51,224 bases of DNA, taken from an uncultured Bacilli bacterium. GTDB taxonomy: Bacteria > Bacillota_I > Bacilli_A > RFN20 > CAG-449. Numbering within the stretch: the first letter of the stretch is position 1; each line of letters begins with the position of its first letter. Both the position numbers and the translations under genes were made by a program. The notes beneath the pieces are model-generated. The model made no database searches, was not told the DNA's origin, and saw nothing but the letters and a program-made list of their open reading frames with translations. This document shows positions 1 through 51,224 of this stretch, piece after piece. Location of the stretch: the NCBI GenBank assembly GCA_947626895.1, contig CANQTY010000005.1, positions 1 through 51,224 of the forward strand, written 5' to 3'.

Positions 1-65
1 GTTAAAGAACATTGCCCCATACAAGATAAATCTTGCATTGTTAATAGTTTAAAAGATTTTTCCAT
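1..65 (-). CDS. Pyridoxamine/pyridoxal kinase, N-terminal fragment (gene runs off window start)
   Basis: Minus-strand ATG at 65-63 with AGGAGG SD at ~71-76; translates MEKSFKLLTMQDLSCMGQCSLT, resembling the PdxK/PdxY N-terminus (IQDISCVGQCSLT). Confidence 0.7.
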   Translation of the reverse strand, partial: MEKSFKLLTMQDLSCMGQCSL

Positions 66-145
66 AGATAGCCTCCTAAAAAACTATATTCATCATAGCA
101 CTTTTATTTTCTAAATAAAGTTTTAATTTAGTTTCTTTGTTTTAA

Positions 146-571
146 TTATTTTTTAAAATGAGCGTAAGTTTTATTTAGATACTCTTTTCTACATTTTTTT
201 AAAATAATTCCCTTAATTCGAGGAAGAAAAATACGAATTTCTTCTTCATCATAACCCACTTGAATGGCATGATCACTAACAATAATTGGCCTTTTTAAAA
301 TAGAAGGATACTTCATAATGAAATTGACTAGTTCATTAAAAGACATCTTATCTAAACTAATCCCTTTTTCTTTAAAAACGTTAGAGCGCGTAGAAATTAT
401 TTCATCTGTTCCATCTAAAGATTTTTCTAAAATCTCTTTAATTTCTTCATACGTTAATGCTCTTTTAAAAAAATTGATTTCTTGAAAAGGGATATGGTGC
501 TCATTGAAAAATTCTTTTACTTTCTTACAAGATGCACAAGATGGCGTAGTATATACTTTTAACATAATCAT
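146..571 (-). CDS. spx: Spx/ArsC-family regulator
   Basis: N-terminal CASC (CXXC) motif, KRPI motif, length 141 aa typical of Spx. Confidence 0.8.
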   Translation of the reverse strand: MIMLKVYTTPSCASCKKVKEFFNEHHIPFQEINFFKRALTYEEIKEILEKSLDGTDEIISTRSNVFKEKGISLDKMSFNELVNFIMKYPSILKRPIIVSDHAIQVGYDEEEIRIFLPRIKGIILKKCRKEYLNKTYAHFKK

Positions 572-654
572 CTATTAGTCTTTGTTTTCTTTTTTAAAAT
601 ATACCGAAAAGATTGTTTTCGTTTTTAAATAAAGAAAAATCATATATAATGACT

Positions 655-918
655 CTAGTTGGGATTTTGACTTTTACGCCTTTTTCGCCAAGAAATAAAT
701 CTTTTCCAGGTTTCATCAAAAAATAAAGCAAAAATTAAGATGATTAATCCTATAGGAATTAGATAAATTTCTTTCCTTGTGATTAAAAAGCCTAAAAAAG
801 GAAAAAAAGAAACATTATTACCTCCAAGAGAAAGGTAAATTAAAAGAAAAGATACTCCTAAAGAGGTCAAAATTAAACCTAACAAAAACACTAAAAGACG
901 ATATAACATATCGTTCAC
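655..918 (-). CDS. Small membrane protein, unknown function
   Basis: 87 aa ORF with hydrophobic segments. Confidence 0.5.
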   Translation of the reverse strand: MNDMLYRLLVFLLGLILTSLGVSFLLIYLSLGGNNVSFFPFLGFLITRKEIYLIPIGLIILIFALFFDETWKRFISWRKRRKSQNPN

Positions 919-952
919 CCCATTAAGTATATGTAAGAAAGGAAGATTTTAG

Positions 953-1762
953 ATGAAAAGATATTTGATAGCGTTAGATATGGATGGAACTTTATTAAAT
1001 GATGAAAAAGATATTACTCCTTTAACAAAAAAGGCGTTAATTACTTTAAAAAACATGGGACATAAGATTGTTTTTGCTTCAGGTAGACCTTATCGAACGA
1101 TGTTAAGATATTATGAGGAATTAGATATTGATACTCCTGTTATTGCCTATAATGGCGGGGCAATCTATGGCTTAAAAAGTAGCTACCCTGATATTGAAAC
1201 AACCTTTCCTTTAAGCGATGTTTTAGCAATATATAATCAATACGGTATCGAAAACTTAGAAAATACAATTTGTGAAACCGCTAAAGAAGTCTATTTGCTC
1301 CATGATGATGAAACTTTTACAACATGGTTTAATTACACACATTTAGAAAAACACATTGGAGATTTAAATGAGACTTTAAATGTTGATCCTATGACGATGT
1401 TATTTCACTTCAAAGGGAAAAATGATATGGAAGAATTAAATCAAATCGCTTCTAAAGTTAACCCTGAGTTATTTGTTCGTAGCTGGTCAGGAGGAGAATT
1501 CGCGGAACTTAGCTATAAAAAAGTATCTAAATATCATGCTTTAAGAGATATTGCTTCCTTTTATCATATTCCAAACACACGTATCATCGCTTTTGGAGAT
1601 GCTGGAAATGATATTGAAATGTTAAGCAATGTAGGTGTTTCCGTAGCGATGAAAAATGGCACAGAACATACATTAGAAAAAGCAATGCACGTGACTAAAG
1701 AAGATAATAATCACGATGGCATTGCCTTGTTTTTAAATGAATTTTTTAATTTAAACGATTAA
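953..1762 (+). CDS. Cof-type HAD-superfamily phosphatase
   Basis: DMDGTLL motif I, ASGRP motif II, GDAGNDIEM motif IV. Confidence 0.9.
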   Translation: MKRYLIALDMDGTLLNDEKDITPLTKKALITLKNMGHKIVFASGRPYRTMLRYYEELDIDTPVIAYNGGAIYGLKSSYPDIETTFPLSDVLAIYNQYGIENLENTICETAKEVYLLHDDETFTTWFNYTHLEKHIGDLNETLNVDPMTMLFHFKGKNDMEELNQIASKVNPELFVRSWSGGEFAELSYKKVSKYHALRDIASFYHIPNTRIIAFGDAGNDIEMLSNVGVSVAMKNGTEHTLEKAMHVTKEDNNHDGIALFLNEFFNLND

Positions 1763-2211
1763 TTTTTTACTTGAGTTCCACAATTGGGGCAAAACTTATC
1801 ACTTTCATTGATTTTTGCTCCACAAGTTGGACAAAAATGAATGGTTTCCCCATCTTGAGGCATAAAATCTCTATATGTAGGGGTAGGATTATTGGTAACA
1901 ATAGGTTTGTTATTTTTACTCGCCTTAATCGCTCCGACAATAATAAGGACAAATCCAACAATTCCAGCAATAACACAAAGTACAATAAGAAGCATTGGAA
2001 TTAAAAATCCTGGATTAGAAGCTAAATTATTAAGCATTCTGTTGTAATTTGCAGAAGCAGAATCTACATATTCATTTGGATAAATACCATAACCCAACAT
2101 GACATTATAGGTTGTAACCATCATGATAACATAGGAAATAATTCCAATGATGATCGCGCTAATTAAGGTAGCGACACCTGCAATAAGTAAACTTGGTTTT
2201 TTCTTTTTCAT
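1759..2211 (-). CDS. Membrane protein with C-terminal zinc ribbon
   Basis: Two TM segments; CPTCGAKINESDKFCPNCG double CXXC zinc ribbon. Confidence 0.75.
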   Translation of the reverse strand: MKKKKPSLLIAGVATLISAIIIGIISYVIMMVTTYNVMLGYGIYPNEYVDSASANYNRMLNNLASNPGFLIPMLLIVLCVIAGIVGFVLIIVGAIKASKNNKPIVTNNPTPTYRDFMPQDGETIHFCPTCGAKINESDKFCPNCGTQVKN

Positions 2212-2212
2212 A

Positions 2213-3913
2213 TTAGAGATGTAATTCCTTTAAAATTGCTTGATGTAAAGCTTTTGGTTTTGCTAAAGCTTCGTTTTTAGAAGAAGAAACTGCGCCATAA
2301 TAGAACTTACATTTAGGTTCAGTTCCAGATGGACGGATACTTACTGTTGAACCATCTTCTAAATAATATTTTAAGACATCAGATGTTGGTAAACCTTCAA
2401 TCTTACTTTCTTCCTTTTTCACATAGTCATAACGGACATCAAGAAGATAATCTTCTAAAGCGACAACTTTATATCCCCCGATTTCTTTAAAAGGATTTGC
2501 TCTTGTGCTTTCCATGATTTGCTTCATCTTTTCTCCACCTTCTTGACCTTCAAAGTAGATAGAATAGAGTTCATCATGGTGATAACCAAATTTTTGTTCA
2601 ACTTCTTCCATCACTTCATCAAGACGTTTACCATGTAAGAGATGGTAATTAACCATTTCAGAAACAATGACTAAAGCTTGTAAAGAATCTTTATCACGGA
2701 CAAAAGGTTTGACTAGATATCCATAACTTTCTTCATAACCGAATTCAAAAGTCTTTTCTTTTGTTAATTCATAATGATGAATACGATCTCCAATAAACTT
2801 AAAGCCTGTGAGTAAGGACTCAACACTTAATCCATAACTTTTAGCAATTTTTGTACCAAGAGATGAGGTAACAATCGTATTAAACATCACACCGTTTTTC
2901 AATAATAATCCTAGTTTTTTTCTTTCCCCTAGAACATAATCGATTAGCAATGCACCAGTTTCATTACCAGTATAAAGTTGATATTCTCCTTTAGAATTTA
3001 AGAAAGCAATGCCAACTCTATCTGCATCTGGATCGGTTGTTAAAATTAAATCCGCATGATATTTTTTGGCATATTCTAACGCTAATTCATAAGCTTCTTT
3101 ATTTTCAGGATTCGGGGATTTTGTATGTGAAAATAAAGGATCTGGACTACATTGTTCTTCTACAGGAATGACATTATAATTTAAATCTTTAAAGATTTCC
3201 ATGGCATTCATGTAGCTAGTTCCATGCTGGGGTGAAAAGACGATTTTAATTTTACTCTTGTCTAATTCAGGGTGAAGAGCAATACTTTCCACTTCTTTAC
3301 GATATTTTTCATCCATAGATTTATCTAAGGTGATAATTGGAGCACTTTCATTTCCAATCTTTACATCTAATTCAAAACCTAAAGAATCGATAATATCGAC
3401 AAGACGCTTAATACATGATGGAACAAGTTGACAACCAGTTTCATCATAAACTTTATAACCATTATATTCTTTTGGATTATGTGAGGCAGTAATCATCACC
3501 CCTCCACAGGCATGCGTTTCACGAACCGCAAAGGATAATTCTGGAGTGGGTCTTAACGCATCAAATAGATAAGCTTTAATGCCGAATGAGGATAATACTT
3601 TCGCGGTTTCTAAGGCAAATTCACGCGAGTATAATCGGTTATCATGAGAAATACAAACACCCATTTCTTTGGCATTTTCGTATTTTTCTAATAAGAATTT
3701 AGCAAATCCTACAGTCGCACGCGCAACAATTTTCACGTTTAGACGATTGCTACCAGGTCCTAGGATTCCTCGAATTCCTGCAGTACCAAATTCAAGATCG
3801 CGATAAAAGGCATCATTCATTTGCTCTTTTGTCATAGCTTTTAGTGTTTCTTTGTCTTCTGGAGAAACACTTGGGTCAGTTAACCAACGTTCATACTTTT
3901 CTTCAATTGTCAT
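2213..3913 (-). CDS. Phosphoglucomutase/phosphomannomutase
   Basis: TASHNPKEYNGYK active-site serine loop, DPDADRVG metal loop, RPSGTEPK phosphate loop; ORF track extends to 3928 but the ATG at 3913 gives an ATGA overlap with the upstream gene. Confidence 0.92.
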   Translation of the reverse strand: MTIEEKYERWLTDPSVSPEDKETLKAMTKEQMNDAFYRDLEFGTAGIRGILGPGSNRLNVKIVARATVGFAKFLLEKYENAKEMGVCISHDNRLYSREFALETAKVLSSFGIKAYLFDALRPTPELSFAVRETHACGGVMITASHNPKEYNGYKVYDETGCQLVPSCIKRLVDIIDSLGFELDVKIGNESAPIITLDKSMDEKYRKEVESIALHPELDKSKIKIVFSPQHGTSYMNAMEIFKDLNYNVIPVEEQCSPDPLFSHTKSPNPENKEAYELALEYAKKYHADLILTTDPDADRVGIAFLNSKGEYQLYTGNETGALLIDYVLGERKKLGLLLKNGVMFNTIVTSSLGTKIAKSYGLSVESLLTGFKFIGDRIHHYELTKEKTFEFGYEESYGYLVKPFVRDKDSLQALVIVSEMVNYHLLHGKRLDEVMEEVEQKFGYHHDELYSIYFEGQEGGEKMKQIMESTRANPFKEIGGYKVVALEDYLLDVRYDYVKKEESKIEGLPTSDVLKYYLEDGSTVSIRPSGTEPKCKFYYGAVSSSKNEALAKPKALHQAILKELHL

Positions 3914-4617
3914 TTTTTCTCCTCCCATTCTTCAACAGATGAAACAATCGATTCAAATTCTCTGATTTCTTTTTGATATCCTTTATATTCTAGCCAAGCA
4001 AGTAAGTATTGATTCTTTTCAAAATCTTTAGCAAAATCGTTAATCATTGTTGGGCTAAGAATCATTTCAAAGAACGATTTTACATCTTTATAACCTCTTC
4101 TACGATAAACAATTTCATCCCTTTTATCAAGATGAAAGCCCAATTTAAAATAGGCACGAGCCTCGTTTAATAAAAATTCGTGCTCTAAGCATAAAACGGT
4201 TTCATAGAGTTTACTTTGCATGTGATCATCTCCGACATGACGCATGTAATAAGATAATAATCCATAACGTAAAAAATCTTGCATATAAATATCTATCTGG
4301 GGTGCTCCATTTAAGATACGATTTCCGATTTTTTCATAACTTTTATATTGTACACCATAATATTGCAAGGGTAACACTGGGGCAAAAAGATATTGAATTT
4401 TAAATAAAAATACTTCTTTTGAGGTTTCACTACTTCTTAATTCTTCAACCTTTTTATAAAGTTCTTCATCATACTTTTTTAAAATTGTTAAAAAGTTTTT
4501 AGTATTGATTAAAGCAAAAGATTCTTCGGGATATAAATAGATTTTACTTCCGAATTCTTTTAAAGAGAAAAATTCTTCATCACGAATATGAATATTAAAC
4601 TTTATTTTATGATTCAT
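3910..4617 (-). CDS. Hypothetical protein
   Basis: 235 aa ORF, ATGA overlap with neighbour; no family recognised. Confidence 0.6.
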   Translation of the reverse strand: MNHKIKFNIHIRDEEFFSLKEFGSKIYLYPEESFALINTKNFLTILKKYDEELYKKVEELRSSETSKEVFLFKIQYLFAPVLPLQYYGVQYKSYEKIGNRILNGAPQIDIYMQDFLRYGLLSYYMRHVGDDHMQSKLYETVLCLEHEFLLNEARAYFKLGFHLDKRDEIVYRRRGYKDVKSFFEMILSPTMINDFAKDFEKNQYLLAWLEYKGYQKEIREFESIVSSVEEWEEKK

Positions 4618-5675
4618 GCGATAAATCCTTTCGTAATTAAAATGTAACAGATAACTAAATAAATAAGTAATAAGAAGATGAATTCTAGTAAAACGATTTC
4701 ATAACCAAACATATTATCTTCTGGTAAACCATCTTTTTCATTGATTTTGAGCATATATTTTAAGGCTCTATATTCTTGATCTAAATTTGAATATGGCTTA
4801 CAAGTTCCTTCGATTTCCTTCTTTTTTTGAATACAGGTAAGGATATAATGATATAGTTTTTCTGTCGTATGATTAATCTTTAAGACGATATCTTGAGAAT
4901 GTGTAAATAAGACATCTTGTGCCCAAAAGTACTTTCGCATATGATATCTTCTACGTGAAATAGAAAACATCCATAAAAAATCTGCAAAAAATATAAAGAA
5001 ATAAATTGCAAATAAAGGATAAGCAAAATAGGCTCTAGTTAAATCAAATTTGAAGACTGGATAAATGATGTTGTCCTTTAAGAAGAACAATAAAATTAAA
5101 CATAGGCTCATCAAGAGTAAAAAGATTCCATAACCTATTTTTGAACCGGGGATTTTGCGCTTATGTGGTACATTTTTAGGCCGCATAATTAAAATTTGTA
5201 AAGGATCTAGTACAACTTTAATCACTTCTTTTCGCCATTGAATCATCGAACGTTTGACCATTTCAATTTTATAGTCATTCGAATAATTTTCTAGCATGAT
5301 GACATCTCCTAGATAGGTTTCTTTACCATCAAAATCCACGGCAATACGTGATAAAAGAACTTCATTTTTATTTTTAAAACATAAGAAGGGATTTAAGAAA
5401 CGACGATTTTGGACGCTATGCCATAAATATAGAGCATGAGCATAACAGATAAAATAAACCTTTAATGTCTCCATTTCTGTATGCGTTAATAATTCATATT
5501 CCTTCTTTAATAATTCATATCTAGGTGAAGATTTTTCCTCTTCGCTACGGAAAAAGTCTCTTAAATTTTTCATTACATCCGTATCTAAAAATTGCTTTTG
5601 ACGAGCCTCTTTTGTCGAATCATCATGAACATTAAAGAGTTCTCCAAGAAGAAGGAGTTTATCACTTTGCTTCAT
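4614..5675 (-). CDS. Hypothetical multi-TM membrane protein
   Basis: 353 aa, about 3 TM helices in the C-terminal half; ATGA overlap with upstream ORF. Confidence 0.6.
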   Translation of the reverse strand: MKQSDKLLLLGELFNVHDDSTKEARQKQFLDTDVMKNLRDFFRSEEEKSSPRYELLKKEYELLTHTEMETLKVYFICYAHALYLWHSVQNRRFLNPFLCFKNKNEVLLSRIAVDFDGKETYLGDVIMLENYSNDYKIEMVKRSMIQWRKEVIKVVLDPLQILIMRPKNVPHKRKIPGSKIGYGIFLLLMSLCLILLFFLKDNIIYPVFKFDLTRAYFAYPLFAIYFFIFFADFLWMFSISRRRYHMRKYFWAQDVLFTHSQDIVLKINHTTEKLYHYILTCIQKKKEIEGTCKPYSNLDQEYRALKYMLKINEKDGLPEDNMFGYEIVLLEFIFLLLIYLVICYILITKGFIA

Positions 5676-6193
5676 ACGTTCATCACCACATTTCCTAAAC
5701 TAATAAATAGGCGATTTAAAAATCCCCCATAAAAGTCCCATAAGGGCGCAAGTGCGCTACAACCAAATGCCACAGTCGTGGCAATAAAACCAATGTTACA
5801 AATAACAAAAAGAATCTTTAAAATCTTTAAATTAATGCCTTTATTTTTTTGAAATGGAGAACGTTCCTTAATGATAAAATGGAAGATTCCTAAAAAAACA
5901 TAAATCAAGATAATAAAGATGATAAAAAACAACATAAAACGAATAATTTGTATAACATCTTCCTTTGGTAAAGCTACATTTTCAAAATAAAATCCGCCTT
6001 TTTGATAGATTTTATTGACGACTTTAGAAAATAAATGCGTCTGTCCTTTTGGAAAAAGTAAAGTCAAAAGAAAAGTACATAAAAACGCTAGAGCAAAAGA
6101 TAAAAACACTTTGATATTTTTCCAAACAGATTGTCCGATAGGAACAACAGAGAAAATGAGTAATATGACAACAAAAATCAAAGAGGTATACAT
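5672..6193 (-). CDS. Hypothetical membrane protein (possibly CvpA-like)
   Basis: 173 aa, about 4 TM segments; overlaps rluD-like stop by one nt. Confidence 0.55.
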   Translation of the reverse strand: MYTSLIFVVILLIFSVVPIGQSVWKNIKVFLSFALAFLCTFLLTLLFPKGQTHLFSKVVNKIYQKGGFYFENVALPKEDVIQIIRFMLFFIIFIILIYVFLGIFHFIIKERSPFQKNKGINLKILKILFVICNIGFIATTVAFGCSALAPLWDFYGGFLNRLFISLGNVVMNV

Positions 6194-7164
6194 TATTTAT
6201 TCCCCCTTAATTTTTCTAATATTTCTTGCTCTTTACGTGGAAGTTCCATAATAAATTCTTGGTTTGATAAATAGCTTAATTTACCTTCAATTTTACCAAA
6301 AGATAAGCTTCTTGCATGAAGAAATTGATTTTTGTATTGATATTCTTTTTCAAAGATTTTATTTTTTGCAAAATCACCATATTTCGCATCTCCACATATG
6401 GGATAACCAATATAAGCAAAATGCGCTCGTAGTTGATGGAAACGACCTGTAATTAAGCGAGCCTGAACTAAAGTTTTATCTTTAAAGTTTTCCATAATCC
6501 AATATTGGCTAATTGCCTCTTTTCCTCCTTTAGCAATAGGAGTAACAAAGACCATCCCCTTTTTTTCATCCTTTTTTAAAGGAAAAGAGATTTCTCCATC
6601 TTTAGTTAATTTACCCTCAAGAAGAGCGATATAATCTTTAGAGATTTCTTCATGCGTTTTAAATAATTTAAATAATTCCTGTAGACTTTCTAAATTCTTT
6701 CCAAAAGCAACAATTCCTGAAGTATTACGGTCTAGGCGATGTGCTGGACTTGGACAAAATCCATGACTTGAGGGATCATATTCTCCTTTATTAGCAAGAT
6801 AATTTAAAACTTGATTTGTTAATGTTAGACGTTTTTCATCTTGATCACCATGGACTAAAATACCCTTATTTTTCGCTACGAAAAGAACATTTTCATCTTC
6901 GTAGATGATTTGAATATCACTTTTTACTTTATAAAATGGTTTTACTTTGATAAATTCTTCAAGCTTTTCATCGGGAACATAAATGCGTAACACATCATTT
7001 TCTTTTAAGATGTAAGAAATATTGATTGGTTTACCATTTACTTTAATATCTTTAATACGAAAAAGTTTATAAATATAGCTTAAAGGAGCGTCAGATAAAT
7101 ATTGGCGAACAAATTTATCGACACGTTTTCCTGCTTCCTTATGAGAAATCGAAATTTCCTTCAT
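6193..7164 (-). CDS. RluA/RluD-family pseudouridine synthase
   Basis: N-terminal S4 domain; AHRLDRNTSGIV catalytic motif; GRFHQLRAHFAYIGYPICGDAKYG. Confidence 0.93.
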   Translation of the reverse strand: MKEISISHKEAGKRVDKFVRQYLSDAPLSYIYKLFRIKDIKVNGKPINISYILKENDVLRIYVPDEKLEEFIKVKPFYKVKSDIQIIYEDENVLFVAKNKGILVHGDQDEKRLTLTNQVLNYLANKGEYDPSSHGFCPSPAHRLDRNTSGIVAFGKNLESLQELFKLFKTHEEISKDYIALLEGKLTKDGEISFPLKKDEKKGMVFVTPIAKGGKEAISQYWIMENFKDKTLVQARLITGRFHQLRAHFAYIGYPICGDAKYGDFAKNKIFEKEYQYKNQFLHARSLSFGKIEGKLSYLSNQEFIMELPRKEQEILEKLRGNK

Positions 7165-7216
7165 CGCTTGTTCCTTTCTTACTTATACAAATTGCCTCTT
7201 TTTTATTATACTTTAA

Positions 7217-7260
7217 AGGTAAAAAAAAAGAAATGAGATAAGCTTTTTTCTTCATTTCTT
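7217..7260 (-). terminator. Rho-independent terminator of proS
   Basis: AAGAAATGA (7228-7236)/TCATTTCTT (7252-7260) inverted repeat followed on the minus strand by a T-tract. Confidence 0.7.
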
Positions 7261-7270
7261 CTTTTGATTT

Positions 7271-8974
7271 TTATTTTGCTTTTAAAAGTTCTTCCATTTT
7301 TTGCATTACTTCCTCATAAGAAAGTTCTACTTTGATATTTCCTTCACGAATCTTAAATTCTACGATATTTTCACTTGCTTTTCTTCCGACGATAATTTGC
7401 AGAGGAATGCCGATTAAATCCCAATCTTTAAATTTAAAGCCTGCTTTTAAATCACGATCATCTAAAATAATTTCAGAATTAAATTTAGATAATTCCTCAT
7501 AAAGTTTATCCGCGAGAGTTTTTTGTACATTATCATCATAATTAATTGCAATGATAACTAAAGGATAAGGAGCGACTTCAATAGGAAAACAAATTCCATT
7601 TTCATCATGATGTTGCTCTATTATTGCTGCAAAAGTTCTCGTTACTCCAATTCCATAGCATCCCATATACATAGGAACTAATTTTCCATCTTGGTTAAGG
7701 TAAGAACAATTCATGGGTTCAGAATACTTGGTACCTAATTTAAATAATTGACCGACCTCAATTCCTCTTTCACTATGTAAAGGTGCACCACATTCAGGGC
7801 AAAAATCTCCTTCATGAGCGATATGTAAATTCATAATTGTTCCCTTAAAATCCCTTTCGTAATTCGCGTTTATATAATGATAATCTTTTTTATTTGCTCC
7901 CATTACACCATTTTGAATTTTTGTTACTGCAGGATCGATAAAAACATCAAGATTGCAATCTTTTGGACCAATAAATCCTAAAGGTAGATGAAGGGAAGTG
8001 ATTTCCTCTTCACTTGCTAAACGTACAAAAGCTTCTGAGGATTTAAAAGCATTAACCACTTGAATAAAGTTAATTTCACTATCCCCACGTACTAAAAATA
8101 GGGCATATTTTTTGCTAGCTTCATCAAAGTAAATCATACTCTTAATCATCTTAGATAATGGGACATTTAAAAAGGAAGCAACTTCTTCACATGCCTTTTG
8201 ATTGGGAGTAGAAACTAACGCCAATTCTTTGGTAGTTTCTTTTTCATTATCAACCAAAAGTGATGTTGCCTTTTCTTCATCCGCGGCATAACCACAATTA
8301 TCACAATAAATAATATTGCTTTCCCCAACTTCACTTAGAGCCATAAATTGATGTGAAGTACTACCTCCAATGGCGCCAGTATCCGCTAAAACGACCTTAA
8401 ATTTTAAGCCTAAGCGAGTGAATATACGATCATAAGTACGATACATTTCCATATAGGACTTGTTACTTGCTTTTTCGTCTACATCAAAAGAATAGGCATC
8501 TTTCATTACAAATTCTCGACCTCTCATTAAGCCAAATCGAGGTCTCATTTCATCACGATATTTTGTTTGAATTTGATAAATGTTTAAGGGTAATGATTTA
8601 TAAGATTTCACCATAGAACGTACTAAATCGGTAAATATTTCTTCATGCGTGGGACCTAGACAAAAATCTCGATCATGACGATCTTTAAAACGAAATAATT
8701 CGGGACCATATTTTTTCCATCTGCCTGATTCTTCCCATAATTCTTTAGGTTGAATTGCACTTGATAATATTTCTTGTGCGCCTGCTTTATCCATTTCTTC
8801 ACGAATTATATTTTCAATTTTTTGTAGGGATTTAAGTCCCATTGGTAAATAAGTATAAACTCCAGCGACTAATTTTTTCATTAAACCTGCGCGAAGCATA
8901 TAGATATGGGAGTCAATAATTGCTTCCGCGGGGGCTTCTTTTAAAGTTGGAATTAACATTTTGGACGCTTTCAT
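7271..8974 (-). CDS. proS: Prolyl-tRNA synthetase
   Basis: Class II aaRS motifs; GPTHEEIFTDL; RPRFGLMRGREFVMKDAYSFD; YbaK-like insertion; IGVTRTFAAIIEQ. Confidence 0.96.
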   Translation of the reverse strand: MKASKMLIPTLKEAPAEAIIDSHIYMLRAGLMKKLVAGVYTYLPMGLKSLQKIENIIREEMDKAGAQEILSSAIQPKELWEESGRWKKYGPELFRFKDRHDRDFCLGPTHEEIFTDLVRSMVKSYKSLPLNIYQIQTKYRDEMRPRFGLMRGREFVMKDAYSFDVDEKASNKSYMEMYRTYDRIFTRLGLKFKVVLADTGAIGGSTSHQFMALSEVGESNIIYCDNCGYAADEEKATSLLVDNEKETTKELALVSTPNQKACEEVASFLNVPLSKMIKSMIYFDEASKKYALFLVRGDSEINFIQVVNAFKSSEAFVRLASEEEITSLHLPLGFIGPKDCNLDVFIDPAVTKIQNGVMGANKKDYHYINANYERDFKGTIMNLHIAHEGDFCPECGAPLHSERGIEVGQLFKLGTKYSEPMNCSYLNQDGKLVPMYMGCYGIGVTRTFAAIIEQHHDENGICFPIEVAPYPLVIIAINYDDNVQKTLADKLYEELSKFNSEIILDDRDLKAGFKFKDWDLIGIPLQIIVGRKASENIVEFKIREGNIKVELSYEEVMQKMEELLKAK

Positions 8975-9131
8975 AGATGAATTTTCTCCTTTTTGCTTTT
9001 TTATTCTACCTTTTTTTAAATCTAGTTACAAGTTATAAGAAAAGGAATTAAAACTCTTAAATCTTCTTTATATACACTTTTTTAGAAAACGTGCTATCAT
9101 AATACTAATCAAAGAAAAAGAGGACTATTAA

Positions 9132-9644
9132 ATGGAAGAAACAAAGGAAAACCAATATCATAAGGAGACAAAAAAAGAACTATTTTTTGAAATTATTCGC
9201 TTCTTAATTGTCGGAGGTACTGCCACGATTATTGATTATGCTATATTTTACCTTTTTAGAGAGGTTCTTCTTCCTGCTAGACTTATCGAAAATAATGGAG
9301 TTTGGGATATCTTTTCAATCATTATTGCCACAGCCTTAGGTTTTACGGGAGGATTAATTGTCAATTGGTTATTATCGATTTCTTTTGTCTTTAAAAATGT
9401 CAAAGATAAAAAAGCATCTAGATCTAAAAAATCCTTTATTATCTTTACTCTTATAGGGTTAATTGGACTAGGAATTACAGAACTTGGTATGCTTCTTGGA
9501 GTGAATCTTTTACCCGATTTTGCCATATTTGGAATGGATAAATTATTTAACCTAGCCATGAAAGAATGGGTCATGAAAGTCATTATGACTATCATCGTCT
9601 TAGTTTGGAATTATGTTGGTAGAAAAATCTTTGTTTTTAAATAG
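9132..9644 (+). CDS. GtrA family membrane protein
   Basis: Four TM; RFLIVGGTATIIDYAIFYL and NWLLSISFVFK motifs. Confidence 0.85.
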   Translation: MEETKENQYHKETKKELFFEIIRFLIVGGTATIIDYAIFYLFREVLLPARLIENNGVWDIFSIIIATALGFTGGLIVNWLLSISFVFKNVKDKKASRSKKSFIIFTLIGLIGLGITELGMLLGVNLLPDFAIFGMDKLFNLAMKEWVMKVIMTIIVLVWNYVGRKIFVFK

Positions 9645-9695
9645 AGTATCAAGGTAAAAACTATATATATATTAAATAAGGAAGGAGGTGAAATC

Positions 9696-10568
9696 TTGGA
9701 GAATAAAACTGCCATATTTATAGACGCAGAAAATATCACAGCATTCGAGGCTTATCCTCTTATTTTTAAAAACCTAATTTCCAAAGGGTATATCCCTTGT
9801 ATCCGCAAAATGGTAATATCTCAAATCACAGATGAATTTAAAGATTTAACTTCCATTGTTAAACAAAATTATTTTGATCTTGTGTTATCGTATAAGCCTA
9901 TCGAATCAAAAAAAGAAAAGAATAAAAATAATGCTGATTTTCGCTTATATATTGAAGTATGTAAAGTGCTATTTAGTAAAGAATATCAAGATATCAATAC
10001 ATTTGTGATAGGCTCTTCAGATGAAGGATTTACAGAATTAATCATCTTATTAAAGAAAATGGGTAAAAAAGTCTTAGGCATTGGAAATCGCGGAAAAGGA
10101 AGACCTCTTACCTCTACCCAATTTAAACAATTATTTGATGAATTTTATTTTGTTGAAGATATCCTTGAAGCAGAAAAGAAAAAGCAGGAAGAAGCTCTTT
10201 TAGAGGCTAAAAAGAAAGCTGAACAAAAAGCTAATAAAAAAGAAAAGAAAAGAGCTAAAAAGACAAAAACGGTTATAAATAATACTCCAAAAGTAAATAA
10301 TAATGAACCGAAAAAAGAAGTCATCATAGACATTAAACCGATAGAAAAAAATGAAGAGTATTATAAAACCTTAAATAACGCTTTACTTGAATCTGCAAAG
10401 CAAAAGACTAGATTTGAATTTTCAGAATTAAAAAACTATGTGATGAAACGTTATAATCTTCCCTTAACAAAAGGAGATCTTGAAACATTAAATATCGTCA
10501 TTACTCAAGATAATGGAAAAGATTTTGTTAAACTTACCATAGAAAATCCTGAACCAAATCAAAATTAA
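9696..10568 (+). CDS. NYN (LabA/DUF88-like) domain protein with Lys-rich linker and C-terminal winged-HTH/LOTUS-like domain
   Basis: TTG start with GGAGGTG SD; FIDAENI and FVIGSSDEGFTELIILLKKMGKKVLGIG motifs of NYN/PIN-like nucleases; KKKAEQKANKKEKKRAKK linker. Confidence 0.8.
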   Translation: MENKTAIFIDAENITAFEAYPLIFKNLISKGYIPCIRKMVISQITDEFKDLTSIVKQNYFDLVLSYKPIESKKEKNKNNADFRLYIEVCKVLFSKEYQDINTFVIGSSDEGFTELIILLKKMGKKVLGIGNRGKGRPLTSTQFKQLFDEFYFVEDILEAEKKKQEEALLEAKKKAEQKANKKEKKRAKKTKTVINNTPKVNNNEPKKEVIIDIKPIEKNEEYYKTLNNALLESAKQKTRFEFSELKNYVMKRYNLPLTKGDLETLNIVITQDNGKDFVKLTIENPEPNQN

Positions 10569-10587
10569 AAAATTTTACCTTAATACT

Positions 10588-10611
10588 AGGACGGAAATCC
10601 GTCCTTTTTTT
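10588..10611 (+). terminator. Rho-independent terminator
   Basis: AGGACGGAAATCCGTCCT hairpin followed by T-tract. Confidence 0.9.
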
Positions 10612-10638
10612 GAGAAAAAAAGCACTTTTCAGTGCTTT
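10608..10638 (-). terminator. Rho-independent terminator
   Basis: AAAGCACT-TTTC-AGTGCTTT hairpin followed by T-tract on minus strand. Confidence 0.85.
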
Positions 10639-11071
10639 AGGATTTTACTTCTTCTGTTTTTGTAGTAACTTCACTTACCACAGGAGTTTCTTCATCTTTA
10701 ATAAGCTTCATAGGCTTCTTTGCTTGGCGTTTACGTTTTGCCTTGATATCTGCGCGTTTAGAAAAGGCAAAGAAAACAATAGCAAAGTAAATTATGGCAA
10801 TTAAAATCAGCATGAGTCCTAAATTAGCATAGCTAGAACCAAAACCTAACCAAGCGATGAACTCCCCTTGAGATTGATATAAAGGATAAAGAACGTGATT
10901 ATTAAAATTACCATCCATATTCATAATTAAAATACCAAGGGTAGAGAAGGTTAAACCTCCAAGTAAAATAATTCCCCCGATGGAATACCAGATGATTTCC
11001 GCTATCTTCCAGTTCAGTTCTTTTCTTTCTTCTAAAGATCTTTTTTTCTTTTTATTCTTTTCCTTTTGCAT
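10637..11071 (-). CDS. Hypothetical membrane protein
   Basis: 144 aa; two TM segments with basic termini. Confidence 0.6.
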   Translation of the reverse strand: MQKEKNKKKKRSLEERKELNWKIAEIIWYSIGGIILLGGLTFSTLGILIMNMDGNFNNHVLYPLYQSQGEFIAWLGFGSSYANLGLMLILIAIIYFAIVFFAFSKRADIKAKRKRQAKKPMKLIKDEETPVVSEVTTKTEEVKS

Positions 11072-11082
11072 AACTATCCCCT

Positions 11083-12021
11083 TTATTGAGAATCTTTATT
11101 ATCCTTTTTTTCTTCAGTAGTTTCTTGGTTTTCTACTTTTTCTTCTTGATTTTCTACTTTAGTTTCTTGCTTACTTTGATTTTGTGCATTGAGCATTTCT
11201 TGTTCAAAGTCAGCAAGTTCTTGCCATAATTCAACATAGTCTTTCTTCCAATCTAATTCTGCTACTTGGCAATATTGTGTCCATTTGTTATGTAAGTTAT
11301 CAATATAAGAACGGATGGTTCTTCCTTCTTCTGGCTTTTTATTTCCAGAGATTAAATCGATAACTTCTAAACTTAATTCAACATTCTTTTTGAATTTTTC
11401 GTCTTCAACTTTTGAATGTTCTCTAACAAATTGAATAAAGCTTAAAACTTTTCTTAATTCATTGACAACAAATGTAGATTGAGGATTTTCTTTTCCTTGA
11501 TTTTCATTCATAGTACGGTTGAATTCTTCAAATAAACGTCTAACAGCGTCGGTTAAAACGAGTAATGTAATACTACGATAGAAAACTTCATCTTTTGTGA
11601 TTAATTGTTCGACTTGTTCTTCATGAGTGCCTTGTTGCTTATTGAAATTCATGAAACCACGAACGATATCGTTTAAGGTTTCTCTCAAACCTACGACATA
11701 ATCAAATACCTGATTTGCAAAAGCAGAATCGACGATTAATTTTTCTCCATCAATGTGGCAAACTCTAGCATCATCGCTATAAACTAATTCGACAAAATCA
11801 TTTAAATTCTTACGGATTTTATCTCCAATTTCATTATCCTTTTGTTGGTCTAAAAAATGAGATAATGGAGAATTGGGTTCTAATCCATGAAGCAATGATT
11901 GCTTTCTTTGAAGATAGATATTTTTGTCATAGTTGTCTTTTGGGATTCCATATTCAAGAGTATCACGGATGATAACTGCGACTTGATAAATTCCCATTAA
12001 ATATCTTGTTTCTTGATTCAT
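11083..12021 (-). CDS. Hypothetical protein with charged C-terminal tail
   Basis: 312 aa; soluble, helical; KVENQE repeats in tail. Confidence 0.6.
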   Translation of the reverse strand: MNQETRYLMGIYQVAVIIRDTLEYGIPKDNYDKNIYLQRKQSLLHGLEPNSPLSHFLDQQKDNEIGDKIRKNLNDFVELVYSDDARVCHIDGEKLIVDSAFANQVFDYVVGLRETLNDIVRGFMNFNKQQGTHEEQVEQLITKDEVFYRSITLLVLTDAVRRLFEEFNRTMNENQGKENPQSTFVVNELRKVLSFIQFVREHSKVEDEKFKKNVELSLEVIDLISGNKKPEEGRTIRSYIDNLHNKWTQYCQVAELDWKKDYVELWQELADFEQEMLNAQNQSKQETKVENQEEKVENQETTEEKKDNKDSQ

Positions 12022-12875
12022 TTTTGATCTCCTTTTTTTGGGAAGATTTTATCTTCCAAATCACTTACTGCTTTGATAGTTGCCTTAGCGTTTTCTTTTA
12101 CTTCTTTTGGGGCATTTTCCATACAGTACGATTGGTCAAATGCTGCGAAAAGTGGTAAGTCATTCCCCGAGTCTCCCACGACGGCAGTTTCGGTTTCTTC
12201 TAATTTTAGCATAGTAAGAAGTTTTTTTAAAGCATTAGCTTTATTTACATCTTTTTTCATAAACTCGATGGAATTACTAGACCATAAGACTTCATAAGAA
12301 TCCCCAAGAGTCTTAGTGTATTCCTCGGTTTGAGCACGGGCTCTTTCATGAGCTTTTTTTGTAAATCCATAGCAGGGCATAACTTTATAAAAGTGACAAT
12401 CTTCATCGTTTAAGTATTTTTCTAATTGCTTATCACCAATGACGTATCGTTCACTATATTGAAATTGCATCTTCATGATTAACGTAGCGATGAATCTAAA
12501 AATGGGGTTTATTTTTCTCATGGTAATAATTAAAGGTTGTGTATTTGTCATAAATAACCAAATCTTTAATTTCTTATCTTTTTTTGTTGTTTCGTATAAA
12601 TTACGAACTTCTTCTTTAGATAAATAATGTTCTTCGACGACTTCCCCATCTTGATAAAGTACTGCGCCGTTGCAGGCAATCATAGATACAGGATGATTTA
12701 ATTTTTTTTCGATTTTTTTAGCGATTGGATAATTTCTTCCCGAGACTAAAATCAGTTTCCTTCCACTATTTAAGAATCGAATAAGAAACTTTCGATTTTT
12801 AGAAGTTAATATACGGAAAACTCTTTTAGGATAAAATAGAGTTCCGTCTAAATCTGTCGCTAATGTTTGAATCAT
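12018..12875 (-). CDS. Cof-type HAD-superfamily phosphatase
   Basis: TDLDGTLF, VSGRNY, VGDSGNDLPLF motifs. Confidence 0.88.
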   Translation of the reverse strand: MIQTLATDLDGTLFYPKRVFRILTSKNRKFLIRFLNSGRKLILVSGRNYPIAKKIEKKLNHPVSMIACNGAVLYQDGEVVEEHYLSKEEVRNLYETTKKDKKLKIWLFMTNTQPLIITMRKINPIFRFIATLIMKMQFQYSERYVIGDKQLEKYLNDEDCHFYKVMPCYGFTKKAHERARAQTEEYTKTLGDSYEVLWSSNSIEFMKKDVNKANALKKLLTMLKLEETETAVVGDSGNDLPLFAAFDQSYCMENAPKEVKENAKATIKAVSDLEDKIFPKKGDQK

Positions 12876-12975
12876 TTAATTCACCCAAAAAGACTATAGC
12901 ACAAATAACTATTAAAATTCTATGAAATGAGTCTTCAAATAAAAAATAATCTTCATTTTGCCTTCACTTTGTCTA

Positions 12976-13941
12976 TTATTCTTTGATAAAGTCCTTAAAA
13001 TAACGGGCAATAATTCTTCTTTTAATGAGCAATAGTTGAGAAGTTGCTAAAGTAAAATAATATTGATTTTCATTTATTTCTTCGTTTTTTAATAAAGTAT
13101 GTGTTTCATAAAATAAGGATTTTAAATCTTCTTGAACGAATTTTGGATATAAACTTGCAATAATAAATCCTTTATCTTTATTAAAAAATCCTAAAACCAA
13201 AGGAATGTTTTCTTCTTTGTTATCTATGGTTGTACCCTTTTCATCACTTTCAAAGCTTTGAATATGCATTACTATTCCTTCTTTTTTAGCAAAATCTAAG
13301 GCATCTTTAGATATCACACTTGCACCACTTAAAAGTAATATTTCTAGTTCTTTATAAGATAGATGTTGGTAAGGTTTGATTCTTTTTAAAGGAGTTTGCA
13401 AAAATGGGTAAACTCCTTTTACATCTTTATAAAGATAAACATCTTGATCAAATGCTTTTCCATAAATTAAAGCACTTAAATCTGAATTTCCTCTTCCTAA
13501 GGTGATAACTTCTTGTTTTTCTGTACGAGCAATAAAACCTGGAACAATCACAACATCATAAATTTTAAAAGCTTCTTTTATGGCGCTTACATCATAAGAA
13601 ATAACTTTTCCGTTTCCATACTCTTCATTAGCTAAAATGCCGTTTTCTAGATAAGAAAGCGCAATTGCATTTATTTTTTGTTCTTTTAAAAATGCACAAA
13701 ATGTTAAAGAAGAAATGATTTCTCCAGAAGCTAATAAACGATCTTTTTCCTTTAATGAAATCATTTCATTTCCAAGTAAAGAAAGTGTATCTGTACTATA
13801 TGGGAAACCACTTCTTCCCATCGCTGAAACTATGCATAATTTTTTAATGTTTTTATCTTTATTCAAAATTTCTAGAACTAGATTCATTTGTTTTCTAGTT
13901 GCTAAAGCTAAACCACCAAATTTATAGATTTTTAAATTCAA
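12976..13941 (-). CDS. Aspartokinase (amino-acid kinase family)
   Basis: KIYKFGGLALA N-terminus, TLGRGNSDLSAL, VYLYKDVKGVY, SGASVISKDALDFA; TTG start. Confidence 0.85.
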   Translation of the reverse strand: MNLKIYKFGGLALATRKQMNLVLEILNKDKNIKKLCIVSAMGRSGFPYSTDTLSLLGNEMISLKEKDRLLASGEIISSLTFCAFLKEQKINAIALSYLENGILANEEYGNGKVISYDVSAIKEAFKIYDVVIVPGFIARTEKQEVITLGRGNSDLSALIYGKAFDQDVYLYKDVKGVYPFLQTPLKRIKPYQHLSYKELEILLLSGASVISKDALDFAKKEGIVMHIQSFESDEKGTTIDNKEENIPLVLGFFNKDKGFIIASLYPKFVQEDLKSLFYETHTLLKNEEINENQYYFTLATSQLLLIKRRIIARYFKDFIKE

Positions 13942-13981
13942 AAGAAGTCACCTAAATCAACATATGACTTCTTTTTCTTTT

Positions 13982-15226
13982 TTAGAAGAAAGAAAGTTTC
14001 ATTTCACTTGCTTCATCAATACTTACAAAATCGCTTAATGAAGAATCAACATAGCAATGAATTCCATCTTCATCATCCATATAAATTGTTTTTACATTAA
14101 ATAAATTTGATAGAGTTTTACCCTCCTCGATAGAACACATCATTAAAGCTGTAGATAATGCATCACAACTAGCGCCATCTAGGTTAGAATTACTAAAAAC
14201 ACTCACTGAGCGATGATAAGATTGGTTTTGTAAATTATTTCCCACATTTACGCCCGTTGGGTATCCTGTCATGGGATTAATAATATGATGATATCGAATC
14301 CCATCACTTGTTAAATAATAGTTTTGATAATCTCCAGAAGTAGAAAAAGAAAATTTTCCTTGATAAGCAAAATGTAAAAATTCATCTTCCTTTTGTCTTA
14401 AAGGATATAAAGGATTGCAAATGGATATATTCCAAGTATCAAAATAAGAATCACCATAAGAAGTTAAAGAAGATTGTCCTAAAGAAAATAAAGAATGTTC
14501 ATCATCCATTATTTCACTTAGAATATCATTTACTCTACCTTTTGCAATTCCTCCAAAAGTGATACTGATAGTTTTATTTTCAATCTGACTAAATTTAACG
14601 CTTTTATTGATATCATCAAAAGTAAATATTTCTTTTATTTCCTCAATAGAGGGAGTATTATTTAATGCTTTATTAATTTCTTCTTCACTAGGGGTAATAT
14701 CTATTGTTCTTCCTTTATATTGACTAATATAAGAATCCCATAAAGAAGATAATTCACCAATACAAAAATTAAATTTACCTTCTGTTTTCAGCGTTAAATC
14801 ATAAGCAATTTTTAATAAATCATATGTTTCTTTTTCTAATGAGATAAATTCTTCATCCCCATAATGATTATTTAAATATGCGACATTATGCAATAAAGAA
14901 CCATCTGCTTTTTTAAAATAGGTATGTCGATCAAAACACATCGATAAATAGACGATTTCTTTTTTACATTCATTGAGTTTTGTTTCTAAGGAAGTCTTAT
15001 AACTTTCATGAAGATAGTTATAAGAAATAATTTCTGCTTGATCAAAAGCAAAATAAATGGGTAATTCCTTTTCATTACCATTTTCATCTATTTGAAAAGG
15101 AGTATATTCATTAAAAAAAACATTCATTGGTGTCATAAGGACATTTGTCCATGACATTTCTTTATCTTCAATATTGCATGAAGTTAATAAAGCTAGACAA
15201 AGAAAACCTAATAAATGCTTTTTCAT
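13982..15226 (-). CDS. apbE: ApbE-like FAD:protein FMN transferase, lipoprotein
   Basis: LLTSC lipobox; SITFGGIAKGRVND, SFSTSGDYQNYY, HHIINPMTGYPTG, DALSTALM motifs. Confidence 0.9.
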   Translation of the reverse strand: MKKHLLGFLCLALLTSCNIEDKEMSWTNVLMTPMNVFFNEYTPFQIDENGNEKELPIYFAFDQAEIISYNYLHESYKTSLETKLNECKKEIVYLSMCFDRHTYFKKADGSLLHNVAYLNNHYGDEEFISLEKETYDLLKIAYDLTLKTEGKFNFCIGELSSLWDSYISQYKGRTIDITPSEEEINKALNNTPSIEEIKEIFTFDDINKSVKFSQIENKTISITFGGIAKGRVNDILSEIMDDEHSLFSLGQSSLTSYGDSYFDTWNISICNPLYPLRQKEDEFLHFAYQGKFSFSTSGDYQNYYLTSDGIRYHHIINPMTGYPTGVNVGNNLQNQSYHRSVSVFSNSNLDGASCDALSTALMMCSIEEGKTLSNLFNVKTIYMDDEDGIHCYVDSSLSDFVSIDEASEMKLSFF

Positions 15227-15291
15227 AACGCCCTCCTAGAAAATCATTATACACGATTTTTAGGAAATGTGGGCTTTATTTAACTTTTTGA

Positions 15292-15828
15292 TTATTTTTT
15301 TACTTGGATAACGCCATATCCTCCATCATTACGTTTATAAAGAACACTAATTAAATCGTCCTCGGCATCATGATAGATGTAAAAACTATGTCCAAGAGCT
15401 TCCATCTTTGTAATCGCTACTTCCATTTCAATTGGTTCTAATTCAATTTCTTTTACACGAACGATTTGATCATTATCAGCAGTTTCTTCTCCTTCAAATT
15501 GATCAAAAGCAATCGAACTAGAAAGATTTACATGATGTCTTCTACTGATTTTAGTTTTTAATTTACGCATTTGACCTTCAAGTTTATCAATTGCAAGATC
15601 TAACGCCTCATAAAAATCACTCGCGGATACTTCAACACGGAAATCCATCATTTTTGTAAAAATCGTGATTTCTACTTTTTGCATTTCGCGATAGGTTTTA
15701 ACTAATACTTTTGCAGTTACACTTTCATCAATAATGAAGTATTTATCCATCTTGGATAGCTTAGTCTCAGTCGCTTTTTTCATCGCTTGAGTAATGGTAA
15801 CATTTTTTCCTGTAATTTGAAATTTCAT
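15292..15828 (-). CDS. hpf: Ribosome hibernation promoting factor, long form
   Basis: MKFQITGKNVTIT; DFYEALDLAIDKLEGQMRKLKTK; C-terminal dimerisation domain FYIYHDAEDDLISVLYKRNDGGYGVI. Confidence 0.93.
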   Translation of the reverse strand: MKFQITGKNVTITQAMKKATETKLSKMDKYFIIDESVTAKVLVKTYREMQKVEITIFTKMMDFRVEVSASDFYEALDLAIDKLEGQMRKLKTKISRRHHVNLSSSIAFDQFEGEETADNDQIVRVKEIELEPIEMEVAITKMEALGHSFYIYHDAEDDLISVLYKRNDGGYGVIQVKK

Positions 15829-15882
15829 AAGTTTTGTCTCCTTTCAATGATTCTTATGTGTAAGAATATTTCTTACACATTT

Positions 15883-15911
15883 ATTATAATTTATTTTCTT
15901 TATTTTGAGAA
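15883..15911 (-). promoter_or_regulatory. Putative hpf promoter
   Basis: Minus-strand TTCTCA-17 bp-TATAAT upstream of hpf. Confidence 0.5.
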
Positions 15912-16012
15912 GTAGGTGCTTTTATTAAATTTATCAAATCTCCCTAACTTTACGCATTTTTTATTGCATTATTTTTTTTGATTTACTATAGTTTAAACAA
16001 GGAGAAAAATTT

Positions 16013-16450
16013 ATGGCTGATTATGTAAATATGGGCGCAAATGTGGTTGCGATGGAAAAAGACCATCATAAATATGCGATGACTTGTGCCTGGTGTATGC
16101 AATGTGATTATGAAGAACTCTTACTTTTAATTGGTGGCCAATCAATTACAGGTCATCATCTTTCTGTCGGGGATATTATTGGTGTTTCTGCATTAAGCAA
16201 AGCTCAAGGGGATATTGCTAATCATTTTGGAGATCAACATTCTGATATAGTCGATAAGTTTGTTGGTCAAACTTATCATCAAGAAGGAAGTGCTCTTTTA
16301 ATTGATGGAGCAAAAGTAAATATGGTATGTGAAGTAAAAGATATTACTCATGTAAAGGAAAATGATGAAGATTTCTTAGTCCATGTAAAAATCTTATCTT
16401 CCAAAGTAGATGATAAAGTCGACTTCTTATCTAGAAGTGACATGCGTTAA
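16013..16450 (+). CDS. Flavin reductase-like domain protein (FMN-binding split barrel)
   Basis: AMTCAWCMQCDYEELLLLIGGQSITGHHL...GVSALSKAQGDIANHFG resembles flavin reductase-like proteins. Confidence 0.65.
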   Translation: MADYVNMGANVVAMEKDHHKYAMTCAWCMQCDYEELLLLIGGQSITGHHLSVGDIIGVSALSKAQGDIANHFGDQHSDIVDKFVGQTYHQEGSALLIDGAKVNMVCEVKDITHVKENDEDFLVHVKILSSKVDDKVDFLSRSDMR

Positions 16451-16465
16451 AAACTAAATCAAAAA

Positions 16466-16505
16466 GAAAAAGCTACTATGTATTTTATGAACGTAATAGC
16501 TTTTT
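16466..16505. terminator. Bidirectional terminator between convergent genes
   Basis: AAAAGCTA/TAGCTTTT inverted repeat flanked by A and T tracts. Confidence 0.6.
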
Positions 16506-16515
16506 ATATGCCTTT

Positions 16516-17661
16516 TTAATTTACTAATTCAAATTGATATTCGTAATGATAGCTTGTAGGGAACATATGTACTTCTTCATCGAGAATCGTCTCTTTTAAA
16601 TTCAATATCCCATCAATAGAATGACCAGATAATCCCGTATAATAAAAGCTTAATTCATGGCTTTTTTGATATATTTTGATTGAATTTGGAAGAACATCTT
16701 TACCATAAGAATAATAATATGCATCCGTTGAATTATTCTCTTTTAAATCAGTAAAACTGCCACTTCCTAAATCTAGATTTCCAAAAACTGAGCCATCATC
16801 TAAAAATGTAATGGTTTTGCCTTTATTATTTTCATTCATTTCTTGAACATAAGTAGAATATTTACCACCTTGATCTTCTTTACTAGTAAGTTCACCATAG
16901 GCATTATAAACTTTGATATTTTTAAAAAGGTAAGTTTTTCCTTTGACATCATCATAAAATTGAGAAGGTACTGCAAAGGATGTTTTTCCAATTTGACTCA
17001 ATATCATCGTTTGAGTTATAGGTAAATAAGAATCGATAATTGTTTCCGTTTTAACATAAGAAACCATTTTATTTTCATCAAATTGAATGGTGACATTATA
17101 ATCTTTTGTATTTTGTCCATTAAAATAATCCTTTAAATTTAAGACAAGATTTTCCGCGATATATTGATTATTTATTGCATCAAAAGTAAAAGAATTAAAT
17201 AAATTAGAGATAGGATTAAAAAGATATTCTTTGATATAGTTTTGATATTTTTTCACAATTGTATTAAGCTCTAGACTATCATTTTCATGATTATCTTTGA
17301 TCCATCTTTTCTCATCCGTGGAGCTAAATGTGATATATTCTTGATTGATTTTAGTATAAATGGAACTAACCTCATTTGCACTTCCAGGAATATCTAAAGG
17401 TTCTCTATAAAAATGTTCATAAAGTTTTTCTTTATTTTCTAGTTTTACATCTACAGAACGAGTTATAAGATTATGTTCTTCATATTTTTGCTCCACGAAA
17501 AAGGAAAAGTTACTACCATCATAGTTTTTTAATGTATCTTTCCAATCGGAATCATTCATTGGATTAAGTTCAATTAAAAATTTCTGTTTTTCACAAGATA
17601 TACATCCTATGGATAACATGAATAAGGAAGTAATTAAAATGGATTTTTCAATTTTTTTCAT
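16516..17661 (-). CDS. Putative lipoprotein, unknown function
   Basis: Signal peptide MKKIEKSILITSLFMLSIGCISC; C-terminal part paralogous to 17770-18384. Confidence 0.75.
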   Translation of the reverse strand: MKKIEKSILITSLFMLSIGCISCEKQKFLIELNPMNDSDWKDTLKNYDGSNFSFFVEQKYEEHNLITRSVDVKLENKEKLYEHFYREPLDIPGSANEVSSIYTKINQEYITFSSTDEKRWIKDNHENDSLELNTIVKKYQNYIKEYLFNPISNLFNSFTFDAINNQYIAENLVLNLKDYFNGQNTKDYNVTIQFDENKMVSYVKTETIIDSYLPITQTMILSQIGKTSFAVPSQFYDDVKGKTYLFKNIKVYNAYGELTSKEDQGGKYSTYVQEMNENNKGKTITFLDDGSVFGNLDLGSGSFTDLKENNSTDAYYYSYGKDVLPNSIKIYQKSHELSFYYTGLSGHSIDGILNLKETILDEEVHMFPTSYHYEYQFELVN

Positions 17662-17769
17662 ACCGTTTTTCTCTTTTCTAACTAGAAATAGACTTTTTTA
17701 TTTGTAAAATAAAGTAAAAGTTACATTTTTTTAATTGGTCAAATTAACTTTTTCTATACGTTTTTAATA

Positions 17770-18384
17770 TTAATCAACAATAACTTGGCTAGTAAAATCT
17801 ATAAAATATGAAGATGGTTCGTCTGTTTCCTCGAGTGGAATATTTATTAAAAGAACTAATACTCCTTCAAGTGAGTCACCTTTCATACTATACTGTTCAT
17901 TCTTTTTTCCTTCATTATCTTCCATAAATACTTCAACACTATTTTTCTTTAAGGATGTATCACAAGTATAATAAAAAACACCATCTGAATCTGGATCCGT
18001 TGCTAAACTATCAAAAGTTCCTGCCCCTAAATCACACGTTCCTAATACTTTTCCATCATTTGTAAATTCAATGTAGCATCCTTCATTTGCTAAATTTAGT
18101 ACTTCCATCATCCCAAACATGTCAGTAGATATTTCAGGAGCGCTTGTAACCGCGGTTCCATCTTCATCAACGATTTTTAAATCATTAAATACATACTTTT
18201 TTCCTGTTACATCGTCAACTATTACTTCAGGAGTAGTTGGTTCTTCACTTGATGATGGCTTACTTTCTACACTCTCAGGTGTTAAACTATTTTGACTAGA
18301 TAAGTTTTCTTGATTACAAGAAACAAAACCTATTGATAACATAAATAATGAGGTAAGAAGACATACTTTTTTAAGTTTTTTCAT
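17770..18384 (-). CDS. Putative lipoprotein, unknown function (short paralogue)
   Basis: Signal peptide MKKLKKVCLLTSLFMLSIGFVSC followed by Ser/Pro/Glu linker; shared GKxYxFxxxKI...DGxVxGxxDLGxGxF motif. Confidence 0.75.
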   Translation of the reverse strand: MKKLKKVCLLTSLFMLSIGFVSCNQENLSSQNSLTPESVESKPSSSEEPTTPEVIVDDVTGKKYVFNDLKIVDEDGTAVTSAPEISTDMFGMMEVLNLANEGCYIEFTNDGKVLGTCDLGAGTFDSLATDPDSDGVFYYTCDTSLKKNSVEVFMEDNEGKKNEQYSMKGDSLEGVLVLLINIPLEETDEPSSYFIDFTSQVIVD

Positions 18385-18496
18385 AAAGTTCCTCCTTTAT
18401 TAGTGTTGCCACTTATTAATTTTATGTTAACATTTTATGCTTTCTTTCGTCAAGAAAGGGTATTTGCATCAGCGGTAAATAAATATACCTACAAAA

Positions 18497-18538
18497 TAAA
18501 AAAACTTCATTTTTTAAAATAAGAATATGAAGTTTTTT
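18497..18538 (-). terminator. Terminator of metK-decarboxylase-agmatinase operon
   Basis: AAAAAACTTCAT/ATGAAGTTTTTT inverted repeat. Confidence 0.6.
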
Positions 18539-18558
18539 AATACGTTTTAATGGTTTAC

Positions 18559-19440
18559 TTATTTTTTACCATATTTTTGATAATGGAGTAAAAGTACCAT
18601 TTCTCGAAGAACTTTACATGCTACCGCAGTAGAAACACCACTTGCATCATAATGTGGGGATAATTCTACAATATCCGCGCCAACGATGTTATTTAATTTG
18701 CGCATATCTAAGATTGCTTGTTGGAGTTCTTTATAAGAGATTCCTCCTGCTTCAGGGGTCCCTGTTCCAGGAAAAATAGAAGGATCTAATACATCTAAAT
18801 CAATCGTAATATAAATAGGTTCATCTTTCCACGCTTCAATGCGTTCATTTAAACCTTCTAAATCATATTTATGAAGATAAGTATGTCCTTCATCTGCCCA
18901 ATAAAATTCACTAGAGTCTCCAGAACGGATACCAAATTGAGCAATACGACCATCTCCTAGAAGGTCATAGCATTTTCTTAATACAGTCGCATGAGATAAT
19001 TTTCTTCCTAAAAATTCCTCTCTTAAGTCGGTATGGGCATCAAAATGAATGATATGTAAAGAAGGATATTTTTTTACATATTCACGAATTGTACCAAGAG
19101 TGACTAGATGTTCTCCCCCAATCATCATGACCTTTTTATTGTCGTTTAATATTCCTTTTGTAATTCTTGAGATCTCTTTTAAACTACCCTCGACATCCCC
19201 TAAAGGAAGCTCTAAATCTCCAATATCACAAGTAGGAACATCTTTTAAATCCATATCAAAGTAAGGTGAATACCATTCTAAACCGATGGAATCCTCTCTT
19301 ATTGCACTTCCCGCAAAACGAGTTCCAGGGCGAAAAGAACATGTCGCATCCATTGGCGAGGAAAAGATGACAACTTCGGCATCTTTATATTCACTTTCAC
19401 AACTTTGAAATACACAAGTATTCTTTTTTAAATGCATCAT
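18559..19440 (-). CDS. speB: Agmatinase (ureohydrolase)
   Basis: GGEHLVTLG, HFDAHTDLR, TIDLDVLDPSIFPGTGTPEAGG manganese-binding motifs; ORF track extends to 19461, internal Met used here. Confidence 0.92.
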   Translation of the reverse strand: MMHLKKNTCVFQSCESEYKDAEVVIFSSPMDATCSFRPGTRFAGSAIREDSIGLEWYSPYFDMDLKDVPTCDIGDLELPLGDVEGSLKEISRITKGILNDNKKVMMIGGEHLVTLGTIREYVKKYPSLHIIHFDAHTDLREEFLGRKLSHATVLRKCYDLLGDGRIAQFGIRSGDSSEFYWADEGHTYLHKYDLEGLNERIEAWKDEPIYITIDLDVLDPSIFPGTGTPEAGGISYKELQQAILDMRKLNNIVGADIVELSPHYDASGVSTAVACKVLREMVLLLHYQKYGKK

Positions 19441-19442
19441 TT

Positions 19443-20924
19443 TTAATTTCCTTCTTTCCATTGATCTTGATCAATTACTTGAATCATACCTAAGGGTGAG
19501 TCTTTAATAATTGTTCCCCCGCTAGATTCATAAAATTCATATATTTCTATTAAATTTTTAGAGATGATTTCTCCAGGAATTAATAAGGGTATTCCAGGAG
19601 GGTAAATCATCACTGATTCAGAACATATTTCGCCTTCGGCTTTAGAAATAACAACTCTTTTACTCGGTGCATGATAAGCTTCTCTAGGACGTACATAAAT
19701 ATCTCCGTAGTCAAAGATGAAGTTTTTCATAGGAATCTTTTTTCCACCTTCATAATATAAAGAAGAGATTTCTTTAAATGCTTTGATTAGATGGTCTACA
19801 TCCTCTTTGGTAGAACCAATTGCTAAGATAGCTAAAACTAGATACGTTTCTGCAAGTTCAAGTTGAATATTAAATTTCTTTCTTAATAAATGCATGATTT
19901 CAAAACCTGAATGACCTAGTTCTCTTACGGCAATAACAAGACGTGTTTCGTCAAAACTAAACTGCCCATTTCCTGTTTTTTCTCCATAAGATGGAGTTAA
20001 ACATAGAATTCCTGGAATTTTATTTAATTCATTTCTTGCATAACTTGCTAATGCTAAATTTTGACTTAAAATATCATGTCCATGAAAGACCATATATTTT
20101 CTTGCTGCATCTAAACTAGCAAGTAAAAGATGACTTGGAGAAGTCGAACCAAACATTGCATAAACTTTTAATAATTTTTCGTAACTTACTCTATCACCTT
20201 TTAAAAGTAAAGCTGATGATTGAGTTAAACTACCCATGGTTTTATGAATCGATACTGCCGATACGTCTGCTCCTGCTTCCATTGCAGAGAGAGGTAAAGA
20301 TTCATGAAAATGGAAATGTGCTCCATGAGCCTCATCGACTAAAACAAGCATATTTCTTTTATGTGCTTCTTTAACAACTGAAGCAATATCACATGTAACT
20401 CCAAAATATGTAGGATTAATGATAAAAACAGCTTTAGCATCAGGATTTTCATCCATCGCTTTTATATAATCTTCAACTAAAATATTATTTGCAATTCCTA
20501 AATATTGATCATATTGAGGTTCTACAAAGATAGGAAACGCTCCTGAAACAATTAAAGAATTAATCACCGATTTATGGACATTTCTAGGTAAAATAATCTT
20601 TTCATTGGCATTTACTGTGCCCATGATCATCATCATGATACCTGAAGTTGTACCGTTTATTAAAAAGATTGCTTTATCCGCGCCATAGGCATCCGCTAAA
20701 AGATTGGCACTTTGTTCTATAACTCCTCCACCTCGATATAAAACATCAATTCCAATTGGAGCATTTACATCATAACGAAAGGCATCAATACCAATAACAT
20801 CACTCAATTCGGTATGAATTCTTCCCATTTTATGTCCTGGAACATCAAATGGAATCGGATTAGAGGCAACATACTCTTTTAAAGCAGTGAGTAATGGAGT
20901 CTTTTCTTGTTCTTTTAAGTCCAT
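19443..20924 (-). CDS. Orn/Lys/Arg decarboxylase (fold-I, PLP), probable arginine decarboxylase
   Basis: PFDVPGHKMG; FLINGTTSGIMMMI; VDEAHGAHFHF; SIHKTMGSLTQSS PLP lysine; adjacent to agmatinase. Confidence 0.92.
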   Translation of the reverse strand: MDLKEQEKTPLLTALKEYVASNPIPFDVPGHKMGRIHTELSDVIGIDAFRYDVNAPIGIDVLYRGGGVIEQSANLLADAYGADKAIFLINGTTSGIMMMIMGTVNANEKIILPRNVHKSVINSLIVSGAFPIFVEPQYDQYLGIANNILVEDYIKAMDENPDAKAVFIINPTYFGVTCDIASVVKEAHKRNMLVLVDEAHGAHFHFHESLPLSAMEAGADVSAVSIHKTMGSLTQSSALLLKGDRVSYEKLLKVYAMFGSTSPSHLLLASLDAARKYMVFHGHDILSQNLALASYARNELNKIPGILCLTPSYGEKTGNGQFSFDETRLVIAVRELGHSGFEIMHLLRKKFNIQLELAETYLVLAILAIGSTKEDVDHLIKAFKEISSLYYEGGKKIPMKNFIFDYGDIYVRPREAYHAPSKRVVISKAEGEICSESVMIYPPGIPLLIPGEIISKNLIEIYEFYESSGGTIIKDSPLGMIQVIDQDQWKEGN

Positions 20925-20925
20925 C

Positions 20926-22098
20926 TTAAAGTCTCTTCATCAATTCTTTGATTTCTTGTACTTTATCTAGTTTTTCCCATGGACAATTGACATCTGGGCG
21001 ACCAAAATGTCCATAATTAGATAAATCTCGATAATGGAATTCTGGCTTTGTTAAAGAGAAATTCTTGATAATCATGCCAGGACGTAAATCAAACAATTTG
21101 TTGATAATAGTTAAGATTTTTTCCTTGCTAATCTTTTCAGTATTAAATGTTTCTATAGCAATTGAGATAGGATGAGACATTCCAATTCCATAGCTCAATT
21201 GAATTTCTAGCATATCTGCGACTCCCGCAGCAACAAGATTTTTAGCTACATAACGTGCAGCATAAGCAGCACTTCGATCCACTTTAGAAGGATCTTTTCC
21301 TGAGAAAGCCCCTCCACCTGAACGAGCTTTACCTCCATAAGTATCTACAATAATTTTTCTACCTGTTAAACCTGTATCTCCAGCAGGTCCACCTAAAACA
21401 AATCTTCCAGTTGGGTTAATAAAATATTTAAAATCTGTGTTTAAATGGAAACTTTTTACGACAGGAACCATGATTTTATCATGAATAAAGGCTTTAAATT
21501 CATCTAAAGAAACATTTTCATCATGCTGACATGACATTAAAATCGTATCGACACGAATATCATGTGTATAATCAATTGTCACTTGAGCTTTCATATCAGG
21601 TCGAGCACCAATAAATGAACCATCTTTTCTTAAAGAAGTTGCTAAACGAACTAATTTATGCGCCATAACAATAGGTAAAGGCATATAATTTTCTGTTTCA
21701 TTCGAGGCATAGCCAAACATCATGCCTTGGTCTCCTGCGCCGATATTTTCTAAAGAATCTCCATCAACTCCTTGAGCGATATCAAGTGATTGATGTTTAA
21801 TGCGGTTTTCAATTTTACATGTATTTCCATTAAAAAGATATTCGTCTTTATCATAACCGATATCTAAAATGACTTTTTTAGCAATATTTTCATAGTCGAT
21901 GATGTCGTTATTATGTAATGTAATTTCTCCGCCGATTAAAAGATAATCTGTGGTGGCAAAACATTCACATGCCACACGTGCATTCGCGTCGCTTTTTAAA
22001 CATTCATCTAAAATTGCGTCTGCGATTTGATCACAAACCTTGTCAGGATGTCCTTCTGAAACAGATTCAGAAGTAAATAAAATTTTTGTTTCTTCCAT
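20926..22098 (-). CDS. metK: S-adenosylmethionine synthetase
   Basis: TSESVSEGHPDKVCDQIADAILD; GAGDQGMMFGYA; GGGAFSGKDPSKVDRSAAYAARY. Confidence 0.98.
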   Translation of the reverse strand: MEETKILFTSESVSEGHPDKVCDQIADAILDECLKSDANARVACECFATTDYLLIGGEITLHNNDIIDYENIAKKVILDIGYDKDEYLFNGNTCKIENRIKHQSLDIAQGVDGDSLENIGAGDQGMMFGYASNETENYMPLPIVMAHKLVRLATSLRKDGSFIGARPDMKAQVTIDYTHDIRVDTILMSCQHDENVSLDEFKAFIHDKIMVPVVKSFHLNTDFKYFINPTGRFVLGGPAGDTGLTGRKIIVDTYGGKARSGGGAFSGKDPSKVDRSAAYAARYVAKNLVAAGVADMLEIQLSYGIGMSHPISIAIETFNTEKISKEKILTIINKLFDLRPGMIIKNFSLTKPEFHYRDLSNYGHFGRPDVNCPWEKLDKVQEIKELMKRL

Positions 22099-22104
22099 AC
22101 TTTA

Positions 22105-22121
22105 CTCCTGCAAAGCAGGAG
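22105..22121 (-). promoter_or_regulatory. SD-sequestering hairpin upstream of metK
   Basis: Perfect CTCCTGC-TTT-GCAGGAG on minus strand; the 3' arm contains the metK SD (AGGAG, 6 nt before ATG). Confidence 0.65.
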
Positions 22122-22123
22122 CA

Positions 22124-22315
22124 CTATTTTTTCTTCCTACTTTGCGCCTTTAAATTATTGCTTTTTTCATTCTTAAAGTCAATCATATTAATTTTATTTA
22201 AGAAAAGTTCTTGGGGAGTTATTCCCGTGACTTTTTGAATCACGTCATAATCCATTCCTAGTTCAAAAAAAGTCTCTGCAAGTTTGAATTGTTCTTGATG
22301 TTTTTTTGTTTTCAT
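22124..22315 (-). CDS. Small HTH-like protein
   Basis: 63 aa; AETFFELGMDYDVIQKVTGITPQELF resembles a helix-turn-helix; lies directly upstream of metK. Confidence 0.55.
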   Translation of the reverse strand: MKTKKHQEQFKLAETFFELGMDYDVIQKVTGITPQELFLNKINMIDFKNEKSNNLKAQSRKKK

Positions 22316-22409
22316 TTTCTTTCACCCCTATTAGTATTAGTATGTGAAGAATAGAAAAACATAATCATCTAAAGATGAAATTTATAAATGAACTATGTGA
22401 GGTAACTAT

Positions 22410-23822
22410 TTATTTTCTACTTTTTAAAATTTCTCGAGCAATTTTAACTCCATTTGCGCCAGCTTGAGCTAAGCCTCGAGTAATTCCTGCGCCATCTCCA
22501 CCAACATAAAGATTTTTAATTTTGGTTTCAAAATGCTCATCACAAGCGATACGATCACTATAAAATTTTGCTTCTACTCCATAAAAGAGGGTATGGTCAT
22601 TTGCAATACCTGGAGTTACAACATTTAAAGCGGTCATCATTTCAATCAAAGATTGCATCGTTTTATAAGGTAAAATTAAGCCTAAATCCCCTGGCACTGC
22701 TTCTTTTAATGTAGGGCGAACAAAGCCTTCATCAATTCTTCTTTTTGTTGATCTTCTTCCTGCTTTAATATCGCCATATTTTTGGACAATGACAGAGCCT
22801 CCACTTAATTTATTGGCTAAAGAAGAGATTTCTTCTGCATATTGATTTGGATCTTTAAAGGGTTCAGAAAATTCATGAGAAACAAGTAAAGCAAAGTTTG
22901 TATTTTGACTTCCTAGCTCAATAGAATGGTAAGAATGACCATTGCAGACCATGATGCCATTATGGTTTTCAATAACTACATGACCACTGGGGTTGGAACA
23001 AAATGTTCTTACTTGTGTACCTACGGAGGTGTTATAGATAAATTTTCCTTCATATAAATAACGATTAATATCATCCATAATGATGTTATTTGTTTCCACT
23101 CGAACACCGATATCAACGCGGTTATTGGTGACTTCGATGCCATGTTTCATCATCATCGAGGATAACCATTGTGCTCCAGGTCTACCCACACCTAAAGAGA
23201 CGGCATCCGCTTCAATTACTTCACCGTTTTTTAAGATAACACCTTTTACTTTATTATCTTCTACAACAATATCTATGACTTCGCATTTAAAGCGATAATC
23301 TACATGACCCTTCATCGCTTCAAAGATATTTTTTAAGACATTTAAATTGAGTTCAGTACCTAAATGTCTTACTTCTGAACGGAGCAATTTTAGACCAACT
23401 GATATAGCTTTTTTTTCAATTTCAAAAACTTCTTTCGTGTTAGGATTTGTTAATTCTTTTGGTGCTCCATATTGAAGTTGAATTTGATCTACATAACGGA
23501 TTAATTCAATGACTTCTTCTGTCGATAAATAATCGGTCATCCATCCTCCAAAATCGCTTGTGATATTAAATTTTCCATCAGAAAAAGCCCCACATCCCCC
23601 AAAACCAGAAGTCATAGAACAAGCAGGTTTACAACCTGAATTTCCATAGATATCTTTAGGACATTGTTTAATCTTTTTCTCTAAAATAGGACAATTTCGA
23701 TGATAAATATCATTTCCTTTATCAATTAAAAGAACTTTTAAATTTGGATCATTATGCATGAGTTCATAGGCAGTATAGATGCCCATAGGACCTGCTCCAA
23801 CAATAACGACATCATACTTCAT
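22410..23822 (-). CDS. FAD-dependent dehydrogenase (NAD(P)/FAD-dependent oxidoreductase)
   Basis: VVIVGAGPMGIYTAYEL dinucleotide fold; CSMTSGFGGCGAFSDGKFN; LYVGGDGAGITRGLAQAGANGV. Confidence 0.9.
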   Translation of the reverse strand: MKYDVVIVGAGPMGIYTAYELMHNDPNLKVLLIDKGNDIYHRNCPILEKKIKQCPKDIYGNSGCKPACSMTSGFGGCGAFSDGKFNITSDFGGWMTDYLSTEEVIELIRYVDQIQLQYGAPKELTNPNTKEVFEIEKKAISVGLKLLRSEVRHLGTELNLNVLKNIFEAMKGHVDYRFKCEVIDIVVEDNKVKGVILKNGEVIEADAVSLGVGRPGAQWLSSMMMKHGIEVTNNRVDIGVRVETNNIIMDDINRYLYEGKFIYNTSVGTQVRTFCSNPSGHVVIENHNGIMVCNGHSYHSIELGSQNTNFALLVSHEFSEPFKDPNQYAEEISSLANKLSGGSVIVQKYGDIKAGRRSTKRRIDEGFVRPTLKEAVPGDLGLILPYKTMQSLIEMMTALNVVTPGIANDHTLFYGVEAKFYSDRIACDEHFETKIKNLYVGGDGAGITRGLAQAGANGVKIAREILKSRK

Positions 23823-26398
<2,576 letters not shown>

Positions 26399-26405
26399 AT
26401 TTTAC

Positions 26406-26951
26406 CTACTTAATATATTTTGGATTAATGACTCCGACATAAGGTAAATTACGATATGCTTCATTATAATCAAGTCCATATCCAATCACAAATTTATTTT
26501 CAATTTCAAAGCCTACATATTTTGCTTGAATGGGAACTTCTCTTCTTTCTTTTTTATCAAGTAACACACACATTTCACAAGATAAACATCCTTGAGCTTT
26601 AAAATATTGTTTTAATTGATAATACGTAAGACCTGTATCGATTATATCCTCAATTAATAAGATATCTCTTCCTCGAATTTCAAAATTCGAATTAGAAATC
26701 GTGACATTTCCAGTCGTTGAGGTCGTATTTCCAATATAGCTTGATGCTTTAATAAATTCGATACGACAATCGATATGGATATTTTTCATTAAGTCCGCGA
26801 AAAAAAAGATAGCACCCTTTAATGTGCAGACGATTGTAAGAGGGGCGTTTTGATAATCTTCATTAATTTTTAATGCAAGTTCTTCCGCTTTCTTACGAAT
26901 TTCTTCTTCTGATAAAAGAATTTCACTAACGATGTCTTCAGGATAATTCAT
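26406..26951 (-). CDS. hpt: Hypoxanthine phosphoribosyltransferase
   Basis: VCTLKGAIFFFADLM; ILLIEDIIDTGLTYYQL PRPP motif; VGYGLDYNEAYRNLPYVG. Confidence 0.95.
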   Translation of the reverse strand: MNYPEDIVSEILLSEEEIRKKAEELALKINEDYQNAPLTIVCTLKGAIFFFADLMKNIHIDCRIEFIKASSYIGNTTSTTGNVTISNSNFEIRGRDILLIEDIIDTGLTYYQLKQYFKAQGCLSCEMCVLLDKKERREVPIQAKYVGFEIENKFVIGYGLDYNEAYRNLPYVGVINPKYIK

Positions 26952-26967
26952 ATTGACCTCCAAAAAG

Positions 26968-27003
26968 AAAACACGTAAACATCATACCATAGCTTACGTG
27001 TTT
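26968..27003 (-). terminator. Terminator downstream of the rnf cluster
   Basis: Perfect 10-bp inverted repeat AAACACGTAA/TTACGTGTTT followed by TTTTC on minus strand. Confidence 0.75.
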
Positions 27004-27034
27004 TTAAAATTGAAATGATAGGTTTTTTCTTTTT

Positions 27035-27364
27035 TTATTCGCTGACTTTTAAAGTTTCACCATTTGGTCCAGGTGTGCTATTTAAATAAGTCACGATTGT
27101 TTGAGCTTTATCTTGTTTAATCACTTTACACATACGTACTTTCGTGACCTTTCCTTCGATAATAGCATCTACTAAACCTGCACAACCAGGATATCCACAG
27201 GCACCGCAATTGGCACCAGGCATATTTTTCATAACTTCCGCTTTACGTGGATCTTCTTGCACGGATAAAAATTTATCTGCAAGAGCAAGAACAACACCTA
27301 AAATAATGGCGATAACAACGATTACCGCGGCAGCAATTAACATTGATTGATAGTTAAATTCCAT
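27035..27364 (-). CDS. rnfB: RnfB-like subunit, short form: N-terminal TM plus one [4Fe-4S] motif only
   Basis: ALADKFLSVQEDPRK...MPGANCGACGYPGCAGLVDAIIEGKVTKVRMCK matches the RnfB N-terminal region; stops at 109 aa. Confidence 0.85.
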   Translation of the reverse strand: MEFNYQSMLIAAAVIVVIAIILGVVLALADKFLSVQEDPRKAEVMKNMPGANCGACGYPGCAGLVDAIIEGKVTKVRMCKVIKQDKAQTIVTYLNSTPGPNGETLKVSE

Positions 27365-27556
27365 TTATTTTTCCTCCTTATTATCTGCTGCATCGTCCTT
27401 ATTTTTATTAAACTTACAGAAAGTATTTTTACATTCTAGACATTCAATATCATCATCACACCCTTCAGGTTTTGCTACCTTTTTATTTAAAAGATAACCG
27501 ATGATAAAAATGGTAAGTAAAACAGCAACAATTCCAATCGCAGCAATGATTTCCAT
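27365..27556 (-). CDS. Small single-TM four-Cys protein inside the rnf cluster
   Basis: 63 aa: N-terminal TM, then C-x5-C-x2-C-x4-C and an acidic/Lys tail; lies between rnfA and rnfB. Confidence 0.75.
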   Translation of the reverse strand: MEIIAAIGIVAVLLTIFIIGYLLNKKVAKPEGCDDDIECLECKNTFCKFNKNKDDAADNKEEK

Positions 27557-27557
27557 T

Positions 27558-28181
27558 TTAGAAAATTCCTACAAGTCCATTCATAAAGATCATGGCCATA
27601 ATTGCAGTACAAAGTAAACCGACGGCAACGCCAGAAAATCCTTTAGGAATTGGTGCATTTTGTAATCGTTCTCTTAAAACAGAGAAGATGTAAAGAGCTA
27701 AGAAGAAACCTAATGCTGTACCAATAGAATAAACAAGCATGAAGATGAAATCACCAAATTCACCACCGATAGAATTAGTAAGGGATAATCCACCTAAAAG
27801 GGCATCCATATCGACGACTTGTTTACAGATATATAAGACAACACAGTTCGTGGTAATTAAAGGAAGATAGATTCCTAATGATTTATATAAAGATGGTGAG
27901 AACTTTTTAATAAACATTTCCACGAATTGCACGACACTTGCGACGACTAAAATAAAGCAAAGTGTCGACATATATTCAATATTCCATAAGACAAGGAGCT
28001 TATTTAATAAATAGCAGATAATCGAGGCTAAAACCGCGACGAAAGTAAGAGCAAATCCCATACCAACAGCGCTTTTCTTCGATTTAGAAACACCTAAATA
28101 AGAACATACCCCATAAGGAAGGGAGAATACGACGTTACTTGTTAACATCGCAATCATGAGTAACTTGAATACTTCTAACAT
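27558..28181 (-). CDS. rnfA: RnfA-like membrane subunit
   Basis: SNVVFSLPYGVCSYLGVSK; TTNCVVLYICK; gene order. Confidence 0.9.
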   Translation of the reverse strand: MLEVFKLLMIAMLTSNVVFSLPYGVCSYLGVSKSKKSAVGMGFALTFVAVLASIICYLLNKLLVLWNIEYMSTLCFILVVASVVQFVEMFIKKFSPSLYKSLGIYLPLITTNCVVLYICKQVVDMDALLGGLSLTNSIGGEFGDFIFMLVYSIGTALGFFLALYIFSVLRERLQNAPIPKGFSGVAVGLLCTAIMAMIFMNGLVGIF

Positions 28182-28183
28182 AA

Positions 28184-28894
28184 TTATTTAACCTCCTTTA
28201 CTGGAGCGCCATTTTCGGCTTCTTTTTTTAAAGCAGCTTCTTTTTTAGCTTTTTCTTTTTTATGTTCATCCATCATCATACGGATACAATAGAAAACACC
28301 TAAGATTAAGCCAAACATCATAAAGGCACCAGAACTTTGGACAAAGATTGGCATCTTATATTCTGCAAATGGTAAGAAAGAGAATAATAATTCATTGTTG
28401 AATGGATTACGGATAGTAAATCCACCTGTTCCTAATAATTCTCTAAAGAAAGCTAAGATTAAACAAGAGATTAAAAATCCGATTCCTGTTCCAAGTCCAT
28501 CAAGCATTGAATCTACAACACCATTTTTACTAGCAAAAGCTTCCGCTCTTCCTAAAATGATGCAGTTAACTGTAATCATAGGAATAAATAATCCTAAACT
28601 ACTTGCTAAATCTGGAGTAAATGCCTTCATCAAGTATTCAACCATCGTAACAAAGCTAGCGATGATGACGATAAAGACGGGAATACGAACTTCATTTGGT
28701 ACCCATTTACGAATTAAAGAGATAAAGGTATTCGTAAAGAATAAAACCATAATGACAGCGACACCCATACCTAAAGCGTTATTTAATGAGGTGGTAATTC
28801 CTAAGACTGGACACATACCAAGGAGATTTACTAAAATGGCATTTTCACGAATCAAAGGATTTACAAACGTAGCTAGTTTTCCATCTTTTTTCAT
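28184..28894 (-). CDS. rnfE: RnfE-like membrane subunit
   Basis: NPLIRENAILVNLLGMCPVLGITTSLNNALGMG; MITVNCIILGRAEAFASKN. Confidence 0.95.
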   Translation of the reverse strand: MKKDGKLATFVNPLIRENAILVNLLGMCPVLGITTSLNNALGMGVAVIMVLFFTNTFISLIRKWVPNEVRIPVFIVIIASFVTMVEYLMKAFTPDLASSLGLFIPMITVNCIILGRAEAFASKNGVVDSMLDGLGTGIGFLISCLILAFFRELLGTGGFTIRNPFNNELLFSFLPFAEYKMPIFVQSSGAFMMFGLILGVFYCIRMMMDEHKKEKAKKEAALKKEAENGAPVKEVK

Positions 28895-29436
28895 TAGGCA
28901 TTACCTCCTAAAGTTTTGTAATGAGCTAAAGCTTGATCAACAGCTTTTTTCATTGCATTCTTTGTTTTAGTCGCTCCTGCATAAGCTGGGAATTCATTTT
29001 GTCCTGTATAAGTTTTTAATTCACTTAAAGTTGTTTCATTGTTTTCATATTTACTAGCATAACCAGAATTGTTATTGGTAATCATTGAATATGAATCAAT
29101 TTTTCCACTTGTCTTATCAATTCCAAGCATAAAGGAGACTGTTCCCGATTGGGGATTATCTGTAGTTAAAGAATAGACATAAGAAGAAGCACTTCCATGA
29201 GGAACTTCCACTAGACCAGTGATATTTGTATAACCATTGCTAGCAAAGTCATAAGTGACTTCTTTAATGCCATCTACTTGAACACCATCATAAAGAACTT
29301 GATATGCTTCATTTCTTTTGACCATTTCATTATGTTCAATGACGGGTTGACAAACGTTATAGACCGCGGCAAGCGCTGTTCCAAAAAAGAGACATACACC
29401 ACCTAAAAATAAAGGAAGTTTTATAAATTTATTCAT
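28894..29436 (-). CDS. rnfG: RnfG-like subunit (FMN-binding)
   Basis: N-terminal TM; FPAYAGATKTKNAMKKAVDQAL FMN-attachment-like motif; gene order. Confidence 0.85.
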   Translation of the reverse strand: MNKFIKLPLFLGGVCLFFGTALAAVYNVCQPVIEHNEMVKRNEAYQVLYDGVQVDGIKEVTYDFASNGYTNITGLVEVPHGSASSYVYSLTTDNPQSGTVSFMLGIDKTSGKIDSYSMITNNNSGYASKYENNETTLSELKTYTGQNEFPAYAGATKTKNAMKKAVDQALAHYKTLGGNA

Positions 29437-29437
29437 T

Positions 29438-31027
29438 TTATTTACCCTCCACATAATCTAGAACACGATTGATACCATACATATAGCCTGAAACCGTGTA
29501 GGTTGCTCCACATTTTATAGTATCTGGTACTTTACTAAATTCGGTATAATTTGTAGAACTATAATATTGTAAATCTAATGCACGGAATGTAGCAAATGGG
29601 ATAGGATCTTCAAATTTAACATATGTTTCACTTAATTCTTTTAAATGACTACCTTTATCTTGTCGATAACCTAAGTATTCACTCATTTCTTCAACAACAC
29701 CTAAGAAGTAATCACCATATCCTCCACCTGCACCTGTATCATTGACTGTTACACTAACCACTGTTTTAGCTGAGGCATTTACTTCTACATCCATATCAAT
29801 TTGAACATAGGGAGCATCTTTTTCGGTTTGATTAGCAAAAGGAGTAACTTTTACATTGTAAACAGATGCACTCTTTTCTGTTACCACTGAATTATAAGTA
29901 GGTGTAGCGCTTGATACTTTTCCCATATAAGCACAGCTTACTAAGATTAATAAAGTACAAATTCCTCCCGTGATAGAGGCTTTAAGAGCTAATTTATCCG
30001 TAGTTCTTCCTTTAAAGCACATATCGATTAAAGGAGTAATCATATTTGCAAATAAGATAGAATAGGCAACACCTTCTGCGCCAGATCCCATGAAACGAAT
30101 GAGCATCGTGATAAATCCTGCAAAAACACCATAGATAATTTTACCTAATGGAGATGTAGGACTTGTCACAGGATCAGTTAAGCAGAAGACCGCACCAAAT
30201 AGGATACCTCCTGTTAACATTTGGGCTAAGATAAATGTTCCAAAATCACTTACACCATTTACTGCGCCAACTAACATGGCACTTAATAAACAAGTAAGTA
30301 AATAAGAACAAGAAATTCTCCAGTCGATGACGTGTAATACGACAAAAGCAATTCCAATGACGATAATTAATAAGGAGAATGTTTCACCTAAAGTTCCTCG
30401 ATAATTTCCGATAAATAAATCAAAAAGTGAAACATTACTAAAGGATGTTAAAGTATTCCATCCTTCGCCTGCCCAATTGCTTAAAACGGTAGGACCTGTA
30501 AAAACCTCAAATTCTTGTATACCTTCGATATGGCCATAATTAAATGAACTACCAAAGCAGATTTGAGCAAAGATTCTTCCAAAAATCGCGGGATTGAAGA
30601 TATTATATCCAAATCCTCCAAAGAGCATTTTACAAATGGCTACCGCAGCAATCGTGGTAAACACAAGTTGCCACCAAGCCATTCCAACAGGAAGAAGTAA
30701 AGCAAGAATAATACCTGTGATATAACCAAAAGAATTGATTTCTTTCTTTAAAAGATATAAGCAGATATTTCCTACTTTTTCCTTATTTTCTTTATATTCT
30801 TTTAAGGTTTTTGGTAAGAAAAATAAGATTTCTGTAACCATCGCAGTTAAAACACAAATGACAACGTTCAAGATTGCAAATAAGCCATCTTCAACATTTC
30901 CTGCGATAAAGTAATAAATAATAGCCGCTAACCAAACAAGAGCTAAACCACCTAAAAGCATTAACATGATTTTAAGTGTGCTATTTTTTGATCTTACGTA
31001 AGGAGCGGGATTTACTGCTAAATTCAT
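29438..31027 (-). CDS. rnfD: RnfD-like membrane subunit with extra C-terminal domain
   Basis: FGGFGYNIFNPAIFGR; FCLTDPVTSPTSPLGKIIYGVFAG; 529 aa, about 150 aa longer than typical. Confidence 0.92.
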   Translation of the reverse strand: MNLAVNPAPYVRSKNSTLKIMLMLLGGLALVWLAAIIYYFIAGNVEDGLFAILNVVICVLTAMVTEILFFLPKTLKEYKENKEKVGNICLYLLKKEINSFGYITGIILALLLPVGMAWWQLVFTTIAAVAICKMLFGGFGYNIFNPAIFGRIFAQICFGSSFNYGHIEGIQEFEVFTGPTVLSNWAGEGWNTLTSFSNVSLFDLFIGNYRGTLGETFSLLIIVIGIAFVVLHVIDWRISCSYLLTCLLSAMLVGAVNGVSDFGTFILAQMLTGGILFGAVFCLTDPVTSPTSPLGKIIYGVFAGFITMLIRFMGSGAEGVAYSILFANMITPLIDMCFKGRTTDKLALKASITGGICTLLILVSCAYMGKVSSATPTYNSVVTEKSASVYNVKVTPFANQTEKDAPYVQIDMDVEVNASAKTVVSVTVNDTGAGGGYGDYFLGVVEEMSEYLGYRQDKGSHLKELSETYVKFEDPIPFATFRALDLQYYSSTNYTEFSKVPDTIKCGATYTVSGYMYGINRVLDYVEGK

Positions 31028-32355
31028 TTTTTACCCTCCTTTTTTTGTGCCTCTAATTGTTTTAATTTGATGGATGTCATTAATTTGGCTTTTTTGACAA
31101 AGTCATTAACATCAATCTTACTTGGGCAGATATAAGAACATAAACCACATCCTATACAATGCCATGGAGTAAGTGCCATCATTCGATCACTATCTTTTGC
31201 TTGATAAGCATCTTTAATTTCCACTGGTTGTAAACCTACTGGGCAATGATCCGTACAGGCTCCACATCGTAAGCAAGGAAGTGTATTTAAAGTCATTCTA
31301 GGTAAAATCGTAAGTCCATTATAATAAGGTAATATAACGGCTTTATCATCCATAACTCCTCTTGAACACATTGGTCCACCAAAAGATACAGATACACTTT
31401 CACCAACATAACCACCTAAAAATTCAACAATATCAACTGCTCTTGTATAAATAGGAACATCGACATTTGATGGATTAGAAACTCCACTACCAGAAACGGT
31501 AATCACTTTATGAGTTTCCACTTCTCCATTCATTGCTCTAGCTAGCAAAATCGCGGTAGTCACATTATTGACAATGGTATGAGCTTCCGCAGGTAATTTA
31601 TCATACGTTCTTTTTAATACTGCTTTTACGATGAAACGTTCCCATCCCGCAGGATAGACGTTTTTCACATGAGCTACATGGATAGAGGGATTAATCGATT
31701 CAATATCCTTATAGCATTCATCTAAATCGGGATATCCTTTTTTATAGACGATATAAGCATCTTTTGCTCCCGCGGCTTTCATCATAAATTCAATACCATG
31801 AATTAATTCATCTTTATGAAGTAGCATCGCTTCATGGTCGGTAGTTAAGAATGGTTCACATTCAACACCATTAATTAAAATGGTATCGATATTCTTTTCT
31901 AAAGCACCTAAATATTTAATATAGGTTGGGAATCCTGCACCACCTTGACCACTTAAGCCAGATTCCTTCATGCGTTCAACAATTTGTTCTGCTGAAGCTT
32001 TCAAGTCAAGAACCTCTAAAGGTTCTACTTTTTGATGTTTCTTATCATTTTCAATCGCAAAGTGTCTTACATTACGACCTAGACCTGCATGAAACATCGT
32101 TTCTTCTCTAACGATTTTTCCAGAGACTGGGGCAAAAACAGGTGTTCCTTTTTCACACGTTCCAATCACTTGACCTTCTTTTACTAGATCACCGATTGAA
32201 ACATTGAGCTGAATCGGTTTAGAAGATCCTGGATCTACCACTGGAACAAAGACTTCATTGGGTTCAAATTTTAAAACTTCTTTACCCATGGAAAGTTTCT
32301 TTGTGTCTTGGATACGATAGAGATGTTTGTGTCCTAACGTAGTAAAAATAGACAT
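31024..32355 (-). CDS. rnfC: RnfC-like subunit
   Basis: GLSGQGGAGFPTYIKY; CLRCGACTDHCPVGLQP and CIGCGLCSYICPSKID, two [4Fe-4S] motifs. Confidence 0.95.
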   Translation of the reverse strand: MSIFTTLGHKHLYRIQDTKKLSMGKEVLKFEPNEVFVPVVDPGSSKPIQLNVSIGDLVKEGQVIGTCEKGTPVFAPVSGKIVREETMFHAGLGRNVRHFAIENDKKHQKVEPLEVLDLKASAEQIVERMKESGLSGQGGAGFPTYIKYLGALEKNIDTILINGVECEPFLTTDHEAMLLHKDELIHGIEFMMKAAGAKDAYIVYKKGYPDLDECYKDIESINPSIHVAHVKNVYPAGWERFIVKAVLKRTYDKLPAEAHTIVNNVTTAILLARAMNGEVETHKVITVSGSGVSNPSNVDVPIYTRAVDIVEFLGGYVGESVSVSFGGPMCSRGVMDDKAVILPYYNGLTILPRMTLNTLPCLRCGACTDHCPVGLQPVEIKDAYQAKDSDRMMALTPWHCIGCGLCSYICPSKIDVNDFVKKAKLMTSIKLKQLEAQKKEGKK

Positions 32356-32465
32356 AATAAAATCTCCTTCTTTGTCATTATATCATTTATTGTTTTTGAA
32401 ACATAGTGATTTTTATTCTCGTTTTGTACTTTTTTTACATAGTAAAAAGGTAAAAAGAAAGATAG

Positions 32466-32494
32466 CAAAAACTCGTACCTAGTGAGATACGAGT
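32466..32494 (-). terminator. Rho-independent terminator
   Basis: ACTCGTA/TACGAGT stem followed by TTTTT on minus strand. Confidence 0.75.
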
Positions 32495-32514
32495 CTTTGC
32501 ATAATTAGATAAGT

Positions 32515-33825
32515 TTATTTCTTTTCCTTCTCATCGTCAGAAATTTGACATCCTTCTTTATTTTTAGCAGGGGATAGCATTTTTCTATCTAATACTAAAT
32601 TGATACATGCTCCTATAACAAAGCCAAGGAGAGCAAAGATAACCATTGCTAAGATGATATTCATACCACCATCTTCATCGATAATATCTGTTTCATTATT
32701 GACATAAACTAAGGAGAAGTTAGTAGCAACAACTTTTTGCACATTTTCAAATTGCTTTGTCTCATCACTTAAAATAGAACGATATGAAGCAATCATTTGG
32801 GTAACTTTAGCGACTTTATTTTTATAATCTTGTGTTTCATCATTTTCATGAGCTAATTTTGAGTCAATGATTGTTAATTCCACATCAATTTCTGCATTTT
32901 TAGAAGTTAGTTCTGCAATTTTTTGATAATAGGCATCTAAATTGACTTCAGTTAGGCCATTCGCTTGTGCTTTTTGTAATTGATCATCAATTGCAGCATT
33001 CAAACTTTTAATTTGTTCATCATTCGCCGCTTTTTCTTGAGTTAATGCTTCTTTTTGAAGTTCTAACTTACTTACATATTCACTATCATTTGGATTAATG
33101 ATTCCATCTTTACGAATCATGCTTAATAATGCTTTAATTTCATCTTCACTGATTCTTAAATTTAAGATTTTTGCATAATCATTAATTCTTAAACTAGATT
33201 CCACTAAAACATTCGAGTAATCATTTTCAAGATGGAGATAAGCTTCTTCAAGAATTAAAAGTTGATTATTTAATATTTCTACTTGAGAATCAAAATCTTT
33301 AATTTGATCAAGAAGATTAAGAGTTGCACTATAATCCATTTCTTCAGCATATTTTAAAGTCAAATCATATGGAGTATAAATCATCTTTTCAATGAAATCG
33401 CGACCTTGATTAAAAGAAACAAAGTATTTTTTAGGAACACTTAAATTATAAGAATAAGTGATTTCATTTTGATTATTGACTTCACTATTTCTAACTAATT
33501 TTACTTCATCAGCAAGATTTTTAATATCGATTGAGGCAAAGTCTTCTTGATTTTCATCTTGAATTCTTTTTAAGTTATCCTCGGAAAAGATTTCTCGATA
33601 ATCAAATTTTGCTCCATTTAAATAAGTGCCTCTTTCTAAGCTTGGAATATCATAATAAAATGAAGCATTATATTCTTCGCTTTGTCGATTATAGATAAAA
33701 TGAACACCTAAAGTACCAATTAATAAAAAAGCAAGCGTGGAAACAATCCATACCCATTTTCTTTTTAATGCTACTTTAATTAATTGTAATAAACTTAAAC
33801 CTTCTTCGTTTTCATATTCTTCCAT
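32515..33825 (-). CDS. Wzz/chain-length-determinant-like protein (N- and C-terminal TM, coiled coil)
   Basis: SLLQLIKVALKRKWVWIVSTLAFLLIGTLG; C-terminal TM; start placed at MEEYENEEG with GGAG SD rather than the upstream ORF-track Met. Confidence 0.7.
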   Translation of the reverse strand: MEEYENEEGLSLLQLIKVALKRKWVWIVSTLAFLLIGTLGVHFIYNRQSEEYNASFYYDIPSLERGTYLNGAKFDYREIFSEDNLKRIQDENQEDFASIDIKNLADEVKLVRNSEVNNQNEITYSYNLSVPKKYFVSFNQGRDFIEKMIYTPYDLTLKYAEEMDYSATLNLLDQIKDFDSQVEILNNQLLILEEAYLHLENDYSNVLVESSLRINDYAKILNLRISEDEIKALLSMIRKDGIINPNDSEYVSKLELQKEALTQEKAANDEQIKSLNAAIDDQLQKAQANGLTEVNLDAYYQKIAELTSKNAEIDVELTIIDSKLAHENDETQDYKNKVAKVTQMIASYRSILSDETKQFENVQKVVATNFSLVYVNNETDIIDEDGGMNIILAMVIFALLGFVIGACINLVLDRKMLSPAKNKEGCQISDDEKEKK

Positions 33826-33910
33826 AAAATTCATCTCCAAATAATTCTTTATTATTATTGACAAAGTCCTTATTTTTGTCAAAGATAATATGCTTTTTTT
33901 ATGTTTTTAA

Positions 33911-36091
33911 TTAATAATCTTCATATGGATCAACGTTAATAAAGCATTGAACTCCTCTTTGGGATTTAAAAATATCTTGTAATTTTAATAAAACATCTTT
34001 GATATCCTCGAATGATTTATATTTTAAAAGAAATTTTTTGCGATAATGTCTATTTAAAATCCTTATATAATATTCACTAGGTCCTATGACTTCGACAGCT
34101 TTATCTTCAAAAGATGCATTTAAAAAGGCTTTTATTTTTAAAGTCATCTCATCAAGTAATTCTTCATTTGCAGAAGATAATGTGAGAATTGTACAATAAC
34201 AAAATGGAGGATACATATTCATTTTTCTGATTTTCATTTCATAATTATAAAATCCTTCATAATCTTGTTTAGAAGCATATTTTAAGGCGTAATGGGTAGG
34301 ATTATAGGTTTGTAAAATGGCAAGTCCATTTTTTGATCTACCCGCTCTACCGATAGTTTGAGTTAATAAAGAAAAGGTGCGTTCTGCGGCTCTAAAAGAA
34401 GGTAAATTTAAGCCAATATCTGCAAGTAGGACAATAGCTAAAGTGACATTTTTAAAGTCATGACCTTTGGCAATCATTTGGGTACCAAGCAAGATATCTG
34501 CTTCTTGATTTTTAAATTGTTTTAAAATGGATTTGGTTTGTCCTTTTTTACTTGATACATCGGAATCTAAACGCAAGATTTTTGCGGATGGAAAAAGCTT
34601 TTTTACTTCTTCTTCTGCCCGTTCTGATCCATACCCATTAATTCTAAAGTAAGTAGAGGAACAAGATGGACAAATGTCAGGTTCATCTTCTTCATAACCA
34701 CAATGATGACACTTTAAACGATGGACATCTTTATGTAAAGTTAAGGGTAAATGACATTCTTTACAACGGAAAATATGTCCACATTTTCGACAACTAAAGG
34801 AAGGAGCAAATCCTCGACGATTTAATAAAATCATGACTTGTTCATGTTTATCTAAAGTTTCTTGAATAGCTTTTCTTGCAGTTTTAGAAAATAAGATAGA
34901 CTCTTTATCAATTTCTTTATAATCACTTAATGAAACGATTTGACAAGTGGGTAAATGACCCGTTATTCGATTATTTAATGTTAATAAGTGATAAACTCCT
35001 TTATATGCACGAGAACGAGATTCTAAAGATGGCGTGGCAGAACCTAAAAGAATGCCGCAGGAATGATATTTCATTCTCATTTTTGCTACCGTTAAAGCGT
35101 GATAATAAGGGGGAGATTCTTGTTTATAAGTTTCAGAATGCTCTTCATCAATAATAATCATACCGATATTATCTAAAGGGGCAAAAATTGCACTTCTTGC
35201 ACCAATGACTATATCAATTTCCCCGCGAGCAATTAGACGATATTCATCATATTTTTCTCCTGGAGTCAAAGAAGAATGTAAGATTGCAATAGAGGAAAAG
35301 CGTTCTTCAAATTGATGGATCATTTGATAAGATAAACTAATCTCTGGAACTAAAATTAAAACTTTTTTCCCCATCTCTATCATCTTTTTTGTGAGTTGGA
35401 GATAGACTTCAGTTTTTCCACTTCCTGTAACTCCTTCAAGAAGATAAATATCACGAGGATTTTCAAGTATTTTTGTTAAAACATCTTGTTGTTCATCACT
35501 TAAAGTGTTTTCTTCTTTTTTTTCGATATTTTCCGTTTTTAAACGTCTTTTTTCCTTTTTAACTTCCACAATAGCGCCTTTATCTAAAAGAGTCTTAATT
35601 ATATTCGCTGAATAAAGATTTTTTAAACTTTCTTTACTTTCTTTAATCTTTAAAAATACTTCTTCTTGCTTTTTTGTTAACAAAATATTTTCATCTTTTA
35701 CTTTAACATAGGTCTCATAAGCAATTTTTGGTTTACTTAATGAAGAAGATTTGGGTTTTAAACTCGGAGGTAACATTGTTTGATAAATAGAAATTAATGG
35801 AGCAAAATAATATTCTTTTAATTCACTTGCTAACTTCATTAATTCTTCATTTAAAATCGGTTCTTCATCTAATACCTTAGTAATTGATTTAATTTCTCGA
35901 CCTTGTAAGACACTTTCATTCTCTAGAGAAATAATATCTTTGATAGCTAAAACATAACCAACGACTTCTTGTTTGTTAAATGGCACTAAAACACGCACAC
36001 CAATTTGAATATCATCCCCATCATAAGCATAAGAAAAAGGACGATCTATTTGCATACTTGGATACTCGATTAGTACCTCGACTAGCTTCAT
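33911..36091 (-). CDS. priA: Primosomal protein N' (replication restart helicase)
   Basis: GVTGSGKTEVYL Walker A; IIDEEHSETYKQE; four-CXXC zinc-binding region; IGRAGRSKNG. Confidence 0.97.
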   Translation of the reverse strand: MKLVEVLIEYPSMQIDRPFSYAYDGDDIQIGVRVLVPFNKQEVVGYVLAIKDIISLENESVLQGREIKSITKVLDEEPILNEELMKLASELKEYYFAPLISIYQTMLPPSLKPKSSSLSKPKIAYETYVKVKDENILLTKKQEEVFLKIKESKESLKNLYSANIIKTLLDKGAIVEVKKEKRRLKTENIEKKEENTLSDEQQDVLTKILENPRDIYLLEGVTGSGKTEVYLQLTKKMIEMGKKVLILVPEISLSYQMIHQFEERFSSIAILHSSLTPGEKYDEYRLIARGEIDIVIGARSAIFAPLDNIGMIIIDEEHSETYKQESPPYYHALTVAKMRMKYHSCGILLGSATPSLESRSRAYKGVYHLLTLNNRITGHLPTCQIVSLSDYKEIDKESILFSKTARKAIQETLDKHEQVMILLNRRGFAPSFSCRKCGHIFRCKECHLPLTLHKDVHRLKCHHCGYEEDEPDICPSCSSTYFRINGYGSERAEEEVKKLFPSAKILRLDSDVSSKKGQTKSILKQFKNQEADILLGTQMIAKGHDFKNVTLAIVLLADIGLNLPSFRAAERTFSLLTQTIGRAGRSKNGLAILQTYNPTHYALKYASKQDYEGFYNYEMKIRKMNMYPPFCYCTILTLSSANEELLDEMTLKIKAFLNASFEDKAVEVIGPSEYYIRILNRHYRKKFLLKYKSFEDIKDVLLKLQDIFKSQRGVQCFINVDPYEDY

Positions 36092-36100
36092 AATATTCCT

Positions 36101-36694
36101 TTATTTTTGTTTTAATTTATTTAATCTATTGCGAATAATGCGCGCGATATCTCTTGCAGCACGCCCAACATTATCGTTCATCACAGCATATTGATATCGT
36201 CCTTTTAAGTTAATTTCTCGACGAGCTTTTTCTAAACGTTCTTGAATAATCTCTTCTGGTTCGCTTTTTCTTCCACGAATTCTTCTTTCTAATTCCTCTA
36301 AAGAGGGAGGTAATAAGAAAATAGAAATGACATCGTCCCCTTTGCACTTATCAAGTACTTGACGGGCTCCTTCCACTTCTATTTCTAAAAATACATTTTT
36401 TCCTTCATTTCTTAATCTTTCAACATATTCTCTTGGGGTTCCATAATAATTTCCCACGAAGAAAGCATGTTCTAATAATTCATTATTTTTTATTTTATTT
36501 TCAAATTCTTCTTTGCTCACAAAAAAGTAATCTTTTCCATCTTTTTCTTTTTTTCTTGGCGCTCTAGTAGTCATAGAAATAGAATAAGCAAGATTTAAAG
36601 ATGTATCTTTAAATAATATCTTTCTAACTGTGCCTTTTCCTACACCCGAAGGACCAGAAAGGACGATGAGTAAACCTCTTTTTGTTTCTCCCAT
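36101..36694 (-). CDS. gmk: Guanylate kinase
   Basis: LIVLSGPSGVGKGTVRK; SISMTTRAPRKKEKDGKDYFFVS; start placed at MGETKRG with GGAAAAG SD. Confidence 0.96.
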   Translation of the reverse strand: MGETKRGLLIVLSGPSGVGKGTVRKILFKDTSLNLAYSISMTTRAPRKKEKDGKDYFFVSKEEFENKIKNNELLEHAFFVGNYYGTPREYVERLRNEGKNVFLEIEVEGARQVLDKCKGDDVISIFLLPPSLEELERRIRGRKSEPEEIIQERLEKARREINLKGRYQYAVMNDNVGRAARDIARIIRNRLNKLKQK

Positions 36695-36838
36695 ATAAGC
36701 TTTTCCTTTTGATTTCAAAAATATCTTACCTTTAAAGAAGAAAACATTCAACAAAAAGAATTCAAATATCTCCTTTTTTACCTAAAATAAGCCTTATTAA
36801 GTCTATTTTATACCTTTATTTTATAGATAATTTCTTGA

Positions 36839-37750
36839 TTATTCTTGAAGATTTATAGAACATGAATAAGTTTCTTTTAAAATATTTTCTAGCTTTTTAG
36901 GTAAAGATATTACTCTAAAAAAGTAGATGAGTCTTCCAAGCAAAAATGGAAAAATTAAAATTTCTGAAAGGATAATTAAAATCACTCTAAAAAAGATTGG
37001 GATTTTCAAAAATCCACCTTTTTCTTTGGTAATATCTCCACTGATTTTGCCATTAGAAATGATTCCTTTATAAACATAATCTCCATAGATAAAACTATGC
37101 TTTAAGGGAATATTAATTTCTTCATTAATATCGCTATTGATAAGAAATTCTTGATGCGAACGATCTTTTAAACTGATACTTGGTGCAAAATAGATATATA
37201 ACGATAAAATCATGATGATAATTCCTATTCCCATGCCAATAAAACCATTCGTTTGATTAACATTTGTCGTCCCTGTGAAGGATAATATGGCTATTTGGGT
37301 TAACATAATTGCAGTTAAAGCAGAACAAAAGTTAATAATCTTTAAATTTCGATAAATTCTAGTTTGACCTTTATCAGCAATAATTCCATAAAGGGCTAAA
37401 CCAAGTTCAAAAAAGGAAACAAAAGCAATTCCAATAGCAATATAAAAAGTGTAGGTTCTTCCACTTTCTTCTTTAAAAATTAAACGAAGCATATAAAGTA
37501 AATAGAATAAACCTGCACTAAATAGATAAATCGCAATCTTTATATTCTTTTTTAAGTTGTTACTATCATTAATAAAGAGTTCTTCATAACATATCTTTTT
37601 ACTGAAGAAAATAAATAGATTAAAAATTCCTGATACACAAAAGAAAAAGTCAAAGAAGACTCCAAAAAGAATTTTTCCTACTCCTAATAATATATTGAAG
37701 ATTAAAGATGTCTTTAAAATAAGTCTTGCTTTGCTTTTTCTTTTTTTCAT
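36839..37750 (-). CDS. Hypothetical multi-TM membrane protein
   Basis: 303 aa, multiple TM; 1-nt gap to 37752 ORF. Confidence 0.6.
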   Translation of the reverse strand: MKKRKSKARLILKTSLIFNILLGVGKILFGVFFDFFFCVSGIFNLFIFFSKKICYEELFINDSNNLKKNIKIAIYLFSAGLFYLLYMLRLIFKEESGRTYTFYIAIGIAFVSFFELGLALYGIIADKGQTRIYRNLKIINFCSALTAIMLTQIAILSFTGTTNVNQTNGFIGMGIGIIIMILSLYIYFAPSISLKDRSHQEFLINSDINEEINIPLKHSFIYGDYVYKGIISNGKISGDITKEKGGFLKIPIFFRVILIILSEILIFPFLLGRLIYFFRVISLPKKLENILKETYSCSINLQE

Positions 37751-37751
37751 A

Positions 37752-38273
37752 TTACTTAACTAAACTTGAAGCATGTTTCATATCGATTTCAATCGTATTG
37801 AGATATTCTTCTTTCTTTTTTAAGATGATATCTTCTCTTTTTTGCGCTCTTTTTTGATAGATAAAATAATTAACTACACAACCTAAAATTCCTAAAACGC
37901 CAAGAACGATACCTAGAACTAAACCAAGTGTTTCTAAATTCAGTGCCATAATTAAAGACATGCCTCCTCCAAGGAGAAGAGTAGAAATTACACCAAAAAT
38001 ATAGGCAAAGATCATACATCCTTGAAGAGTATCCTTTTTAAGTGATTGAATTTTAGAAACATTATTGACCATCTTATTTTCTAAACGGTTGAGTTCTTTT
38101 AGATGTTCCAGTTCTCTTTTTCTTTTAAATTCTAATTTTGTCTTATTTTTAGAGATTGCTTTTTCTTCGATTAATTCATAACCAAGACTTAAATAGATAT
38201 CTTTAAGTAGACCCTTTTCTTCATCTTTTACTTGTAAGGTTTGATAATCATACATCATTACATCATTTTCCAT
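37752..38273 (-). CDS. Hypothetical protein: coiled coil plus two TM helices
   Basis: 173 aa; divergently transcribed from a TetR regulator. Confidence 0.6.
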   Translation of the reverse strand: MENDVMMYDYQTLQVKDEEKGLLKDIYLSLGYELIEEKAISKNKTKLEFKRKRELEHLKELNRLENKMVNNVSKIQSLKKDTLQGCMIFAYIFGVISTLLLGGGMSLIMALNLETLGLVLGIVLGVLGILGCVVNYFIYQKRAQKREDIILKKKEEYLNTIEIDMKHASSLVK

Positions 38274-38299
38274 TTTTTAATTCCTCCTTGATGTTTTAT

Positions 38300-38315
38300 T
38301 GAAACAAATGTATCA
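38300..38315. promoter_or_regulatory. Putative TetR operator 1
   Basis: TGAAACAAATGTATCA (imperfect 6-4-6 palindrome). Confidence 0.55.
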
Positions 38316-38320
38316 TTATA

Positions 38321-38336
38321 TGAAACAAGTGTTTCA
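38321..38336. promoter_or_regulatory. Putative TetR operator 2
   Basis: TGAAACAAGTGTTTCA (perfect 6-4-6 palindrome), 21 bp from operator 1. Confidence 0.6.
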
Positions 38337-38449
38337 TGTATGCTTTTATTAAATCACATTCATAGATAAATAAAAGATAGGAAACTTATTTTGAAACAAA
38401 GGATGAGATTTTGTATCACAAAATGAAACAAAGAAAGGAGAAATGATTC

Positions 38450-38974
38450 ATGATTTTAAAAGAAACAAACGATTATACGAAAAGTTATATTATGACTAGT
38501 TTATTTGAGTTAATGAAAGAAAAAAACTATGAAGATATCACTGTCACAGAAATTGTTAAAAAAGCAGGTGTAGGGCGAGTAACTTATTATCGAAATTTTG
38601 AAAGTAAAGATGATATCATTCGTCAATACTTTAAATCTGAGACAGAAGACTTTTTGAAAAAACAAATTTATAAGCCAAGAACTAAAGAAGATTATTTCGA
38701 TATTATTAAACTAACCTTTACTTATTTTAAAAAGAATCAAGAATTTTTTAAACTCATAAAAAAAGCACATTTAGAGACTTTATATTTAGAATTTTTAAAT
38801 GAAAATATGAAGATAAACTTTATTGAAAATAATTTATCAAATAATAAATATCTTCCTTATATGTATGTTGGAGTAATCTTTAATACATCTATGAAATGGT
38901 TAGAAAGTGATTGTAAAGAAAGTATTGATTCTCTTTCTAAAACTCTATTTGATTTTATTTTTCATAATAATTAG
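38450..38974 (+). CDS. TetR/AcrR-family transcriptional regulator
   Basis: N-terminal HTH: YEDITVTEIVKKAGVGRVTYYRNFESKDDIIRQYF. Confidence 0.9.
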   Translation: MILKETNDYTKSYIMTSLFELMKEKNYEDITVTEIVKKAGVGRVTYYRNFESKDDIIRQYFKSETEDFLKKQIYKPRTKEDYFDIIKLTFTYFKKNQEFFKLIKKAHLETLYLEFLNENMKINFIENNLSNNKYLPYMYVGVIFNTSMKWLESDCKESIDSLSKTLFDFIFHNN

Positions 38975-39021
38975 GCTATCACCTAAAAATAAAATCCACA
39001 TATATTAATGTGGTGATTCAT

Positions 39022-39441
39022 ATGGCAAGAGTATCTTATCGAAATTCAGATATTAATTATTTAGGAAGGATTATGCGCGCAGAGGCTCAAACAGAAGGGG
39101 TTTTTGGCATGAAGCTAGTCGGAAATGTGGTCATTAATCGCGTTGTTGTCACCTGTGGTGATTTTAAAAAGATTAAAAATATCTATCAAGCAATCTTTCA
39201 AAAGAATCAATTCGAGGGAACAAAAATTCCCTTATTTAACGCTCAAGCGACAGGAAAAGAAAGGCAATTAGCGCTAGATTGCATTAAATTTTGGAGAGCA
39301 GATCCTGCTTATAAAGCTTTATATTTTCAAAATCCAGGAAAAAATAAATCTTGCAAAAAACGATTTTGGGGTCCTTATGCTGGAAAATATAAAAAGCATT
39401 GTTTCTATAATTTAGATAAATATAAAGGATGTAATTTATAA
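39022..39441 (+). CDS. SleB/CwlJ-like cell wall hydrolase
   Basis: LGRIMRAEAQTEGVFGMKLVGNVVINRV...IYQAIFQKNQFEG; start placed at ATG 39022 with GGTGAT SD. Confidence 0.85.
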   Translation: MARVSYRNSDINYLGRIMRAEAQTEGVFGMKLVGNVVINRVVVTCGDFKKIKNIYQAIFQKNQFEGTKIPLFNAQATGKERQLALDCIKFWRADPAYKALYFQNPGKNKSCKKRFWGPYAGKYKKHCFYNLDKYKGCNL

Positions 39442-39847
39442 TTCTTTATAAAAAGAACAATTAGTCTATTTTTAGGTGTTTTTCTAAAAACTACGATAAA
39501 TAATCAAAGTCTTTTCCATGTACAAATTAATCACTTATTGTAGAATTCTTTAAAAGAAGTTTTAAATAGAGGTGTTTCCCCTTGCCTAATCGGTAAGGGG
39601 ATTTTAACTAGACTATTGAAAGATTAATATCCATAAAAAATAGTTTTAGTTTCATAATAACTTTATAAAGCCAAAACTAACTTAAGTTTAGACATTTTAA
39701 TATCGAAACAACTTTTTCAATAATTATAAAATTTTTTTAGATAAATTTAGCAAAAACTGCAATTCATTTGTTTATTTTAACAAATTTATGTAAATCTATG
39801 TAGTATGGAAATCATTGAAGCTTATATCATAAGTTTAATAAAATAAA

Positions 39848-41269
39848 CTAAGCAGCTTTATTTTTTAATTCTTTTCTTAGCTTTAATTCTTTAATTGAAT
39901 CTTCGCTTGTTAATAAATCACTATTTGTAAAGATCAATAAAACGGGGAACATATAAGTTGGGGATAAGAAAGTATTATCGATTAATCCATGAATAAAACC
40001 AAATAAAATAAAGTAAATAAAGGCAATTCTTAAATTTCTTTTTAAAGGTAAAGAAGTAATAATAGCTTGAATATTAAATAAGATATAGCCAATTACTCCA
40101 AGAATTCCTCCAAGAGCAAGCATCGTATAGAAAGTATTATGACATAACATCACTTCTGTATAGGGTGAAGAACCAAAGGCTTTATCATTAATTTCAAATA
40201 AACTAATAGGACCTCCACCGAAAAGAGGATTTTCTTTAAAGAATAAAAGTGCTTGATACCAAATTTTATCTCGACCTGTAACATCATTTCCACGTTCAAT
40301 TAATGAATCAATATTCGCATGAATCGTTTCATTATTAAGATAAAAGATAAAACCTAAAAAGATAAAGCCTACAATCAATAAGAAAGTAAATAGAATTCTT
40401 TTTTTCCAAGGGAAATTAATCACTAATAAATAACACATTAAGGGAACTAAGAAAATGGAAGTAATCATTCCCCCGCGAGAATAAGAAAATAAAATGAGGA
40501 AATAATCACAAATTAAAATAAGCCAAGCCCCTAATGAATACGGATTAAAGAAATGTTTTCTTTCAGTTAAAACAATAAAGGGCATAAAGCATTCAATCGT
40601 TATAATTAAGGTATTTTTATTTCCCCATCCAACATCGATATAGACTTGATCTTTATTGATAAAAACCACTAAAACCTCAAATAAAATCACTAAATTTAAA
40701 GCTAAAAACATCGGACGAAGTGATTGAATATATCCTTTGATACCTGTTGAGGTTAGTAACATATAAATAAAGACATAAATGACAAAATATAGATAATAAT
40801 AAAATCCATATTCATGATAAATTCCATGTTCTACAAAAGAATGTAAGACATAAGAAATACCAAGAACAACTAAACAAAATAAAAATGAAAAACCTAAACT
40901 TCCTATCGGAGCTCTAAAAGATAGATGATGTACTTTTCTTTTAATAAGGAATAAGAAAATAATAAAAACATAGTATCCTAAAGCGATAAATACCTCGATA
41001 GGTACTCCAGTATAACTAGGAAAACTAGAAAAGGAAATCATATAAAGGAACGCTAAAGGAGCAAATAAAGTTCCATCATTTGAGTATAAATAAATAATTG
41101 TAGATATCACAATGGCACTAAGAGTAGCAAAAAGTAAAGAAGAAGTATACCAAGCAAAAAAGAATGCCATTGCTTCGATAAAGAAAAATAAGAAGCTATG
41201 CATCTTTTCTTCAATTTGCTCATTTCCTAAGTGCTTAAATAAAAAGAAATTTTCCATATTTACATCCAA
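39848..41269 (-). CDS. O-antigen ligase/polymerase-like membrane protein
   Basis: Multi-TM; FSYSRGGMITSIF and GRDKIWYQALLFFKENPLFGGGP motifs of Wzy_C/WaaL families. Confidence 0.85.
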   Translation of the reverse strand: MDVNMENFFLFKHLGNEQIEEKMHSFLFFFIEAMAFFFAWYTSSLLFATLSAIVISTIIYLYSNDGTLFAPLAFLYMISFSSFPSYTGVPIEVFIALGYYVFIIFLFLIKRKVHHLSFRAPIGSLGFSFLFCLVVLGISYVLHSFVEHGIYHEYGFYYYLYFVIYVFIYMLLTSTGIKGYIQSLRPMFLALNLVILFEVLVVFINKDQVYIDVGWGNKNTLIITIECFMPFIVLTERKHFFNPYSLGAWLILICDYFLILFSYSRGGMITSIFLVPLMCYLLVINFPWKKRILFTFLLIVGFIFLGFIFYLNNETIHANIDSLIERGNDVTGRDKIWYQALLFFKENPLFGGGPISLFEINDKAFGSSPYTEVMLCHNTFYTMLALGGILGVIGYILFNIQAIITSLPLKRNLRIAFIYFILFGFIHGLIDNTFLSPTYMFPVLLIFTNSDLLTSEDSIKELKLRKELKNKAA

Positions 41270-41943
41270 GTGATCTTTCGTTCTTCGCCTTTAATTAATC
41301 TTTTCACATTTTCTTTATGACGGACGAGAACAAAAAATGCCATAAAAAGTAGAAATGAAGGTAAAACAATATCATATATCATCCCAAAATCCATACCAAA
41401 TTTTAAAATAGGAAAGATGATTGGAATAAAAGAAATAATCGAGATGATAAAGGTCGATAATATTGAAGATAAGGAGACATATTTTTTAAGCCATAAGATA
41501 AACATAAATACGGCAATACCAATCAAAGCCAAACACCAATTGATGGAGATTAATAATCCTCCATAGCAGGATACAGCTTTTCCTCCTTTAAAATGTGTAA
41601 ACAAGGGGAATGTATGACCAATACATGCAAAAAATCCTGAAATATAGGCATAATAAGTTGGTTCCATAAATAAAGATTCTTTGGGGATTGCATAGTTCAT
41701 GATAAAATAAATACCCCAAATGGAAATAATTGTCTTTAATACATCAAGTAAAATAACGATTAACCCAACCTTTTTTCCAAAGACTCTTCCAGCATTTGTG
41801 CCTCCAGCATTATGGCTTCCTTCTAATCGTGGATCACGATGAAAAAATAACTTACCAATCACTACACTAAAAGAAATACTACCTAAAAGATATCCAACAA
41901 AAATAGAGACAAATATCATACCTATCGATAAAGCAATATTCAT
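41260..41943 (-). CDS. plsY: Glycerol-3-phosphate acyltransferase PlsY
   Basis: YLLGSISFSVVIGKL; EGSHNAGGTNAGRVFGKK; GHTFPLFTHFKGGKAVSCYGG. Confidence 0.95.
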   Translation of the reverse strand: MNIALSIGMIFVSIFVGYLLGSISFSVVIGKLFFHRDPRLEGSHNAGGTNAGRVFGKKVGLIVILLDVLKTIISIWGIYFIMNYAIPKESLFMEPTYYAYISGFFACIGHTFPLFTHFKGGKAVSCYGGLLISINWCLALIGIAVFMFILWLKKYVSLSSILSTFIISIISFIPIIFPILKFGMDFGMIYDIVLPSFLLFMAFFVLVRHKENVKRLIKGEERKITWM

Positions 41944-42076
41944 GGGGAAAAGGCTCCTCCTTTTTTCTAAATTTTACCCAAATAGTTTACAATAAATTAC
42001 TAGAATTATCAAAGGATATTTGTTAAAATAAAAAAAGTGACAAATTTAGGATATTTTGAAAGGAATGTGAGTATTC

Positions 42077-44026
42077 ATGGTTGAAAGAAAATATGATGCA
42101 GAATCATTAAAAATATTAAAAGGTCTTGAACCTATTAAAAAAAGACCTGGTATGTATATTGGCTCTACCGATTGGAGGGGCACCCATCATTTAGTATGGG
42201 AAATTATTGATAATGCTGTTGATGAAGCAATTGCAGGATATGGAAAAAATATTTATGTTACTATCCATAAAGATGGGAGTCTTTCTGTTTTAGATGAAGG
42301 AAGAGGCATTCCTTGTGATTATAATGAAAAAGAAGAAATGGAAGGACTTGATATCGTCTTTTGTACCGTCCATGGTGGAGGTAAATTTGATACTGAGGTT
42401 TATAAAGTTGCCGCGGGTCTTCATGGTGTTGGCGCGGCATGTGCAAATGCCTTATCAGAATGGCTTGATGTCCACGTTTATAAAGATGGAATTGAATATC
42501 ATTGCCGTTATGAAAATGGGGGAGCTATTAAAATTGGTACTGATCAAATAGGGACTACTACAAAACATGGTTCTTTAGTTCGTTTTAAACCTGCATTAGG
42601 TATTTTAAGTGATGTAGAATTCCGTTTTGATGTCATCGCAGATCACCTGAATAATACAGCCTCACAATGTCCTAAAATTCGCTTTTATTTACATGATGAA
42701 AGAGATAATAAAAAACAAGAATTTTATTATGAAAAAGGCATAAAAGAATATTTAGAAAGAAAAAATGAAGGGAAAAATCCTTTACATCCTGTCGTATATT
42801 TTTCTGATGATACAAAAGAAATTAAAGCAGAATTTTGTTTTCAATTTCTTTCTGATGTTTATGAAGAAAAAATCTATTCCTTTGCAAATTCCGTTTTTAC
42901 CCCTCAAGAGGGAAGTCATGTTCGTGGTTTAAGAAGTGGCATAACGAAAGCCTTTAATGATTATGCTTTACAAAATAATCTTATCAAAGGAAAAGAAAAA
43001 CTTGATGGCGCAGATATCCGTGAAGGTCTTTCTGTTGCCCTTTCTGTAAGAATTCCTGAAGATAAGATTCAATTTGAAGGACAAACAAAGGAAAAGCTTG
43101 GTACTCCTGAAGCTGCCTTTGTCGTAGAAAATTTAGTCTATGATAAAATTAACTACTACTTAATGGAAAATAAAGAAGTTGCTAAAAAGATCTTTTCAAG
43201 AATTATGGAAGCAAAAAAAGCTCGTGAAGCGGCGCGAAATGCTCGAGATGATGTAAGAGGTAAAGTCAAACAAAATAATGAAAAAACAACCCTTTTATTA
43301 TCAGGAAAATTGGTACCACCTCAATCAAAAGAATATACAAAATGTGAACTATTTATCGTCGAAGGAGATTCCGCGGGAGGGTCTGCTAAAAAGTGTCGAG
43401 ATCGACGTTATCAAGGTTTACTTCCTTTAAGAGGAAAACCTAAAAATATTTCAACAGATTCGGAAAATGCCTTTATGAAAAATGAAGAATTATCTACTCT
43501 TGTTTATACCATTGGCACAGGCACAGGAAATGATTTTTCTTTAAAAGATTTACGTTATGATAAGATTATCATCATGACCGATGCGGATACTGATGGTGCT
43601 CATATTCAAAATTTATTAATTAACTTCTTCTTCCAAAAGATGCGTCCTTTAATTGAAACAGGACATGTTTACATTGCTTGTCCTCCTTTATATCGTGTCT
43701 TTAAAATGGTTGGAAGAACTACGCATGAAGAATTTTGTTGGACCGATAGCGATGTAAATGAAGCTAAAAAGAAACTTGGTTCAGGTTGTGAAATCTCCCG
43801 TTATAAAGGACTTGGAGAAATGGATGCAGATCAATTATGGAAAACCACGATGGATCCTAGAACAAGAAAATTGATTCGTCTTGTGATGCCAAGTATTGAA
43901 GGGGCAGCCAAAAAAGTAGATTTATTCATGGGAAAAGATGCTGCACCAAGAGCAAAATGGATTGATGAAAATATTGATTTCAGTGATAAATCCGACTTTT
44001 TATCATTAAAAGGAGGAAATAACTAA
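42077..44026 (+). CDS. parE: DNA topoisomerase IV subunit B
   Basis: KRPGMYIGSTDWRGTHHLVWEIIDNAVDEA; VEGDSAGGSAKKCRDRRYQGLLPLRGK; TDADTDGAHIQNLL. Confidence 0.93.
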   Translation: MVERKYDAESLKILKGLEPIKKRPGMYIGSTDWRGTHHLVWEIIDNAVDEAIAGYGKNIYVTIHKDGSLSVLDEGRGIPCDYNEKEEMEGLDIVFCTVHGGGKFDTEVYKVAAGLHGVGAACANALSEWLDVHVYKDGIEYHCRYENGGAIKIGTDQIGTTTKHGSLVRFKPALGILSDVEFRFDVIADHLNNTASQCPKIRFYLHDERDNKKQEFYYEKGIKEYLERKNEGKNPLHPVVYFSDDTKEIKAEFCFQFLSDVYEEKIYSFANSVFTPQEGSHVRGLRSGITKAFNDYALQNNLIKGKEKLDGADIREGLSVALSVRIPEDKIQFEGQTKEKLGTPEAAFVVENLVYDKINYYLMENKEVAKKIFSRIMEAKKAREAARNARDDVRGKVKQNNEKTTLLLSGKLVPPQSKEYTKCELFIVEGDSAGGSAKKCRDRRYQGLLPLRGKPKNISTDSENAFMKNEELSTLVYTIGTGTGNDFSLKDLRYDKIIIMTDADTDGAHIQNLLINFFFQKMRPLIETGHVYIACPPLYRVFKMVGRTTHEEFCWTDSDVNEAKKKLGSGCEISRYKGLGEMDADQLWKTTMDPRTRKLIRLVMPSIEGAAKKVDLFMGKDAAPRAKWIDENIDFSDKSDFLSLKGGNN

Positions 44027-46593
44027 TGGCAAAGAAAAAAGATGTTAAAGAAGAAATGATTGAAGAAGTCATTTTAGAAAACGATATTGAAGAAGTCATG
44101 TCTCAAGGCTTTGGGCGTTATTCTAAATACGTTTTACAAGAAAGAGCAGTCCCTGATGTCCGTGATGGACTTAAACCTGTACAAAGACGTATTTTGTATA
44201 CAATGTATTTAGAAGGGAATTTTTCGAGTAAACCAACAAGAAAATGTGCGCGTACCGTAGGCGCGGTCATTGGTCGATTCCATCCTCATGGGGATGCATC
44301 GGTCTATGAAGCTATGGTACGTTTATCTCAAGATTGGAAGATGCGTGTTCCTTTAATTGATTTCCAAGGAAATAATGGCTCAATTGATGGGGATGGCGCG
44401 GCAGCTTATCGATATACTGAAGCGCGCCTTTCCGAAATCACGGATCAAATGATTCTTGACTTAAATAAAAATACCGTAGATATGGAATTAAACTTTGATG
44501 ATCAAGAATTAGAACCTGTGGTATTGCCCTCAAGATTTCCCAATTTATTAGTCAATGGTTCTCAAGGAATTGCAATGGGTGCCTCAACGGATATTCCCCC
44601 GCATAATCTTGGCGAGGTAATCGATGCGACCATCTATCGTATTCATCATAAAAATGCCACCACTCAAGATTTAATGCAATTTATTTTAGGCCCAGATTTT
44701 CCAACTGGTGGAGTTATTTTAAATGTTGATGAACTCCCATCAATTTATGAAAAAGGCAAGGGATTAATTCGCTTGATGGCAAAAACATCTTTAAGAGAAT
44801 TAAAAGATTGTAACCAGATTGTTATCTCTGAAATCCCTTATGGAGTGAATAAATCAGAACTTGTGAATGACATCGATAAATGTCGTTTCCAAAATAACTT
44901 AAATGCCATTCTAGAAGTTCGTGATGAAACCGATAAAGATGGATTATCCATTGTCATTGATGTGAAAAAAGACGCGGATATTGAAAATATTCGTAAGTTT
45001 ATTATTTCGAAAGGTGTTTTAACTCAATCGATTAAGTTTAATATGTTAGTTATCGATCATAATCGCCCAAGAACTTTAGGATTATTAGATACCATTGATT
45101 GTTATATTGAGCATCAAATCGATGTGATTACAAGAAGATCAAATTTTGATTTAGAAAAAGCCAAAAATCGTTTACATATCGTCGATGGATTAATCAAGAT
45201 GGTTTCCATGATTGATACAGTGGTACATTTAATAAGATCTTCAAAAGACCGCCAGGAATCCAAAGCTAGATTAATAAGCGAATGTGGATTTAGTGAGGCT
45301 CAAGGGGATGCTATTTTAGCTTTACAACTTTATAGATTATCTAATACTGATGTAACTACTTTAGAAAAAGAAGCAGAAACGCTTCGTAAAACCATCCATG
45401 ATTTAGAAGAACTTTTATCCTCACCGACCTTGATGAATAAATTAATTGCTCATGACTTAACAGAAATTAAAAATAAATTCGCAGATGCAAGAAGAACTTC
45501 TTTCCAACAAGAAGATTTAGATTTATCCGTGGATAAGCGTTCTTTAGTGACAAAAGAAGAAACCGTCGTTGTCTTTACTCGCGATGGTTACTTTAAAAGA
45601 TGTCAAGTTCGTTCTTATAATTCCTCTTTAGGAAGTGAAACAGGAATTAAACAAGGAGATGTCATCAAAGGGGTCATTAAGTGTTATACAACAGACTATT
45701 TATTAGCTTTTACTTCTTTAGGAAATTATTTATTTATCCCTGTTTATCTTCTTTTTGATACAAAATGGAAAGAAGAAGGAAAACATATTAATGAAATTTC
45801 TAGCATCTCTGGGAATGAAAAGATCGTTTCAGGCATTGTTGTCTCAGATTTTAAAGAAGGAATTCAAGTGGTAATGGTATCAAAACTTGGTCAAGTAAAA
45901 CGTTCTTTACTTAAAGAATTTGAAGTTACTCGTTTTTCTCGACCTATCCGTTGCTTCCAATTAAGTAGTGATGATTCTTTAATCAGTGCAAAAATTTCTC
46001 ATGGAAATGATGATATTCTCATCTTAACAAGCTCAGGCCAAGCTTCTTTATATAATGAAAATGAAGTATCTTCTGTTTCTTTAAGAGCTAAAGGTGTAAA
46101 AGCCATCAGCTTTGGAAAAGAAAAAGCCACGATCGTGGATAGTTATGTTTTAGAACCCAATGAAAATTATCGTCTTCTATTATTAACTCATCATCATGCA
46201 ATCCGTCTTGTGGATGTAAAAAATATCATTCATACCGCGCGTCTTGGTATGAAAACTCCCTTATTTAAAACCTTTAAAAGCGATTTACAATATTTAGTCG
46301 CTTCAAGATTAATTAAGAAAGGGGAAGAAGTTAGTAAAATTACGGCGATATTTAAAAATCATCAATCGAGTGAAATTGATTTAACCGATGTCAAGATTCA
46401 ACCTCTAGATGCTTATCTTAAAAAGAATTTAAATTTTGAAATTCAAGCTGATATAGAAGATATGCATCAATATGATGTACCGAGTGTTAATATGGATACA
46501 AGAGTAGAAATACCCCAAAAGGTGGAAACAATTAAACCTGAAAAAGAAGACGTAGAACAATTATCATTATTTGACTATATCGATGATGATTAA
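44026..46593 (+). CDS. parC: DNA topoisomerase IV subunit A
   Basis: DVRDGLKPVQRRILYTM; HPHGDASVYEAMVRLSQDW; AAAYRYTEARLS; no GyrA-box (QRRGGRG) in the C-terminal domain. Confidence 0.92.
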   Translation: MAKKKDVKEEMIEEVILENDIEEVMSQGFGRYSKYVLQERAVPDVRDGLKPVQRRILYTMYLEGNFSSKPTRKCARTVGAVIGRFHPHGDASVYEAMVRLSQDWKMRVPLIDFQGNNGSIDGDGAAAYRYTEARLSEITDQMILDLNKNTVDMELNFDDQELEPVVLPSRFPNLLVNGSQGIAMGASTDIPPHNLGEVIDATIYRIHHKNATTQDLMQFILGPDFPTGGVILNVDELPSIYEKGKGLIRLMAKTSLRELKDCNQIVISEIPYGVNKSELVNDIDKCRFQNNLNAILEVRDETDKDGLSIVIDVKKDADIENIRKFIISKGVLTQSIKFNMLVIDHNRPRTLGLLDTIDCYIEHQIDVITRRSNFDLEKAKNRLHIVDGLIKMVSMIDTVVHLIRSSKDRQESKARLISECGFSEAQGDAILALQLYRLSNTDVTTLEKEAETLRKTIHDLEELLSSPTLMNKLIAHDLTEIKNKFADARRTSFQQEDLDLSVDKRSLVTKEETVVVFTRDGYFKRCQVRSYNSSLGSETGIKQGDVIKGVIKCYTTDYLLAFTSLGNYLFIPVYLLFDTKWKEEGKHINEISSISGNEKIVSGIVVSDFKEGIQVVMVSKLGQVKRSLLKEFEVTRFSRPIRCFQLSSDDSLISAKISHGNDDILILTSSGQASLYNENEVSSVSLRAKGVKAISFGKEKATIVDSYVLEPNENYRLLLLTHHHAIRLVDVKNIIHTARLGMKTPLFKTFKSDLQYLVASRLIKKGEEVSKITAIFKNHQSSEIDLTDVKIQPLDAYLKKNLNFEIQADIEDMHQYDVPSVNMDTRVEIPQKVETIKPEKEDVEQLSLFDYIDDD

Positions 46594-46621
46594 TTATATA
46601 TAATATAAGGAGATTTAAACT

Positions 46622-47170
46622 ATGAATGAATGGACAGTAAATGATTTTTATAACTTTGATAAAACTTATATCAAAGTGCTTAATTTAGCTCGTAAGCATG
46701 ATTATGATTGCGTATCATATGCATTTAGTTTTGCAAATTCTTCTGAAATAAGTGAATTATCTTATGATAGTGGCTCAAGATTACGTACTGCAATTAATTC
46801 ATATGACTATAATACGATTTATAATGCATTTGTAAGAGAAAAAGATTATTTATATAAAATATATATAGATAAAGTAAAAAATGCTCAAAAATATCGTTGG
46901 AGTCGTGAGCGATTTAATGAATTTGTTGCCCTTTCTGCAAGAATTAGAGAAATGGCAAGAAAACATAATCCTGAATGTTTCTATGAAGCTTATCATATGG
47001 CATATGAGCAAATGATGGAAATCGCTGATGATGGAGCGTTCAAATTAATTGATGCTATCGAAAAATATAAAAGCTCACAAGATTATAATAGCTTTATTTC
47101 CGTGCTTGAAGAATCTTGTGGTTATTGCTTTAAAGTATTCAATTACGTATTTGGTTACATTGTACTTTAA
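46622..47170 (+). CDS. Uncharacterised protein with two tandem ~89-aa repeats
   Basis: 182 aa; GGAG SD; W-x18-ARKH-x3-C pattern at residues 4-30 and 93-119. Confidence 0.7.
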   Translation: MNEWTVNDFYNFDKTYIKVLNLARKHDYDCVSYAFSFANSSEISELSYDSGSRLRTAINSYDYNTIYNAFVREKDYLYKIYIDKVKNAQKYRWSRERFNEFVALSARIREMARKHNPECFYEAYHMAYEQMMEIADDGAFKLIDAIEKYKSSQDYNSFISVLEESCGYCFKVFNYVFGYIVL

Positions 47171-47209
47171 ATTAAAATCATTAGTTAATTCTATAAATGG
47201 AATCTACAA

Positions 47210-47232
47210 AGTCCTATTCATAGGGCTTTTTT
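47210..47232 (+). terminator. Rho-independent terminator
   Basis: AGTCCTAT/ATAGGGCT stem followed by TTTTTT. Confidence 0.7.
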
Positions 47233-47464
47233 AGAATTTATTAATAAAAGTTCTATAATAAAATCTATATATAGACTTTCTTTTTAATTGTGCTTTTTCG
47301 TTTAAATTTCAATAAATTTGAAGAATTATTTATTAAAGTTAAAATTTAAAATAAATTAAAAAATATGGCTGAATATAGGTAATTTAATAAAATTATAAAT
47401 AGAATAATTATCCTTAAAACATTCTATTTTTTAACAAAATTAAAAAATACCTTTACTTTTACCC

Positions 47465-47480
47465 TTGTAAGGGGTTACAA
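47465..47480. promoter_or_regulatory. Palindrome overlapping the putative -10 of the GDPD gene
   Basis: TTGTAA-GGGG-TTACAA; overlaps TACAAT (47476-47481). Confidence 0.5.
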
Positions 47481-47509
47481 TTTAAATAAAGAAGAAAGGA
47501 TCCTTCACG

Positions 47510-50194
47510 ATGATTAATTTTGGAATAAAAATGATGGCAGTTCTATGTACATCATTTTCCTGTTACATGGGAACATTACCTAAACAACCCTTAAATTTAG
47601 CAACAAACGAAAATGAAGTAATTTATGAATCATTTAGCTCATTTCCAGAAGATTGGATTTTATATGATAAAGCAGATATAGCTTATACTACGTCAAGAGT
47701 AGAAAATAATGAAGTTGTAATATCACATACTTACAATGATAAAGTTGAGGGTGAAAGCGCAAGAGCTCATCTATATTATGGCTCTTTTTATAAAATAGAA
47801 GGATTGGAAACATATGAAGACTTTACTTTTACAATGGATTTTAAAATTGATTCATATTTAAATGAATCTAGATTTGTAGGTGTAGCATACCATACAAATG
47901 AAGTTAATGATTATCTAAATGGATTATTCATGAATTATCGTATGAATGGTCAATCTGCTTCTTCTGTAATTTATTCTAATGGATCATTTAAAGATGATTC
48001 TGCTAAACAGGGACCATCCTTATTATCTGATGGAGAATATCATCAATTAACGATTACTATGGAAGGAAATACAGTAAAACATTATATGGATACTCATCTT
48101 GTAACACAATATGATGCATCTACAAAATATACTAATAATCTTCTGGGTAGTAGTTTTCCTAAAACTGGAGGATTTGCTATTTTAGCAAATAAATGTACAA
48201 TGAGAATTAAAAAGATTAGAATTACCCCGAATGCAGAGAAAGTCGAGGAAAAAGAAGAAGAAAAAGAAATTGATTTAGATGAGCAATTAGTAAAAACATA
48301 TCAATATGATAAAAAGAATTTGATTAACTTTCCTACCGTGGTTAGTAAAGTTGAATCAAGTGAAGATTTAGAAACACTAAAGAATAATGTTATGAAACCA
48401 TCCAATGTCATCTTAAGAATGAATAAAGATCAAAATATTGTTGATAAAGAAGATAATGTCATCGCTTCTTTTGAAAGTATATATCTTGATGTCTTAAAAA
48501 AAGATATGATTCCTGTCGTTGAAGTTGAAGAAGAATCTGAAGCAATTGCATTAATAAGTTTTTTAAATAATAAACATCATATTTTAGATATGGCAGTTTA
48601 TTCTAAACGCGATTATTTAGTGCAAAAAGTAAGGCAAGGTTTTCCTAAAATAAGAGGAATTATTTCTTATGAAGATCAACCTGTAACCATGGGTTTAGTT
48701 GTAAGAAATTCAAATGAAAATCTTGCGAATGTTGCAGTTTTATCTAAATCTCAAGCAAATCAAGAAAATATTAATTATATTCAGGCTCGATTTAAAACTG
48801 TTTGGGTACAACTTGATGATAATGATTCAGATTTAACAATAGCTAACATGATTAATAGTTCTTGTTATGGACTAATTTCTCATGATTATCAGCATATTTA
48901 TAATGTATTTGATACATATGAGGAAAATAGTTATATTCATCCTGTGTTTAATGCGGGGCATCGAGGATTACCAAATAGTTGTAACGAAAATTCAGTTTCA
49001 GGTGTTAAGGCGGCAATGAAAGCAGGAGCAACGCATCTAGAATTAGATTGTTATCTAACGAAAGATAATCGAGTTGTTATGATGCATAATCGTAATATTG
49101 AAGGTGCCACTAATGGGACAGGGAATGTCGATTCATTTACTTTAGATGAGTTAAGACAATATAAATTGGATAAATTTGGACTAGAAGAAATTCCCACCTT
49201 AGAGGATATTTTTGATGCCATGAAAGAAAAAGAAGATGTGGTTTTAATCTTAGAATTTAAAAGTTTTGATGATGTACAAAATCCTATAAGAATAAGCGAT
49301 ACAGTGCAATGTGTAAAACAAATTATTGATAACTATAAGTTTCAAGATCGTGTGATATTTATTTCCTTTAATATAGATTTTATAGATGTGATAAGAAGTT
49401 TAATGCCTAATATGTCTGTCGCGTATTTAAACTCGAATCGATATATAGGAAATACCTTAAATGAGGAAGCTTATGCACCATTATTAACAACGATGTGTGA
49501 ACATAGTATGATTTATGATTTTGATTATACAAATAAAAAAATTAAAATAACAAAAGAATTTAACGAGCAATTCTTAAGAGATCGAGGCTCAATCGGTTGG
49601 TATTGGACATTTGAAAATACATCATCTTTAGAAAATAATGTTCCAAATAATGGTTATTTAGGAGTTACAACCGATTGTCCTGATTATTATAGTAATTATG
49701 TTAAATACGTAAAAGGTATAGAAGTTAGTTTAGAAAGTGGCGCTACAATAGGCGTTAATAGTCCTATAAAATTAAAAGTAGAAAAATATAATGGAACAGA
49801 AGAAGATGTTGAAGGAAAAGTCTTTAAATTAGAAGATCAAGGCGATTATTATGATGTTATTGCTTCTTATACAGTAAGACAAAATAATAAAGATTATATT
49901 TATTACACTCAAGTGTTTAAAATACATAAATATAAAGAAGCAGTGAATCCAGGTGGCTCTACAAGTAGTAGTCAATCTTCACAAGTAACATCAAGTGAAA
50001 CAAGCTCTAGTGCTTCTAGTTCAATAACTTCCTTTAACAGTAATTCACATACGAGTATGGATTCAACAGCAAATTCTCAAGATGGAGGAAATGAAAATAA
50101 TGTCGTTCCTATAGTCGTTGGAGTCAGTGCAGGCGTTGGTGTTAGTGCTCTTGCAATTATTCTTGCAATTTTAAAAGCTAAAAAGAAAATCTAA
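47510..50194 (+). CDS. Secreted/TM-anchored glycerophosphodiester phosphodiesterase with N-terminal LamG-like domain
   Basis: N-terminal signal-like segment; LamG-like region; FNAGHRGLPNSCNENSVSG...HLELDCYLTKDNRVVMMHNRNIEGATNGTG GDPD motifs; Ser-rich linker; C-terminal TM. Confidence 0.88.
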   Translation: MINFGIKMMAVLCTSFSCYMGTLPKQPLNLATNENEVIYESFSSFPEDWILYDKADIAYTTSRVENNEVVISHTYNDKVEGESARAHLYYGSFYKIEGLETYEDFTFTMDFKIDSYLNESRFVGVAYHTNEVNDYLNGLFMNYRMNGQSASSVIYSNGSFKDDSAKQGPSLLSDGEYHQLTITMEGNTVKHYMDTHLVTQYDASTKYTNNLLGSSFPKTGGFAILANKCTMRIKKIRITPNAEKVEEKEEEKEIDLDEQLVKTYQYDKKNLINFPTVVSKVESSEDLETLKNNVMKPSNVILRMNKDQNIVDKEDNVIASFESIYLDVLKKDMIPVVEVEEESEAIALISFLNNKHHILDMAVYSKRDYLVQKVRQGFPKIRGIISYEDQPVTMGLVVRNSNENLANVAVLSKSQANQENINYIQARFKTVWVQLDDNDSDLTIANMINSSCYGLISHDYQHIYNVFDTYEENSYIHPVFNAGHRGLPNSCNENSVSGVKAAMKAGATHLELDCYLTKDNRVVMMHNRNIEGATNGTGNVDSFTLDELRQYKLDKFGLEEIPTLEDIFDAMKEKEDVVLILEFKSFDDVQNPIRISDTVQCVKQIIDNYKFQDRVIFISFNIDFIDVIRSLMPNMSVAYLNSNRYIGNTLNEEAYAPLLTTMCEHSMIYDFDYTNKKIKITKEFNEQFLRDRGSIGWYWTFENTSSLENNVPNNGYLGVTTDCPDYYSNYVKYVKGIEVSLESGATIGVNSPIKLKVEKYNGTEEDVEGKVFKLEDQGDYYDVIASYTVRQNNKDYIYYTQVFKIHKYKEAVNPGGSTSSSQSSQVTSSETSSSASSSITSFNSNSHTSMDSTANSQDGGNENNVVPIVVGVSAGVGVSALAIILAILKAKKKI

Positions 50195-50205
50195 TTTCTA
50201 AATCA

Positions 50206-50260
50206 CTAATTTAAAAAGAGTTAATTTTCTCATATTTAAGGGGAAACCAGCTCTTTTTTG
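50206..50260 (+). terminator. Terminator of the GDPD gene
   Basis: AAAAAGAG ... CTCTTTTTT outer stem with inner TTTCTC/GGGAAA pairing and T-tract. Confidence 0.55.
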
Positions 50261-50405
50261 CTTTAAACAATCTTTAAATAAAGATAGAGATGGCTTTAAC
50301 TTATTTTCATTTTTATTGTTCAATTAAGTAAATTATGTTATTATCTTTTCGTAAAAATTATTATTTTTTACTCAAAGAAAACAACATAAAAAGGAGAATT
50401 GTTTT

Positions 50406-51062
50406 ATGACTATCACCGAATGTATTGATGAATTTGTAAATACAAAAGAAGTAATGAGTCCAATTTTCACTAATGATGTTTATAAATATGTTCAATCTAA
50501 AATAAAAGATGTAAAAAAATCTACAGTGAATATGAGTCTAAGACGATATGAAAAGAAACATCCTTATTTTTTGCGTTATCAAAAAGGCATTTATTATAAG
50601 ACTGCCGATTCAATATTCGGAGGATTAGTACCTATTAATTACAAAGCTATTATGTTTAGAAAGTATTTAGGCACTCAAGATAATATAATTGGTTATGAAA
50701 CTGGCGCATCGCTAATAAATCAACTTGGTTTATCAACTCAAGTTCCTCGTTGTACTTTTATCGCATCGAATAAGACTCGTTATGAACACGATGTTCCTAA
50801 TGCTTTTATTCATTTAGTAAAACCTGTAATTAAAATTACTAATGAAAATGTAAGATATTTACAATTTTTAGATTTACTATCTAAAGAAAATCGATGGCTT
50901 ATTGAAGTTCCATATTATCTAAGAATTTTTAAAGAATTTATTCGTACTTATCATTTAACTTTTAAAAAGCTTTGTTGGTATGCTCAATTTTATAGACAAG
51001 TTGAAATCTATGAAGGTCTTGCAGAATTAGTTGATATGAAAAGTTCTAAAAAAACTTCCTAA
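50406..51062 (+). CDS. AbiEi-antitoxin-like/DUF6088-like protein
   Basis: N-terminal winged-helix-like region, YQKGIYYK, and GYETGASLINQLGLSTQVP pattern typical of AbiEi-type antitoxins. Confidence 0.65.
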   Translation: MTITECIDEFVNTKEVMSPIFTNDVYKYVQSKIKDVKKSTVNMSLRRYEKKHPYFLRYQKGIYYKTADSIFGGLVPINYKAIMFRKYLGTQDNIIGYETGASLINQLGLSTQVPRCTFIASNKTRYEHDVPNAFIHLVKPVIKITNENVRYLQFLDLLSKENRWLIEVPYYLRIFKEFIRTYHLTFKKLCWYAQFYRQVEIYEGLAELVDMKSSKKTS

Positions 51063-51224
51063 ACAACCTGTTTTTAGCTAATTTTAAATAAATATGAAGG
51101 TCATTTGAATAATATACAAATGATCTTTTTAAAAAGTTTTTAAAGTTTTTCAATAGTTCTTTGCACAGTGTTGTTTTTTCTAGTATAGGAAATTAAAAAT
51201 TGTTATAATAACCACAGAAAGGAT

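Follow-up and report, generated by a model that had tools for sequence, protein, structure and literature searches.

The window analysed here is a 51,224-nucleotide stretch of contig CANQTY010000005.1 (assembly GCA_947626895.1), derived from an uncultured Bacilli bacterium (RFN20, CAG-449), and carries on its minus strand, at 32355-27035, an rnf operon with the gene order rnfC-D-G-E-A-(63 aa)-B. The first gene, rnfC (31024-32355), encodes a protein of 443 aa in which two [4Fe-4S] motifs accompany the FMN/NADH glycine motif GLSGQGGAGFPT, and is followed by rnfD (29438-31027; 529 aa), rnfG (28894-29454; FMN_bind, with the motif AGATKT), rnfE (28184-28894) and rnfA (27558-28181). Both [2Fe-2S] Cys ligands are kept in RnfE as well as in RnfA, and across 103 operons these ligands were unchanged except for one gap in one incomplete RnfA. 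A gene for a 63-aa protein with one TM helix and four Cys (27365-27556) separates rnfA from rnfB (27035-27364), the latter running from ATG to TAA and encoding 109 aa.

Residues 1-342 of the rnfD product correspond to RnfD, and residues 343-529 form a C-terminal extension of 187 residues (29438-30001, minus strand), comprising a helix and a CGATYT motif that resembles a flavin attachment motif. This extension also occurs in many relatives, and the GAT-like motif is mostly kept among those aligned. Its structure model reached a pLDDT of 61, a quality at which no meaningful fold match was obtained.

The RnfB protein consists of a TM helix (residues 5-32, approximately), an FdI/FeS domain bearing CGACGYPGC...C, a C-terminal helix and a conserved tail, the tail after the FeS domain measuring 30 residues. 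A profile search assigned residues 49-80 to the FeS domain PF04060 (41.6 bits; cut-off 23) and returned no Fer4-type domain, i.e. the ferredoxin-like domains are absent. TIGR01944 was matched over model positions 3-93 of 190 with 50.3 bits, below its cut-off of 68.7, and the alignment of RnfBs from the PDB (333, 174 and 274 aa) to the window RnfB was confined to their first ~77 residues. The top PDB matches of the AlphaFold model (pLDDT 88), as identified by Foldseek, were to corrinoid iron-sulphur protein with a [4Fe-4S] domain (2ycl and 9fzy; probability 1.00, with weak E-values of 0.03-0.09), a likeness of FdI that has already been reported (PMC9588780). With 109 aa and PF04060 alone, the protein is a single-cluster RnfB of the T. 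maritima type, understood here as one of about 95-110 aa that has one cluster and ends after FdI, the T. maritima figures being those of PMC7414866. The ORF and the PF04060 match agree with an earlier note on this DNA, which described a 109-aa RnfB that keeps the TM helix and the CGACGYPGC...C motif and ends at a TAA codon.

The same note placed a terminator after rnfB and held that the missing ferredoxin domains are not nearby, and both statements agree with the downstream sequence. On the same strand, rnfB is separated from hpt, purB and purA by about 70 bases. These include an inverted repeat with 11-bp arms (26968-26978/26994-27004) and, after it on the minus strand, T's, together a likely transcription terminator; the repeat (26968-27004) was not called by a mechanical terminator scan because its loop measures 15 nt. 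A second rnfB was sought elsewhere in the genome (91.6% complete) and not found, the window RnfB being its only PF04060 match; the other TIGR01944 match, on contig C28, corresponds to the C-terminal 2[4Fe-4S] domain of a HydB-like hydrogenase subunit.

All six subunits (C, D, G, E, A and B) are thus encoded in one operon. RnfA and RnfE supply the four Cys for their shared [2Fe-2S] cluster, RnfC has retained its FMN/NADH motif along with two [4Fe-4S] motifs, and RnfB possesses the TM helix and the FdI [4Fe-4S] domain. Only the ferredoxin-like C-terminal domains of RnfB, which are usual but not universal, were not found, and these are not a defining feature of Rnf, since the functional Thermotoga maritima complex also lacks them.

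To place the short RnfB among its relatives, RnfB length was compared at increasing taxonomic depth, as the earlier note had proposed. Among 279 genomes of the order, 262 contain a match to the RnfB model; among the matches listed, N-terminal RnfB matches in more than 100 genomes span the TM/FdI part only, in frames that, again among the matches listed, are mostly about 100-140 aa long. At class level, short RnfB recurs in many families, and some families have long RnfBs too. These relatives rule out a recent mutation, frameshift or assembly error that would have shortened RnfB and left a broken complex, a reading that deserves practically no credence: no point in its support was found, the same length range recurs across genus, family, order and class, the C-terminal helix and tail past the cluster motif are conserved, the end boundary is identical in many independently assembled genomes, and no relative of this operon type was seen with an intact longer, let alone full-length, rnfB frame. 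Short RnfB is real and heritable; it predominates in the order and is widespread in the class.

In total, 107 rnf operons were compared, and a tree built by a quick method from RnfA+RnfE (103 rows; SH-aLRT support) contains a branch with 99% support that separates 64 operons from 39. The CxxCxxC ferredoxin motif is present in none of the RnfBs of the 64-operon clade, and full-length RnfB is encoded by 38 members of the 39-operon group. Full-length RnfBs of the present class (families f12 and f20) fall within this other, mainly Clostridia, group, as would be expected of horizontal transfer. The single exception in the group is a Spirochaetes operon (L069), which encodes an RnfB of 98 aa yet is placed among full-length representatives, suggesting that shortening of RnfB probably had two or more independent origins. 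A further variant was observed in family f14, where four RnfBs of 183-192 aa (L138 6625-7188, minus strand; L139; L140; L143) combine a TM helix with a tandem pair of FdI domains (PF04060). Their interpretation as FdI plus a ferredoxin domain was rejected, the second part being a tandem FdI copy.

From the missing domains, the earlier note had argued that the electron entry route must differ, be it through a separate ferredoxin protein, the extra small subunit or another donor. This conclusion is not supported in view of T. maritima, whose RnfB has a mass of 10.56 kDa and one predicted [4Fe-4S] cluster and is encoded in an operon with the gene order rnfCDGEAB (Kuhns et al. 2020, PMC7414866). 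The purified T. maritima Rnf is an active ferredoxin:NAD+ oxidoreductase that pumps Na+ and takes electrons directly from C. pasteurianum ferredoxin, and T. maritima membranes accept Clostridium ferredoxin (PMC7414866). Its authors wrote of the single cluster in RnfB that it "remains to be established" (PMC7414866); the short RnfB is mentioned as well in PMC9588780, and a 2025 review, in which the C-terminal RnfB domain is said to hold two to seven clusters, leaves out the one-cluster form (PMC12174285). Judged by its published description, the T. maritima complex resembles that of the window in its order C-D-G-E-A-B and its one-cluster RnfB of ~10.6 kDa. It differs in that no gene between rnfA and rnfB has been described there, whereas the clade has the 63-aa TM/Cys protein; in addition, the clade RnfB has a conserved tail, and the RnfD C-terminus is extended in the window and many relatives. 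The Acetobacterium woodii and Clostridium tetanomorphum complexes share with the window, by sequence homology, the RnfA, C, D and E core and FdI, but their RnfB adds ferredoxin-like domains, with 6-8 [4Fe-4S] clusters in all, which the window RnfB lacks. Structures of these two complexes present FdI as a shuttle that moves between the RnfB ferredoxin-like part and the RnfA/E [2Fe-2S] cluster (PMC11889175, PMC9588780).

Because the T. maritima complex works, FdI alone can accept electrons from ferredoxin, which we infer to apply here too, and in principle neither a substitute donor nor a substitute subunit is needed. A search with PF12838 revealed no standalone 2x[4Fe-4S] ferredoxin in the genome, its matches lying only in large frames, and the separate 2x[4Fe-4S] protein envisaged by the earlier note was not recovered. 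Flavodoxin was likewise dropped as an alternative donor, as no match was obtained in the genome at the thresholds used. The genome does encode a pyruvate:ferredoxin oxidoreductase (PFOR), a HydA/HydB-type [FeFe]-hydrogenase and a 62-aa ferredoxin of the single-cluster type (Fer4_13/Fer4_15; G000:C11:27119-27283, corresponding to L153 3102-3290), the only small ferredoxin found. A match to the flavin transferase ApbE, one of two in the genome, is located in a 417-aa frame of the window (14105-14884, minus strand), and ApbE is presumed to flavinylate RnfG and RnfD.

The operon probably encodes a minimal but complete Rnf, and the analogy of T. maritima suggests that soluble ferredoxin reduces FdI directly in it and that FdI feeds the [2Fe-2S] cluster of RnfA/E. 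RnfB would then be a membrane anchor plus a mobile FdI with one [4Fe-4S] cluster, and nothing more. Reduced soluble ferredoxin would be made by PFOR, and the 62-aa ferredoxin would hand its electrons directly to FdI, which would swing into the RnfA/RnfE groove and reduce the [2Fe-2S] cluster there. Electrons would subsequently pass through RnfG-FMN, RnfD-FMN/riboflavin and RnfC to NAD+, accompanied by Na+ or H+ pumping, or the whole path may run in reverse; the core route (FdI to RnfA/E, RnfG, RnfD and RnfC) has been established by solved Rnf structures. The ferredoxin-like domains found in other RnfBs would represent an optional docking and relay extension, absent throughout this Rnf clade. 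A complex that makes no use of ferredoxin, with another donor feeding RnfB or with NADH electrons passing via RnfC to extracellular acceptors by way of RnfG and the RnfD extension, would accord with the absent ferredoxin-docking domain, the GAT motif carried by the RnfD extension and the very large RnfG proteins of some relatives. It is nevertheless highly improbable, as RnfB, RnfA and RnfE are kept with all their ligands and NADH export would not need them, PFOR and ferredoxin are encoded in the genome, and T. maritima provides a counter-example.

The 63-aa companion of this putative minimal Rnf appears to be undescribed in the open-access literature. Its Cys residues C39, C42 and C47, which follow the TM helix, are invariant in 37 aligned relatives (53-106 aa, read from the first start codon), and the fourth Cys is usual. 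Of the 64 clade operons, 57 carry the gene between rnfA and rnfB (53 with short RnfB and all four with tandem FdI). It does not occur in the Spirochaetes operon L069 or in any of the 38 full-length operons placed on the tree. The seven clade operons from which it is missing are L062, L147, L149, L151, L146, L148 and L108, the last of which has no rnfC within the stretch covered. Four genomes with hydrogenase- or cytochrome-bd-linked rnf operons (the f19 genomes and G272) were examined, and all have the small gene elsewhere; in G272 it lies directly after apbE and outside the rnf operon (L173 2378-3905).

The earlier note's extra small subunit is accordingly a real and conserved gene, but T. 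maritima has a functional short RnfB in its absence. The protein could still be an Fe-S subunit, i.e. a seventh component that forms with FdI a split ferredoxin-entry module replacing the lost domains. Such a role would fit its location between rnfA and rnfB in 53 short-RnfB and four of four tandem-FdI operons, compared with 0 of 38 full-length operons, and its three invariant and one usual Cys; the f14 RnfBs, being tandem FdI proteins, offer no argument against a replacement of the ferredoxin domain by the small protein. We consider it unlikely, given that T. maritima functions with the gene order rnfCDGEAB, that short RnfB occurs without the small gene in L069 and in the hydrogenase-linked and cytochrome-bd-linked operons, and that copies lie outside rnf operons, one of them after apbE. 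Moreover, the association opposes one clade to another, and may reflect shared descent only.

Comparison with Na+-NQR, which has a membrane core homologous to that of Rnf and is served by NqrM (DUF539) and ApbE, suggests a different function. The two systems differ in that NqrF occupies the position of RnfB in NQR and NqrA contains no redox centre. The intramembrane [2Fe-2S] cluster of NQR depends on NqrM, which is itself a small membrane protein, and nqrM and apbE adjoin in Vibrio as NQR maturation genes (PMC12174285). The position of the small gene after apbE in G272, like that of nqrM with apbE in Vibrio, suggests a helper of iron insertion. Identity with NqrM by profile was rejected, as the 63-aa protein did not match PF04400 at E <= 10 and PF04400 is not among the 25 Pfam families listed for the 37 relatives. 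The traits that it does share with NqrM, namely a single TM helix followed by a Cys group and a genomic link to apbE or the Rnf/Nqr core, support the notion that it works like NqrM rather than membership of that family. A short TM segment and a Cys motif also characterize the FeoB-associated Cys-rich membrane protein (PF12669), from which the 63-aa protein differs by its location in an rnf operon; PF12669 gave weak matches in 13 of the 37 relatives (best E 0.0018) and none for the window protein itself. Overall, the evidence favours a helper over a redox subunit, and an NqrM-like, trans-acting helper for the RnfA/E iron-sulphur cluster is judged, by this analogy, somewhat more probable than the other options taken together. 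Its close association with the ordinary operons of the clade means that the small gene may have a structural or redox role there. We know of no earlier NqrM-like helper for Rnf, and the small Cys protein, if a true NqrM-like factor, would be the first of its kind.

A short, one-cluster RnfB as such is already known from T. maritima; the present comparison adds its clade-wide scale and its probable two or more independent origins, along with the RnfBs with tandem FdI, the small Cys protein conserved in the clade, and paralogous Rnf operons of an unusual kind. A large Erysipelotrichia/Acholeplasma-like group normally has the one-cluster form, to which attention had until now been drawn for T. 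maritima; FdI by itself is thus probably the essential ferredoxin acceptor, with the polyferredoxin part as an add-on. Complexes with short RnfB represent natural minimal systems for studying the reduction of FdI by ferredoxin.

Among the paralogous operons, those of L062 (3866-10300) and L147 (61-7109) encode a short RnfB and are immediately preceded by an [FeFe]-hydrogenase gene. The RnfC-like proteins of L062, L147, L149 and L151, all with short RnfB, have lost the FMN/NADH glycine motif and keep the two [4Fe-4S] motifs; L149 and L151 group with L147, the upstream hydrogenase having been checked in L062 and L147 only. The arrangement of these hydrogenase-linked operons suggests a ferredoxin-to-H+, Rnf-type energy-converting hydrogenase. 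At L146 (40-5250), rnfD-G-E-A-B follow the genes for cytochrome bd subunits I and II; this operon has an RnfB of 99 aa and no rnfC, and L148 (15000-18300) contains a similar operon without rnfC, the upstream cytochrome bd having been checked in L146 only; a ferredoxin-to-quinone branch is possible for these rnfC-less operons. Finally, the RnfG-like protein encoded at L076 (3813 onward) is 1555 aa long and probably has many flavin domains.

Follow-up and report, generated by a model that had tools for sequence, protein, structure and literature searches.

A small cysteine-bearing membrane protein, designated X here, is encoded between rnfA and a short rnfB in an uncultured Bacilli bacterium; it accompanies Rnf complexes of the short-RnfB branch, which it probably serves as a dedicated helper or as a new component. 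The gene lies in the window, i.e., the whole analyzed stretch of 51,224 nucleotides, where rnfC-rnfD-rnfG-rnfE-rnfA-X-rnfB form a complete operon on the minus strand, from position 32355 down to 27035. The features considered were as follows:

27365..27556, minus strand: X, 63 aa, single transmembrane (TM) segment, C33-x5-C39-x2-C42-x4-C47, between rnfA and rnfB
27035..27364, minus strand: short rnfB (109 aa), TM segment and one PF04060 FeS domain (E 1e-10)
27558..28181, minus strand: rnfA (207 aa), PF02508 (1.4e-42), TIGR01943 best, under cut-off
28184..28894, minus strand: rnfE (236 aa), PF02508 (4.4e-62), PRK12405 and TIGR01948 over cut-off
28894..29454, minus strand: rnfG (186 aa, FMN_bind), PF04205 (6.2e-7), TIGR01947 best, under cut-off
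29438..31027, minus strand: rnfD (529 aa), PF03116 (7.4e-70)
31024..32355, minus strand: rnfC (443 aa, two C-terminal Fer4), TIGR01945 over cut-off, Pfam Fer4 matches
13982..15226, minus strand: apbE-type FMN transferase (414 aa), PF02424 (2.4e-36)

The six rnf genes of the operon were identified using Pfam and NCBIfam. The window RnfB scored 50.3 bits with the NCBIfam model TIGR01944 (rnfB; cut-off of 68.7), and PF04060 was the sole Pfam family listed for it, with no Fer4 domain. The apbE-type gene is located about 12 kb from the operon, and ApbE-type FMN transferases are the type of enzyme that flavinylates Rnf. The X ORF begins with ATG, one base from the rnfA stop (27558) and zero bases from the rnfB start (27364), which bears out the placement of a 63-aa ORF given in the initial annotation, the strand being minus. 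As a side observation, the Pfam domain of the window RnfD (29438-31027) covers residues 5–341 and leaves a C-terminal extension of about 190 aa without an assigned domain.

The AlphaFold model of X alone consisted of a helix at residues 2–26 (pLDDT of about 97) and a tail of low confidence (pLDDT mostly 44–69 by blocks of ten residues), with no cluster geometry. The single N-terminal TM segment and the four-cysteine motif proposed earlier are both present in the window protein. Since lysines directly follow the helix, the positive-inside rule suggests a cytoplasmic location of the Cys tail. No Pfam or NCBIfam family was found over the cut-off for the window X, and neither Fer4 nor PF04060 was among the families listed for this protein and for the 58 X proteins of set A2, while a PDB sequence search with the X profile returned matches of the TM segment only (E of 0.13 or worse). 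In the family to which the window genome belongs, RnfA was found in 16 of 18 genomes and X in the same 16; these X proteins shared the pattern YxLNxKTxKPEGC...CxxC....C with all four cysteines invariant (16/16), including a conserved juxtamembrane motif, YxLNKKTxKPxGC. The dN/dS values for the window and its closest relative were 0.136 (X), 0.071 (RnfB), and 0.061 (RnfA); of the six pairs computed for X, five gave 0.027–0.136, and the remaining one (window and G009), which is more divergent, gave 0.435. Consequently, the X ORF is a real conserved gene, beyond chance.

Searches of 279 genomes of the order were made with the X profile and with the window RnfA (RnfA threshold of E 1e-15 or better). 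An RnfA match was found in 143 genomes, and X was located directly downstream on the same strand in 129 of them; absence next to other short rnfB genes, named in the initial annotation as the finding that would speak against a new subunit, is therefore not what the order displays. Among the other 14 genomes, nine (G049, G051, G052, G053, G054, G068, G072, G256, and G258) had an X of 57–62 aa between rnfA and rnfB that had lost the first cysteine (three-Cys X); in G005, the contig was broken and X was at the start of another contig; and in G272, X was not at rnfA but directly after apbE, with an 8-base overlap with the end of the ApbE gene (ApbE confirmed by Pfam). The remaining three, G265, G266, and G267, had NQR-type operons in which the rnfA homologue is followed by an NqrF-like protein (NqrF domains confirmed in one of them), and X was not found in these operons. 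Every X match in the order at E 1e-5 or better fell in a genome with RnfA. RnfB was 97–164 aa as called in the 50 loci of the order where it was found, the longer values looking like early alternative starts. A joined RnfA–X ORF in G084 spans a run of N and was rejected as an assembly artefact; none of the loci read contained a true fusion.

Similar co-occurrence was found in a class-wide sample of 395 genomes (thresholds of E 1e-5 or better for X and E 1e-22 or better for RnfA), where X was detected in 186 and RnfA in 212 genomes: 182 had both, 4 had only X, 30 had only RnfA, and 179 had neither (Fisher p tiny, in a test that ignores relatedness). The full order rnfE-rnfA-X-short rnfB was present at seven of the first nine X loci read outside the order; at L186 and L187, overlapping frames concealed part of the ORF picture. 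The genomes reached by searches of the phylum all belonged to the same class or to a lower rank within it, adding no wider taxa.

The genomes with only RnfA were of several kinds. In family f17, all five genomes read (G287, G309, G336, G377, and G576) had a shrunken X of 35–56 aa, comprising a TM helix and CxxCx2-3C, between rnfA and an rnfB of 89–94 aa; a three-Cys X was found in G484, where it was cut by the contig end, and in G531. A long RnfB was present in G349, G393, G405, G446, G482 (split over two contigs), G568, and G573, and Fer4 domains were confirmed by Pfam in both of the long RnfB proteins tested. Family f16 contributed eight NQR-level matches, with NqrF-type genes in all five genomes read (G459, G541, and G575 were outside the reading), and G432, G567, and G607 had NQR-level scores only, at loci outside the reading. 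Finally, a short RnfB without a findable X occurred in G313, G476, G499, G511, and G577, and these five genomes stand for now against a strict coupling of X and short RnfB; completeness is 55–84% in four of them and 98% in G511, whose contamination is 6%. As for the genomes with only X, the match in G243 was a FeoB-associated gene, X in G464 and G508 (85–86% complete) was at a conserved spot unlinked to rnf, and G235 (96% complete) contained an orphan X-like four-Cys gene (L253:1480-1716) and no RnfA match. It should be noted that f17 consists of small genomes, and their X and RnfB (loci L248, L249, L196, L298, and L299) are among the smallest Rnf parts seen here.

Linkage to the operon was conserved but had exceptions, so the description of X as a gene between rnfA and rnfB holds with a restriction: in nine genomes in which both places were read (G282, G292, G363, G369, G411, G514, G520, G582, and G597), rnfA directly touched rnfB and X was elsewhere. 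In some families, the neighbours of the unlinked X were phosphoglucomutase/phosphomannomutase-like and uracil-glycosylase-like genes, and in other families deaminase-like and PDZ-protease-like genes, all named by sequence reading, with no family search. The unlinked proteins retained LNxxTxxP...CxxC(x3-4)C and matched the X profile at 99.3%. Like a subunit of Rnf, X is thus encoded in the rnf operon and co-inherited with it, with these unlinked exceptions.

The conservation of the cysteines was assessed in 89 X proteins, comprising 58 from set A2, 14 unlinked, and 17 further ones. All 89 contained the CxxC(x3-5)C core, which is in part a consequence of how the set was built: most A2 proteins from outside the family were picked by the filter C..C.{2,6}C, whereas the 16 family members and the profile hits were not picked in this way. 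A2 leaves out L014, L016, and L117 (near or full duplicates), as well as L108, L115, L122, L123, and L124, which were missed by the filter (X of L108 was later read by eye). The first cysteine was present in 66 of the 89 proteins and absent in 23, with losses in several separate families. The expectation of four conserved cysteines was therefore correct for the family of the window genome, but more widely it applies to the core and not to the first residue.

The presence of X followed the form of RnfB. When 80 genomes were searched with a long RnfB, a match across most of its length was obtained in only seven genomes, and X was absent from all seven; nor was X found beside the seven NqrF-type loci read elsewhere. 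X therefore accompanies short RnfB, as the check proposed in the initial annotation required, and neither RnfB with ferredoxin domains nor NqrF. In four Clostridia loci and one Fusobacterium locus, a long RnfB (263–429 aa) directly followed rnfA. The RnfA+RnfE tree included 64 loci, among them four long-RnfB Bacilli, which fell among Clostridia, while the short-RnfB loci all formed one clade with modest support (62.1/87). A swap of Fer4 domains for X in a single lineage was not shown by the tree, where the long-RnfB Bacilli group with Clostridia and there are two groups only. X and the short RnfB may share an origin, and their coupling fits both functional replacement and a branch-specific assembly factor. 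The four loci concerned (L246, L306, L300, and L301; f12:g112 and f20) have a Clostridia-type Rnf with long RnfB, unlike their short-RnfB relatives in the same tree. An RnfB of G326 (L203:1715-2269, 184 aa) has two tandem PF04060 FeS domains, no Fer4, and an adjoining X.

The family matched by most X proteins was PF12669 (FeoB_associated), which was found for 22 of the 58 A2 proteins at E 0.1 or better (best E of 2.1e-4) and for 5 of the 14 unlinked ones, with no match for the window X; the scores were below the curated cut-off of 27 bits where shown (20.6 for X of L209), the A2 matches being listed by E-value only. Weak X-profile hits away from rnf were located directly behind FeoB-like genes (FeoB_C confirmed by Pfam for L142 and L247, two of six). 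The six FeoB-neighbour proteins were aligned, and all of them matched PF12669, the score of the L142 protein being itself low (22.7 bits). Comparison of the X profile with these six by hhalign gave 97.5%, a score reached by 0 of 150 and 0 of 150 shuffles, which makes X a distant relative of the Cys-rich proteins associated with FeoB. The two types are alike in size, the single N-terminal TM segment, the basic stretch, and the Cys tail containing CxxC; they differ in that X is found with rnf or at other loci and its relatives with feoB, in the X-specific juxtamembrane motif YxLNxxTxxP, and in Cys spacing, which in X is unlike the Cx3-5Cx2-3Cx6-8C printed for the FeoB-associated type in the available part of PMC8749426. 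The same part of that source describes the motifs of PF12669 as often linked to iron binding and treats as unanswered whether this protein type is even translated. Since the FeoB-associated proteins are the sole detectable relatives of X, this kinship suggests iron or Fe–S handling as much as electron transfer.

Meanwhile, homology of X to NqrM was tried and rejected: hhalign against NqrM sequences from five Proteobacteria gave 67.8%, but only 8.2% when gap columns were removed, and 25 of 150 and 34 of 150 shuffles scored as high. Four cysteines define NqrM, and this pattern was seen in the NqrM sequences compared, with one of the five deviating. The best X/NqrM alignment pairs cysteines, and the layout of both proteins is alike, with one TM segment (predicted for X), a basic stretch, GC or GSC with the first cysteine (which 23 of the 89 X proteins lack), and then three clustered cysteines; both are encoded with a homologous complex, and X of G272 directly follows apbE, as nqrM does in Providencia. 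However, the spacing is C-x11-C-x-C-x3-C in NqrM and C-x5-C-x2-C-x4-C in the window X, X was not found with NQR here, and a PF04400 search of the 18 genomes of the family and of 13 chosen NQR/Rnf genomes gave nothing over the cut-off. Only a likeness of design is claimed from these sequences. With RnfB of Clostridia and Proteobacteria, X shares a single N-terminal TM segment, a Cys region on the cytoplasmic side (predicted for X), and the neighbouring gene position, yet PF04060 and Fer4 are lacking among its listed matches. RnfH of the Azotobacter RNF is likewise an extra lineage-specific Rnf component, but it is described as having no cofactor in the available text of PMC12174285, unlike the Cys-bearing X.

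The preferred interpretation, with a probability of roughly 0.45, is that X is an Rnf-dedicated, membrane-anchored iron or Fe–S handling protein of short-RnfB Rnf. The TM helix would hold the Cys tail at the cytoplasmic face beside RnfA, RnfE, and RnfB; the CxxC(x3-5)C core, preceded in most cases by a fourth cysteine, would transiently bind iron or a small cluster and could pass it to the RnfA–RnfE intramembrane [2Fe-2S] cluster or to the single cluster of the short RnfB, so that X would work for Rnf as NqrM does for NQR. According to the available part of PMC12174285, NqrD/E and RnfA/E have corresponding intramembrane [2Fe-2S] clusters, and NqrM seems to be required for inserting the one in NqrD/E. 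Iron or Fe–S handling is favoured because of the NqrM-like build, the place beside rnfA, the adjacency to apbE in one genome, and the kin linked to ferrous iron import. Coupling to Rnf in the order and in the class sample, also where X is unlinked, counts for it, as does the retention of the remnant in the small f17 genomes; variable Cys spacing and loss of the first cysteine would fit a carrier more readily than a fixed redox site. The chief objection comes from long-RnfB Rnf of Bacilli (7/7) and NQR, which lack X although the intramembrane cluster is present; since they manage without it, X cannot be generally needed for that cluster. The unsupported NqrM homology, the PF12669 scores under the cut-off where shown, and the five X-less short-RnfB genomes also count against iron handling.

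This pattern of absence is better explained by an electron relay, in which a cluster on X would take electrons from ferredoxin and deliver them to the short RnfB or to RnfA/E, replacing the lost ferredoxin domains of RnfB. Such a role is considered somewhat unlikely, although the coupling of X to the RnfB form without Fer4 is its strongest point; the gene position, the CxxCxxC of some minimal X forms, and the tendency of multi-Rnf genomes toward several X (G322 has three Rnf-type RnfA and three X, though each of G280 and G311 combines two Rnf-type RnfA with a single X) are consistent with it. On the other hand, the inconstant first cysteine and spacing, the 35-aa forms, which are very small for a ferredoxin-docking relay, the location outside the operon in some families, and the FeoB-associated relatives argue against electron input, and the short- and long-RnfB groups differ by whole-operon ancestry, so that Fer4 loss and X gain were not seen as one step. 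A broader version, considered rather unlikely, is that class Bacilli contains a distinct kind of Rnf with a split electron input, with the multi-cluster ferredoxin-binding half of RnfB gone and its job done by, or dependent on, X recruited from the FeoB-associated family; the second single-TM protein of such a split input would have three or four cysteines and be as short as 35 residues. The conserved YxLNKKTxKPxGC motif looks like a docking surface, and an additional subunit limited to one lineage has a precedent in RnfH (PMC12174285, available part), both of which suit a small structural or stabilizing subunit akin to RnfH or to single-TM subunits of respiratory complexes, with the cysteines binding Zn or Fe for local folding only; this role is improbable, because core cysteines kept even in the 35-aa remnants imply that the cysteines, and not the helix alone, are under selection, and unlinked X genes in several families also count against it. 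A general iron or membrane role with an indirect link to Rnf would agree with the relatives beside feoB, the X-like gene of G235, and the unlinked X among housekeeping-type genes, but it is very improbable given RnfA in 182 of 186 X genomes of the class sample (uncorrected for relatedness) and in all genomes of the order with X matches.

No description of a small Cys-bearing protein encoded in the rnfA–rnfB interval was found in the available parts of five open-access sources (PMC12174285, PMC8238504, PMC8749426, PMC4014512, and PMC6209661). In the Rnf structures tabulated in the accessible portion of a review, two to seven additional [4Fe-4S] clusters of RnfB form the ferredoxin entry (PMC12174285), while many Bacilli run Rnf without these extra clusters and together with X. 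Knowing what X does would either clarify the route of electrons into such a reduced Rnf or bring to light a factor that matures an Fe–S core of Rnf, and it would offer the FeoB-associated proteins their first possible function.

Two further observations concern other loci. NQR operons with a compact NqrF of 358–362 aa were found in G265–G267 (L112–L114) and in G319, G343, G358, G364, and G453 (L243–L245, L255, and L256), and PF04400 (NqrM) was not found over the cut-off in those Bacilli genomes with compact-NqrF operons. The order rnfA-X-short rnfB was also present in L089 and L097, records titled Leptotrichiaceae, which are either mislabelled MAGs or a case of X outside Bacilli.
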